A DNA stretch of 52,176 nt from Pyrinomonadaceae bacterium (GTDB lineage Bacteria; Acidobacteriota; Blastocatellia; Pyrinomonadales; Pyrinomonadaceae): the NCBI GenBank assembly GCA_025922875.1, contig JAICGZ010000007.1, positions 1 to 52,176 on the forward strand, written 5' to 3'. The position numbers were made by a program, and so were the translations under genes. Positions 1-52,176 of this stretch are shown here, one piece after another. The notes below the pieces were generated by a model, which had not been told where the DNA came from, made no database searches, and saw only the letters and a program-made list of their open reading frames with translations. Position 1 is the first letter of the stretch, and each line of letters begins with the position of its first letter.

Positions 1-602
1 CGCTCGTTGGTTGCGTTGACACCGGCGACAGCCGCGTCAGCAGTTGCCTGGGCCGCTTTCGCACCGCCTCGTGCGGCGTTGGAAACGGCAGCCAGCTCCT
101 CCAACTGACCTGACAGGCGCTGGGCGTTGGCTTCAACCTGGCTGAGCTTGTTTTCCGTGTCACTTGCTCTCTCTTCGAGCGGCGCGGCACGGGATTCAAC
201 TGCGCGGGCAACGCGCATGTCTGATTCGTTGAACCGGATCTTCTCAGCATCCAACTCGCCTGAAGCATTGCCACGTCCCTCAACTTCGACGTTCAGACCA
301 CGCAGGATGCTGGTCTGTGCGTAGTTGGTACCGCCGCGCAGGAAACCACCTTTGGTTTTTACGCTGGTCCTGTCGCTCAAACGAACAACCGTATCCACGC
401 CGTTCATGTCACGGACCGTGAAGGTGTCGGAGTCACGCCGGGTGACCACGCCTTTGAGCTTCATTTTTTGACCGCTGGCGACAGTGCGCGAGCCGGCCGG
501 GTTGGTGGTATCCTGGGCCAGGATTGTTGGGGAGGCTGAGAAGACTAACAGGCAGGTAGTAAGCACTGCCGGGGCAAACATTTTATGTTTAGTGAATACC
601 AT
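1..602 (-). CDS. Secreted protein with DUF5666/OmpA-family-like N-terminus (partial, truncated at window edge)
   Basis: Not in ORF track because it is open at the edge. ATG at 602..600 preceded by GGAG; reads MVFTKHKMFAPAVLTTCLLVFSASPTILAQDTTNPAGSRTVASGQKMKLKGVVTRRDSDTFTVRDMNGVDTVVRLSDRTSVKTKGG..., a signal peptide followed by a small beta domain and an Ala-rich coiled region. Confidence 0.7.
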   Translation of the reverse strand, partial: MVFTKHKMFAPAVLTTCLLVFSASPTILAQDTTNPAGSRTVASGQKMKLKGVVTRRDSDTFTVRDMNGVDTVVRLSDRTSVKTKGGFLRGGTNYAQTSILRGLNVEVEGRGNASGELDAEKIRFNESDMRVARAVESRAAPLEERASDTENKLSQVEANAQRLSGQLEELAAVSNAARGGAKAAQATADAAVAGVNATNE

Positions 603-852
603 CGATTTATCTCCTTCAAACTGTTAATCAAGTTAACGCGCTCCTTGAATGCGCGTTTCCTTCAAGCTGATCATGGCGAGTCCTCGCTCCTCGCCTCCCG
701 CTAGTTAAATTTTGCGGATGACATCTCTTAGACCTTCGTTGAAACTAAGTCAATAGCCTCTGAATTTCTTCATGTAATCACCACTTTATCGCAATAAGAC
801 CTCAGGTTTGAATAAAAATGCAACGAGGATTTTCACAAGGATGACACGAAAA

Positions 853-923
853 TTTCGCGCAAAGACGCAAAGACGGCAAAGAATCAATGAAGCTCTTTGC
901 CGTCTTTGCGCCATTACGTGAAA
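853..923. repeat. Inverted repeat, family A (GCAAAGACGGCAAAG / CTTTGCCGTCTTTGC)
   Basis: Palindrome with 8-bp tandem units in each arm, 6 bp beyond the E2 stop codon. Confidence 0.9.
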
Positions 924-929
924 TGATTT

Positions 930-2306
930 TTAGACCGAGAAGTCGCCGGTTTCCAATTGTTCTTTGACGAATGCAAGGAACCGTTCAGCGTCGGCGCCAT
1001 CAATTACGCGATGGTCGAAGCTGAGCGCGAAATAGGCCATCCAACGGATTCCGATGAAGTCGTCGCCATCCTCGGTGGTCAACACCTTGGCCCGTTTCTC
1101 AATTTTGCCGACTCCGAGAATCGCCAGTTGAGGCTGATTAATAATCGGTGTGCCTAATAGACCACCAAAGACACCGGGATTAGTGATAGTGAAGGTGCCT
1201 CCGGTAACTTCGTCCGGCTTGAGCTGTTTGGTTCGGGCGCGGTCGGCCAGATCATTTGCAGCGCGGGCGAGACCAGAGATGCTCAAATCGTCAGCGCGTT
1301 TGATTACCGGAACGATCAGTCCCCAGTCGAGTGCTACAGCCATTCCCAGGTTGATCTCCTGCTTGTAAATGATCTGTTCACCGCTGACCTGCGCATTGAA
1401 GATCGGAAACTTTCGTAGGCCCTTGTTTACCGCTTCAAAGATGAACGGCATGAAGGTAAGCTTGGTACCGGTCCTTTCGTAGAACGCGTCGCGATGTTTA
1501 TCGCGAAGCCGTGCAATGCGCGTCATATCGATCTCGTAGACCGTCGTGACGTGCGCCGAAGTACGCCGGGACAGGACCATGTGGTCGGCGATCTTCTTGC
1601 GCATTGCGCTCATTTGTTCAACGCGATCTCCGACCTGTGGTTTCGGCGGAGGAGGCGCCGCAACTTCCTGAACTCGCGGCGCGACAGGTGCGGCCATGGC
1701 TTCTGCTCTCGGCTGAGGAGGCGCTGCCGCGGTTCCTGACTCGATGAAACTGAGTATGTCGTTTTTGGTTACTCGACCACTTAGACCAGTGCCTTCCAGT
1801 TTCGAGATATCGACGCCGTGCTCTTGCGCGATTTTACGGACCAACGGACTCGACTTGGTCCGTCGAAGTTCATCTGCAGTCGCGATGCTTCCGTTTTTTC
1901 GATCGGCAGTTTCAGCAGGCGGAGCCGGCTTTGGTGCTGGAGGCGGAGGCGCGGCCGGCGCTACTTGCTGCGGCGGTGGCGGCGATGGTGCCGGCGGTTC
2001 AGGCGGCGCCGCTGGTTTCTCCTCGACAGGTTTGGCCGCTGGCGCCGGTGGCGCAGCCGCAGCTGCTTGATCGCCGTCAAGCACCGCCACGACCGTATTC
2101 ACTTCTACCGTATCGCCTTCCTTGAACCTGACTTCAGTTAACGTGCCCGCGGCCGGCGAGGGAATCTCCGCATCGACCTTATCAGTCGAGATCTCGAAGA
2201 GCGGTTCATCGCGTTCGACACGCTCGCCGACTTTCTTCAGCCACTTTGTAATCGTCCCCTCCGCAATGGACTCACCCATTTGCGGCATCACCACTTCAGT
2301 GCTCAT
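930..2306 (-). CDS. 2-oxo acid dehydrogenase E2 (dihydrolipoamide acyltransferase)
   Basis: Lipoyl domain with STDKVDAEIPSP, Pro/Ala linker, E3-binding domain SPLVRKIAQEHGVD, catalytic SFDHRVIDGADAERFL. Confidence 0.95.
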   Translation of the reverse strand: MSTEVVMPQMGESIAEGTITKWLKKVGERVERDEPLFEISTDKVDAEIPSPAAGTLTEVRFKEGDTVEVNTVVAVLDGDQAAAAAPPAPAAKPVEEKPAAPPEPPAPSPPPPQQVAPAAPPPPAPKPAPPAETADRKNGSIATADELRRTKSSPLVRKIAQEHGVDISKLEGTGLSGRVTKNDILSFIESGTAAAPPQPRAEAMAAPVAPRVQEVAAPPPPKPQVGDRVEQMSAMRKKIADHMVLSRRTSAHVTTVYEIDMTRIARLRDKHRDAFYERTGTKLTFMPFIFEAVNKGLRKFPIFNAQVSGEQIIYKQEINLGMAVALDWGLIVPVIKRADDLSISGLARAANDLADRARTKQLKPDEVTGGTFTITNPGVFGGLLGTPIINQPQLAILGVGKIEKRAKVLTTEDGDDFIGIRWMAYFALSFDHRVIDGADAERFLAFVKEQLETGDFSV

Positions 2307-2320
2307 CTGCTCTTAACTTT

Positions 2321-2351
2321 CCTTTGCCATCTTTGCGTCTTTGCGCGAAAC
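2321..2351. repeat. Family A single arm (CCTTTGCCATCTTTGCGTCTTTGCGCGAAAC)
   Basis: Matches right arms of other family A copies; E1 beta / E2 gap. Confidence 0.8.
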
Positions 2352-2367
2352 TTTTTGAAATCGTTAC

Positions 2368-3396
2368 TCAATACGCCGCCAACTTGCGTGCTGCATCCAC
2401 GACATCTTTCGTTTGCGGCAAATAATAATCTTCCAACGGCGGTGAATACGGCACCGGCGTATCGATCGACGCAATACGGACCACCGGTGCGTCGAGCCAT
2501 TCAAATGCTTCTTCTGCAAGCATCGCGGCGATCTCACCGCCGATGCCGCCAGTGCGCGATGCTTCGTGCAGCACGATCGCTTTGCTGGTCTTCTTCACGC
2601 TCGCGAGTACGGTGGTCTTGTCCAGCGGCGCAAGCGTTCTCAGGTCGATTACTTCAATATCCAAACCTTCCTTCTCGAGTTCCTGGGCGGCGTCGAGAGC
2701 TGTAAGGACCATCGCGCCAAAAGTGATGATCGTCAAATCGCGTCCCGCGCGCGCCACACGTGCTTTGCCAATCTCCACGATGTAGTCATCCGGCGGTAGT
2801 TCTTCACGCAGACGCGGCAAGCGATAGAGTTTTTTGTGTTCGAAGTAGAGTACCGGATCGGGATCGCGAATCGCTGCTTTGATCAAGCCCTTGGCGTCGT
2901 AAGCCGTCGACGGTTCGACAATCTTGAGTCCCGCGGTGTTGAGGAAAAACGATTCGGCATTTAACGAGTGAAACGGTCCGGACCGCACGCCCGAGCCGCA
3001 TGGACCACGAAACACTGCCGGTATGCCGGCGCCCCAGCGATAACGACACTTCGCCGCGTAGTTCGTAAGCAGATCGAAGCCGGCGGAAATGAAGTCGATA
3101 AACTGAAACTCCGCGACCGGCCGCATGCCCATCAACGCCGCGCCACACGCCGCGCCGACAATCGCGCCTTCCGAGATCGGCGTGTCGATCACACGCTCCT
3201 TGCCAAACTCGTCTAACAAACCATCCGTGACTTTGAACGCGCCGCCGTACGCACCGACGTCTTCGCCGATCACGAATACTGTTGGATCGCGCTCCATCTC
3301 CTCCCAGATTCCCTGGCGAATCGCTTCAACCATCGTGGCCTGCCCGCCACGCTCCGGGCGCGCGGATTTGTGTTCTTTTTTGACGGCTGTGGACAT
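2368..3396 (-). CDS. 2-oxo acid dehydrogenase E1 beta subunit (pyruvate/branched-chain type)
   Basis: GEDVGAYGGAFKVTDGLLDEFGKERVIDTPISE and transketolase C-terminal region; operonic with E1 alpha and E2. Confidence 0.95.
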   Translation of the reverse strand: MSTAVKKEHKSARPERGGQATMVEAIRQGIWEEMERDPTVFVIGEDVGAYGGAFKVTDGLLDEFGKERVIDTPISEGAIVGAACGAALMGMRPVAEFQFIDFISAGFDLLTNYAAKCRYRWGAGIPAVFRGPCGSGVRSGPFHSLNAESFFLNTAGLKIVEPSTAYDAKGLIKAAIRDPDPVLYFEHKKLYRLPRLREELPPDDYIVEIGKARVARAGRDLTIITFGAMVLTALDAAQELEKEGLDIEVIDLRTLAPLDKTTVLASVKKTSKAIVLHEASRTGGIGGEIAAMLAEEAFEWLDAPVVRIASIDTPVPYSPPLEDYYLPQTKDVVDAARKLAAY

Positions 3397-3398
3397 CG

Positions 3399-3845
3399 TT
3401 AAATACTCAGGCTGACTTGTTTGATCGTTCTGATACGTGCTTTAGGATTATTGGGCCAGGGAGGATTTACAAGAAGCCGTTCCCGCTTGGGATCTATCAT
3501 TACATCCAGCCCCTCCATCGGATAGGCTCCTAACAAAACTCCGGACGTTCCCGGCATAACAACAGCGTCCACAATTGTCCTTTTATGTTGGAAACGAACC
3601 TCGATCGGACCTACCACGTCTACTTCCATTACCGTGTCGTCGGCCATCTCGACAGCCTGCCGCTCAAGAACCGGCAGGTTCAACTGTTTTTGGATTTCTT
3701 CATTGATAACAAGGTCCCAGGCACCACTATCGACCAGCGCCCTGCATGTGACCTTTTTGATTCCACTGTCAGGCAACAACCCATGGCGGTGAAGTGCCAC
3801 GTCATCTTGATTTGTTAGCTCGATGTCCGCATAGACATATCCCAT
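3399..3845 (-). CDS. Clan AA (retropepsin-like) aspartic protease
   Basis: MGYVYADIELTN...CRALVDSGAWDLVINEEI...VLLGAYPMEGLDVMIDPKRERL; catalytic-type DSGA motif. Start placed at 3845 with GGAGGAAAAGAG upstream; the ORF extends to 3911 as an alternative. Confidence 0.8.
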   Translation of the reverse strand: MGYVYADIELTNQDDVALHRHGLLPDSGIKKVTCRALVDSGAWDLVINEEIQKQLNLPVLERQAVEMADDTVMEVDVVGPIEVRFQHKRTIVDAVVMPGTSGVLLGAYPMEGLDVMIDPKRERLLVNPPWPNNPKARIRTIKQVSLSI

Positions 3846-3914
3846 CTCTTTTCCTCCGGTAAGTGAGGTACCTTTGGTACTCTTGTCTTTGTAGTTCGCT
3901 GGTCTAAGCATGAT

Positions 3915-5060
3915 TTAACCCTCCAGGATTTTCGGTCGAAACGCGGGCGGCACGATGCTGTTGTCAAAAACTCCGTACGCCGCCTGCTCGCCTTCGGGCA
4001 TGGGTGAAGACTCAGCCCAGGCGCAATCTTCATCGATCTCGCGGAGAACGCCCGCGGTGATCTCTTCGAGCTTCTCTTTCGTCGCTAAGTTACATTCAAG
4101 CAGGTATCGCTCATAACGATCGATCGGATCGTTGTTCTGCTCCCACCACTCGATCTCTCCCGGCGCGACGTAGCGCTGATCGTCGTGCTCCGCGTGTCCC
4201 TTGCGACGATAAGTCTTCGCCTCAATCAACACAGCGCCGCCACCACGTCGCGCATACTCAGCCGCCTGCCGCGTGACTTCATAACACGCTACGACGTCGT
4301 TTCCGTCCACGATGTGCGCGGGAATGCCGTAACCCGCGGCTTTCTCAGCCAGATCACGTACGGCGGTTTGCAGGTTGGTTGGAGTTGAATAGGCGTAGTG
4401 ATTGTGTTCGGCGATCACGATTAACGGTAATCGCTGCACGGCGGCGAAGTTGAGTCCTTCATGGAACGCGCCCGTGCTCATGCCGCCGTCGCCAATGTAA
4501 GCGATAGCGACAAACTTCTTCTTCTGCATGCGTGCGCCAAGCAAAACTCCGGTCATCACCGGGATCATGTCGCCCAAATGGGAGATTGGACCAATAAAAC
4601 CCTTTTCCATGTCGCCGAAATGGATGTTGAGATCGCGTCCGCCGGATGGTCCCCACGCCTTGGCCATGTATTGCGCAAAGATGTCGCGCGGGCGAATTCC
4701 TTTTACAAGCACGGCGCCAAGGTCTCTTATTAACGGCGTGACGAAGTCCTGCGGTTGCAGTGCGTATGCGCTGCCGACGGCGGTGGCCTCCTGGCCCAGA
4801 GAACGAAATACACCGCCGACCACTTTTGTCTGGCGATAAAGGTTGACTAATCGTTCTTCGACCAGGCGAGTGAGTTTCAGATAACGATAAAGCTCGAGGT
4901 GCTGCTCGGGCTTGAGTGTGGTCTCGGTCGCACAACTCAGCGGTTTGCCGTCCACTGCTTTGCGTGGCGCGAATTTGGTGCTGACGCGCATTTGGAAGCG
5001 AGGACGCGGCAATCGCCGCCGTCGCCGCTTCTCGCGTGCTGAATTTTCCTGTTGGTCCAT
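3915..5060 (-). CDS. 2-oxo acid dehydrogenase E1 alpha subunit
   Basis: TPP-binding region YIGDGGMSTGAFHEGLNFAAVQRLPLIVIAEHNHYAYSTPT; E1 alpha architecture. Confidence 0.95.
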   Translation of the reverse strand: MDQQENSAREKRRRRRLPRPRFQMRVSTKFAPRKAVDGKPLSCATETTLKPEQHLELYRYLKLTRLVEERLVNLYRQTKVVGGVFRSLGQEATAVGSAYALQPQDFVTPLIRDLGAVLVKGIRPRDIFAQYMAKAWGPSGGRDLNIHFGDMEKGFIGPISHLGDMIPVMTGVLLGARMQKKKFVAIAYIGDGGMSTGAFHEGLNFAAVQRLPLIVIAEHNHYAYSTPTNLQTAVRDLAEKAAGYGIPAHIVDGNDVVACYEVTRQAAEYARRGGGAVLIEAKTYRRKGHAEHDDQRYVAPGEIEWWEQNNDPIDRYERYLLECNLATKEKLEEITAGVLREIDEDCAWAESSPMPEGEQAAYGVFDNSIVPPAFRPKILEG

Positions 5061-5076
5061 TTACCTAAACCTTAAT

Positions 5077-5128
5077 TAACCACGGATGACACAGATTCTT
5101 TTAACTTAATCCGTGTCATCCGTGGTTA
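5077..5128. repeat. Inverted repeat, family B (TAACCACGGATGACACAGATT / AATCCGTGTCATCCGTGGTTA)
   Basis: Two 21-nt arms matching at 20/21 as reverse complements; lies between lpd-like gene and E1 alpha. Confidence 0.95.
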
Positions 5129-5135
5129 AAAACTT

Positions 5136-6542
5136 CTATATGTGCACCGCGAGATCGTGAACGTCTTCGGCAGCTTCCATCACTGCTTCCGAGATCGTCG
5201 GGTGCGCGTGCATCGTTCGCCCGAGCTCGTCGGCTGTTGATTCCAGTTGCATCGATACGCAAGCTTCGGCAATCAACTCCGTCGCATGTGGACCAATGAT
5301 GTGCACGCCCAAAATCTCGTCGTACTTCTTCTCACTGACGATCTTTACGAAGCCTTCTTCCTCCCCGATTATGCGCGCCTTACCCGAAGCAGAGAACGGA
5401 AACTTCCCAACCTTGACATCGTAGCCCTGCTCCTTCGCTTTCGCTTCCGTCAGTCCGACAGAGCCGATTTCCGGATCGCAATAAGTGCAGTTTGGCACGA
5501 GTCGCAGATTGATCGGTCTTACGTCTTTCTTTCCAGCGAGATGCTCGACGGCGACGATCCCCTCTTTCGAAGCAAGGTGGGCCAACAAGGGAGTCGGCAC
5601 AACGTCTCCAATCGCGTATACACCTTTCTCGGCAGTCTGCTGGAATTCATCGACCTGGATAAACCCCTTTTCAACTTTGATTTTCGTTCCCTCGAGTCCG
5701 AGTCCTTCGGTGTAAGGCATTCGACCGACAGCAACCAACAGCATCTCCGCTTCGAGACTCACAGCCTCGCCCTTCGAAGTCTTACCTATTACGCGAACGC
5801 CGGATTCCGTCTTCTCAAGCTTTTCGAGTTTTGTGTCCACTTGCGACTTGATTCCGCGTTTGCGGAAACTGCGTTCGAGCTCTTTCGAAACTTCTTCATC
5901 TTCCAACGGCACGAGCCGCGGCAACAGTTCGACAATCGTCGTCTCCGCGCCGAAGCGTGAATAGACTGACGCGAACTCGACGCCCACCGCGCCCGCACCC
6001 ATCACAATCAAAGATTTCGGAACCTGCTGAAGCTCGAGGATGTGATCGCTATTCACTACATGATTGCCGTCAGTTTCAAATCCGGGAATCGGCCGCACCA
6101 CGGATCCCGTGGCGATGATGATGTTTTTGGTTTGCAGCGTCTGCTTTTTACCTTCGGCGTCAGTGACTTCAACTTTACCCGGCAGCATGAGTTTGCCTGT
6201 GCCTTTGAAGACAGTGACCTTGTTCTTCTTCATCAGGTACTCGATGCCCTTCGAGTTTTTCAGCACGACCTTGTCTTTTCTTTTCTGCACATCCGCAAAA
6301 GCCAATTGGATGCCGGAGGCTTGCACGCCAAAGTCAGCCGCATGCTGCATCTGCTCATAAACATGGGCCGACATCAACATCTGCTTCGTGGGAATACAGC
6401 CACGCAGTGTGCAGGTGCCGCCGAGCCGGTTGTCCTTTTCAACAATTGCTGCCTTCAACCCCAATTGACCGGCGCGAATCGCCGCCACATAACCGCCAGG
6501 TCCACTGCCGATAATCGTCACGTCAAACTGTTCGTTCGCCAA
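5136..6542 (-). CDS. lpdA: Dihydrolipoyl dehydrogenase (E3)
   Basis: GSGPGGYVAAIRAGQLG FAD motif, GGTCTLRGCIPTK redox disulfide, C-terminal HAHPTISEAVMEAAEDV. Confidence 0.95.
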   Translation of the reverse strand: MANEQFDVTIIGSGPGGYVAAIRAGQLGLKAAIVEKDNRLGGTCTLRGCIPTKQMLMSAHVYEQMQHAADFGVQASGIQLAFADVQKRKDKVVLKNSKGIEYLMKKNKVTVFKGTGKLMLPGKVEVTDAEGKKQTLQTKNIIIATGSVVRPIPGFETDGNHVVNSDHILELQQVPKSLIVMGAGAVGVEFASVYSRFGAETTIVELLPRLVPLEDEEVSKELERSFRKRGIKSQVDTKLEKLEKTESGVRVIGKTSKGEAVSLEAEMLLVAVGRMPYTEGLGLEGTKIKVEKGFIQVDEFQQTAEKGVYAIGDVVPTPLLAHLASKEGIVAVEHLAGKKDVRPINLRLVPNCTYCDPEIGSVGLTEAKAKEQGYDVKVGKFPFSASGKARIIGEEEGFVKIVSEKKYDEILGVHIIGPHATELIAEACVSMQLESTADELGRTMHAHPTISEAVMEAAEDVHDLAVHI

Positions 6543-6600
6543 TTTTGTAAATTTCCCCTCATCGGAGCGCTAATTAAAAAGATAAAAGACCGGGCATTAT

Positions 6601-6629
6601 AGCCACAAAGAGGCACAAAAAGCACAAAG
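6601..6629. repeat. Family C single arm (AGCCACAAAGAGGCACAAAAAGCACAAAG)
   Basis: Matches left arm of family C palindrome at 29826..29904. Confidence 0.8.
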
Positions 6630-6654
6630 GGCGTGCTCGGTTAAGAGCACGCCC
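6629..6654 (-). terminator. Rho-independent-like terminator of the first TonB-dependent receptor
   Basis: Perfect 10-bp stem GGGCGTGCTC/GAGCACGCCC, 6-nt loop, followed on the minus strand by TTTGTGCTTTTTG. Confidence 0.75.
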
Positions 6655-6681
6655 AATTTAGCTGTGCTTCAGAGAACTGAG

Positions 6682-9600
6682 TTAGAACTCGAAGCGAGCT
6701 GCGAGTTGCACCTGGCGTTCGCGGAACAGAGTGCTGTCAGCGCCCGTCACATTCATGAAAGGATTTGTTCCGGCGCCGTTGAAGGTCAACGTGGAACCGG
6801 AGAGATTATAGATAGTGCCGTTAACGAGGGTGACCTGGGTGCGGTTGAAGAGGTTGAATCCTTCAGCCAACACCTCGAGTTTCACACTTTCACTGAGACT
6901 GAAGCGGCGTGAAAGTCGTGCGTCGAGGTACCAGATATTCGGCTGTTTGAAGAAGTTGCGTGGCAACAACGCGAACCGTGACGAACCGCCTGATCCGTTT
7001 ACACCGCCGCCAGGCGTCTGGTTCGAAGTAAAACCAAACGACAGCGGGTTGATGTTGCCGCTAATGTTGCCGGTAAATCGCTGGCCTGAGAAGGCGTTGA
7101 AAATGGGCGCGATCGTCCAACCGTTGAAGATGTGCCTGGCCGGTCCATCCGAAAACGGATTCGGATTGTAGACCACACTCGCCACAAACTTATGTCTACG
7201 GTCGAACGCGGAAAGCCCATTCTCGCCGGACTGGTTAAACGCATTAAAAGGCACGTTGTTGGCAGTAAAGGTTTGCGAGGTCTGACCGTTGTCAGAAGCA
7301 CGCGATAAAGTGTAGTTCGTCTGGAACTGTAGTCCCTGCGTAAGACGACGGTTAGCTTGCAACACGAGCGCGTGGTATTTGGAGAACACGTCGCTGCGGA
7401 TTTCCGTAAGCTGTGCGAAACCCGTATTCGGTCTTGGTCCGACAAACAAAGGCGTAAGGTACGTCTGGCCGTTGAATGGACCACCCACGATGTTCAACGC
7501 AACCGTTCGCCTCGCCAGCGGCAAGTTGGTGTCGACGAAGTTTGGCAGTGAGTTGCCGAAGCTGCCGAGATAAGAAGCGGAGACAACGGTGTTTCTAGCA
7601 ATCTCGCGCTCAACAATGAAATCCCACTGGTGAATCTGCGGCAACTGAAAATCCTCGTCGAAGAACTGCACCGCGCCGACTGGCGGGTTCGAGGCAGGGA
7701 GCAGATTCGGATAGATCGGCAGGAACGCGCAGTTGTCAGCCGAAATGCCTGAGCATGCCGCCGGCAGATTGTTTGCACTCGTGATGAACTGTCGTTGACC
7801 TACATCGATGCCGACGCCGGTGTTGACGAGCGAATTGTAAACAGTGGAGTTGATGACGCGTCCGTAATACAGTCCCCAACCACCACGGATGCTGGTTTTA
7901 CCATCGCCGCTCACGTCGAGAGCAAATCCCACACGCGGTCCAAAGTTGTTGCGATCGTCGACCTTGTTATTCGTTTGCGGCAGGGCCGGATTTACATTCA
8001 CCGGATCGGGATTGAGCTGGTACTCATACCGCAAGCCGAGATTGAGAGTGAATCGCGGGCTGACGCGCCAGTCGTCCTGGATGAAGTAGTTGAGGTCGGT
8101 GGTCTTCATAGTGAGACCGAGAACACCAAAACCCTGATTGAAGTTGCCGGCGTAGCACTTGCCCACGCGGCGCGTCGAACTAACGCAGAGTCCGAGACTG
8201 CCATTCGGCGTCGCGGACAGGGCGCGAATCGCGCCGTTCGTTTGGAAGTTAACGTAGTCGATAATGAAATCTGCGATTCCTGTTGTGGCTCCCGTGTAAT
8301 TGAACTCGCCACCGGCAAAACGCAGGTTGTTGATGATGTCTTTGACGAAGTTGACGTCACCGCCAAACTTGAACGTGTGATTACCATTCGTGAGGGTAAC
8401 CGTATCGGCAAACTGCCAGCGCCGCTCATCCGGAAACGCAGCACGCTCGAGAAACTCCGGCATGCCGAATGAAAACGTCGTCGAACCAACGAGAACTGTC
8501 TGTGGCGATCGGCCTCCAACGGCGGTCGTCGGCTCGCCTGGAATCGGCGGCTGGCTAAACTGAAACTCGTTGTCACGACCCCACTGGAAGCGAAACTCGT
8601 TTAGAAGGTTCGGCGTCAAAGTGGATGCAAGTTTCACATTGAGCGCATCGATTTCGACAAAGTCATCGCCAAAATTATCGACGGCGCGCGTGTTGGTCGC
8701 TTGAGTCTGAATGCCGGCGGGCGATGCCCAACGCAAACGGTTGTAGCTTACGGTCAAAGTGTTTTTCTCATCTATGACCCAATCCACCTTTGGCAGGAAA
8801 AGCTTCTGATCACCGGTTCTGGGAACTGGACCAGAAAGGGTGGCGAGAAAAGCAAGCGTACTGTCGATCTGCGTGTTGGTCAGCCCGCGTGCAATTAGAG
8901 CGGAACGGTTAGAAGAACTCAGGTTAAGAAAGCCGTTCTGCCCAAACACGGCTAAACCGGGGAAGTTACGTTTCTGCTGATCGTAGCTGAAGAAGAAGAA
9001 TGCCTTGTCTCTGACGATTGGACCACCGATCGTGCCGCCAAACTGGTGGCGCACGTCTTTCGGTTTGTACCCAACCGGAGTAAAGACGCCGTTGATCAGT
9101 TCCTGGCGAACTGCTAGCGGATTACGAGCGCCCCATTTGTTGTTGCGCTGATAGTAGAACGCGCCGCCGTGAAACTCGTTCGTGCCGCTCTTCGTGATCG
9201 CATTGACCACGCCGCCCGCGGAACGGCCATACTCGGCTGAGTAGCTTGAAGTATTGACCTGAAACTCGCGAATCGCAGCCTGGCTGATCGAATAGCTGAT
9301 GCGCGTTCTGCCGCGCTCTTCGGCGAAGAACGCCTGGTTGTTGTCGCCACCATCGATAGTGTTGTTGTTCAGCAGGCCGGAGATGCCGCGGAAGCTGATC
9401 AAGCCGAAGGTACCATCGGGCACGGCTCCGGGCGTCAGCAATGCAAAGTTTGACCAGCGACGACCGTTGATCGGCAGTTCGTTAATCGAAGTTTGATTGA
9501 TGTTGGTTGAGAAGTCCTGCTGTGTGGTGTTGATGACGGGCGCCTCAGCAGTGACGTCTACCTGCCCGGTTACCGGACCGACTGACAGCGAAATGTCGAG

Positions 9601-9915
9601 ATTTGTTTCGCGTCCGATTTCAACCGTGACGTTTTCCGCGGTCATCGGACTAAAGCCAGTCGAGTTTACCGTCACCGCATAGAGTCCCGGAGGCAGGTTT
9701 GCGACCTTAAAACGTCCGGTATCGTCAGTCGTGGCTGAGTCTTCCTTGTTGGTTCCGATGTTCTTGACCGTAACTGCGGCGTTCGCCACGACCTCCTTGT
9801 TTGGATTAGTGACAACACCTCCGATCGCGCCGGTGGTCGTCGACTGCGCAAAGGCCGCAGCACTGAAAGCGAGCACCAACAGAGTTAGAAAAGAGAGCTT
9901 TACTATTTTGGACAT
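6682..9915 (-). CDS. TonB-dependent receptor, Oar-like with N-terminal carboxypeptidase-regulatory-like domain
   Basis: Signal peptide MSKIVKLSFLTLLVLAFSAAAFAQ; TTGAIGGVVTNPNKEVVANAAVTVKN; plug region; C-terminal beta-signal QLAARFEF. Start moved to 9915 on RBS and signal peptide (ORF extends to 10005). Confidence 0.9.
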   Translation of the reverse strand: MSKIVKLSFLTLLVLAFSAAAFAQSTTTGAIGGVVTNPNKEVVANAAVTVKNIGTNKEDSATTDDTGRFKVANLPPGLYAVTVNSTGFSPMTAENVTVEIGRETNLDISLSVGPVTGQVDVTAEAPVINTTQQDFSTNINQTSINELPINGRRWSNFALLTPGAVPDGTFGLISFRGISGLLNNNTIDGGDNNQAFFAEERGRTRISYSISQAAIREFQVNTSSYSAEYGRSAGGVVNAITKSGTNEFHGGAFYYQRNNKWGARNPLAVRQELINGVFTPVGYKPKDVRHQFGGTIGGPIVRDKAFFFFSYDQQKRNFPGLAVFGQNGFLNLSSSNRSALIARGLTNTQIDSTLAFLATLSGPVPRTGDQKLFLPKVDWVIDEKNTLTVSYNRLRWASPAGIQTQATNTRAVDNFGDDFVEIDALNVKLASTLTPNLLNEFRFQWGRDNEFQFSQPPIPGEPTTAVGGRSPQTVLVGSTTFSFGMPEFLERAAFPDERRWQFADTVTLTNGNHTFKFGGDVNFVKDIINNLRFAGGEFNYTGATTGIADFIIDYVNFQTNGAIRALSATPNGSLGLCVSSTRRVGKCYAGNFNQGFGVLGLTMKTTDLNYFIQDDWRVSPRFTLNLGLRYEYQLNPDPVNVNPALPQTNNKVDDRNNFGPRVGFALDVSGDGKTSIRGGWGLYYGRVINSTVYNSLVNTGVGIDVGQRQFITSANNLPAACSGISADNCAFLPIYPNLLPASNPPVGAVQFFDEDFQLPQIHQWDFIVEREIARNTVVSASYLGSFGNSLPNFVDTNLPLARRTVALNIVGGPFNGQTYLTPLFVGPRPNTGFAQLTEIRSDVFSKYHALVLQANRRLTQGLQFQTNYTLSRASDNGQTSQTFTANNVPFNAFNQSGENGLSAFDRRHKFVASVVYNPNPFSDGPARHIFNGWTIAPIFNAFSGQRFTGNISGNINPLSFGFTSNQTPGGGVNGSGGSSRFALLPRNFFKQPNIWYLDARLSRRFSLSESVKLEVLAEGFNLFNRTQVTLVNGTIYNLSGSTLTFNGAGTNPFMNVTGADSTLFRERQVQLAARFEF

Positions 9916-10100
9916 GCTGGGGAACTCCTTAGGCAAATGAGTATCGGTTGAATGCGCCTCAGCCCGGCGGGCTGCGGCCTTGTGTTTAGCTGGTTTTGTG
10001 AGCACGTAAAATCAAGCAGATGGTGTGCGAAATGAACGCGATTTCTACCACGCCTGGTTAACCTTCGCAAGCTCTAATTGGGCGTCTCATAACTCAAACT

Positions 10101-10147
10101 AAAAACGAAGACGGGCAAGCTCGATATCAAGCCTGCCCGCGTTCGTT
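10101..10147 (-). terminator. Terminator-like hairpin downstream of second TonB-dependent receptor
   Basis: AACGAACGCGGGCAGGCTTGATATC / GATATCGAGCTTGCCCGTCTTCGTT with trailing TTTTT in the minus direction. Confidence 0.75.
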
Positions 10148-10166
10148 TCAGGTGACTGTTTTGTCC

Positions 10167-13100
10167 TTAAAACTCAAAGCGAACGGCCAATTGAATCTGA
10201 CGTTCGCGGAAGAAAAAGCCGTTCGAAAGATCGCTCGGCGTACCGAATGTCGGATCGAAAGTGGCAATAACCGTGTTCGCGTTCGGGCCCGTGGTCGGGG
10301 CTGAAAGCACGTACATGCGGTTGTTGACACCGGTAACCTGCGTGCGGTTGAAAATGTTGAAGCCTTCGGCAAGCAGTTCGATCTTCGCGTTCTCCTTGAT
10401 TGTAAACCGTCGCGAGATGCGCAGGTCTACATACTTGATCGACGGAGTATGGAACGAGTTGTTTGGCGTTAAGCCGAAACGAAGCGAGCCATTCGAACCG
10501 TTGATGCCGCCTGCCTGGCTGGGTCCGAAAGTTCCCGCAGTCGCAACACCAGACGGAGGAGTGAAGGCATTCGTCTGCGCCGTGTAGCGGAATCCTGAAA
10601 ACATATTGACGATTGGTGCAATCGTCCAGTTATTCAGGATTGCCCGTCCGGCATCGTTAAGCCCCTTGAAATTTGTGTTGTAAACAACACTCGCGACGAA
10701 CTTATGACGGCGGTCGAAAGGAGAGAGACCATCGTCGCCCGACGGATTGAACGGATCGAAGAGAGCGGAAAATCCAGGTGTGAAGGTCGCCGAACTCTGC
10801 GAGCCACCGTTATCCTGCGCTCTCGACAACGTGTAACTGCTCTGAAATTGCAGACCGTTGGTCAAACGTCGATTAGCCTGCAAGACTAACGCGTGATACT
10901 TCGTCGAAACGCTGTCGCGAATCTCGAGGATATTGCCGAAACTGGTATTGGGTCTGGATCCGCGGTAGTAAGGAAATGTCCAAACCTGACCGGCGAATGG
11001 TCCATCGATGATGTTTACTCTTCCCGTACCCGTCGGCGGATTCAAATTCGTATCCACGAAAGTCGTTAAGTGGTTTCCAAAACTGAACAGATAGCTTGCG
11101 GAAATCACTGTGTTGCGGGCGACTTCGCGTTCAAGAATGATGTCGCCCTGATGGATGAGCGGATTTTGGAAGCCGTCTCTAAAGAAGTTGATTCCAGCCG
11201 TACCCGGAGGTGCTGTAGTCAATATGTTGGGGAAGATTGGAGCGGCTGGGTTACCCGCCGTATCGGTAGCATTGGCAGACCCGCAGAGCGCCGCACTGCA
11301 GTTAGCTGGAACGGAGCTTACTGCCTGACCCGTTGATAGTCCGGTATTGATGAGCGAATTGATGATGATCGTTCCATTGATTCGCCCATAGTAAATTCCG
11401 TAGCCGCCGCGCACGCTTGTCTTGCCATCGCCCGTCGCATCCACTGCAAAACCAATTCTCGGACCAAAATTATTTTTGTCACTGGGCCGGTTCGCAGTTT
11501 GCGGCAGGGCTGGATTCACGAGGAAAGGCTCTGGAAACTGTTCGTAGTCCCAGCGCAGTCCGAGGTTAAGCGTAAGCCGCGGTGTAACGCGCCAGTCATC
11601 CTGAGCAAAGAAAGCCCAGTCAATGGTTGTTAACTGAAAACGAGGCTGACCGAAACCCTGAAGAAAGTTGCTTGTGTAGCATTTTCCAGCCAGACGCGTG
11701 TTAGCCGCTGGTGACGCGAGAGTCGCACATGTTCGGCCGGCAGCTCGCAGCGAGCCGTTCGTCGTGAAGTTTACGTAGTCAACGATAAAATCGTTGATGT
11801 TGCTGTAGGTGTAGGCTCCGGCGCCAGTGAACAGGTTATCGTCAATATCTCTTACGTGATTGATGTCCGTGCCAAACTTGAAGGTATGGTTTCCGGTTGT
11901 GTAGGTAATCGAATCGGCGAACTGGAAACGTCTCTCATCGGGTAACGCTACTCTATCCAGGAAGTTTGCTTTGCCAAACGTGAGACCGTTAGTCAGGGTC
12001 ACTTGGGGTGAAAACCCATTGGCGGTAGTGGGCAGGCCTGGAAGTGGCGACTGAGCGAATTGCGAATTGAGCTCATCAGCCCATTGGAATCGAAACTCAT
12101 TGATAAGTTGTGGCGATATCGTCGAAGCCAGACGTAGATTGAGTGAATCCGCCTCAACAAAGTCGTCGCCGAAGCCGGTACGATCACGCGTCACAGTCGC
12201 TCCGGTCTGAACTCCGGCGGGCGACTTCCAACGCAGTCGATTGTATGTGGCAGTGAATTGATGATTTGAATTCAAATGCCAATCGATTTTCGGCAGGAAA
12301 AGTCTTTGATCTCCGCGCCGCGGCACCTCGCCGGTCAAGCTATTCAGAAAACTTAACGACGAATCGATCTGGGCGGTTGTCAAGCCTCTCGCTAACAGCG
12401 TCGTGCGGTTAACTGTGTTCAGGTAGCCTGGAGTGCTAAACACCGCAACTCCCGGGAAATGACGTTTCTGTTCGTCATAACTGAAGAAGAAGAACAGCTT
12501 GTCTTTAACGATTGGTCCGCCGATGGTTCCACCAAACTGGTAACGATTATCCTCCGGCTTAAACGCCTCACGAGTAGAGACCCCGTTGACTAACCGGTTG
12601 ATGAACGTATTCGGGTTGCGCGCGCCCCATCTGTTATTGCGGTTGTATAAAAATACGGAGCCATGAAACTCATTGGTCCCTGACTTGGTAACCGCATTGA
12701 TAACACCACCCGCGGAACGTCCATACTCAGCAGCGAAGTTCGAAGTGTTAACCTGAAACTCGCGAATCGCGGACTGGCTGATCGAGTATGCACTGCGAGT
12801 GCGCCCTCTCTCTTCCGAGAAAAAGCCTTGATTGTTGTCGCCGCCGTCCACGGTGCTGTTGTTAAGCAAGCCGGAGATACCGCGAAAACTTATCAAGCCG
12901 AAATTGCCGTCAGGAACGGCGCCAGGCGTAAGAATCGCAAAGTTGGACCAGCGGCGCCCATTGACTGGAAGTTCGTTGATGGAAGTCTGATTAAGATTGG
13001 TGGAAAAGTCCGGTTGGATCGTGTTGATAACCGGCGCTTCTGCGCTGACATCAACGGTGCCGGTTACGGGACCAACCGAGAGTGGAATTTCAAGGCCCGT

Positions 13101-13409
13101 CTCGCGTCCGATTTCAACCGTTACGTTCTCCACAGTCATCGGACTGAAGCCTGCTGAGTTAACCGTAACGGAATAAATTCCCGGTTGCAGGTTTGCGACC
13201 TTGAAGCGCCCGGTATCATCGGTCGTGGCAGTATCTTCTTTATTAGTTCCGATGTTCTTGGCCGTAACCTCTGCGCCAGCCACCACCTCTTTGGCTGGAT
13301 TGGTTACGACGCCGCCAATTGAACCGGTGGTCGTCGACTGAGCAAAGGCCACAGCGCTCAGAGCGAGCACCAGGAGAGAAACGAAAGACAACCTTACTAT
13401 TTTCAACAT
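10167..13409 (-). CDS. TonB-dependent receptor, Oar-like, paralogue of the neighbouring gene
   Basis: Near-parallel sequence to 6682..9915 over full length; start at MLKIVRLSFVSLLVLALSAVAFAQ with the same upstream leader; C-terminus RERQIQLAVRFEF. Confidence 0.9.
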   Translation of the reverse strand: MLKIVRLSFVSLLVLALSAVAFAQSTTTGSIGGVVTNPAKEVVAGAEVTAKNIGTNKEDTATTDDTGRFKVANLQPGIYSVTVNSAGFSPMTVENVTVEIGRETGLEIPLSVGPVTGTVDVSAEAPVINTIQPDFSTNLNQTSINELPVNGRRWSNFAILTPGAVPDGNFGLISFRGISGLLNNSTVDGGDNNQGFFSEERGRTRSAYSISQSAIREFQVNTSNFAAEYGRSAGGVINAVTKSGTNEFHGSVFLYNRNNRWGARNPNTFINRLVNGVSTREAFKPEDNRYQFGGTIGGPIVKDKLFFFFSYDEQKRHFPGVAVFSTPGYLNTVNRTTLLARGLTTAQIDSSLSFLNSLTGEVPRRGDQRLFLPKIDWHLNSNHQFTATYNRLRWKSPAGVQTGATVTRDRTGFGDDFVEADSLNLRLASTISPQLINEFRFQWADELNSQFAQSPLPGLPTTANGFSPQVTLTNGLTFGKANFLDRVALPDERRFQFADSITYTTGNHTFKFGTDINHVRDIDDNLFTGAGAYTYSNINDFIVDYVNFTTNGSLRAAGRTCATLASPAANTRLAGKCYTSNFLQGFGQPRFQLTTIDWAFFAQDDWRVTPRLTLNLGLRWDYEQFPEPFLVNPALPQTANRPSDKNNFGPRIGFAVDATGDGKTSVRGGYGIYYGRINGTIIINSLINTGLSTGQAVSSVPANCSAALCGSANATDTAGNPAAPIFPNILTTAPPGTAGINFFRDGFQNPLIHQGDIILEREVARNTVISASYLFSFGNHLTTFVDTNLNPPTGTGRVNIIDGPFAGQVWTFPYYRGSRPNTSFGNILEIRDSVSTKYHALVLQANRRLTNGLQFQSSYTLSRAQDNGGSQSSATFTPGFSALFDPFNPSGDDGLSPFDRRHKFVASVVYNTNFKGLNDAGRAILNNWTIAPIVNMFSGFRYTAQTNAFTPPSGVATAGTFGPSQAGGINGSNGSLRFGLTPNNSFHTPSIKYVDLRISRRFTIKENAKIELLAEGFNIFNRTQVTGVNNRMYVLSAPTTGPNANTVIATFDPTFGTPSDLSNGFFFRERQIQLAVRFEF

Positions 13410-13745
13410 TCTGGGGAACTCCTTAGGCAATGGGTTAACAGAAGAAAACTGCGAATGGACAAGCTGAACAGGCGCGACTCTATTACGCCCAGCTTGATTC
13501 CGCAAGTCTAAGTCATCATTGACCCTATTAAATATTTATGACGCATTATTGAGTCGGATGAAAGCCAGGCCTGGAGGCCGATTAGCGTTCAGAAAAATTT
13601 CGCAATAGTTGTGCCGGATAAAGGTTCCGATCGCTTCGCCTGACGAAAGCGATTTGTGCCAATACTTAACTATGGAAGAGAGGTGAAGGTACCGGCACTG
13701 CCCTGCACAAGAATTTGGATCTTATTGGAAAATCAGGAAAAGCTA

Positions 13746-13822
13746 TTTCCCGCAAAGTCGCAAAGGGAACCGATTAAGACGCAAAGAAGCCGTTTAAAAA
13801 CTTTGCTGCCTTTGCGGGAAAC
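13746..13822. repeat. Inverted repeat, family A (TTTCCCGCAAAG ... CTTTGCGGGAAAC)
   Basis: Outer 12-nt arms are reverse complements; 10 bp beyond the thiolase stop. Confidence 0.9.
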
Positions 13823-13832
13823 TGTCTTAGGC

Positions 13833-15014
13833 TCACAGGCGCTCGACGATCATCGCGATGCCCTGGCCGCCGCCGATACATGCGGTCGCCAAACCATAGC
13901 GTTTTTCGCGGCGGTGAAGCTCGTGTAGAACGGTTAAAACGAGACGCGTACCCGTAGCTCCCAACGGATGCCCGAGCGCGATCGCGCCACCGTTGACGTT
14001 CGTGCGGCTGCGATCCAGTCCCAACTCTTTCTCGACGGCCAGGTACTGTCCAGCAAAAGCCTCGTTCACTTCAACCAAATCTATGTCATTAAGCGACAAG
14101 CCGGCCTTGGCGAGCGCGGCACGTGTCGCAGGCACAGGTCCGATGCCCATGATCTCCGGTTCAACTCCCGCGTAAGCCCAACTCACGATCCGGCCCATCG
14201 GAGTAAGATCTTTCTCCTTTACAAAATCCTCACCGGCAATCACGAGTGCAGCAGCGCCGTCCACGATTCCCGAAGCATTGCCCGCTGTGACAAATCCGTC
14301 CTGAGCAAACGCCGGTTTCAGTTTGGCCAAACCTTCAAGCGTGGTTTCCGGCCGTGGATGATCGTCCTCGACAACCTGCACGCTTCCTTTACGCGTCTTC
14401 ACCTCAACCGCAACAATCTCGCCGGCGAAAACGCCTGCATCCCTGGCTCGTTTCGCTTCCTGCTGCGATCGCAGTGCGTACTTGTCCTGCTCTTCACGTG
14501 AAATCTCGAATTTGCGCGCGAGGTTTTCCGCCGTTCCGGCCATCGGCGTGTTGCAGTAAGTATCAAGCAACGCAACCATCAAACTGTCTTCGAGTTTGCC
14601 CTGTCCCAGCGCAAAACCTGACCGCGCTCCACGGATCACGTGGGGCGCCTGCGACATCGATTCCATTCCACCGGCCAAACACGTCCGCGCTTCGCCCAGT
14701 TGAATCATATGGGCGCCTGAAACAATCGACTGAATGCCGCTGCCGCAGAGTCGATTGACTGTTAACGCCGGACGATCGAACGGCACCCCAGCCTTCAACG
14801 CAACGTGACGAGCGCCATAAATCGCATCGCCGGAAGTTTGCAAAGCATTGCCAATTACAGTGTGATCGATTTCGTCAGCCTTAACACCGGTTGCTTCCAG
14901 GGCGCCGCGCGCTGCGACTGCCCCGAGGTCAATTGCAGATACGTCTTTCAGCGCTCCGACGTATTCGCCCATCGCCGTGCGCTTACCGCCCAGTATGAAA
15001 ACATCTTTACTCAT
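13833..15014 (-). CDS. Acetyl-CoA acetyltransferase (thiolase)
   Basis: NRLCGSGIQSIVSGAHMI, NVNGGAIALGHPLGATGTRL, C-terminal CIGGGQGIAMIVERL. Confidence 0.95.
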   Translation of the reverse strand: MSKDVFILGGKRTAMGEYVGALKDVSAIDLGAVAARGALEATGVKADEIDHTVIGNALQTSGDAIYGARHVALKAGVPFDRPALTVNRLCGSGIQSIVSGAHMIQLGEARTCLAGGMESMSQAPHVIRGARSGFALGQGKLEDSLMVALLDTYCNTPMAGTAENLARKFEISREEQDKYALRSQQEAKRARDAGVFAGEIVAVEVKTRKGSVQVVEDDHPRPETTLEGLAKLKPAFAQDGFVTAGNASGIVDGAAALVIAGEDFVKEKDLTPMGRIVSWAYAGVEPEIMGIGPVPATRAALAKAGLSLNDIDLVEVNEAFAGQYLAVEKELGLDRSRTNVNGGAIALGHPLGATGTRLVLTVLHELHRREKRYGLATACIGGGQGIAMIVERL

Positions 15015-15114
15015 GACCTATCCCCTGTTGTAAGATTCGTCTCAGCCAAAACCTTGAAGGCTAACAAACCGCCAAATAGCTAGTCAAATCACTAAATCAG
15101 GAGCACGATCCCCC

Positions 15115-16458
15115 ATGAGTCTACCTGGAAAATCTCCCGTAACCCGCAAGCTTCTCACAATCACATTTTTTACTTTCCTACTCGCCGGTCCCATCACGAT
15201 TGCACGCGCCCAGAAGGTTGAAAGCAAAGATCGTGACCGCGCCCAGATGATGTTAAGCAGAATCAAGGACCAGTTGAAAAAGAACTACTACGATCCCGGT
15301 TACCGCGGCATGGACCTGGACGTTCGCTTTAAGACCGCTTCAGAGAAGATAAAAACGGACCAGTCCGTCGGACAGATCTTCGGAACCATCGCACAAGTCC
15401 TGATTGAATTAGACGACTCGCATACCTTCTTCATGCCGCCGTCACGCGCTGTCGATACCGACTATGGTTGGACCATGATGATGATCGGAGACCGCTGTTA
15501 CGTCTCGTCGGTCGAGAAAGGCAGCGACGCCGAAGCTAAAGGATTAAGGCCCGGCGATGAGATTCTGGAGGCCGGTGGTCACAAACTCGGCCGTTCAAAC
15601 CTGTGGAAGTTTGAGTATTTGTACAACGTGCTGCGCCCGCAGCCCGGCATCATTGTGACTGTTCGCAGTCCTAACGGAGAATCACGCAGGCTCGATCTGC
15701 TGGCAAAGCAAAAACAAGGAAAGCGAGTAGTCGACCTCACCGACTACACCGAGTATATGAACCTTGTAAGACGAGCCGAGCGGGAAGCGGAGTTGGGACG
15801 CGATCTGTTCGTGTCGTTCGGCGATCAACTGCTGATCTGGAAGATGAATGAGTTTGACCTGACCGATTCGCAAATCGATGATGCAATGGCGCGGGCCAAA
15901 AAACACAAACACCTGATCCTGGACCTTCGCGGCAATGCCGGCGGCTGGGTCACAACTATCACGCGCATCGTGGGCAACCTCTTCGATCGTGATATCAAAA
16001 TCGCCGACACCAAATCTCGTAAAGAAACCAAGCCGCTGATGGCGAAGTCTCGAGGCGAAAAGGCTTACACGGGTAAGCTAACCTTACTGGTTGATAGCCG
16101 ATCAGCGTCCGCTTCGGAAGTTCTCGCTCGCACGATCCAGCTCGAAAAAAGAGGGAACGTCATCGGAGATGTAACAGCCGGAGCAGTAATGACCTCGAGG
16201 CAGTTTCACGACGAAATCGGAATCGACGTCGTGGTCTTCTTCGGAGTCAGCGTCACTGTCTCTGACCTGATAATGACCGACGGAAACAGCCTGGAGCATC
16301 GCGGCGTTGCTCCGGACGAAATTCGTCTGCCGACAGGCGAAGATCTCGCAGCGGGTAAAGATACTGTCTTAGCCTATGCGGCGTTACAGGCCGGCGTGCC
16401 TCTCGATCCGCTCGAGGCCGGAAAGTTCTTTCCGATTGAGAAACCAAAGCGTAAATGA
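15115..16458 (+). CDS. S41 family peptidase (PDZ + tail-specific protease domain)
   Basis: Signal peptide, PDZ-like GSDAEAKGLRPGDEILEAGG, SRSASASEVLARTIQLEKRGNVIGDVTAGAV catalytic region. Confidence 0.9.
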   Translation: MSLPGKSPVTRKLLTITFFTFLLAGPITIARAQKVESKDRDRAQMMLSRIKDQLKKNYYDPGYRGMDLDVRFKTASEKIKTDQSVGQIFGTIAQVLIELDDSHTFFMPPSRAVDTDYGWTMMMIGDRCYVSSVEKGSDAEAKGLRPGDEILEAGGHKLGRSNLWKFEYLYNVLRPQPGIIVTVRSPNGESRRLDLLAKQKQGKRVVDLTDYTEYMNLVRRAEREAELGRDLFVSFGDQLLIWKMNEFDLTDSQIDDAMARAKKHKHLILDLRGNAGGWVTTITRIVGNLFDRDIKIADTKSRKETKPLMAKSRGEKAYTGKLTLLVDSRSASASEVLARTIQLEKRGNVIGDVTAGAVMTSRQFHDEIGIDVVVFFGVSVTVSDLIMTDGNSLEHRGVAPDEIRLPTGEDLAAGKDTVLAYAALQAGVPLDPLEAGKFFPIEKPKRK

Positions 16459-16460
16459 GC

Positions 16461-17285
16461 TTAGCCTGCGCCGAAGCGATGTTCCTGGAGATAGCGGTGC
16501 AGCAGTTCTTCTAAAAAGCCTTCGTACGTGAATGTGGCGAGATCGTAGGTAGGTCGAATCTTGTAAAGAATCGGAAGCGAGACTCGCCACGCCATCCACT
16601 GGCGCGGTACATCAGACAGGTCCCAGCGGCGCCGAAGAAACGTTTCCACCACCTGGATCTCCGACTCCGTCAACGCGCTCAAACTCGCCGTGAAGTCGAC
16701 GGGTTTGAACGATCGACGAAGCGCGGGATCGCTCACAGGCGTCGCAAAGACTTGCGAGAACTCAGGCGCTTCTGCTTCGCGTTCGCGAACCACGACAGTT
16801 CCCGCCACCATGTCGCCGACGCGCTGATCGCGATTGGTTGAAAAGACACTGATCAGGCCGATCGAGTAAAACGGAAAGGGCATCATGTCGAAAGTGCGCA
16901 GCAGGTTTCGAACCGATGCTTCCCAAAAGGTGATGGGACGTCCATCCTCGCGAATGACTCGCAACTTTAACCAGCGCTTGCCTGGAGTTTGTCCACTCCA
17001 GATCCACTCGAAGAATGCGAAGTAGCCGGAGAACGTCAGAAACAGAAGCAGGATCATCACTGCGTAAACCCACTTCGGTGCGCTCGCAATCGCACGCTCG
17101 ATGCTCGAAAAGTTGGCCAGTATCATCGCGGTGATGGCGATGAGGGCCAGCACAAAGCCCTGAATCGCGTGGTCGATGGCACACGCAAGAAACCGGTTTC
17201 CGATCGACGCGAGGGCGAAGTGCAATGGCACACGCTCAGGCGTTTCGATGATCAGGATCTCTTCAGTTGCGAGAGTTGCTGACAT
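16461..17285 (-). CDS. RDD family membrane protein
   Basis: RFLACAIDHAIQGF, GQTPGKRWLKLRVI, hydrophobic helices. Confidence 0.85.
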   Translation of the reverse strand: MSATLATEEILIIETPERVPLHFALASIGNRFLACAIDHAIQGFVLALIAITAMILANFSSIERAIASAPKWVYAVMILLLFLTFSGYFAFFEWIWSGQTPGKRWLKLRVIREDGRPITFWEASVRNLLRTFDMMPFPFYSIGLISVFSTNRDQRVGDMVAGTVVVREREAEAPEFSQVFATPVSDPALRRSFKPVDFTASLSALTESEIQVVETFLRRRWDLSDVPRQWMAWRVSLPILYKIRPTYDLATFTYEGFLEELLHRYLQEHRFGAG

Positions 17286-17291
17286 AAATCC

Positions 17292-17372
17292 TAACCACGG
17301 ATTACACGGATGAAGACGGATTGGTATTTATCATTTATGATCCGTAGTTAATCCGTGTAATCTGTGGCTTTA
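17292..17372. repeat. Inverted repeat, family B
   Basis: TAACCACGGATTACACGGAT and TTAATCCGTGTAATCTGTGG arms; right arm overlaps tyrS 3' end. Confidence 0.9.
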
Positions 17373-18583
17373 ACTCTTACGAAGCGTCGCTTTCCCACCT
17401 GGATCAAGTGTGACTGGTCCGCACGGAGGCTAAGTTCAAAGTCGGTTTGTGTGCGCCGTTCACCGTCAACGTAAACTCCACCTTGTTCGATCAATCGACG
17501 AGCTTCCGCCATCGAAGGGACCAGTCCGAGTTCAACTAACAGTTTCGGTAACTTCCACGATCCGGGTTGCAAAGCGCGCTCCTCGACGACGTCCGGCGCC
17601 TGCTTGTTACGGAACATCGCATTGAACTCTTCTTCCGCCTTGCGCGCCTCGGCCTCCGAATAGAAGTCCGCGACGATCCGTTTCGCGAGGTCGACTTTTA
17701 TATCGCGCGGATTGCGTTGCCCGCCGTTCGTATGCTCACGAAGCGAAGCTATTGCGCTCGGGGAAAGATCCGTGCACAGCTCGTAATAGCGCCACATCAG
17801 ATCGTCTGAAATCGACATGATTTTTCCGAAGATCTCCTGTGGCGGCTCGTTGATGCCGATGTAGTTTCCCAAACTCTTCGACATCTTCTGCACACCATCA
17901 GTTCCTTCCAACAACGGCATGATCATCGCTACCTGCGACTCCTGCCCGTACTCCCTTTGCAGATTTCGACCCATCAGCAAGTTGAACTTCTGGTCCGTTC
18001 CGCCAAGTTCAACATCAGCCTCGAGCGCGACCGAGTCGTAAGCCATCACCAGCGGATACATCACTTCATGGAGCGCCAAGGGTCGATTCGCTTCGAGTCG
18101 CTGTTGAAAATCGTCGCGTTCGAGGATCTGTCTCACGGTGACGTGAGAAGACAGTCGCAAAAAACCCGCCGAGCCCAGCTTGTCCATCCAACGAGAGTTG
18201 AATTCGATAACCGTTTTTTCCGGATCGAGCAGCTTGAAGATCTGCTGCTTGTAAGTTTCGGCGTTGGCGTCGATCTCTTCGCGAGTGAGTTGCGGGCGCG
18301 TGGCGTTCTTGCCGGAAGGATCGCCAATCATTCCGGTGAAGTCGCCGATAAGAAAAATCGCTATATGGCCCAGCTCCTGGAACGCGCGGAGCTTGCGGAT
18401 CACGACCGTATGACCAAGGTGAATATCCGGCGCCGTTGGGTCCGCACCCAGCTTCACGCGCAAAGGCTTACCGGTTCTGGCAGACTGCTCCAGTTTCGCG
18501 CGCAGCTCAGCTTCGCGAATGATTTCAGTGGACCCTTTGGCTACATGTGAGAGTTGTTCGTCAATAGTCATCGGAATCGTCAT
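17348..18583 (-). CDS. tyrS: Tyrosyl-tRNA synthetase
   Basis: LGADPTAPDIHLGHTVV, GGTDQKFNLLMGR, KMSKSLGNYIGI; C-terminal S4 domain. Confidence 0.96.
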   Translation of the reverse strand: MTIPMTIDEQLSHVAKGSTEIIREAELRAKLEQSARTGKPLRVKLGADPTAPDIHLGHTVVIRKLRAFQELGHIAIFLIGDFTGMIGDPSGKNATRPQLTREEIDANAETYKQQIFKLLDPEKTVIEFNSRWMDKLGSAGFLRLSSHVTVRQILERDDFQQRLEANRPLALHEVMYPLVMAYDSVALEADVELGGTDQKFNLLMGRNLQREYGQESQVAMIMPLLEGTDGVQKMSKSLGNYIGINEPPQEIFGKIMSISDDLMWRYYELCTDLSPSAIASLREHTNGGQRNPRDIKVDLAKRIVADFYSEAEARKAEEEFNAMFRNKQAPDVVEERALQPGSWKLPKLLVELGLVPSMAEARRLIEQGGVYVDGERRTQTDFELSLRADQSHLIQVGKRRFVRVKATDYTD

Positions 18584-18650
18584 CGGTCGATAGAGTAGCT
18601 CAACTATCGAAGCGTGCGCTATCCTCTTCCCATTTTACGGGGGGAATTAA

Positions 18651-19517
18651 ATGGTAACTGAAGCCTCGACGAATCCTCTCAGCAACTGCCGTCTCGCTTT
18701 TATCGGCTGCGGTGTGATGGCGGAGGCGATTATTACCGGCCTGCTGCGCAAGAAACTGGTCGAAGCCGACCAGATCGTCGGCAGCCACCCGCGTCTCGCG
18801 CGTCGCCAGGAGATGCACGTCAAGTATGGTGTCGAGATGTTTGAGAAGAACCGCGACGCCGTGACGGCGAGCTATCCGGAAGAACCGGAGGATAGCTCTA
18901 TCCTGGTGCTTGCCGTGAAACCGCAGCGGCTGCATCGAGTGCTTGAGGAACTGAAGGGCGCCTTGGTCAAAGAGCAGCTTGTTATTTCAATCGTCGCCGG
19001 CGCAAAGATGGAAACGATTGCCGAAGAGCTCTTGCACGCTTCGGTAGTGCGCACAATGCCAAACACGCCGGCGCAGATTGGCGAAGGCGTTACTGCATGG
19101 ACCGCGAGTGCAGCCGTTAACGAGGACCAGGAGCGACAGGTTTGCGCGATGCTCGACGCGCTCGGTAAGAGTGTGCACGTTGAAAACGAACGGCAGATCG
19201 ACATGGCGACTGCGCTGAGCGCCACCGGACCGACGTACATCTTCATGGTGATGGAAGCGCTCATCGATGCGGGAGTTCATCTGGGGTTTTCGAGACATGT
19301 CGCAGAGGAACTGGTCCATCAGACCTTGCTCGGGTCAGTCTTGTTCGCGAGAGAGTCGCACAAACATCCGGCGGAGCTGCGAAACATGGTTACCTCACCC
19401 GGAGGCACGTCGGCAGAGGCGATCTATCAGATGGAGAAGGGCAGCCTGCGGACGATAATGTCGAAGGCTGTGTGGGCGGCTTTTCAGCGTGCGGAGTCGT
19501 TGGGAAAAAAGATATAG
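18651..19517 (+). CDS. proC: Pyrroline-5-carboxylate reductase
   Basis: FIGCGVMAEAIITGLL, VRTMPNTPAQIGEGVTA, MVTSPGGTSAEAIYQME. Confidence 0.95.
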   Translation: MVTEASTNPLSNCRLAFIGCGVMAEAIITGLLRKKLVEADQIVGSHPRLARRQEMHVKYGVEMFEKNRDAVTASYPEEPEDSSILVLAVKPQRLHRVLEELKGALVKEQLVISIVAGAKMETIAEELLHASVVRTMPNTPAQIGEGVTAWTASAAVNEDQERQVCAMLDALGKSVHVENERQIDMATALSATGPTYIFMVMEALIDAGVHLGFSRHVAEELVHQTLLGSVLFARESHKHPAELRNMVTSPGGTSAEAIYQMEKGSLRTIMSKAVWAAFQRAESLGKKI

Positions 19518-19545
19518 GTCGTATAAGACCTATTTGGACCTATTG
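19514..19545. repeat. Repeat family H: three ATAGGTC/GACCTAT units
   Basis: ATAGGTC GTATAA GACCTAT TTG GACCTAT fills the convergent proC/purN gap. Confidence 0.8.
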
Positions 19546-20115
19546 AAGCTTGCCGAGCACCAGGGCGACGGCCTCGGGGTAAAGCTTGTGTTCTTCTTTC
19601 AGTATCCGTGCCGAGAGAGTCTCGACCGTATCATCTTCCAAAACAGGCACAGCACGCTGCGCGACGATTGGACCACCATCAAGCGTCTCGTCTACGAAGT
19701 GCACGGTGCATCCACTCACTTTAACGCCATGTTCGAGCGCCTGCCGTTGTGCATCAAGCCCCGGAAAAGCAGGCAGTAGACCCGGATGAATGTTGAGTAT
19801 CCGGTGCTTGAACGCCTCGATGAAGCAGGGCGACAGGAGGCGCATATATCCCGCCAGGCAAACAAGATCGACCTCACGCTCGCGTAAGATTGAAATGATC
19901 TCGCGCTCGTGCTCTTCGCGATTGCGGCCATGGCGTTCGACAACACGCGTTTCGATCCCACGTTCTTTCGCCAGCTCGAGTCCGCGAGCGCCGGCCTTGT
20001 CGCTGATTACGATTGCTACTTCTGCATTCGGAATGGTCCCAGCGACGACGGCATCGCATAGCGCAAGCATGTTTGAGCCACGGCCGGAGATTAAAATCGC
20101 AAGCTTTTTGCTCAG
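19540..20115 (-). CDS. purN: Phosphoribosylglycinamide formyltransferase, probable CTG start
   Basis: Upstream extension of the annotated ORF restores SKKLAILISGRGSNMLALCDAVVAG with the GxGSN loop; NIHPGLLPAFPGLDAQRQAL, GCTVHFVDETLDGGPIVAQ. Confidence 0.85.
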   Translation of the reverse strand: MSKKLAILISGRGSNMLALCDAVVAGTIPNAEVAIVISDKAGARGLELAKERGIETRVVERHGRNREEHEREIISILREREVDLVCLAGYMRLLSPCFIEAFKHRILNIHPGLLPAFPGLDAQRQALEHGVKVSGCTVHFVDETLDGGPIVAQRAVPVLEDDTVETLSARILKEEHKLYPEAVALVLGKLQ

Positions 20116-21143
20116 ATCAATACCTCACGATTCCCGGACACTACATTTCCGATCGTGTAGCACGCTTCGCCGTGATCTCGAAGATGGCTTTCAATAACTT
20201 CGGCGTCTGGCGCGTTGCAGACGATCACCATGCCAACGCCCATATTAAACGTGCGATGCATTTCGCTCTCAGAAACGTTACCGAGGCGGCGGAGCAACTC
20301 AAATAGAGGAGGTGTGGGCCATGAGCCCTGCTCGATCCGCACCGCCGTGCTTTCCGGCAGGATCCTTGGAATGTTGTCGGTGAGTCCACCGCCAGTGATA
20401 TGGGCCAGGCCTTTGATCAGTCCCCGATCGAGCAAACCGTCGAGCGGTTTTAGATAACTGAGGTGTGGCAGCAGTAGCGCTTCACCGGCAGTCATTTCCA
20501 ATTCCGGCAACCGTGTGTGTGGCTCAAAGCTCGCGACTTCGAAAAAGAGTTTACGAGCGAGCGAGTATCCGTTTGTGTGTAATCCCGCGGAAGGCAATGC
20601 AAGCAAAACGTCTCCCGGGGCGATCGCCTTCCCGTCGATGATCTTCTCTCGGTCAACCACACCGACAATAAAACCCGCGATGTCGTATTCGCCGTCCTGA
20701 TAGAAACCGGGCATCTCCGCGGTTTCGCCGCCCAACAACACACAACCATTTTCACGGCAACCATTCGTCACGCCTTCAACGATGCTCGCGACAACCTCTG
20801 GCGACAACTTTCCGGTCGCAATGTAATCGAGAAAAAAGAGCGGGCGCGCGCCCTGGACCAGGATGTCGTTCACGCAATGGTTAACGAGGTCGCGACCCAC
20901 GGTGTTATGCACACCGGTCGCGAATGCGATCTTGAGCTTGGTACCGACGCCGTCGGCGGATGCAACCAGCACAGGCTGCTTCAGCTTCGGAAACGCGCCA
21001 TCAAACATTCCGCCAAAGCTTCCGATTTCCGAAAGCGTGCGCTCGTTGAAAGTCCTGCGCGCGAGTTCTTTGATCCTGTCAGTAGCTCGCGTCGCGGCAT
21101 CGATATCGACGCCGGCATCGCTGTAAGAGATTGGTTTTTGCAT
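20112..21143 (-). CDS. purM: Phosphoribosylformylglycinamidine cyclo-ligase
   Basis: YSDAGVDIDAATRATDRIKEL, GVGTKLKIAFATG, GLAHITGGGLTDNIPRILP. Confidence 0.96.
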   Translation of the reverse strand: MQKPISYSDAGVDIDAATRATDRIKELARRTFNERTLSEIGSFGGMFDGAFPKLKQPVLVASADGVGTKLKIAFATGVHNTVGRDLVNHCVNDILVQGARPLFFLDYIATGKLSPEVVASIVEGVTNGCRENGCVLLGGETAEMPGFYQDGEYDIAGFIVGVVDREKIIDGKAIAPGDVLLALPSAGLHTNGYSLARKLFFEVASFEPHTRLPELEMTAGEALLLPHLSYLKPLDGLLDRGLIKGLAHITGGGLTDNIPRILPESTAVRIEQGSWPTPPLFELLRRLGNVSESEMHRTFNMGVGMVIVCNAPDAEVIESHLRDHGEACYTIGNVVSGNREVLI

Positions 21144-21154
21144 GCTTTGAGTAT

Positions 21155-21181
21155 CTTGTAAATCTCGTCAGGATTTACAAG
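21155..21181. repeat. Short hairpin, family D-like (CTTGTAAATC / GATTTACAAG)
   Basis: Perfect 10-bp arms, 7-nt loop, 7 bp beyond the MBL gene stop. Confidence 0.75.
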
Positions 21182-21188
21182 CTAACGG

Positions 21189-22325
21189 TCACTTCTGTTC
21201 GCTCTTCCTCGGTCGTGGTGGTGGACCGAAATCGCCGTAAGCAATGAAACCCGAACGAGATGAATCATCCTTCTGCGCAATGCGGCCGGCCCAGAGATCC
21301 TCGGTAGTTTCTTTCGCGGTCTTGACCGTAATCTCATTGTCTTTTCCGCGCGTGGTGATCGTAATCTCGCCCTGCAAGTCCGTGCGATAGAGTTTCACGT
21401 TTGCAGCACGCAGCCGATCGAGCACTGCTTGTGACGGATGACCGTAACGATTCCACGCGCCACACGAAACAATCGCGATCTCGGGTTTGACTCGATTCAG
21501 AAAATCTCCTGACGAAGCATACTTCGAACCGTGGTGTGAGACCTTCAACACCCGCGCCTGCAGCTCGAGTTCCTTCGTCAGCAAACGATGTTCGGTCTGG
21601 TCTTCAGCGTCGCCTGCCAACAGTATCGAAAACGATCCGTAATCCAAACGCGCTACGATCGAGTTTGCGTTTGGTTCGTTTCCACCCGTGGTCATTTTAT
21701 CTTTCGTGAAGAACGGTTCTGACGGCGCCAAAATCGTCAACAGAGCGCCGCCGCCGAGATCGTACTTCGTTCCCGGTTTGGCAGTTTCATAATGAGCGCC
21801 ACTCGAGTTCAACGCTGCTTTGTAGTCGTCGTAGAACTTCGTCACTGAAGCCGGTTGGTTCGATCTTCTGTTCGCCGGCGGCTTCCGCGTCGTTTGCTTT
21901 GGCGCGGCAGGTTGAGGAGGAACAGTCGGGCCCTGGCCGTTATCGATTACGTTCAAGACTTTCACTGCCTTGAAAACTTCAGTCGCTCCACCGATGTGAT
22001 CGGGATGCGGATGCGTCGCGATAAAGTAATCGAGTTGCTGCACGTTGTTACGCTTCAACGCCTCGACCACGGTCTTGCCTTTCGTCGTATCACCCGCGTC
22101 GATCAATATAGTTTTTCCCGAAGGTGAAGAGATGAGAATCGAATCGCCGTTAATTGGACCAACGTCGAGAATACGAATCGTCAACTCACCGCCCGATGCC
22201 GGCGGCGGCTGGGTTTTCCACCAGGGATAAACATACTTCCACCCGGCATAGCCACCCAGCAAGGCTACTACTAGAAGAACTGCAACCGCACAACCACAGC
22301 CTCGGGTAGCTCGTCCCAATCTCAA
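21189..22325 (-). CDS. ComEC/Rec2-like MBL-fold metallohydrolase with N-terminal membrane anchor
   Basis: ATHPHPDHIGGATEVF, VSHHGSKYASSGDFLNRVKPEIAIVSCG. Confidence 0.9.
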   Translation of the reverse strand: MRLGRATRGCGCAVAVLLVVALLGGYAGWKYVYPWWKTQPPPASGGELTIRILDVGPINGDSILISSPSGKTILIDAGDTTKGKTVVEALKRNNVQQLDYFIATHPHPDHIGGATEVFKAVKVLNVIDNGQGPTVPPQPAAPKQTTRKPPANRRSNQPASVTKFYDDYKAALNSSGAHYETAKPGTKYDLGGGALLTILAPSEPFFTKDKMTTGGNEPNANSIVARLDYGSFSILLAGDAEDQTEHRLLTKELELQARVLKVSHHGSKYASSGDFLNRVKPEIAIVSCGAWNRYGHPSQAVLDRLRAANVKLYRTDLQGEITITTRGKDNEITVKTAKETTEDLWAGRIAQKDDSSRSGFIAYGDFGPPPRPRKSEQK

Positions 22326-22334
22326 CCTCGTTAT

Positions 22335-22913
22335 TTATTCTCTGAAGCGCCGCCCTGAGAAAGGAGCATCGACTTGATTCGCCACGCGCAACACGACCGG
22401 CAGCACCGAATAATCTCCCCTGGCATAAGCGTCGAAGGCCTCTTTTGCTTTCACCACTTCCCAGATCGATTCGCGAGAGATAACTTGCTCGAGCATCAGG
22501 ACGAGCCGCTCTCCACCCTTTGATTTGAACTTGATTGGAGTTTTGAACGTCAAACTCTCCGCGGCATACGGCGGCATCGAGAAACCTTCCGTCCGGTTGA
22601 CCAGCGGTGAAGCTTTATTCGTGGAGGCGATTGTAGCCAGCGCGTATCGCAGTCCAATTATTTTTTGCTCTGAACTATTCGCGAGCGAGAGTTTCAGGAA
22701 GTAGCCCTTCTCAGACTTTACCAACGAGGCCTGGTGGACGGTCAGAGGAAGATCGAGAACCTGGAAGACTTCGATCGCAAGCTCGGCGCGTTGTTGCGGT
22801 GGAGCAAAGGCGCTACCAAATTCCCTTTGCTCCTTTGCGTCTTTGCGGGAAACCTCTTCCGAGGCCTGTGCGCCACTAGCAAAGAGCAGGATGATGACTA
22901 AGATTCGCAACAT
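22335..22913 (-). CDS. Secreted protein of unknown function
   Basis: MLRILVIILLFASGAQA signal peptide; intact ORF adjacent to purF and the MBL gene. Confidence 0.7.
   Translation of the reverse strand: MLRILVIILLFASGAQASEEVSRKDAKEQREFGSAFAPPQQRAELAIEVFQVLDLPLTVHQASLVKSEKGYFLKLSLANSSEQKIIGLRYALATIASTNKASPLVNRTEGFSMPPYAAESLTFKTPIKFKSKGGERLVLMLEQVISRESIWEVVKAKEAFDAYARGDYSVLPVVLRVANQVDAPFSGRRFRE
22821..22853. repeat. Family A arm inside a coding sequence
   Basis: TTCCCTTTGCTCCTTTGCGTCTTTGCGGGAAAC encodes VSRKDAKEQRE on the minus strand. Confidence 0.85.
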
Positions 22914-22914
22914 A

Positions 22915-24339
<1,425 letters not shown>

Positions 24340-24386
24340 TTGAGTTGTCCTGATTTGCGATTACGGGGATTACGCACGTAATCATA

Positions 24387-24459
24387 ACCACTAAGCCATA
24401 AAGGCACAAAGTAAAACAAGAAGTTAGATGTTACTTTGTGTCTTGGTGTTGTGGTGTTT
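24387..24459. repeat. Inverted repeat, family C-like
   Basis: AACCACTAAGCCATAAAGGCACAAAGTA ... TACTTTGTGTCTTGGTGTTGTGGTGTTT. Confidence 0.8.
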
Positions 24460-24473
24460 ATTATTGCCCGGTC

Positions 24474-24827
24474 ATGCGCAGCCTTTCTTTAGCCTTATTT
24501 GTTCTCGTGTGCCTCGCGCCGTTGGGACTGGCGACCGCAGCGGGCAACACCAATGCACGCTCAGCCTCGCAGTTATATCGGCGCCATTGCATCTCCTGTC
24601 ATGGCAACGATGGACGATCGAAGACTTCGAAGGGTAAGTTTAGCCATGCGCGCGACCTTACAGAGGCTCAGTGGCAGACGGAGGTCAGTGACGAACGCAT
24701 CTTCAACTCGATCATGAATGGACGAAACGTGCGCGGCAACATGCCGGCATTCGGCCACAAGCTTAAAGAAAAAGAGATCAACTCGCTGGTAGATTTCGTG
24801 CGCCGGCTGAAGCGTAATGGTCAGTAG
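24474..24827 (+). CDS. c-type cytochrome
   Basis: Signal peptide MRSLSLALFVLVCLAPLGLATAAG, haem motif CISCH, distal MPAFG. ORF track start 24438 lies in the upstream repeat. Confidence 0.9.
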   Translation: MRSLSLALFVLVCLAPLGLATAAGNTNARSASQLYRRHCISCHGNDGRSKTSKGKFSHARDLTEAQWQTEVSDERIFNSIMNGRNVRGNMPAFGHKLKEKEINSLVDFVRRLKRNGQ

Positions 24828-25362
24828 CAATTCAATGTTTTACAACCGTATTTCCGCACTGAAATCTGCGGTCACATTTCGCGGTCTCGCAATCGTTGCT
24901 TTGCAAGTTGGGCTGATTGTTTTACTCGCCGGCGCCGGGTGGATGATTTATCGACGACTTCCCGCCCGCGACACTGAAGTCAAAGCCGATCAGCGAACAG
25001 CGACTTTACAGATCGTAATTCGACAACCTCCGGAGAGTGCCGTTCTTTCACTGGACGTGGCTGTTAGTCTTTATCCAGTTGATATCATCGCGGTGCGGCA
25101 CGAGTTCTTTACCGAGCCGAAGCCCGGCAAGCGCTTTGAAGATTTTCTCAAGGAACGGATGAGGGGTCGTTCACCGATTAACGCGCGCCTCGACAAACAA
25201 GGGAACGGTACCGTGATGCTCGCGCCTGGCAGCTGGTGGTTGCATGCCACACTTTTGGGCGACGAACAGTTCGAGTGGCGTTTGCCTGTAACGGTTGTCG
25301 GCGCCAGGCAAACCGTCGAGCTCACGCCGCAGAATGCGTACACGAGAAGTAAGACTTTTTAG
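24817..25362 (+). CDS. Membrane-anchored protein of unknown function
   Basis: One N-terminal TM helix; overlaps cytochrome stop; alternative start at 24835. Confidence 0.6.
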   Translation: MVSSNSMFYNRISALKSAVTFRGLAIVALQVGLIVLLAGAGWMIYRRLPARDTEVKADQRTATLQIVIRQPPESAVLSLDVAVSLYPVDIIAVRHEFFTEPKPGKRFEDFLKERMRGRSPINARLDKQGNGTVMLAPGSWWLHATLLGDEQFEWRLPVTVVGARQTVELTPQNAYTRSKTF

Positions 25363-25370
25363 CCACAGAT

Positions 25371-25420
25371 GAACGCTGATAAAACGCTGATCTGCGTTTA
25401 TTTGCGTTCATCTGCAGCTA
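25371..25420. repeat. Inverted repeat, family B-like
   Basis: AGCCACAGATGAACGC ... GCGTTCATCTGCAGCT. Confidence 0.8.
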
Positions 25421-25432
25421 AACGAAGCATCA

Positions 25433-26386
25433 ATGCTCGCCCTTCGCGTCGAAAAGAAAAGTGTTTCAGTTAAAGAGGTCGAGAAGCCGGATCGCGCTGA
25501 TGAGGCGCTGGTCCGTGTGCTGCTGTCAGGCATTTGCAACACCGATTTGGAGATCGCGCGTGGTTACGCCGGGTTCAAAGGAACGATCGGACACGAATTC
25601 GTCGGTGTTGTTGAAGAGAGCCCTAATCACACGCTCGTTGGTCGTCGCGTTGTTGGCGAAATAAATGCGGGCTGCGGTAAGTGCGATCTGTGCCGCGCCG
25701 GCGACTCACGTCACTGCGCTTCACGCACCGTGCTGGGCATCCACGGGCGTGACGGCGCGCACGCTGAGTTTCTTCAACTGCCCACCGTGAATCTGTTACC
25801 AGTTCCTGCTAACGTTCCTAACGAGCATGCGGTCTTCACCGAGCCACTCGCGGCGGCGTGTGGCGTTCTCGAGCGTGTCTCGATCTCTAAGTCCGATCGC
25901 GTGGCGGTGATTGGCGATGGCAAACTCGGATTGCTCTGCGCACAGGTGCTCGCTCTCACCGGAGCATCGTTACTTCTGATCGGAAAACACTCTTCCAAAC
26001 TGCGTATCGCGGAAAGGCGCGGCATCGAAACCGCAACTCCCAAACAGGCAGCGAAACGATCGAAGCAGTTTGACGTAGTAGTAGAAGCGTCGGGTGCAGC
26101 GGCGGGATTTGCTCTGGCCCTCGACCTGCTGCGGCCAAAGGGCCGGCTTGTTTTGAAGTCTACATTTCACGGAAAAACGGAGATGGATACGACGCGCGTT
26201 GTGGTTGATGAGATTTCGATTATCGGTTCACGTTGTGGACGTTTCACACCCGCGCTCGAGTTGCTGAAGAAAGATGCAGTTGATGTTGACAGTCTGATCA
26301 GCGAGGAATATGCACTCTCGAAGGGCGTTCACGCGATGCGCCGCGCAGGTGTGAAGGGTGTCCTGAAAGTACTCCTGCGCCCTTAA
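25433..26386 (+). CDS. Zinc-dependent MDR alcohol/threonine dehydrogenase-like protein
   Basis: GHEFVGVVEE, GCGKCDLCRAGDSRHC zinc site, nucleotide-binding GDGKLGLLCAQ. Confidence 0.88.
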   Translation: MLALRVEKKSVSVKEVEKPDRADEALVRVLLSGICNTDLEIARGYAGFKGTIGHEFVGVVEESPNHTLVGRRVVGEINAGCGKCDLCRAGDSRHCASRTVLGIHGRDGAHAEFLQLPTVNLLPVPANVPNEHAVFTEPLAAACGVLERVSISKSDRVAVIGDGKLGLLCAQVLALTGASLLLIGKHSSKLRIAERRGIETATPKQAAKRSKQFDVVVEASGAAAGFALALDLLRPKGRLVLKSTFHGKTEMDTTRVVVDEISIIGSRCGRFTPALELLKKDAVDVDSLISEEYALSKGVHAMRRAGVKGVLKVLLRP

Positions 26387-26403
26387 AGACTTCGCACTGT
26401 TTT

Positions 26404-26467
26404 GACAGGATGCCCGGATTAGACATGATTTACATGTTAATCCTATTAAAATCATGTGCATCCCGTT
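26404..26467. repeat. Inverted repeat, family D
   Basis: GACAGGATGCCCGGATTAGACATGATTT ... AAATCATGTGCATCCCGTTC. Confidence 0.8.
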
Positions 26468-26557
26468 CCCATCTTTTTGCTCACGGACAACCCTTTCGCT
26501 ATACTCTAGCCCTTTCCCTGGGGCGTGGATCTCGGCTTATTTAGAAGGTGGTGAAAT

Positions 26558-28159
26558 ATGTTTGACGTCTCTAACCAACGCACGACGGATCAGGAGCGGA
26601 CCATCCTACGAAAACTGCGTATCTGGATTGCCGCACTCGCAATCGCATGCCTCGTCGCCGGCATCGGTATCGGAGCGATGTTGTCAGGCCGGACTACGAT
26701 CGCACAGCCCGAAATGCAGATTGCCCGCGCGCCTGAAGCTCTGTCTGCGTCATTTGCCGAGATTGCTCGCCGCGTCGAACCGGCCGTCGTGAATATCGAA
26801 ACCACTCAGGCCCAGCCCGAGATCAGTGAGAAAGACGAAGACAAGGAAGATCAAACTGAAAAGAATCCGCTGCTCGAGATGTTCCGGCCTCGGCCAAGGC
26901 GTGCGCCAACCGGCGTCGGCAGCGGCTTTATCGTCAGTCCCAAGGGCTACATCCTGACTAATTACCACGTGGTTGAAGACGCAGCGCGAATCACTGTCGG
27001 ACTGCAATCGGGTGAGAAATACCGTGGCACCGTCATCGGCTTCGATTTCGAGACTGACGTGGCCGTAATCAAGATCGAAACGTCGAAAGATCTTCCAACT
27101 GTAACTCTCGGTGATTCAAACGCCGCACAGGTCGGCGATTGGGTGCTGGCTATGGGTTCGCCCTTCGGTCTCGATCAAACCGTCACTGCGGGAATCATTT
27201 CCAAGAAGGAACGCGAAAGTCCGCACTTCAACGTCTTCCAACGTTTTCTCCAGACTGACGCAGCTATCAATCGCGGCAACAGTGGTGGACCGCTCGTCAA
27301 CATGCGTGGCGAAGTGATCGGCATGAACTCGCAGATTGCGACGTCGACCGGTGACTACAACGGCATCGGATTCGCTCTGCCCGCGAACGAAACGAATTTC
27401 GTCTACAAACAATTAGTCGCGCAGGGGAAAGTCAAACGCGGTTACCTCGGAATAACTTTGGAATCCGTGCACGATGAGTTTGCGAAAGTTTATGGCCTGC
27501 CGGAAGCCAAGGGCGCGATCATAACCTCCGTCACGGCGACTGAAGGCGGTCAACCCACGCCGGCAGCAAAAAGCGGTCTGCAAGCCAGCGACATCATCGT
27601 CGAGTTTGAAGGCGGGCCCGTTATCAGTGCACAGGATCTGATTCAGCGTGTCGCCAGCACGCCCGTGGGCCAGCAGGTCACACTTTCTTACCTGCGAGAT
27701 GCCAATGGCAAACTGGAAAAGAAGACGATCAGCGTTGCATTGGGTGAACGGCCTCCGCCACAAACCACGAGAAACTGGGATGCACTCACAAAGCCGGCGC
27801 CGAAGAGTGGTCCTCCACGTGGCAACGCCCTGCGTCTTGGAATCACGCTCACTGAACTAACGCCGCAGCTTTTGGCTGACCGGCATCTGACCGGTGTTCA
27901 AGGTCTTTACGTGAAGGAGATCGATCCGAATGGTCTCGTGGCGGAGATTCGCACCGCGCCTGGCGGTGAGCCGGCCGTATTCGAGGGCGACGTGATCAAT
28001 AAAATCAACCGCACGCCGGTAACTTCACTCTCCGATTTCCAACGAGTGTTGAACGGGCTTAGGGCTGGTGATCCCATCGTTCTGAATGTGACAAGAGTCC
28101 GGCGCGATACGCGGGGCGATCGCCTGCTGCCGCTGATCATTCAGTTCACGTATCAATGA
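26558..28159 (+). CDS. HtrA/Do-family serine protease with two PDZ domains
   Basis: TM anchor; NYHVVEDA His, INRGNSGGPLVN Ser motif, two C-terminal PDZ-like regions. Confidence 0.94.
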   Translation: MFDVSNQRTTDQERTILRKLRIWIAALAIACLVAGIGIGAMLSGRTTIAQPEMQIARAPEALSASFAEIARRVEPAVVNIETTQAQPEISEKDEDKEDQTEKNPLLEMFRPRPRRAPTGVGSGFIVSPKGYILTNYHVVEDAARITVGLQSGEKYRGTVIGFDFETDVAVIKIETSKDLPTVTLGDSNAAQVGDWVLAMGSPFGLDQTVTAGIISKKERESPHFNVFQRFLQTDAAINRGNSGGPLVNMRGEVIGMNSQIATSTGDYNGIGFALPANETNFVYKQLVAQGKVKRGYLGITLESVHDEFAKVYGLPEAKGAIITSVTATEGGQPTPAAKSGLQASDIIVEFEGGPVISAQDLIQRVASTPVGQQVTLSYLRDANGKLEKKTISVALGERPPPQTTRNWDALTKPAPKSGPPRGNALRLGITLTELTPQLLADRHLTGVQGLYVKEIDPNGLVAEIRTAPGGEPAVFEGDVINKINRTPVTSLSDFQRVLNGLRAGDPIVLNVTRVRRDTRGDRLLPLIIQFTYQ

Positions 28160-28238
28160 TTGCCAATTGCCGATTGCCAATTGCCAATTTGGCTTTTGAG
28201 CCTATTAAATCGGCAATCGGCAATCGGAAATTGGAAAT
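28157..28238. repeat. Inverted repeat, family E
   Basis: GATTGCCAATTGCCGATTGCCAATTGCCAATTTGG ... CGGCAATCGGCAATCGGAAATTGG, 7-bp units. Confidence 0.9.
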
Positions 28239-28243
28239 AACAT

Positions 28244-29815
28244 ATGGCTCAGGCTAAAAAGGCAATCGCAAAAACCGGCGGAAAACTCGCAGCGCGTAAC
28301 GCTGCACGCGCCGCAGTCAAAACCTATCAGAACTACATCGATGGAAAGTGGGTCGCCAGTGAGTCTGGCGAGATGTTTGAAAACATCAACCCCGCAGATA
28401 ATCGCGACATCGTCGGACGCTTTCCTCTTTCCACCAGCGACGACGTAAATGCGGCTGTGAATGCGGCACAAAACGCGTTCGATCGCTGGCGTAACACTCC
28501 CGCTCCGAAGCGCGCGGAATTGCTCTTCCGACTCGGCGAGATCCTGATCCGCAACAAGGAACAGTTTACGGCTGACATGACCCGCGAGATGGGCAAGGTT
28601 TTGAAAGAAGCCGGCGGCGACGTTCAGGAAGCGATTGATTGCACTTACTACACTGCGGGCGAAGGACGACGCCTTCACGGGTTCACCACACCGGCCGAGA
28701 TGCGCGACAAGTTTGCGATGTGCGTGCGCCAGCCGGTTGGTCTTTGCGGCCTGATCACACCATGGAATTTTCCGATGGCGATTCCATCGTGGAAACTGAT
28801 TCCAGCGTTGATCTGCGGCAACACCGTCGTGATCAAACCCGCCGAAGACACACCGCTTTCAACTTACAATTTAGTGAAATCCTGCGAGGAAGCTGGCATT
28901 CCGCCGGGCGTCGTTAATCTGGTCACTGGTTATGGCGAAACCGTTGGCGCAGCGATGACCAATCATCCGGCGCTGCGTTTGATCTCGTTCACGGGGTCGA
29001 CTGAAACCGGCCGCATCGTCGCTTCGGCCTGCGCCGAACGAAACGCCATCTGCTCGCTCGAGATGGGCGGCAAGAACGCTATCATCGTGATGGACGATGC
29101 CGATATCGATTTAGCTGTTGAAGGCGCCATTTGGGGCGCCTTTGGTACGTCTGGCCAGCGCTGTACCGCCTCGTCGCGTTTGGTTGTTCATAAGAAGGTC
29201 TATAAGCAGTTTGTTACAAAGCTGGTCGAAAATACGAAAGCACTGCGCGTCGGAGATGGTGCGGATCCTAAGACAGACGTTGGCCCGGTTATTAACGCCG
29301 ACGCCGTCGAAAAGATCATGAGTTACATCCGGATCGGACGTAACGACGATGGCGCTAAGCTCGCTTGTGGCGGCAAACGTCTGTCGCGAGGTGATTATGC
29401 GAACGGCCATTTCATCGAACCGACAGTCTTCACTGACGCTGCTCCTGACATGCGCATTTCACAGGAAGAGATTTTTGGACCAGTAACGACAGTTATTCCA
29501 GCGAACTCGCTCGACGACGCAATTCAGATCGCCAACGGCGTTCGTTATGGTCTATCGGCGGCGATCTACACGCAGAACGTCAATCGCGCTTTCAAAGCGA
29601 TGAACGAGATGTACACCGGCATCTTCTACGTGAATGCTTCAACCATCGGCGCTGAGGTCCATCTTCCGTTCGGCGGCACCAAGGCAACCGGCAACGGCCA
29701 TCGTGAAGCAGGCACGCAGGTGTTGGACATCTTCTCTGAATGGAAGTCGGTTTATGTCGACTTCAGCGGCAAGCTGCAGCGTGCGCAGATCGACCAGGTT
29801 GAGTCCCCTCAATGA
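28244..29815 (+). CDS. Aldehyde dehydrogenase family protein
   Basis: [62 protein letters not shown]. Confidence 0.95.
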
Positions 29816-29825
29816 CAGCATCTTC

Positions 29826-29904
29826 AGCCACAAAAAGGCACAAAAGGCACAAATAACTGATTATCGCTATTGATGCATTTGTGCTTTTTGTGCCTTTTTG
29901 TGGC
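29826..29904. repeat. Inverted repeat, family C
   Basis: AGCCACAAAAAGGCACAAAAGGCACAAAT ... ATTTGTGCTTTTTGTGCCTTTTTGTGGC. Confidence 0.92.
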
Positions 29905-29924
29905 CCACCCAGGAGAATAAAATT

Positions 29925-31049
29925 GTGATCGTCGGTCTGCCGAAAGAAATCAAAGACAACGAATACCGAGTTGGATTAACGCCTGCCGGAGTGCGCGCCT
30001 TGAAAGACGCAGGACACGAAATCCGGGTCGAGGCGAACTCGGGCGCAGGTTCGGGTTTTGAAGATACGCTGTACGAACGCGCCGGGGCCACCATCATCCC
30101 ATCCGCTGACGACGTTTGGGCCAGCGCCGACATGATCGTAAAAGTGAAAGAGCCGATCGCGACCGAGTATCCACGTATGCGCGAGGGCCAACTGCTTTTC
30201 ACGTACCTCCATCTTGCTCCGGAACACGCGCTCACGCAGGAGTTGATTAAGCGTAAAGTCACCGGCATCGCCTACGAGACGATTACGGATCGACGCGGTA
30301 CGTTGCCGTTGCTGACTCCCATGTCGGAAGTCGCTGGGCGCATGGCGATTCAGGTCGGGGCGCACTACCTCGAGAAGATGAGTGGTGGAAGAGGAATTCT
30401 ATTGGGCGGCGTTCCGGGTGTGCCCGCGGCGCGAGTCGTGATCATCGGCGGCGGCGTCGTTGGCACAAACGCAGCGAAGATTGCAGTGGGCATGGGCGCG
30501 CACGTTACGATCATCGATAAGAACCTCGATCGGTTGCGCGAGCTCGACGATATTTTCCTGTCAAAAATTTCCACGCTTGCGTCCAGCGCTTACATGATCC
30601 AGGACGCCATCTCGGAAGCGGATCTGATCGTTGGCGCCGTGCTGGTGCCTGGCGCCGCCGCGCCGAAGCTCGTGACACGGGCCATGCTCAAGGAAGTTCC
30701 TAATGGTGCTGTTATAGTGGACGTCGCGGTCGATCAGGGTGGCTGCATCGAGACTACACATCCGACCACTCACTCGAATCCAACCTATTACGTTGAAGGT
30801 GTGCTGCACTATTGTGTTGCAAACATGCCGGGCGCCGTGCCACGCACTTCGACGTTCGCGTTGACTAACGCAACGTTGCCCTATGCCCTGAAGCTGGCAA
30901 ACAAAGGCTTCATGGAAGCGATTACAAGTGATCCGGGTTTGAAAGAAGGTGTCAACACCTACGCGGGACACTGCACGTATGAGGCAGTCGCTACCGACCA
31001 GAGCATTCCATATTCGCCACTAGACAAACTAATCGAGAATACAAAATAA
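29925..31049 (+). CDS. ald: Alanine dehydrogenase
   Basis: GTG start at 29925 with AGGAG upstream; [48 protein letters not shown]. Confidence 0.95.
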
Positions 31050-31050
31050 G

Positions 31051-31123
31051 TTTCCCGCAAAGGCGCAAAAAGGCAAAGGGATATCTTCAACTTAGCTTTG
31101 CTTCTTTGCGTCTTTACGGGAAA
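31051..31123. repeat. Inverted repeat, family A
   Basis: TTTCCCGCAAAGGCGCAAAAAGGCAAAG ... CTTTGCTTCTTTGCGTCTTTACGGGAAA; overlaps the response-regulator 3' end. Confidence 0.9.
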
Positions 31124-31643
31124 AAATCATTTCCGACATACAGGCCAGGAGATCTTCCTGAGAGACCGGCTTTGCAAGAAACGCGTTCACCTGCTCAGAC
31201 TCATCGGTCGTATTCTTCGGATCGAGTGCGCTCAACAAGATGATCGGCAAGTGGGCCAGATGCTCGCTGTTCCTCACGAAACGACACAACTCATATCCAT
31301 CAAGGTTCGGCATCAGCGCATCCGTAACGATCACATCGACGCGGGTGGCGAGCAAAACTTTCATCGCTTCCAAACCATCACCGGCGGATGCAACTTCATA
31401 CCCCGCGCGCTGAAGCACGACTTCAAGGTAGCGTCGCAGCGCAGGATCGTCCTCGACCAGCAACACACAAGGGCGCTCCCCGGGCGTTTGCGCCGAGTGT
31501 AGTCCATTACCTGAAAAATCGAGTTGGTCCAGTCCGGTCATTGCTGTGGGCTTAGACTTTTTCGAGGCCGTGAGGGCTTCGGGATTTCGAGCCAGGGATG
31601 ACTCGCCAAAAGCAGAGTAGACGCGCCGAGCGGTGCTTGTCAA
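31092..31643 (-). CDS. Stand-alone response-regulator receiver domain protein
   Basis: VLLVEDDPALRRYLEVVLQRAGY, VDVIVTDALMPNLDGYELCRFVR, LAKPVSQEDL. Confidence 0.9.
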   Translation of the reverse strand: MTSTARRVYSAFGESSLARNPEALTASKKSKPTAMTGLDQLDFSGNGLHSAQTPGERPCVLLVEDDPALRRYLEVVLQRAGYEVASAGDGLEAMKVLLATRVDVIVTDALMPNLDGYELCRFVRNSEHLAHLPIILLSALDPKNTTDESEQVNAFLAKPVSQEDLLACMSEMIFSRKDAKKQS

Positions 31644-31667
31644 TGTTTTGCTATGTTGCCAAGGATG

Positions 31668-33605
31668 TTAATCGATGAACGTGCGGTGCCACAATTCCAG
31701 GCCAAGTAGCTGAAAAATCTGTAGGTTATAGTCCTCACGCCCGGAAAAGTCAGCGTCCAGCACTCGCCTTACTTCCCCCGGACGGAACATGCCGCGGCGC
31801 TTCACCGCCTCTTCCGACAATAGGTCGTCTATCAACGGCCTCAAAGGGCCGCGCAGCCACGATCGGATAGGCGCTCCAAACCCGGCCTTCTTTCGCCAGA
31901 CCACCTCTTTCGGCAAAACACTTTCGAGCGCACGCTTGAGCACGTACTTTCGCGTGAGCCCGCGCAGTTTCAATCTCGGCGGCATGCGTGCGGCCATTTC
32001 GATCATCTCGCGATTAAGAAACGGCACGCGGACTTCGAGATTCGCGGCCATCGAAGTCTTGTCGGTAGTTAAAAGATTGAGGCAAGGCAGAAACGTTTTC
32101 AGATCGACGTAAAGAAGCTGGTTCAATGGCGCAGCATCTGCGACGCGCGCGAAGTAAGCACGATGCGCGGCATACGGATCGTAGTCGCGTGTGAGTGTGC
32201 GCCATTCGTCGGTATACAGGCGGTGCTTCATGTCGTTCGTAAAGTAAGTGCCGTAACCGAGGTAACGATCTTCGAAATCGAGCGCGGCGCTGCGTGCAAA
32301 CTTCTTCGCGTTGCGAAGCGGCGCCGTCAGTCTTCCCGGCAACCCACCGGGCAAAACATGCGCGACGGTTTTCATCAGCGGTCGCCGCAGCAGATTTGGA
32401 ACCGGATCAAACGCCGACGCAATCTTCATCGCCATTTGCCGCGGGTAACCGGCAAACACTTCGTCGCCACCCATGCCTGAAAGCATTACGGTCAGAGTTT
32501 CACGCGCCGCTCTCGACACCAGATAACTGGGAATCGCCATGTCGATTGGCGGTTCTTCCATGTGATAGACAAGCTTCGGCAGGAGATCGGCGACAGAGGG
32601 TTTCAACATGATCTCGTGATAGTCAGTCTGCAACTGCTCGTTGACGCGCCGCGCCCAACGCACGTCGTCGGGGATGATGTCGTAACGCAGGTCTTCGCTT
32701 TCGATCCCCACTGTATAAGTGCTAATCGCCTTGCCGTTGCGATGGCGTTCCATCATCGCCACGATTCCGGAAGAGTCGATGCCGCCGGAGAGAAACGATC
32801 CGAGCGGCACGTCGGCCACCATCTCCATTTTCACAACGCGATCGAGAGTATTGAGTACGCGCTCGCACCAGGCCGCTTCGTTCTTTCCTTCTTCGATGGT
32901 AGAGAAAGAAACGTCCCACCACTGCTGGAGCGTGATCTCATCGCCATGAAAGTGGAGCAGATGCGCGGGAGGAACGGTTTTGATGTTTGTAAACAACGTG
33001 TTCGGATCGGGTGACCAGAGGAAAGTGAGAAACTGATGCAGCGCTTCGGGATTGAGTTCAGGTGTTACTAATCCGCTCGCGAGGATGGCTTTGATTTCGG
33101 AGCCGAAGACAAACGTTGCGGGCGCGTCGTTTCGAGCTGGAATGAACGAATAATAGAGCGGCTTGATGCCGACGTGATCGCGAACCAGTGTCAACGTCCG
33201 CTCGCGATTGTCCCAAACGGCGAAGGCAAACATGCCGTTGAAACGCCCGACAGCTTCCCAGCCCCATTCGGAAATAGCGGCGAGCAGGACTTCCGCATCT
33301 GAATCCGTGCGGAAGTTTTGGCCGAGGGACTTGAGTTCTTCGCGCAGTTCACGATAGTTGTAGATCTCACCATTGAACGTGAGGACGTAGCGCCCCTCGT
33401 GAGAGAGCATCGGTTCGTGACCCGCTGGACTCGGATCGATGATGGCGAGGCGGCGATGGCCCAGGCACAAGCGCCTGCCGGAGGAATCGATCGGCTCGGA
33501 GACCCACGTCCCTGAATCATCCCGACCGCGATGCTCCACGCTCTCGAGCATCGGACCGATGAGTCTTTCAGGCTCGATATGAACAATTCCTGCAATCCCG
33601 CACAT
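31668..33605 (-). CDS. asnB: Asparagine synthase (glutamine-hydrolysing)-type amidotransferase, copy 1
   Basis: MCGIAGIVHIEPE N-terminal Cys, SGGIDSSGIVAMM PP-loop, LSGMGGDEVFAGYPRQ. Confidence 0.93.
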   Translation of the reverse strand: MCGIAGIVHIEPERLIGPMLESVEHRGRDDSGTWVSEPIDSSGRRLCLGHRRLAIIDPSPAGHEPMLSHEGRYVLTFNGEIYNYRELREELKSLGQNFRTDSDAEVLLAAISEWGWEAVGRFNGMFAFAVWDNRERTLTLVRDHVGIKPLYYSFIPARNDAPATFVFGSEIKAILASGLVTPELNPEALHQFLTFLWSPDPNTLFTNIKTVPPAHLLHFHGDEITLQQWWDVSFSTIEEGKNEAAWCERVLNTLDRVVKMEMVADVPLGSFLSGGIDSSGIVAMMERHRNGKAISTYTVGIESEDLRYDIIPDDVRWARRVNEQLQTDYHEIMLKPSVADLLPKLVYHMEEPPIDMAIPSYLVSRAARETLTVMLSGMGGDEVFAGYPRQMAMKIASAFDPVPNLLRRPLMKTVAHVLPGGLPGRLTAPLRNAKKFARSAALDFEDRYLGYGTYFTNDMKHRLYTDEWRTLTRDYDPYAAHRAYFARVADAAPLNQLLYVDLKTFLPCLNLLTTDKTSMAANLEVRVPFLNREMIEMAARMPPRLKLRGLTRKYVLKRALESVLPKEVVWRKKAGFGAPIRSWLRGPLRPLIDDLLSEEAVKRRGMFRPGEVRRVLDADFSGREDYNLQIFQLLGLELWHRTFID

Positions 33606-33617
33606 TGATCAAAAACC

Positions 33618-33690
33618 TAACCACAGATTACACAGATTTTGAAAACCGATCTGCGCAGATCTGTGTGAGAGATCCGTGTAACCTTTGGTT
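33618..33690. repeat. Inverted repeat, family B
   Basis: TAACCACAGATTACACAGAT ... ATCCGTGTAACCTTTGGTT. Confidence 0.85.
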
Positions 33691-35843
33691 CAAAGCTCGA
33701 AGGGGCGGCGTTCCCGAAGCGAGTCGAGCACGCGGAATGTCGCGCGGCTCGTGGCAGCAAGTTCATCGAGACTGATCGGCGCCGCCCCACCTTCGAGCAC
33801 GCTTGCACAAACGGCGTGCACCTGTGCCTGCTGACCTTTGTCCTGCGCCTTCAACGTCACCTGCTCTTCGCGTCCGTCTTTGTAGAGCGTGGCGCGCCGA
33901 TAATCATCAAGTACAAAAACTCTCCCTGCGCCGAATATCTCCACGCGCTCCTTCGCCAAAGACTTGTCGCCCTCGCTGAGATACGCAACGGCGCCATTCG
34001 AACCATCCGCAAATCGCAACGTGATAAAAACCGAGTCGGTATCGATGATCTTGCTCGACTTTGCACTCATCGACTCCGCAAAGACAAACACCGGCAGCGC
34101 TCCGGTTAGATGCTCCATCAGATCGATGAAATGACAAACCTCACCAATGATCCGGCCACCACCTTCGACATCGTTCTGAGTCCAGTGCTCCTTTGGAATG
34201 CGACCGGCGTTTACCCGATAGAGAATCGAAAGCGGCGTCTCGCTACCGGCGAAGAACTCTTTTGCACGCTGCGCGAGCGGCGAGAAGCGCCGGTTGAAGC
34301 CGACCATCAACTTGCCTGTGGAAGTTCCGGCAACGTCGAGAACTGATTCCAACTCCTGATCGTTCAGCGCCAGCGGCTTCTCAACGAAGACGTGCTTATT
34401 ACGTTCGAGGGCTTTGCGTGCAAGCTCCGCATGCGTGGCGTGTCGCGTGCCGATTACAACGAGATTGACCTGGGCGTCGTCCAGCACCTCCTCAGCGCTC
34501 GACACCGCATACGCAAATCCAAACCTCTTTCCAACATCGTGCGCCGAAATTCCGGAAGCTGTCGCTATCGAACTAAACTGAACGCCCTCGGCTTTGAAGT
34601 GTGGCAGCAACATCGCCGGAACGTAGCCGCCCGCGCCAATCACTCCCAACACGATCGCCTTCTCCGCTTTCCGCACCGGAGCAGTCGCGTTGAGCGACAC
34701 TCTTCGCGCAATCTCGGCTTCCGGATCGTAATTGAGCACAACACCCAGATACGGTTCCTGCACGTCACCCGAGATTAACCGGTATGCGCGCTCAGCTTCT
34801 GCTATCGGAAAGCGATGAGTCGTCAACCGCTCGACGTTGACGCGCTTGTCACCGGCGAGTTGGAGAAAGCTCTCGATATTTCGCTTCTCGGTCCAACGCA
34901 CGTAAGGGAGCGGATAGTCGTGTCCCCTCTCTTCATAGTCAGGATCGTAGCGGCCTGGTCCATACGACATCGAAACGATCAGTTTGAGCTCACGACTGAA
35001 GAACGGCGGACGCGGAATGTCCATGCCCGTCATGCCCACGACAATCACGCGTCCTTTCAAACGCGACACTTGCGCCGCCAGTTCGATAGGCCCGTTTGAA
35101 TCAGTGGCAGCCGTGATCAGTACTGCGTCAGCACCGTGACCACGAGTCCACGCCGCGATCTCTTTTGCAGCTTCTTCATTTGAAACAACGGCCTTGTCAG
35201 CACCCAACTCGAGCGCCAAAGAAACTCGCGACGGATCCAGGTCCAGTCCGCATACGCGACAGCCATTTGCTTTGAGAAGCTGGACCGTGAGTTGGCCCAC
35301 CAAACCCAGCCCGATCACGACAACGGATTCACCGAGCGTCGGCTCCGCGAGCCGAACACCCTGCAACGCGATCGCGCCCAGCGTTCCGTAGGCTCCCGAC
35401 TCAAAACTCACACTCTCGGGAAGATGAACACAAAGGTTCTTCGGCACTGACAACACTTCCGCGTGCGAAGCAAAACCAACACCTGCACACGCAACGCGAT
35501 CGCCGATCTGAAACTCCGTCACGTCATTCGCAACTGCGGAAACTATTCCCGCGGCGCTGTAACCCAACGCCTGCGAGGCCGCCATCTTGTCGCGCACCGC
35601 GGCAAACGTGTTAAGAAGTCCTTCGTTCTTCACCTTTGCAACAACAGCTTTGACGAGATCGGGACGTTGCCGTGCCTCCTGGACCAACCCTTTGCTGACG
35701 AGTTCGACCGCAGCGCGTTCAGTGCCTGCACTAATCAACGACGCGACAGTGCGCACCAGCACGCGCCCTCTCTGCAACGCCGGCACCGGCACTTCCCCGA
35801 CAAATGGCCTGCCCGTTTTACGATTTTGTAGGACTTGCTTCAT
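33690..35843 (-). CDS. Bi-domain oxidoreductase: zinc-type alcohol dehydrogenase fused to Gfo/Idh/MocA dehydrogenase
   Basis: N-terminal MDR half (VVIGLGLVGQLTVQLLKANG) and C-terminal GFO half (GVIGAGGYVPAMLL, VFVEKPLAL); start at MKQVLQNRKTG. Confidence 0.92.
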   Translation of the reverse strand: MKQVLQNRKTGRPFVGEVPVPALQRGRVLVRTVASLISAGTERAAVELVSKGLVQEARQRPDLVKAVVAKVKNEGLLNTFAAVRDKMAASQALGYSAAGIVSAVANDVTEFQIGDRVACAGVGFASHAEVLSVPKNLCVHLPESVSFESGAYGTLGAIALQGVRLAEPTLGESVVVIGLGLVGQLTVQLLKANGCRVCGLDLDPSRVSLALELGADKAVVSNEEAAKEIAAWTRGHGADAVLITAATDSNGPIELAAQVSRLKGRVIVVGMTGMDIPRPPFFSRELKLIVSMSYGPGRYDPDYEERGHDYPLPYVRWTEKRNIESFLQLAGDKRVNVERLTTHRFPIAEAERAYRLISGDVQEPYLGVVLNYDPEAEIARRVSLNATAPVRKAEKAIVLGVIGAGGYVPAMLLPHFKAEGVQFSSIATASGISAHDVGKRFGFAYAVSSAEEVLDDAQVNLVVIGTRHATHAELARKALERNKHVFVEKPLALNDQELESVLDVAGTSTGKLMVGFNRRFSPLAQRAKEFFAGSETPLSILYRVNAGRIPKEHWTQNDVEGGGRIIGEVCHFIDLMEHLTGALPVFVFAESMSAKSSKIIDTDSVFITLRFADGSNGAVAYLSEGDKSLAKERVEIFGAGRVFVLDDYRRATLYKDGREEQVTLKAQDKGQQAQVHAVCASVLEGGAAPISLDELAATSRATFRVLDSLRERRPFEL

Positions 35844-35850
35844 ATGTTGA

Positions 35851-35909
35851 GACACAAAAGCACAAATGTTAGATCAAAACTCTTTTGTGCTTATGTGCAT
35901 CTTTGTGGC
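35851..35909. repeat. Inverted repeat, family C
   Basis: GACACAAAAGCACAAATG ... TTTTGTGCTTATGTGCATCTTTGTGGC. Confidence 0.8.
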
Positions 35910-35912
35910 GAA

Positions 35913-37097
35913 TTAACTTTCTTTCGCGGCTAAAACTCTCTCAATCAAATCACTAACCCACTCCGCACGCGCGTCCCACGTGCCGCCGGCTACAGCAGCC
36001 TGGCGTCTTTTAGCATTGGCGGGATCGTTGTCGTGAAGCGCTTCCTCGACGAGCCGGATGAAGTCGTTTCGCGTGCGCCCGATGCGAAGCACGTCTCGCA
36101 TCGGCTCGTATTCGGGTAATGGCGAAATGACTACCGGCTTTCCGGTCGCAAGGTATTCGCGAACCTTGATCGCCGAGCCATAGCTCGTAAAAGACTGCTC
36201 AGTTTCCCATGGCAACACGCAAACGTCGAATCCCGCGGCATACGCGGGCAGATCTGCATACGCTACTGGCGGCAAAAAGTGCACATTCGGCAACTCTTCA
36301 ATGTCGAGCCCGCGTGATTTGTTTCCAATGAAGATCCATTGCCACTGCGGACGCTCGCGTGAGGCGCGCTTGATCAACTCCTGGTCGACCAGCCAGGGTT
36401 CCACCGCGCCAAAGTAACCCAAACGCGGTCGCGGGATCTTAGCAATCTCAGGAGCAACATCGATGTTCCCGTTACCGACGTGCCGCCAATGATCGTAATC
36501 GACACCCTGTTCGAGCAAGTGCGACCGTTCACGTCCTCGCGTGGCTTCGTTAAAAAGTTTTCGACCGGAATAGAAAACCAGGTCGGCGGCGTCGATGGCC
36601 TGTTCGTGCAGGCGGCGTATCAATGCCGGATTGGTAGCGTGATCCATCGTATTCGCATCATACTTGTCCGACACGTGATAGACCACTGCCGATTCGTCAA
36701 GCGCACCAATCATGCCGGCGGCAGTGGGAATGGCGATCCAGAGAATCGGGTTTGTGAGTCCGCGGCTGCGGGCGAGACGCTTGATCTGCGCCGCAATCAT
36801 GCGACGATTAATTGAGCGCGCGGCGGCAGTGCCAAAGAACGGTAAACTCGCGGGCGAGACAACTGTGATGCCTTCGTTTGTTTGCCGAGCGAGCTTCGAA
36901 TAACTGCCGAGCTTGCGTTTGATTCGTGGTAGTAGATCTTTGTGGGCCAGGCCCGGAAGGCCCATCGAGATGGAGTTAACAAAGATCACCTTGTTGCCGG
37001 CGCGCGCGAATTTGCGCATCAGGTGGGCCTTGGAATGCGGGTGGTGATACCACCAGTCTTCCCCGCCAAAACAGATTATCGATCGATCGCGTAACAT
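35913..37097 (-). CDS. Glycosyltransferase (GT-B fold, GT4-like)
   Basis: MLRDRSIICFGGEDWWYHHPHSKAHLMRKFARAG; C-terminal VREYLATGKPVVISPLPEYEPM. ORF can extend to 37145 through a repeat. Confidence 0.85.
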   Translation of the reverse strand: MLRDRSIICFGGEDWWYHHPHSKAHLMRKFARAGNKVIFVNSISMGLPGLAHKDLLPRIKRKLGSYSKLARQTNEGITVVSPASLPFFGTAAARSINRRMIAAQIKRLARSRGLTNPILWIAIPTAAGMIGALDESAVVYHVSDKYDANTMDHATNPALIRRLHEQAIDAADLVFYSGRKLFNEATRGRERSHLLEQGVDYDHWRHVGNGNIDVAPEIAKIPRPRLGYFGAVEPWLVDQELIKRASRERPQWQWIFIGNKSRGLDIEELPNVHFLPPVAYADLPAYAAGFDVCVLPWETEQSFTSYGSAIKVREYLATGKPVVISPLPEYEPMRDVLRIGRTRNDFIRLVEEALHDNDPANAKRRQAAVAGGTWDARAEWVSDLIERVLAAKES

Positions 37098-37100
37098 CTT

Positions 37101-37141
37101 CAGACAGGATGTACAGGATTCTACAGGATCTACAAGATAAA
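37101..37141. repeat. Family D arm (CAGACAGGATGTACAGGATTCTACAGGATCTACAAGATAA)
   Basis: Degenerate 10-bp tandem of (G/C)TACAGGAT; resembles left arm at 26404. Confidence 0.8.
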
Positions 37142-38617
37142 TCATGGCTTCTCTCTGTTGCCATCGCCATCATCTATCTCGCATTCCCAACCCGTGTTTA
37201 TTACTGGGACGGAATCACGTTCGCGCAGGCAATCGAAGATGCTGCGAGCCTCAACCCTGCTTTAGTTCATCCCAACCATCTCATCTATAACTTCGTCGGA
37301 TACATCTTTTACAAACTTCTGCGCGCGTTCGGATTTGAACTTAGAGCCGTCACGGCGTTGCAAATACTGAACAGTCTTCTCAGTGCAGCTTGTGCGGGAG
37401 TGATGTTCGCCATCTTGAGCAAGACGCTGCGGTCGCTGTATCTCTCAGTCAGCCTCACGTTGCTGTTCGCATTCTCTGCAACGTGGTGGCGGTTTTCCAC
37501 GGATGCAAATGCTTACATTCCGAGCGTGCTTTTCATGGCTCTGAGTTTTTACCTGGTTCTGCCGCATCACAAGGCAAGACCGCTGCTGCTCGCGGTAACT
37601 TTCTTCATCAGCATGGCCTTTCACCAACTCGCGGTCGTGATGTTTCCAGTTCTCGCGCTCGGTGTCTATTTGCAGGATCGACAACTGTTGCCGAAGCGAC
37701 GCGCACTTAACGCACTTTTGTTTTCAATTGTAGCGGCGGTTTTGATCGTCGCGACTTATGCATACTTCTTTTATGCGGCCACGGGTTCGTTTGACGTTCG
37801 GAGATTACTTAGCTGGACCGCTTCTTATTCGCCGGATGCTGAGACGAAGTTTGCCTTTTGGTCCAACCTGCAATACTCCTTGCGCGGGCAGGTGCGACTC
37901 TTCTTCGGAGGCAGATTCAATTTACTCCGCGGTCTTTGGAATCCTTTGATTATTGTGCTGCTGGCCTGCTTAATACTTGCAGTGCTGTGGGTCATCTTCG
38001 TAGCGTTGAAAAAGTTAACGCGACTTCGCGGAGCAAGGGAATTCAGGTTGGAGGCGCAGCAGAAGACTGTGCTTTTACTTTCACTCGTATGGGCGATCGT
38101 ATACCTCGTATTCCTGTTTTTCTGGCTGCCGCAGAATACTTTCTACCGCGTCTTTTATCTGCCTCCGTTGATTCTGCTTCTCGGGCTTGCAACATCATCT
38201 TTCAAACAGCAAGTTTCGCGGGTCTGGGGATTGGCGGCATTCGTCGTTGCGGTGGGTCTGGCAAATTTTCTTTTTCTTATCTACCCGTTTTCACATGTAG
38301 AGAAGTATCCGCCGCTGGCGTTTGCGTTGCAGATGAATCGTGAGTGGCCGCCGGGCACGGTGATCTACTATGGCGCGGTGAACTCGGATGCAGGGCTTGT
38401 GCGTTACTTCAATCCCGCGACGCATTGGAAGCTGCTCGATCCGAAATCACTCGACGTTCTCGAGCACGCTGCATGGTTAGAAACAACCGCCATCAAGCAA
38501 CTCGCTTCAACAGCTGAAGGTGCTCGCTGGCTCGAAACGCACACTCGAAAAAAAACGCTCAAAGAACTAAACGACGGCGCTTATGAAATTCGCTTTGTTC
38601 AGGTCGGGCCATCTTGA
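37109..38617 (+). CDS. Polytopic membrane protein, possible glycosyltransferase/DUF2723-like
   Basis: About ten hydrophobic helices; VYYWDGITFAQAIED...HPNHLIYNFVGY. Confidence 0.75.
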   Translation: MYRILQDLQDKSWLLSVAIAIIYLAFPTRVYYWDGITFAQAIEDAASLNPALVHPNHLIYNFVGYIFYKLLRAFGFELRAVTALQILNSLLSAACAGVMFAILSKTLRSLYLSVSLTLLFAFSATWWRFSTDANAYIPSVLFMALSFYLVLPHHKARPLLLAVTFFISMAFHQLAVVMFPVLALGVYLQDRQLLPKRRALNALLFSIVAAVLIVATYAYFFYAATGSFDVRRLLSWTASYSPDAETKFAFWSNLQYSLRGQVRLFFGGRFNLLRGLWNPLIIVLLACLILAVLWVIFVALKKLTRLRGAREFRLEAQQKTVLLLSLVWAIVYLVFLFFWLPQNTFYRVFYLPPLILLLGLATSSFKQQVSRVWGLAAFVVAVGLANFLFLIYPFSHVEKYPPLAFALQMNREWPPGTVIYYGAVNSDAGLVRYFNPATHWKLLDPKSLDVLEHAAWLETTAIKQLASTAEGARWLETHTRKKTLKELNDGAYEIRFVQVGPS

Positions 38618-38626
38618 AAATCCTGT

Positions 38627-39364
38627 CTAATGCTTTCGTCGCGCCACACAAAGTCCAGAGACACCAAACGGCAAATTCATATATCTCAAGATCGAACTCT
38701 CCACGCCAAACAACTTGCCTAACACGCCATTCAACGCCGTCACGTTGATATTGTTCTCAGTCGCCGCTTTTATTCCCGTCAAGCGCATCAACTTTCTGAT
38801 CACCAGGATCGGCAGGAAGAACGTGATATTCGCGTAAGTGGTCCTTTCGATCTCGAACCCGGCCCGCTCCAGTACACGCCGCAATTCAGGTAAACGGTAA
38901 CGACGGCGATGATTGCTGACGTCATCCTGGACGCCCCACAGGAACATGAACGTCGGTACAAACAGCAGCACACGTCCGCCCGGTCGCAGCACTCGTCGCA
39001 TTTCACTCAAGCCCCCGAGATCGTCATCCATGTGTTCGACAACGTCGAACGCAGTGACGAGATCAAACGTGCCGTCGTCGTAAGGAAGTTCTTCACCGGC
39101 TCCTAATCTCACCTTGTCGAGCCCACGTTCTCGACAAAACGCGAGCGCATCTTCAGAGATATCGACGCCCTCTGCGTCCCCATACTTGGAAAGCATGAGG
39201 AGGTTCGCGCCGGTGCCACATCCAACATCGAGAATCCGCGGCCGTCGATCGGTCACCTCACGACAAATCTCTTCCACGAACCCGGCGAGGATCTTGCGCC
39301 TGCCAGTGTGCCACCAGTGCGATTGCTCCACGCGAAAGAGGATCGGATAGGTGTGCTCCATCAT
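38627..39364 (-). CDS. SAM-dependent class I methyltransferase
   Basis: ILDVGCGTGANLLMLSKYGDAEGVDISEDAL, FDLVTAFDVVEHMDDD, VLRPGGRVLLFVP; start chosen near MMEHTYPILF, ORF extends to 39445. Confidence 0.88.
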   Translation of the reverse strand: MMEHTYPILFRVEQSHWWHTGRRKILAGFVEEICREVTDRRPRILDVGCGTGANLLMLSKYGDAEGVDISEDALAFCRERGLDKVRLGAGEELPYDDGTFDLVTAFDVVEHMDDDLGGLSEMRRVLRPGGRVLLFVPTFMFLWGVQDDVSNHRRRYRLPELRRVLERAGFEIERTTYANITFFLPILVIRKLMRLTGIKAATENNINVTALNGVLGKLFGVESSILRYMNLPFGVSGLCVARRKH

Positions 39365-39435
39365 CTCGCGCGGGAGCGTATTGGCGATGTTTTTTAAGTC
39401 AGAGTTAATCAAGATGCGTGTACCGTTCGGTATTG

Positions 39436-39585
39436 TCTCGCGCAAAGGCGCAAAGACGCAAAGAAAGACGCCAAGTTGGTAGTGATGCAGTTTGAGTTTA
39501 GCGCCTCAAACTGCATCACTACTCGCCAAGTCAAGTAAGCTTTCCTTTGCGCCTTTCTCCGCGCCTTTGCGCCTTTGCGCGAAAC
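39436..39585. repeat. Composite nested palindrome: family A outer arms enclosing a family G hairpin
   Basis: Outer CTCGCGCAAAGGCGCAAAGACGCAAAG ... CTTTGCGCCTTTGCGCGAAAC; inner perfect 18-bp arms. Confidence 0.92.
39479..39522. repeat. Family G hairpin GTAGTGATGCAGTTTGAG-N8-CTCAAACTGCATCACTAC
   Basis: Perfect 18-bp inverted repeat, flanked by CGCCAAGT direct repeats at 39469..39476 and 39524..39531. Confidence 0.97.
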
Positions 39586-40913
39586 AACATCTCAATCCCT
39601 AACCCTGCAAAGACAATCAACACCCCATGCATCGGCAGCACGTAACGTATCTCCGTGTGTGCAGCGGTGCCTGGCACAAGATAATAAATTACTGTTACGA
39701 GTAATAATCCGCTTAGCCTCCAATCCTGACGCGCGGCGACGTAGATTCCAAACGCAGCGAGCGGCAGAAACAGGTATCTCATGACACTTTGTATCATTCC
39801 CAGCAAGTTAACTCCCGCCGCAACCAGTCCTCCATGCCACTGCGGCGGCAAACACTTACTGCTCGTCACGTTGATTCCGCTGCTACCAGAGTACGGCGCC
39901 GGATCTCCCGCAACCTTCAGCATGCCCCACATTCGCCCGAACATCACACCCACATACCAGATTGGATGTTGCCGGATAAAAGCGATCGACTCGCGCACGC
40001 GTTCGCGGTCGCGTCGAATTCCATCAGGCCACTGAAGCTCGGCATCGGGCGGCAAGTTCATCTTCGTCCGATCGTGTTCCAGCATCTTATCGTCGCCGAA
40101 ACGGAATCCGTTCTTTCTGCCAAACTCAGTTTCGCCAAGCCCTTCCCACACGTTCGCACCGATCGTTCCTCCGGTCGCCGTGAAGTCGGGGAAGACGAGG
40201 TAATTACGTATCACGATCGGAGCGATCACCACGATAGTGCCGAGGAGAACCGCGGTGCTCAACTTTAGTCTCACTGGCGATGTTGCTTTAACAAACGCGA
40301 GCAAGGCGATGGCCCAACCTACACACAAGTACCACGGGTTCACGCGAAGCCAGCACGCAATTCCGAGCAGCAAGCCTGCCCCGAGCGCGAGCCGGACGTG
40401 CTTGTGTTGCAGAGCAAGAAGCAGCAGCCAGTTACCACCGAGCACAAACCATGTCGCCGGCAGATCGGCTGACGGGTATGCCGCATACATCGCAAACAAT
40501 GGCGACAGTGCGACGAGAAAGCTGCTCGCGATTGCCGCGCGCCAACTGAATGCAGTAAACGCGATCCCTCCGATTAGCAGGAACGAAAGAAGTAGATCGG
40601 CGAGCCACAGTACAAGCTGAACTGAGTAAGCCGAATGATCTCCGGAGACTTTGTAGATAAGCGCAACTAGCGCGGGAAATGCAGGTGGATACTGGACCAG
40701 GTCCGTGCGGGTTGGATCGTCAATCCAGAAGAGTTTTTGGCGACCGTCGAGGATGGCGCGCGCCTGCCGATCAAATTTCGCGTACGAGCCAACCTGGAAC
40801 CACGCCTGATCGTTGAGATGCGCGTGCATGAACTGAAACGTGAGGACGCGCACGCTAATCGCGATTAGCAGTAACGCAGAGACTGTCAGGAGTTGTTTTC
40901 GATTGATCCGCAA
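39531..40913 (-). CDS. ArnT/PMT-like (GT39-type) membrane glycosyltransferase
   Basis: RQARAILDGRQKLFWIDDPTRTDLVQYPPAFPALVALIYKVSG and multiple TM helices. Confidence 0.8.
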   Translation of the reverse strand: MRINRKQLLTVSALLLIAISVRVLTFQFMHAHLNDQAWFQVGSYAKFDRQARAILDGRQKLFWIDDPTRTDLVQYPPAFPALVALIYKVSGDHSAYSVQLVLWLADLLLSFLLIGGIAFTAFSWRAAIASSFLVALSPLFAMYAAYPSADLPATWFVLGGNWLLLLALQHKHVRLALGAGLLLGIACWLRVNPWYLCVGWAIALLAFVKATSPVRLKLSTAVLLGTIVVIAPIVIRNYLVFPDFTATGGTIGANVWEGLGETEFGRKNGFRFGDDKMLEHDRTKMNLPPDAELQWPDGIRRDRERVRESIAFIRQHPIWYVGVMFGRMWGMLKVAGDPAPYSGSSGINVTSSKCLPPQWHGGLVAAGVNLLGMIQSVMRYLFLPLAAFGIYVAARQDWRLSGLLLVTVIYYLVPGTAAHTEIRYVLPMHGVLIVFAGLGIEMLFRAKAQRRGERRKGKLT

Positions 40914-40926
40914 ACCCTAACCGATA

Positions 40927-40988
40927 TTTCCCGCAAAGGCGCAAAGATGTAAAGGAGAACTTTGCTGCCTTTGCGCCTTTGCGGGAAA
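40927..40988. repeat. Inverted repeat, family A
   Basis: TTTCCCGCAAAGGCGCAAAG ... CTTTGCGCCTTTGCGGGAAA, near-perfect arms. Confidence 0.95.
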
Positions 40989-40993
40989 CTGCT

Positions 40994-41215
40994 TTACTTA
41001 GTTGCCGTGACGATCACATTCCATCCGATCTTCTGGCGCAGTCTATCAAGTGTTATTTCAGAAATTAGCGGCGAGAGAAAACGCAGTTCAGCGCGTATTG
41101 AATCGAAAAACTCACGCGTGCCCAGCTCGTGCTCGCGATCGTACTCCGCCCCGCAAGGATCCTGTCCCCACTGCTCACGCGCTCTAAGTTTTTCTTCAGC
41201 GAGACTGCTACTCAT
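40994..41215 (-). pseudogene. Probable internally deleted SAM methyltransferase remnant (73 aa)
   Basis: REQWGQDPCGAEYDREHELGTREFFDSIRAE resembles the N-terminus of EPS-locus methyltransferases, joined to a tail RLRQKIGWNVIVTATK with no SAM motif between. Confidence 0.55.
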
Positions 41216-41221
41216 ATGCTG

Positions 41222-42877
41222 TCAATCTTGTTTAATCCTATCATCCTGTCCCAATGATTGGTACGCATCAAGCACGCGTTGGGCATTGTGCGTCCACGTA
41301 TGCTCCCTCTCAGCAACCTCTCTCGCCTTTGCGCCAAGCTGCGCCCGCAATCCACCCTCTTCAATCAACCTCACGATCGCCGCCACGAGCTCTTCAACAT
41401 TCCCTGGTTGGACCAGCAACGCGGTCTCACCATCACTAAGCACTTCCCCAATTTGTCCCAGCCGGCTCGCGACGATCGCCTTTCCCATCGCCATGTATTC
41501 AAAAACCTTTGTTGGCGAACCAAAGAACTCACTTCCATCAGCAAGCGGTACATGCGGTGCAACGAGTATGTCACAAGCATCGAGCAACGCCGGTACGCGA
41601 TGGTGGCCCACGGATCCAGTGAAAATCACTTTGCCCGCGCGAGCCTCAGTATCAAGTTCCTTTTCGACTGCTGCATGCAAACTTCCCGTTCCAACCATCA
41701 GAAAACGCACCGCCACATTCGCCGGGATCGATTTGATTGCCTCAGCAAACTTTTCAACGCCGTGCCATGGACCAAACGTTCCGACAAAACCTGCTACCAC
41801 CTCATCGTCATTGATTCCGAGCTTGCGTCGTGTTTCAGCGCCCCCGGCTCCGGGTCGAAAACGTTCCACATCCACGCCATTCGGATTGACGACGATCTTT
41901 TTCCCAGCGACTCCACGCGCTTCGAGATTCCGGCGCTCTACTTCAGAAACAACAAAAATACGCGCCGCGGCGTCAAGGTTCAATCGCTCGTATCGTTCCA
42001 GCAAGTCGAGACTTCCTACGCGGTCCCAGTGTTTGCCGGCCCAAACCTCCGAACCGTTGTACTCGAGAAACAGCGGGCGTTTTGTGCGCAACGCCGCGAC
42101 GACACCTGCCCAACTAAACCGCGCATAGCGTTGATAGATAAAGTCAGGCTGCGCGCGTTCGACTAGCGGAACTGCGCCGCGTGTAAAGACGAGGTTGTTG
42201 TGAATGTCAAACAGCGCGCGTGTACCGCCACCGGGCTGCGGTGGAATGATCGTGAATCGATCATTAGCCGCGTCGAGACCGGCGATGAAATCGTTGCTGA
42301 TGATCTCCACATCGACTCCGAGTGTTTCAAGCGCCTCGACAACCCCTTTAATGTGACTCGCCGCGCCACCCGCCTGTGTGCCTGGTCCAGGCGTGGATCG
42401 AAGATAAACAACCCGCGACGCGTTTTGTAGTGGCGGCCCTCCGCGGCCGCCCCTGTTCGTATTCTTACTTCTCTGAACTTCTTCTTCGAGCCTCGCCAAT
42501 TCACGACGAGACTGGGCAATATCATTAGCGCCTGTCACTGTCTCGCGACTGAGCCTTACAGGCGCGCCGAGCAAAAGATTCGATCGCGATTTTTTAACCA
42601 AAGCCCCGTGAGCATCGAGCATAAGCACTTCGCGCGCACCCGCAAGTGCCCCAAATATCATGAAAAGATTTTGCCCTCGCTGCCATGGCAGCCGTTCGGT
42701 CGCAATCGCAAGAACATCTGGACGAAGAGCGCGCAACGACTTGAGACGCTTGATATGACTGCCTGTCTCGAACTCGGCGCGCGAAATCATTTCGATCGAG
42801 CAGTCGGGGTAAAGTTGGACCAGTTTGTCGTGCCAGCGTGACAAGTCGCCGCTGAGCGCCAGTAGAACAACTTTCAT
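41222..42877 (-). CDS. Glycosyltransferase family 4 with extra N-terminal domain
   Basis: MKVVLLALSGDLSRWHDKL start overlapping upstream stop as ATGA; GT4 C-domain VVNPNGVDVERFRPG, EYMAMGKAIVASRLGQIGEVLSDGETALLV. Confidence 0.9.
   Translation of the reverse strand: MKVVLLALSGDLSRWHDKLVQLYPDCSIEMISRAEFETGSHIKRLKSLRALRPDVLAIATERLPWQRGQNLFMIFGALAGAREVLMLDAHGALVKKSRSNLLLGAPVRLSRETVTGANDIAQSRRELARLEEEVQRSKNTNRGGRGGPPLQNASRVVYLRSTPGPGTQAGGAASHIKGVVEALETLGVDVEIISNDFIAGLDAANDRFTIIPPQPGGGTRALFDIHNNLVFTRGAVPLVERAQPDFIYQRYARFSWAGVVAALRTKRPLFLEYNGSEVWAGKHWDRVGSLDLLERYERLNLDAAARIFVVSEVERRNLEARGVAGKKIVVNPNGVDVERFRPGAGGAETRRKLGINDDEVVAGFVGTFGPWHGVEKFAEAIKSIPANVAVRFLMVGTGSLHAAVEKELDTEARAGKVIFTGSVGHHRVPALLDACDILVAPHVPLADGSEFFGSPTKVFEYMAMGKAIVASRLGQIGEVLSDGETALLVQPGNVEELVAAIVRLIEEGGLRAQLGAKAREVAEREHTWTHNAQRVLDAYQSLGQDDRIKQD
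42426..42454. repeat. Family F arm inside a coding sequence
   Basis: TGTAGTGGCGGCCCTCCGCGGCCGCCCCT matches arms of 49313..49389 and encodes RGGRGGPPLQ. Confidence 0.85.
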
Positions 42878-44136
42878 CCGCGCAAACTCCCCAGCACAAA
42901 GACCTCGGTGAAAGAGCGTCCAGTGCTGGTGTGAAAGTGCAATGCGACGAGGCCAAAAATCGCCGCGTAACTGATTGTTGAGGCTATCGCGGCGCCCTGG
43001 GCGCCAAATCGTGGCACGAGAGCAAACACGAGTATCAGGTTCAGTGCCAGCGTCGCAAGCCAATACATCGGGATTGCGCGAGGCAGTCCGAGGGCGTTGA
43101 AGTGTTGGACCAGCACAGACTCGAGACCGATCAGGTAAACGCCGGGCAGCAAGATCAGGAGCAACGTCGTTGCGTCGGAAAATGCCGCGCCGTACAGCAC
43201 AGGCAGCAACAGGCTAAACGGCACCGCCGCGAGGCAACACAGGAACATGACGAAGGTCGTGTAGCGGGTGACGAGGCAAGTCGTCTCGCCACGCGCGTCC
43301 TGTTCGGCGGTAACGCGTGGAAAGAGCAGCGTCGCGATCACTCCCGGAAGCAACATCATCAGGAGTCCGAATTGTGAAGCGACGCTGTACACACCGGCCT
43401 CGGCGGCTCCGCGAAAATGATTGACCACCAGGAGATCGGCGCGAAGGATGATGGCGCCGGCGAGAATTGAAACGTGAAACTTAAGCCCGTAGCCGATCAT
43501 GCGTCGCAGGAGAGCCATGTCCGCTCGCCACTCTGAGCGCGCGAGGCTTTTGGCTGAGATGATCAGCAGCGCAGCGACCACAATGCTCACCAGGATGCTG
43601 GCGGCGGTGTTCAGTGTCACGAGCATTTCGAGTCCGCGCTTTAACAGGAGCAGGACCAGCACCGCGTTGATCAGGACAAACGATTGACTGGCGAGATCCA
43701 GCAGGTTGAACTCTTTTACCTTGCCGACTGCGAGCAAAATGTTCAGGCCAATCAATACGATGAGCTGGAATGGAATCGAGATCGATGCGATACGGATCAG
43801 TTCGGGTGAAACGAAGCCAAACCAATCCGTGCGTAGATAAGCTAGAGCACTTAATCCAAGCGCGAGGATCGATCCCGCACCAAGCGCAAAGATTAGTGAA
43901 TTGATTGCAGCGGAGCGAAAGCGCGCCTGGTCCTGTGCGATGAAATACGTGTTTGATGAAGGAAGACCGAAACTTCCGAGCTGAACGATCGTTGCGACAG
44001 CGACATTGATAACCGCTAACTGTCCCAGGCCATCGGCACCCAGCCACCGCGCGACAATGATCCCCGCGACGACGCTGTTGAAGATCATCAACACGCGCGT
44101 CGCAAAGGTCCATGCGACTTTGGATGAAAAACTCAT
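42874..44136 (-). CDS. Oligosaccharide flippase (Wzx-like, MATE/MVF fold)
   Basis: MSFSSKVAWTFATRVLMIFNSVVAGIIVARWLGADGLGQLAVI and many TM helices. Confidence 0.88.
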   Translation of the reverse strand: MSFSSKVAWTFATRVLMIFNSVVAGIIVARWLGADGLGQLAVINVAVATIVQLGSFGLPSSNTYFIAQDQARFRSAAINSLIFALGAGSILALGLSALAYLRTDWFGFVSPELIRIASISIPFQLIVLIGLNILLAVGKVKEFNLLDLASQSFVLINAVLVLLLLKRGLEMLVTLNTAASILVSIVVAALLIISAKSLARSEWRADMALLRRMIGYGLKFHVSILAGAIILRADLLVVNHFRGAAEAGVYSVASQFGLLMMLLPGVIATLLFPRVTAEQDARGETTCLVTRYTTFVMFLCCLAAVPFSLLLPVLYGAAFSDATTLLLILLPGVYLIGLESVLVQHFNALGLPRAIPMYWLATLALNLILVFALVPRFGAQGAAIASTISYAAIFGLVALHFHTSTGRSFTEVFVLGSLRG

Positions 44137-44152
44137 AAGGTCGTTACAAAAA

Positions 44153-44229
44153 TTTTTCCCGCAAAGGCGCAAAGGTGCAAAGAAAGGTTCTTGATTACCT
44201 TTGCTTCCTTTGCGCCTTTGCGGGAAAAA
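44153..44229. repeat. Inverted repeat, family A
   Basis: TTTTTCCCGCAAAGGCGCAAAG ... CTTTGCGCCTTTGCGGGAAAAA. Confidence 0.95.
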
Positions 44230-44233
44230 CTCT

Positions 44234-46159
44234 TTACGAGTCGATCCAGCGCTCGTACCACAAGCTCAAATTAAGCAGCGCCCAAAGATGAAATCCCCAA
44301 TCTCTCGTTTTCCGGCGATGCTCCTCCAGCATCCTGCTCACGAACCCGTAGTCCAGCAGATCCCTCCGTCGCATGGTCCCATTCATCAGGTGCTCGTCAA
44401 ACCATCCACCTAAACCCTCTCTGAACCATTCGCGCACAGGCGCGCCGAAGCCACGCTTTCGTTCGTAAAGAAGATCGTGCGGCAGGATCTCTTCGAGTGA
44501 ACGTTTCAGAATGTGCTTGCCGCTCACGCCTTCAACTTTCAAAGAGCGCGGCAACGCAAGCGCATATTCCACCAGGTGATGATCGAGAAACGGTACGCGC
44601 GCTTCAACGCTCGTCGCCATCGTGATCTTATCAACTCGCATCAAGAGCAATTCCGGCAAGCGCAGCTTCAACTCCAGATACGTCATGCGCGCCAGGAAAT
44701 CCGAGCCAGGCCGCTCCTGCTCAATGTGCTTCAAATACGACTCGACCACTCGCAAAGACGAGAGACCATTCAAACGCTCGCGCACCTGGCTCGACAGCAC
44801 ACGCGGCTTGAACGTCTCGTCGTAAACCACAACGCCACCCCAGAACAACGGTTCGTCAGCGCCGAGCCGGCGAATCAACTCGATCGCCGCACGCTTTCTG
44901 CCAGTCGCTTCAAGCGCCGGTCTCGACAGATTCGAGATCGCGCGACGCAACGAACGAGGCAGCGCTTCCGCATGTCGCCAGAAGTTTTCGTAAATTCGGA
45001 GGTGTCGCACGTAGTTTTCATAACCACTGAAGATCTCATCGGAGCCTTCGCCGACCTGCACCACGATCGTTCCCGAGTCACGCGCCAGTTTCGACACGTA
45101 ATAGAGCGGAACGCAAACCGGATCGGCGATCGGTTCATCCTGGTGAAACACCATCCGCGGCAGAAAGTCGTGCATCTCTTTCTCGGAGATGATTACTTCG
45201 TGATGATTGGTCCTAAACTGTTTCGCAATGCGTCGCGCCGGCTCTAACTCGTTGAGATACTCCGCATCGCTGAAACCGACCGTGAAAGTCTCAACCGGCC
45301 GCGACATCTGTTCCGACATCAGGGCAACATTGGCAGACGAATCAACCCCGCCCGATAGGAACACTCCGAAAGGCACGTCAGACATCATTCGCTTGGCGAT
45401 AGAGTCGCGCAGCAGACGCAGGATCTCCGCGCGATGCTCCGCTTCACTGCCTGTAGCGATCTGTTTTGGAGGAAGCGCGTCCCAGTAACGCTGCATATTC
45501 AGCGTGCCGTCGCGCTTTACCGTCAGCAGATGACCGGCGGGGATTTTGTGGATGTCGCGAAAGAGGGTCGTGGGCGCCGGAGTCGTTAAAAATGTCAGAT
45601 AGTGATAGAGCGCTTGTTCGTCGATGTCAGGCGTCACTGCGGGATGTTGCAGGATCGCCTTTATCTCGGAAGCAAAAATGAAGCGCCCGTCTTTGTGATA
45701 GAAGTAAAGAGGCTTGACGCCGATGCGATCGCGCACGAGCACGAGTTGCTCTTTGTTTGCATCCCAAAGCGCGATTCCGTAGTCGCCTTCGATGTCGTGG
45801 ATGAAGTCGAGACCGAGTTCTTCGTAAAGGTGCAGGATGGTTTCCGAGTCGGTGCGTGAGGCGTACTTGTGCCCACGCTTTTCGAGATCGGCGCGCAGGA
45901 GAGCATGGTTGTAAATCTCGCCGTTGAAGACGAGCCACGTGCGTTCGTCGCAACCGTGCATCGGCTGATGTCCGGCGGCCGAGAGATCGATGATTGAGAG
46001 ACGGCGAAAGCCAAAACCGCCGCGACCTTCGTCAAAGACCAACTCACCCGCGTCGTCTGGACCGCGATGAGTCATCTCATCGCGCATACGCGCAAGCAGC
46101 GAAGGCGTTATTGAACCTTCGCTCGCACCATAATCCCAAACTCCACAAATTCCACACAT
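44234..46159 (-). CDS. asnB: Asparagine synthase-type amidotransferase, copy 2
   Basis: MCGICGVWDYG with catalytic Cys2, SGGVDSSANVALM PP-loop, VGEGSDEIFSGYENY; start at 46159. Confidence 0.93.
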   Translation of the reverse strand: MCGICGVWDYGASEGSITPSLLARMRDEMTHRGPDDAGELVFDEGRGGFGFRRLSIIDLSAAGHQPMHGCDERTWLVFNGEIYNHALLRADLEKRGHKYASRTDSETILHLYEELGLDFIHDIEGDYGIALWDANKEQLVLVRDRIGVKPLYFYHKDGRFIFASEIKAILQHPAVTPDIDEQALYHYLTFLTTPAPTTLFRDIHKIPAGHLLTVKRDGTLNMQRYWDALPPKQIATGSEAEHRAEILRLLRDSIAKRMMSDVPFGVFLSGGVDSSANVALMSEQMSRPVETFTVGFSDAEYLNELEPARRIAKQFRTNHHEVIISEKEMHDFLPRMVFHQDEPIADPVCVPLYYVSKLARDSGTIVVQVGEGSDEIFSGYENYVRHLRIYENFWRHAEALPRSLRRAISNLSRPALEATGRKRAAIELIRRLGADEPLFWGGVVVYDETFKPRVLSSQVRERLNGLSSLRVVESYLKHIEQERPGSDFLARMTYLELKLRLPELLLMRVDKITMATSVEARVPFLDHHLVEYALALPRSLKVEGVSGKHILKRSLEEILPHDLLYERKRGFGAPVREWFREGLGGWFDEHLMNGTMRRRDLLDYGFVSRMLEEHRRKTRDWGFHLWALLNLSLWYERWIDS

Positions 46160-46164
46160 AAACC

Positions 46165-46190
46165 CTAACCACGGATTACACGGATTTTCC
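46165..46190. repeat. Family B single arm
   Basis: CTAACCACGGATTACACGGATTTTCC, overlaps heparinase-like gene 3' end. Confidence 0.85.
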
Positions 46191-48189
46191 AACTAAGCTT
46201 GCCCGGTCGCCCTGAAATACGCCAGCACGCCGACACGGCATCACTCATCTGACCATAATCACGGGAGACGGGCTGACTCTCCAGCGTTGGCTCAACTTCC
46301 GAACTCAACGAAGAAACAACTAGACTAACCTCACCACTACGCGCCTCAACGGCCGTCCCACGTACCTTCACCTCCACCTCAGGCGCGAAGTGAAACCTGA
46401 CTTCATAAACATGCTCGCCCTCACTGAAGAACTCGTCCTCGATCAGCCACGAGGGTTCTCTCAGATTGAACGTAATTCCGCGCCGGTGAGTAACTGGCGA
46501 CGCTAGTCTCATATATCCATAGTGTTCCGCCACAGCCTTGTCGAAATCTGTATCGATGGTTAGCTCAACGAATTGTGGAGTTGCGTCGTTGCTAATCACA
46601 AATGGCATATTGCGATCAATCGTGTTCTGCTCCTCGTGATCGATCTGCACAGTTGAGTGATAGGCTGTCGAGCGGAATTTGTGGCGCGCATCCAGATCGG
46701 CGGAGTAAACATAGGTTCCCGGATCAACGATGAAGGCCCGGCCATAAGCTGAGACTTCAATACTAAGAACATCATTGTGGCTATGAGAACCGCGGCCGTT
46801 TATTCCAGTGCCACTTACATTCAAGCACAGATAAAGATCGCCTGCGCGCAGGAGGGAAGTGCCGGCGTGCGGAAGGGTAGCGGAACAACCGTACGCTGCT
46901 ATGAAATCCATCTCTTGAAAGGTCTTGACGCCTTTTTCGCCGAGGAACCATAGCAATTCCTCCGATGGTTCCATTCCTTCAAGCTTCAGTGCGCCGTTGT
47001 TAAAAATCACCGCGCCTAGCGGCAATACATAACCATGATCGTCAGCGCGCCGGCGGCGAATTGGAAGAACTTGCCCGCTATCAGTATCGCCGATCAAGGG
47101 AGCAAATCCGTCGGGCCGCAGGTAGCGGCAGACGTATATCAGCATGAAGTGAAGTTTTCCCCAGTACTTCAGATCGATCTGAACGTCGTTAGCCTTGCAA
47201 AGCAGGAAGGAGTAAAGGAAGAGTTCAACAACAAACCGGTGATAGCCTGTCGAAGATTCAAAATCGGAGCCGTCCCCGTGCACCTGCTTGTACATCTCGC
47301 GAAGCATTTCCACCCGGCCAAACTCGCGCCAATCGTCCGCTTTGCGAAGCTCCGGCAGCATCAAGCCAAGCCACAGCAGACCGGCGACATCGGAAAGATA
47401 ATGATTGCTGGTGGCGATGTAGGAGAACTCGAGATTTCGTCGTATGTAATTTCCGTGTTGCTGAAACAGTTGTAGAAGCAATTGCAACAAGTCGTGGTTC
47501 AGTTGTGGTGAATGACGAAATATTTCAAACGCCGCGAGCAGGTTCATGGCTCGCAGCGCAACTTCCATTGCACAAGCCCAGTTTACGCCTCGCCCATACG
47601 GATTCTGCTTCGCCCAGCTTCGCACTTGCGAAAAGAACTCCGCGCTGTAACGTTCATCATTTGTGACAGCGTAAGCACGTGCGAGCGTGACGAAGTGGCC
47701 CAATCGATTCAGCTCCCAAAGCACACGGACGTCCGATCCATCGCCGCGTATTAACTTAATGTCGCGATGGTAATCGAGCGGCCAAACGTAATTCGAAAGC
47801 GGATCGCGGCTCCACTGGATCTCTTCACCAAAACATTTCTCACCGAAGCCCAACAAAGGCCAGCAGTGATCTTCGACGATGCGATTTGCGGATGCGATCA
47901 ACTCCGCGGTTTGAGTGGGGAACAGCTTTCGCTGGAGTTCTACTGTACCGGGTTGGCCAAAACCGTCGAAGAACCGAACATGACGCGTTCCCTGAAAGTG
48001 AGCCAGTAACTGATCAGGCGTCATGCGTGAGAAAAGAGGTAGTAACGAAAGCCGCTCGGTTTTATCGAGGCTCGCACGTTCCTGCCGGCTCTGAAGCGCA
48101 ACTCGACTTCGCCTCATTGCCTCGAGAGCAATGGTAGTGAGTTTTACTTCTCCACGAAGTGCGCGTTTGATTTTGTTCAGGACAGCCAT
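46165..48189 (-). CDS. Heparinase II/III / alginate lyase family protein
   Basis: ATSNHYLSDVAGLLWLGLMLPE, GRGSHSHNDVLSIEVSAYGRAFIVDPGTYVYSAD, YHSTVQID. Confidence 0.92.
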   Translation of the reverse strand: MAVLNKIKRALRGEVKLTTIALEAMRRSRVALQSRQERASLDKTERLSLLPLFSRMTPDQLLAHFQGTRHVRFFDGFGQPGTVELQRKLFPTQTAELIASANRIVEDHCWPLLGFGEKCFGEEIQWSRDPLSNYVWPLDYHRDIKLIRGDGSDVRVLWELNRLGHFVTLARAYAVTNDERYSAEFFSQVRSWAKQNPYGRGVNWACAMEVALRAMNLLAAFEIFRHSPQLNHDLLQLLLQLFQQHGNYIRRNLEFSYIATSNHYLSDVAGLLWLGLMLPELRKADDWREFGRVEMLREMYKQVHGDGSDFESSTGYHRFVVELFLYSFLLCKANDVQIDLKYWGKLHFMLIYVCRYLRPDGFAPLIGDTDSGQVLPIRRRRADDHGYVLPLGAVIFNNGALKLEGMEPSEELLWFLGEKGVKTFQEMDFIAAYGCSATLPHAGTSLLRAGDLYLCLNVSGTGINGRGSHSHNDVLSIEVSAYGRAFIVDPGTYVYSADLDARHKFRSTAYHSTVQIDHEEQNTIDRNMPFVISNDATPQFVELTIDTDFDKAVAEHYGYMRLASPVTHRRGITFNLREPSWLIEDEFFSEGEHVYEVRFHFAPEVEVKVRGTAVEARSGEVSLVVSSLSSEVEPTLESQPVSRDYGQMSDAVSACWRISGRPGKLSWKIRVIRG

Positions 48190-49307
48190 CAGCGGCGGTT
48201 TTGGAGAGACGCGAATTCTTCGAGCGCATCGAGGATACGCTCAGACGTGCGGCCATCCCAAAGCGGTGGTTGGCGGGTGGTCTTCTTTGCGGAGCCGTTC
48301 AGTGCGGCAGTCGCTTCGGCAACGATCTTAGTGGTGTCAGTTCCCACGACAACGTTTGTTCCCATCTCGACAGTAATCGGACGCTCGGTATTCTCGCGCA
48401 GCGTCAGGCAAGGTATGCCGAGCGCCGTCGTCTCTTCCTGAATGCCGCCGGAGTCAGTCAAGACAAGCCGAGCACTGCTCGAGAGATTCAGGAAATCGAG
48501 ATAGCCGAGTGGGTCTACCACGCGTAGATCTTTTATTCCATTTACACGCGTGGTCAATCCGAGTTCCGCAATTGTCTTTCGCGTTCGGGGATGCACGGGG
48601 AAAACTATGGGCAACTTCGACGCAATTACTTCGAGCGCTGCAAGAATTCGCTCGAATGATTCACGCAGATCAACGTTTGATGGCCGGTGAAGAGTTAGTA
48701 GCGCGTAATCGGCTCCGCTGAGTCCCAACTTCTCTCTGGTGCGCCGATCTCGCGCGTGCTCGAGGTTCTTTTGCAACGAGTCGATCATCACGTTTCCCAC
48801 AAAACGAATTCGTTCGCGGGGAATACCTTCGGCAAGCAGGTTCTCATCGGCGTCGGGCGAAGGCGTGAAAAGAAGATCGGCGATCTGATCGGTCAGCAGC
48901 CTGTTGATCTCTTCAGGCATGGAGCGATCGCGGCTGCGCAACCCTGCTTCGACGTGCGCGACCTTCACTCCCAGCTTCACGCAAACCAGTGCGCACGCGA
49001 TCGTTGAGTTGACGTCGCCAACGACCAGCACCCAATCAGGTTTTTCACGCAGCACAACGGGCTCGAAACGCTCCATCACAGCGGCTGTCTGCGCCGCGTG
49101 TGAACCGGAACCAACGCCAAGATGTGTGTCAGGTTGAGGAAGATCGAGATCGTGAAAGAACGAATCAGACATTGCTGAATCGTAGTGTTGGCCCGTGTGG
49201 ACAACGAGAGGCTGAAAGATGTGAGGACGCCTCTTCATCGCGGCGACGATAGGCGCCACCTTCATGAAGTTGGGCCGCGCCCCGACGACATTAATCACCT
49301 TGAGCAT
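48189..49307 (-). CDS. wecB: UDP-N-acetylglucosamine 2-epimerase (non-hydrolysing)
   Basis: VVGARPNFMKVAPIV, VVHTGQHYDSAMSDSFF, HVEAGLRSRDRSMPEEINRLLTDQIADLLF, TDSGGIQEET. Confidence 0.95.
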   Translation of the reverse strand: MLKVINVVGARPNFMKVAPIVAAMKRRPHIFQPLVVHTGQHYDSAMSDSFFHDLDLPQPDTHLGVGSGSHAAQTAAVMERFEPVVLREKPDWVLVVGDVNSTIACALVCVKLGVKVAHVEAGLRSRDRSMPEEINRLLTDQIADLLFTPSPDADENLLAEGIPRERIRFVGNVMIDSLQKNLEHARDRRTREKLGLSGADYALLTLHRPSNVDLRESFERILAALEVIASKLPIVFPVHPRTRKTIAELGLTTRVNGIKDLRVVDPLGYLDFLNLSSSARLVLTDSGGIQEETTALGIPCLTLRENTERPITVEMGTNVVVGTDTTKIVAEATAALNGSAKKTTRQPPLWDGRTSERILDALEEFASLQNRR

Positions 49308-49312
49308 ACTGT

Positions 49313-49389
49313 TGTAGGGGAGGCCCTCCGTGGCCGCCCCTTCTTTTGTTCAACCCGCCGAGGGGCGGCCACGGAGGACCGCCCCTACA
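49313..49389. repeat. Inverted repeat, family F
   Basis: 28-nt arms TGTAGGGGAGGCCCTCCGTGGCCGCCCC / GGGGCGGCCACGGAGGACCGCCCCTACA, 26/28 complementary. Confidence 0.95.
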
Positions 49390-50719
49390 GTCTAATGATG
49401 CGTGCCCGGCTCTCGCGTCGCACCTCGCCATTCAACGCATTGCGTGTATCGACGATCAGGGGCGCCAGCGAACACACTCGCTTATAGTCAATTTCACTAT
49501 GGTCCGTGACAATGATCACGCAATCCGCGCCTGTCAGCTCGTCATTGGTCAACGGCACAGACCTCAGCGGTTCGCCGGCAGCATCAGTGTGCGCCTCATC
49601 AAAACGCACTTCCGCTACGAACGGATCGTGATATCGAACGTTTGCTCCCTTTGCACGGAGGCGATCGATGATCGATAGCGCCGGACTCTCGCGAACGTCG
49701 TCCACGTCTCTCTTATAAGCGACGCCAAGCAGCAGCACATTCGAACCTTTCATCGCCTTGCGTTCGTCGTTCAACCCGTCTGCAACAAGTTGGACCACGT
49801 GCTCCGGCATCCGCGAATTCACTTCCTCCGCGAGGCTGATGAACCGCGAATCGAAACCGTGCTGGCGCGCCTTCCACGACAAATAATGCGGATCGAGCGG
49901 GATACAATGACCGCCAATTCCCGGACCAGGATAAAAAGGCATGAAACCAAACGGCTTCGTCGCGGCGGCGCGTATAACTTCCCACGTGTCGATGTTGAGC
50001 GCGTAGCAAAGCCTTGCCATCTCGTTCGCCATACCGATGTTCACGGCGCGAAAAGTATTCTCCAAAAGCTTCGCCGCTTCCGCTACACGTGCTGAACTAA
50101 CAGCATGAACGTCATTCACGATCTGCGAATACAATTGAGCAGCAACCGCCGTCGAATCGGGTGTGACTCCACCAACAACTTTCGGAATGTTGTGCGTCAT
50201 AAACTGCGGATTGCCCGGATCGACCCGTTCAGGTGAAAACCCCAGCAGAAAATCTTCGTCGAGCTTCAGTCCAGTTTCCTCAAACATCGGGAGCAGCACT
50301 TCGTCAGTGGTACCCGGATAGGTGGTCGACTCGAGAATGATCAGATGGCCGCGGCGCAATCGTTTTGTGATCTGTTCAGCGGCCGCGAAGATGTAAGAGA
50401 CATCGGGTTCTTTTGTTTTGCGTAAAGGGGTAGGGACGCAGATGATAATCGCGTCGCATTCCCTGAGATGATCGAAATCAGTAGTCGCGCGCAGGCGCCC
50501 CGCGTCAACCACTTCTTTCAGTTTTTGCGAAGCCACGTCGCCGATATACGAAGTGCCCGCATTGATTTTGTCGGCCTTCGTCTGGTCGACTTCAAACCCG
50601 GTGCTTTTGAAACCTTTACTCGCAAACTCCACGAGCAAAGGCAGGCCGACGTATCCAAGACCGATGACCCCGATGTGCGCTTGTTTGTTTGTTATCCGAG
50701 TGATGAGTTCGTTCTTCAT
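49385..50719 (-). CDS. wecC: UDP-N-acetyl-D-mannosaminuronate-type nucleotide sugar dehydrogenase
   Basis: IGVIGLGYVGLPLLVEFASKGFKSTGFEVD, PGTTDEVL, PGPGIGGHCIPLDPHYL; exact substrate not provable from sequence. Confidence 0.9.
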   Translation of the reverse strand: MKNELITRITNKQAHIGVIGLGYVGLPLLVEFASKGFKSTGFEVDQTKADKINAGTSYIGDVASQKLKEVVDAGRLRATTDFDHLRECDAIIICVPTPLRKTKEPDVSYIFAAAEQITKRLRRGHLIILESTTYPGTTDEVLLPMFEETGLKLDEDFLLGFSPERVDPGNPQFMTHNIPKVVGGVTPDSTAVAAQLYSQIVNDVHAVSSARVAEAAKLLENTFRAVNIGMANEMARLCYALNIDTWEVIRAAATKPFGFMPFYPGPGIGGHCIPLDPHYLSWKARQHGFDSRFISLAEEVNSRMPEHVVQLVADGLNDERKAMKGSNVLLLGVAYKRDVDDVRESPALSIIDRLRAKGANVRYHDPFVAEVRFDEAHTDAAGEPLRSVPLTNDELTGADCVIIVTDHSEIDYKRVCSLAPLIVDTRNALNGEVRRESRARIIRL

Positions 50720-50741
50720 AATGTGTGGCGATTTCAGAACA

Positions 50742-50804
50742 GAGGCACAGATTATCACAGATGAAGGCGGATCTAATCCGTATCCATCCGTGAAGATCTG
50801 TGGC
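50742..50804. repeat. Inverted repeat, family B-like
   Basis: GGCACAGATTATCACAGATG ... CATCCGTGAAGATCTGTGGC. Confidence 0.75.
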
Positions 50805-50824
50805 ACTATACCCAGTCGCAGAAA

Positions 50825-52176
50825 ATGAGCAAAGAGCCCCCCAAACTCGTCCGTGGCCTGAGCCTGCTCGATGCCACGATGATCGTGGTTGGCTCGATGA
50901 TTGGATCGGGAATCTTCATCACCTCCGCGGAATCTTCGCGATTAGTCGGCTCGCCCGGGTGGCTCATCGCGGCCTGGGCGCTCGCGGGAGTGCTCACAAT
51001 TACAGGCGCGCTGTGTTGCGCTGAGCTTGCCGCGATGTGGCCGCACGCCGGCGGTCAATACGTCTTTTTAAGAGAAGCTTATGGTCCATCGATTGGATTT
51101 CTGTTTGGCTGGGGCCTGTTTCTGATTATTCAGACCGGCACTATCGCAGCGGTCGCTGTAGCTTTCGCGAACTTTACTGGCGTACTCACTGATTGGGTCT
51201 CAGCGGATTGGTATCTAATCGAGCCACTCGTGCTGGTCAGGCCATTCACCGTTAACCAACTCTCCTTCAATGGTTACGCGTTGAGCTTATCGAGCCAGCA
51301 GCTTCTGGCTGTGGTCATGATCCTGTTTCTCACGTTCGTCAACACTCGCGGTCTCCAGACGGGGAAGCTCATTCAGAACACGTTCACCTTCACAAAGACC
51401 GCCGCGTTGCTCGGACTGATTTTGATCGGACTGTTGCTTGGTTGGAATCGCGAGAGTGCTGCCTACACTTCTTCGTGGTGGCAACCATGGGAGAATGGTT
51501 GGACACCTTCCGAGTCACAGGTTTGGTTCGATCCGGCGGGCCAGGGTCTGCTGGTGCTCGCGCTGTTGATGTTGCTCGGCAGGGCGATGGTTGGACCACT
51601 GTTCGCGCAGTCGGCGTGGAACAACGTCACCTTCACGGCAGGCGAGGTGCGTGATCCAGGGAAGACCTTGCCGCGTGCTTTGTTACTCGGCTGCGGCATA
51701 GTAGTAACGCTGTATCTGCTCGCGAACCTTGCTTATGTCGTGACGCTGCCGTTGTCAGAAATTCAGAACGCGCCGCAGAATCGAGTCGCAACCGCGGTGA
51801 TGCAGGCAGTGCTTGGTCCAAGCGGTACGATTATCATGGCGCTCGCGATCATGATTTCGACGTTTGGTTGTAATAATGGACTGATACTGGCGGGAGCACG
51901 CGTTTACTATGCGATGGCGAGAGATGGACTTTTCTTCAAACGAGTTGACAGTGTTAACAGGTACCACGTGCCGGCCGTGGCGTTGATCGCGCAAGGGTTG
52001 TGGGCGTCGTTCCTGGTGCTCCCGCGTACTATCACGATCGATCGACATAATGGGATGTATTCGTATGGAAACGTTTACACGCAGTTGCTGGAGTACATTG
52101 TTTCAGCGGATTTGATCTTCTACGTGTTGATGGTGGGAGCGGTGATCGTCATGCGCCGCAAAGCGCCGGAGATTGA
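50825..52176 (+). CDS. APC-family amino acid permease (partial, runs off right edge)
   Basis: Not in ORF track because open at edge. MSKEPPKLVRGLSLLDATMIVVGSMIGSGIFITSAESSRLVGSPGWLIAAWALAGVL... Confidence 0.92.
   Translation, partial: MSKEPPKLVRGLSLLDATMIVVGSMIGSGIFITSAESSRLVGSPGWLIAAWALAGVLTITGALCCAELAAMWPHAGGQYVFLREAYGPSIGFLFGWGLFLIIQTGTIAAVAVAFANFTGVLTDWVSADWYLIEPLVLVRPFTVNQLSFNGYALSLSSQQLLAVVMILFLTFVNTRGLQTGKLIQNTFTFTKTAALLGLILIGLLLGWNRESAAYTSSWWQPWENGWTPSESQVWFDPAGQGLLVLALLMLLGRAMVGPLFAQSAWNNVTFTAGEVRDPGKTLPRALLLGCGIVVTLYLLANLAYVVTLPLSEIQNAPQNRVATAVMQAVLGPSGTIIMALAIMISTFGCNNGLILAGARVYYAMARDGLFFKRVDSVNRYHVPAVALIAQGLWASFLVLPRTITIDRHNGMYSYGNVYTQLLEYIVSADLIFYVLMVGAVIVMRRKAPEI

Follow-up and report, generated by a model that had tools for sequence, protein, structure and literature searches.

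The window analysed here is the whole 52,176-nt stretch of contig JAICGZ010000007.1 from a Pyrinomonadaceae bacterium, and it carries a cluster of 2-oxo acid dehydrogenase genes on the minus strand, all of them co-directional. The first gene of the cluster encodes the E3 dihydrolipoyl dehydrogenase (5136..6542, 468 aa; above the TIGR01350 cut-off) and is followed by E1-alpha (3915..5060, 381 aa; PF00676, 6.5e-75), a protease ORF (3399..3911), E1-beta (2368..3396, 342 aa; PF02779/PF02780, above the NF006667 cut-off) and, with its own domain matches, the E2 acyltransferase (930..2306, 458 aa). The initial annotation had placed the protease ORF tightly between the two E1 genes, and this was confirmed to the nucleotide: the long form of the ORF (170 aa, containing LVDSGAWDL) is separated by 3 nt from the E1-alpha stop and by 2 nt from the ATG of E1-beta, which has no clear Shine-Dalgarno sequence of its own in the window. 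In a relative lacking the protease (G004), the GGAGG of the E1-alpha end just precedes the E1-beta start (GGAGGGGTAATG). A strong terminator-like hairpin (6654-6629) is found upstream of the E3 gene, after a 1107-aa ORF at 6682..10005.

That the inserted gene encodes a clan AA protease packed inside the operon, as had been proposed, is borne out by both its domain matches and its retropepsin-like predicted fold. The protein scored above the cut-offs of Pfam PF13975 and PF13650, and reached 56.4 bits against NCBIfam TIGR03698 (clan_AA_DTGF), 0.95 bits under the cut-off of 57.35; several of its orthologues at the same site pass that cut-off (for example G021 with 64.9, G043 with 65.0 and G009 with 62.3 bits), and the full-domain match was significant in all 54 aligned members. 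Like TIGR03698, it is a single small domain with D-[ST]-G and Leu-Leu-Gly motifs. The first motif, D-S-G, includes the predicted catalytic Asp61 (codon 3729..3731, minus strand) and the second spans residues 126-128 (3528..3536, minus strand); D61, G63, L126 and G128 were invariant among the 54 aligned relatives, and the hydrophobic-D-[ST]-G and hydrophobic-hydrophobic-G signatures are present. Outside of this alignment, one relative (G026) has LLC in place of Leu-Leu-Gly. The AlphaFold2 model (pLDDT 84, with values >90 over most of the core) displays a single-lobe retropepsin fold, and its best PDB matches were HIV protease and Ddi1 (HIV-1 protease: E 2.3e-5, target-normalised TM 0.72). The core is under purifying selection, with dN/dS values of 0.09-0.19 in the within-family pairs for which dS was defined. 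No obvious hydrophobic signal was found at the N-terminus, and no obvious membrane segment in the protein.

Several characterised proteases share this fold. The retroviral-protease-like domain of Ddi1 and HIV-1 protease matched the model, and Ddi1 and human retroviral-like aspartic protease 1 also gave weak profile matches; unlike Ddi1 and HIV-1 protease, the window protein is a stand-alone bacterial protein, with less than 21% identity to the listed structures and no ubiquitin-like or polyprotein context. APRc / ApRick of Rickettsia (PDB 5c9b, 5c9f; PMC4140852) shares the retropepsin-like fold, with weak profile and fold matches, whereas the protein in the window consists of one domain and shows no obvious membrane segment. 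According to PMC11957791 and PMC12239564, RimB and RloA of Pseudomonas are likewise small bacterial retropepsin-like aspartic peptidases, RimB acting with RimK and RloA having a signal peptide and operon partners. An operon with an ATP-grasp partner (RimK or RloC) is typical of these two systems; in a comparison based on how often neighbours recur, no recurrent partner of any kind was seen among the neighbours of 80 loci of the protease described here.

Where translation of the protease starts bears on how tightly it is packed. The spacing of 3 nt after E1-alpha holds exactly for the long ORF, whose ATG lies 7-8 nt after a GGAGG within the last E1-alpha codons (3920..3924, minus strand) that serves this start here, but the conserved product probably starts later, at an internal ATG at position 3845. 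This form (3399..3845, minus strand) is 148 aa long, begins with MGYVYADIEL and is preceded at 7 nt by another Shine-Dalgarno-like GGAGG (3853..3857, minus strand). The internal ATG was kept in 19 of 21 relatives inspected, the two others having TTG (G029) or a nearby TTG (G042), and nearly all 21 showed a G-rich, Shine-Dalgarno-like stretch at the corresponding spacing. Relatives in other phyla, typically of 139 aa, mostly start at the same MG. The leader between the E1-alpha stop and the internal start (3846..3914, minus strand) encodes residues 1-22 of the long form, which are predicted to be disordered (pLDDT<50), and its dN/dS was 0.5-1.3, with low dS, in 5 of 7 close within-family pairs, so that it looks weakly constrained in most of them; in the two others (G018/G029 and G041/G038, with dN/dS of 0.17 and 0.28) it is constrained. 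With the internal start, E1-alpha and the protease would be about 69 nt apart. The long form might be produced as well as the short one: in G018, G021, G029 and G042 the long frame opens with an ATGA that overlaps the stop codon of E1-alpha. The short palindrome reported in this extension, GGTACCTTTGGTAC, is indeed present, but the window contains 65 perfect inverted repeats of this kind in all (5 bp, with a loop of 3 nt), so that a regulatory role was rejected and it is best treated as a product of chance; its upstream arm is absent from a close relative (G010), judging from the G010 protein and partial DNA.

The initial annotation had suggested surveying the order of the E1 genes across Acidobacteria, and the arrangement turned out to recur. 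The relatives with named contigs are Pyrinomonadaceae or other Acidobacteria (Acidobacteriota); a protease match was found in 45 of the 195 genomes searched. The gap between E1-alpha and E1-beta was measured in 53 same-family loci, including that of the window, and the protease occupied it in 16 of them, from many genera, one copy (G008) being frameshifted. The junction is empty in G004, G015, G016 and G067, and other loci carry unrelated genes. Deletion remnants were also detected: C-terminal remnants in G036 and G056, and an in-frame tail reading LSPDIATKYAK in G012. The idea that the gene is a recent intruder, inserted at random in this one genome, is compatible with the clean empty junctions of the close relatives G004 and G015, but it is refuted by the same arrangement in 15 other loci and by the decayed copies in relatives, so that we give it almost no credence.

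Mapped onto the E1 tree, the distribution of the gene requires 9 changes under parsimony, and 15 losses when gains are disallowed. The protease diverges faster than E1, as in the pair formed by the window's genome (G000) and G010, which share 58% of protease residues vs 94% of E1-beta residues. Simple vertical descent with losses only was rejected when the protease and E1 trees were compared using AU tests. A protease clade made of G018, G022, G029 and G042 is incompatible with the E1 tree (AU p 1e-5), indicating that copies were exchanged, or that tandem copies were differentially lost, at the same junction. The E1 tree groups G021 with G029 (90/94), and the protease tree rejects this grouping (AU p 3e-15). 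A test of a single origin for all copies at the E1 site gave p 0.08. The E1-alpha/E1-beta junction is a site of gene turnover. In a sister clade (for example L057, L060, L076, L078 and L082), genes for NhaA, a Na/Ca exchanger, UPF0114 and uncharacterised ORFs were observed at the same place. An 83-89-aa conserved ORF without Pfam match was also seen there, with or without the protease, in five genomes (G001, G003, G008, G009 and G017; loci L032, L033, L038, L039 and L047).

The protease is also found at other genomic sites. In four genomes of the family (G030, G038, G041 and G082), related and monophyletic copies lie behind ileS, and three of these genomes (G030, G038 and G041) lack an orthologous E1 pair, their E1-beta paralogues being at most 49% and their E1-alpha paralogues about 33% identical. 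The gene is directly 3' of ileS in loci L084, L085, L086 and L088, with an lspA-like gene next in the first two. In Bacteroidota, Cyanobacteriota, Pseudomonadota and other phyla, the gene is solitary and was found at 99 distinct sites once orthologous places had been joined: a co-directional gene was located within 200 bp upstream at 49 of these, 23 were tightly flanked on both sides, and no neighbour was recurrent across unrelated sites.

Such a distribution might be that of a solitary self-spreading or accessory gene, for example a defence-like one, which moves between genomes, duplicates and lands at operon junctions. Its presence is patchy (30 of 151 relatives of one Bacteroidota genome), copy numbers ranged from 1 to 9 among the Bacteroidota searched, with nine dispersed copies in G196, identities between phyla reach up to 74%, and the protease clade in conflict with the E1 tree fits such a behaviour as well. 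However, when flanks were compared, long matches linked only orthologous sites in different genomes; the only flank shared within a genome was a stretch of about 100 bases next to a single pair of copies. Neither element ends nor a recombinase as a recurrent neighbour were found, so that mobile-element ends were rejected. The strong purifying selection also speaks against this explanation, as does the outcome of searches for a defence or phage family, which was rejected after a single marginal match to RexA in PADLOC (E 0.02) and no PHROGs match. Altogether, we consider a self-spreading or accessory gene quite improbable.

The initial annotation had also proposed that the protease could be a maturation or quality-control factor, and it could act on the E1 heterotetramer or the whole complex, for example by trimming subunit tails or removing orphan subunits. 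The position between the E1 genes is kept in many genera, with a translational overlap with E1-alpha in some relatives, and in six Bacteroidota genomes the protease precedes a fused E1 gene by 36-73 nt, while G195 carries it 75 nt downstream of a homologue of that fused gene and one of the G196 copies follows an E3-like gene. In that search, 3 of the 99 sites had a dehydrogenase neighbour vs 0.5-0.8 expected, corresponding to a post hoc P of ~0.01-0.05 if one assumes, rather than counts, 9-12 such genes per genome; when the two E1 positions were counted once, P became 0.07-0.19. This enrichment, noticed after the fact, is a lead and not a result. Other subunit pairs are split in a similar manner: the protease lies between NuoF-like and molybdopterin oxidoreductase genes, 10-11 nt after the first, in six Bacteroidota loci (L117, L128, L173, L196, L199 and L221), and between leuC/leuD-like genes for aconitase-family large and small subunits in two others (L131 and L133). 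A general enrichment at such pairs was rejected: of the 23 sites with tight flanks on both sides outside the family, 2 split a pair, which does not clearly exceed chance.

Against a dedicated factor, the protease is missing from the majority of related E1 operons, which remain intact, about 96 of the 99 other sites had no dehydrogenase neighbour by the search used, and the protease occurs behind ileS in genomes missing the orthologous E1 pair and next to unrelated genes at nearly all sites in other phyla. No strongly co-varying E1 residues were found either, and no E1 column tracks the presence of the protease (best correlation 0.51). The data therefore do not support a role dedicated to the dehydrogenase, which we regard as unlikely, although the two E1-flanking and the one E3-like Bacteroidota sites keep the idea from being dead. 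A broader version, in which this retropepsin family would be a quality-control protease settling beside genes for heteromeric metabolic enzymes (E1-alpha/E1-beta, fused E1, E3-like, NuoF-like/molybdopterin and leuC/leuD), is a rather remote prospect in our view; if true, it would represent a general mechanism clearing orphan subunits, made locally together with the complex.

The gene is thus real, long resident and under selection, yet bacteria can do without it, and it appears not to be bound to the dehydrogenase. Since its relatives elsewhere adjoin many other genes, it probably encodes an independent protease rather than a part of the dehydrogenase, and we think it likely that the product is an autonomous, soluble and cytosolic retropepsin-like aspartic peptidase that is expressed through the operon without serving its neighbours. 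The predicted peptidase is probably active and probably works as a homodimer of chains of about 148 aa. According to this model, it would act alone in the cytosol, and the gene would owe its place in the E3-E1alpha-protease-E1beta-E2 cluster to expression from this operon, through translational coupling with E1-alpha, rather than to any service to the dehydrogenase. More generally, the protease may use housekeeping operons for its expression: the wider family would be solitary, patchily inherited and horizontally spread, often just behind housekeeping genes, and its residence at the E1 junction of Pyrinomonadaceae would have been long, with many losses and at least one replacement or exchange.

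Close relatives have this junction in intact, decaying and empty states, a natural experiment on whether such proteases work for the other genes of their operon or are only expressed together with them. To our knowledge, bacterial retropepsins are little understood. The TIGR03698-type family is widespread, conserved in sequence and under purifying selection, and it is unstudied as far as the literature library searched shows, where no paper naming it was found. It can be present several times in a genome: the window's own genome carries a second, distant member (L089, at 26632..26910 of C4 in G000), 26% identical to the first, G196 has 9 TIGR03698-type genes, and the genome of one Pyrinomonadaceae family member (G065) has 12 TIGR03698 matches.
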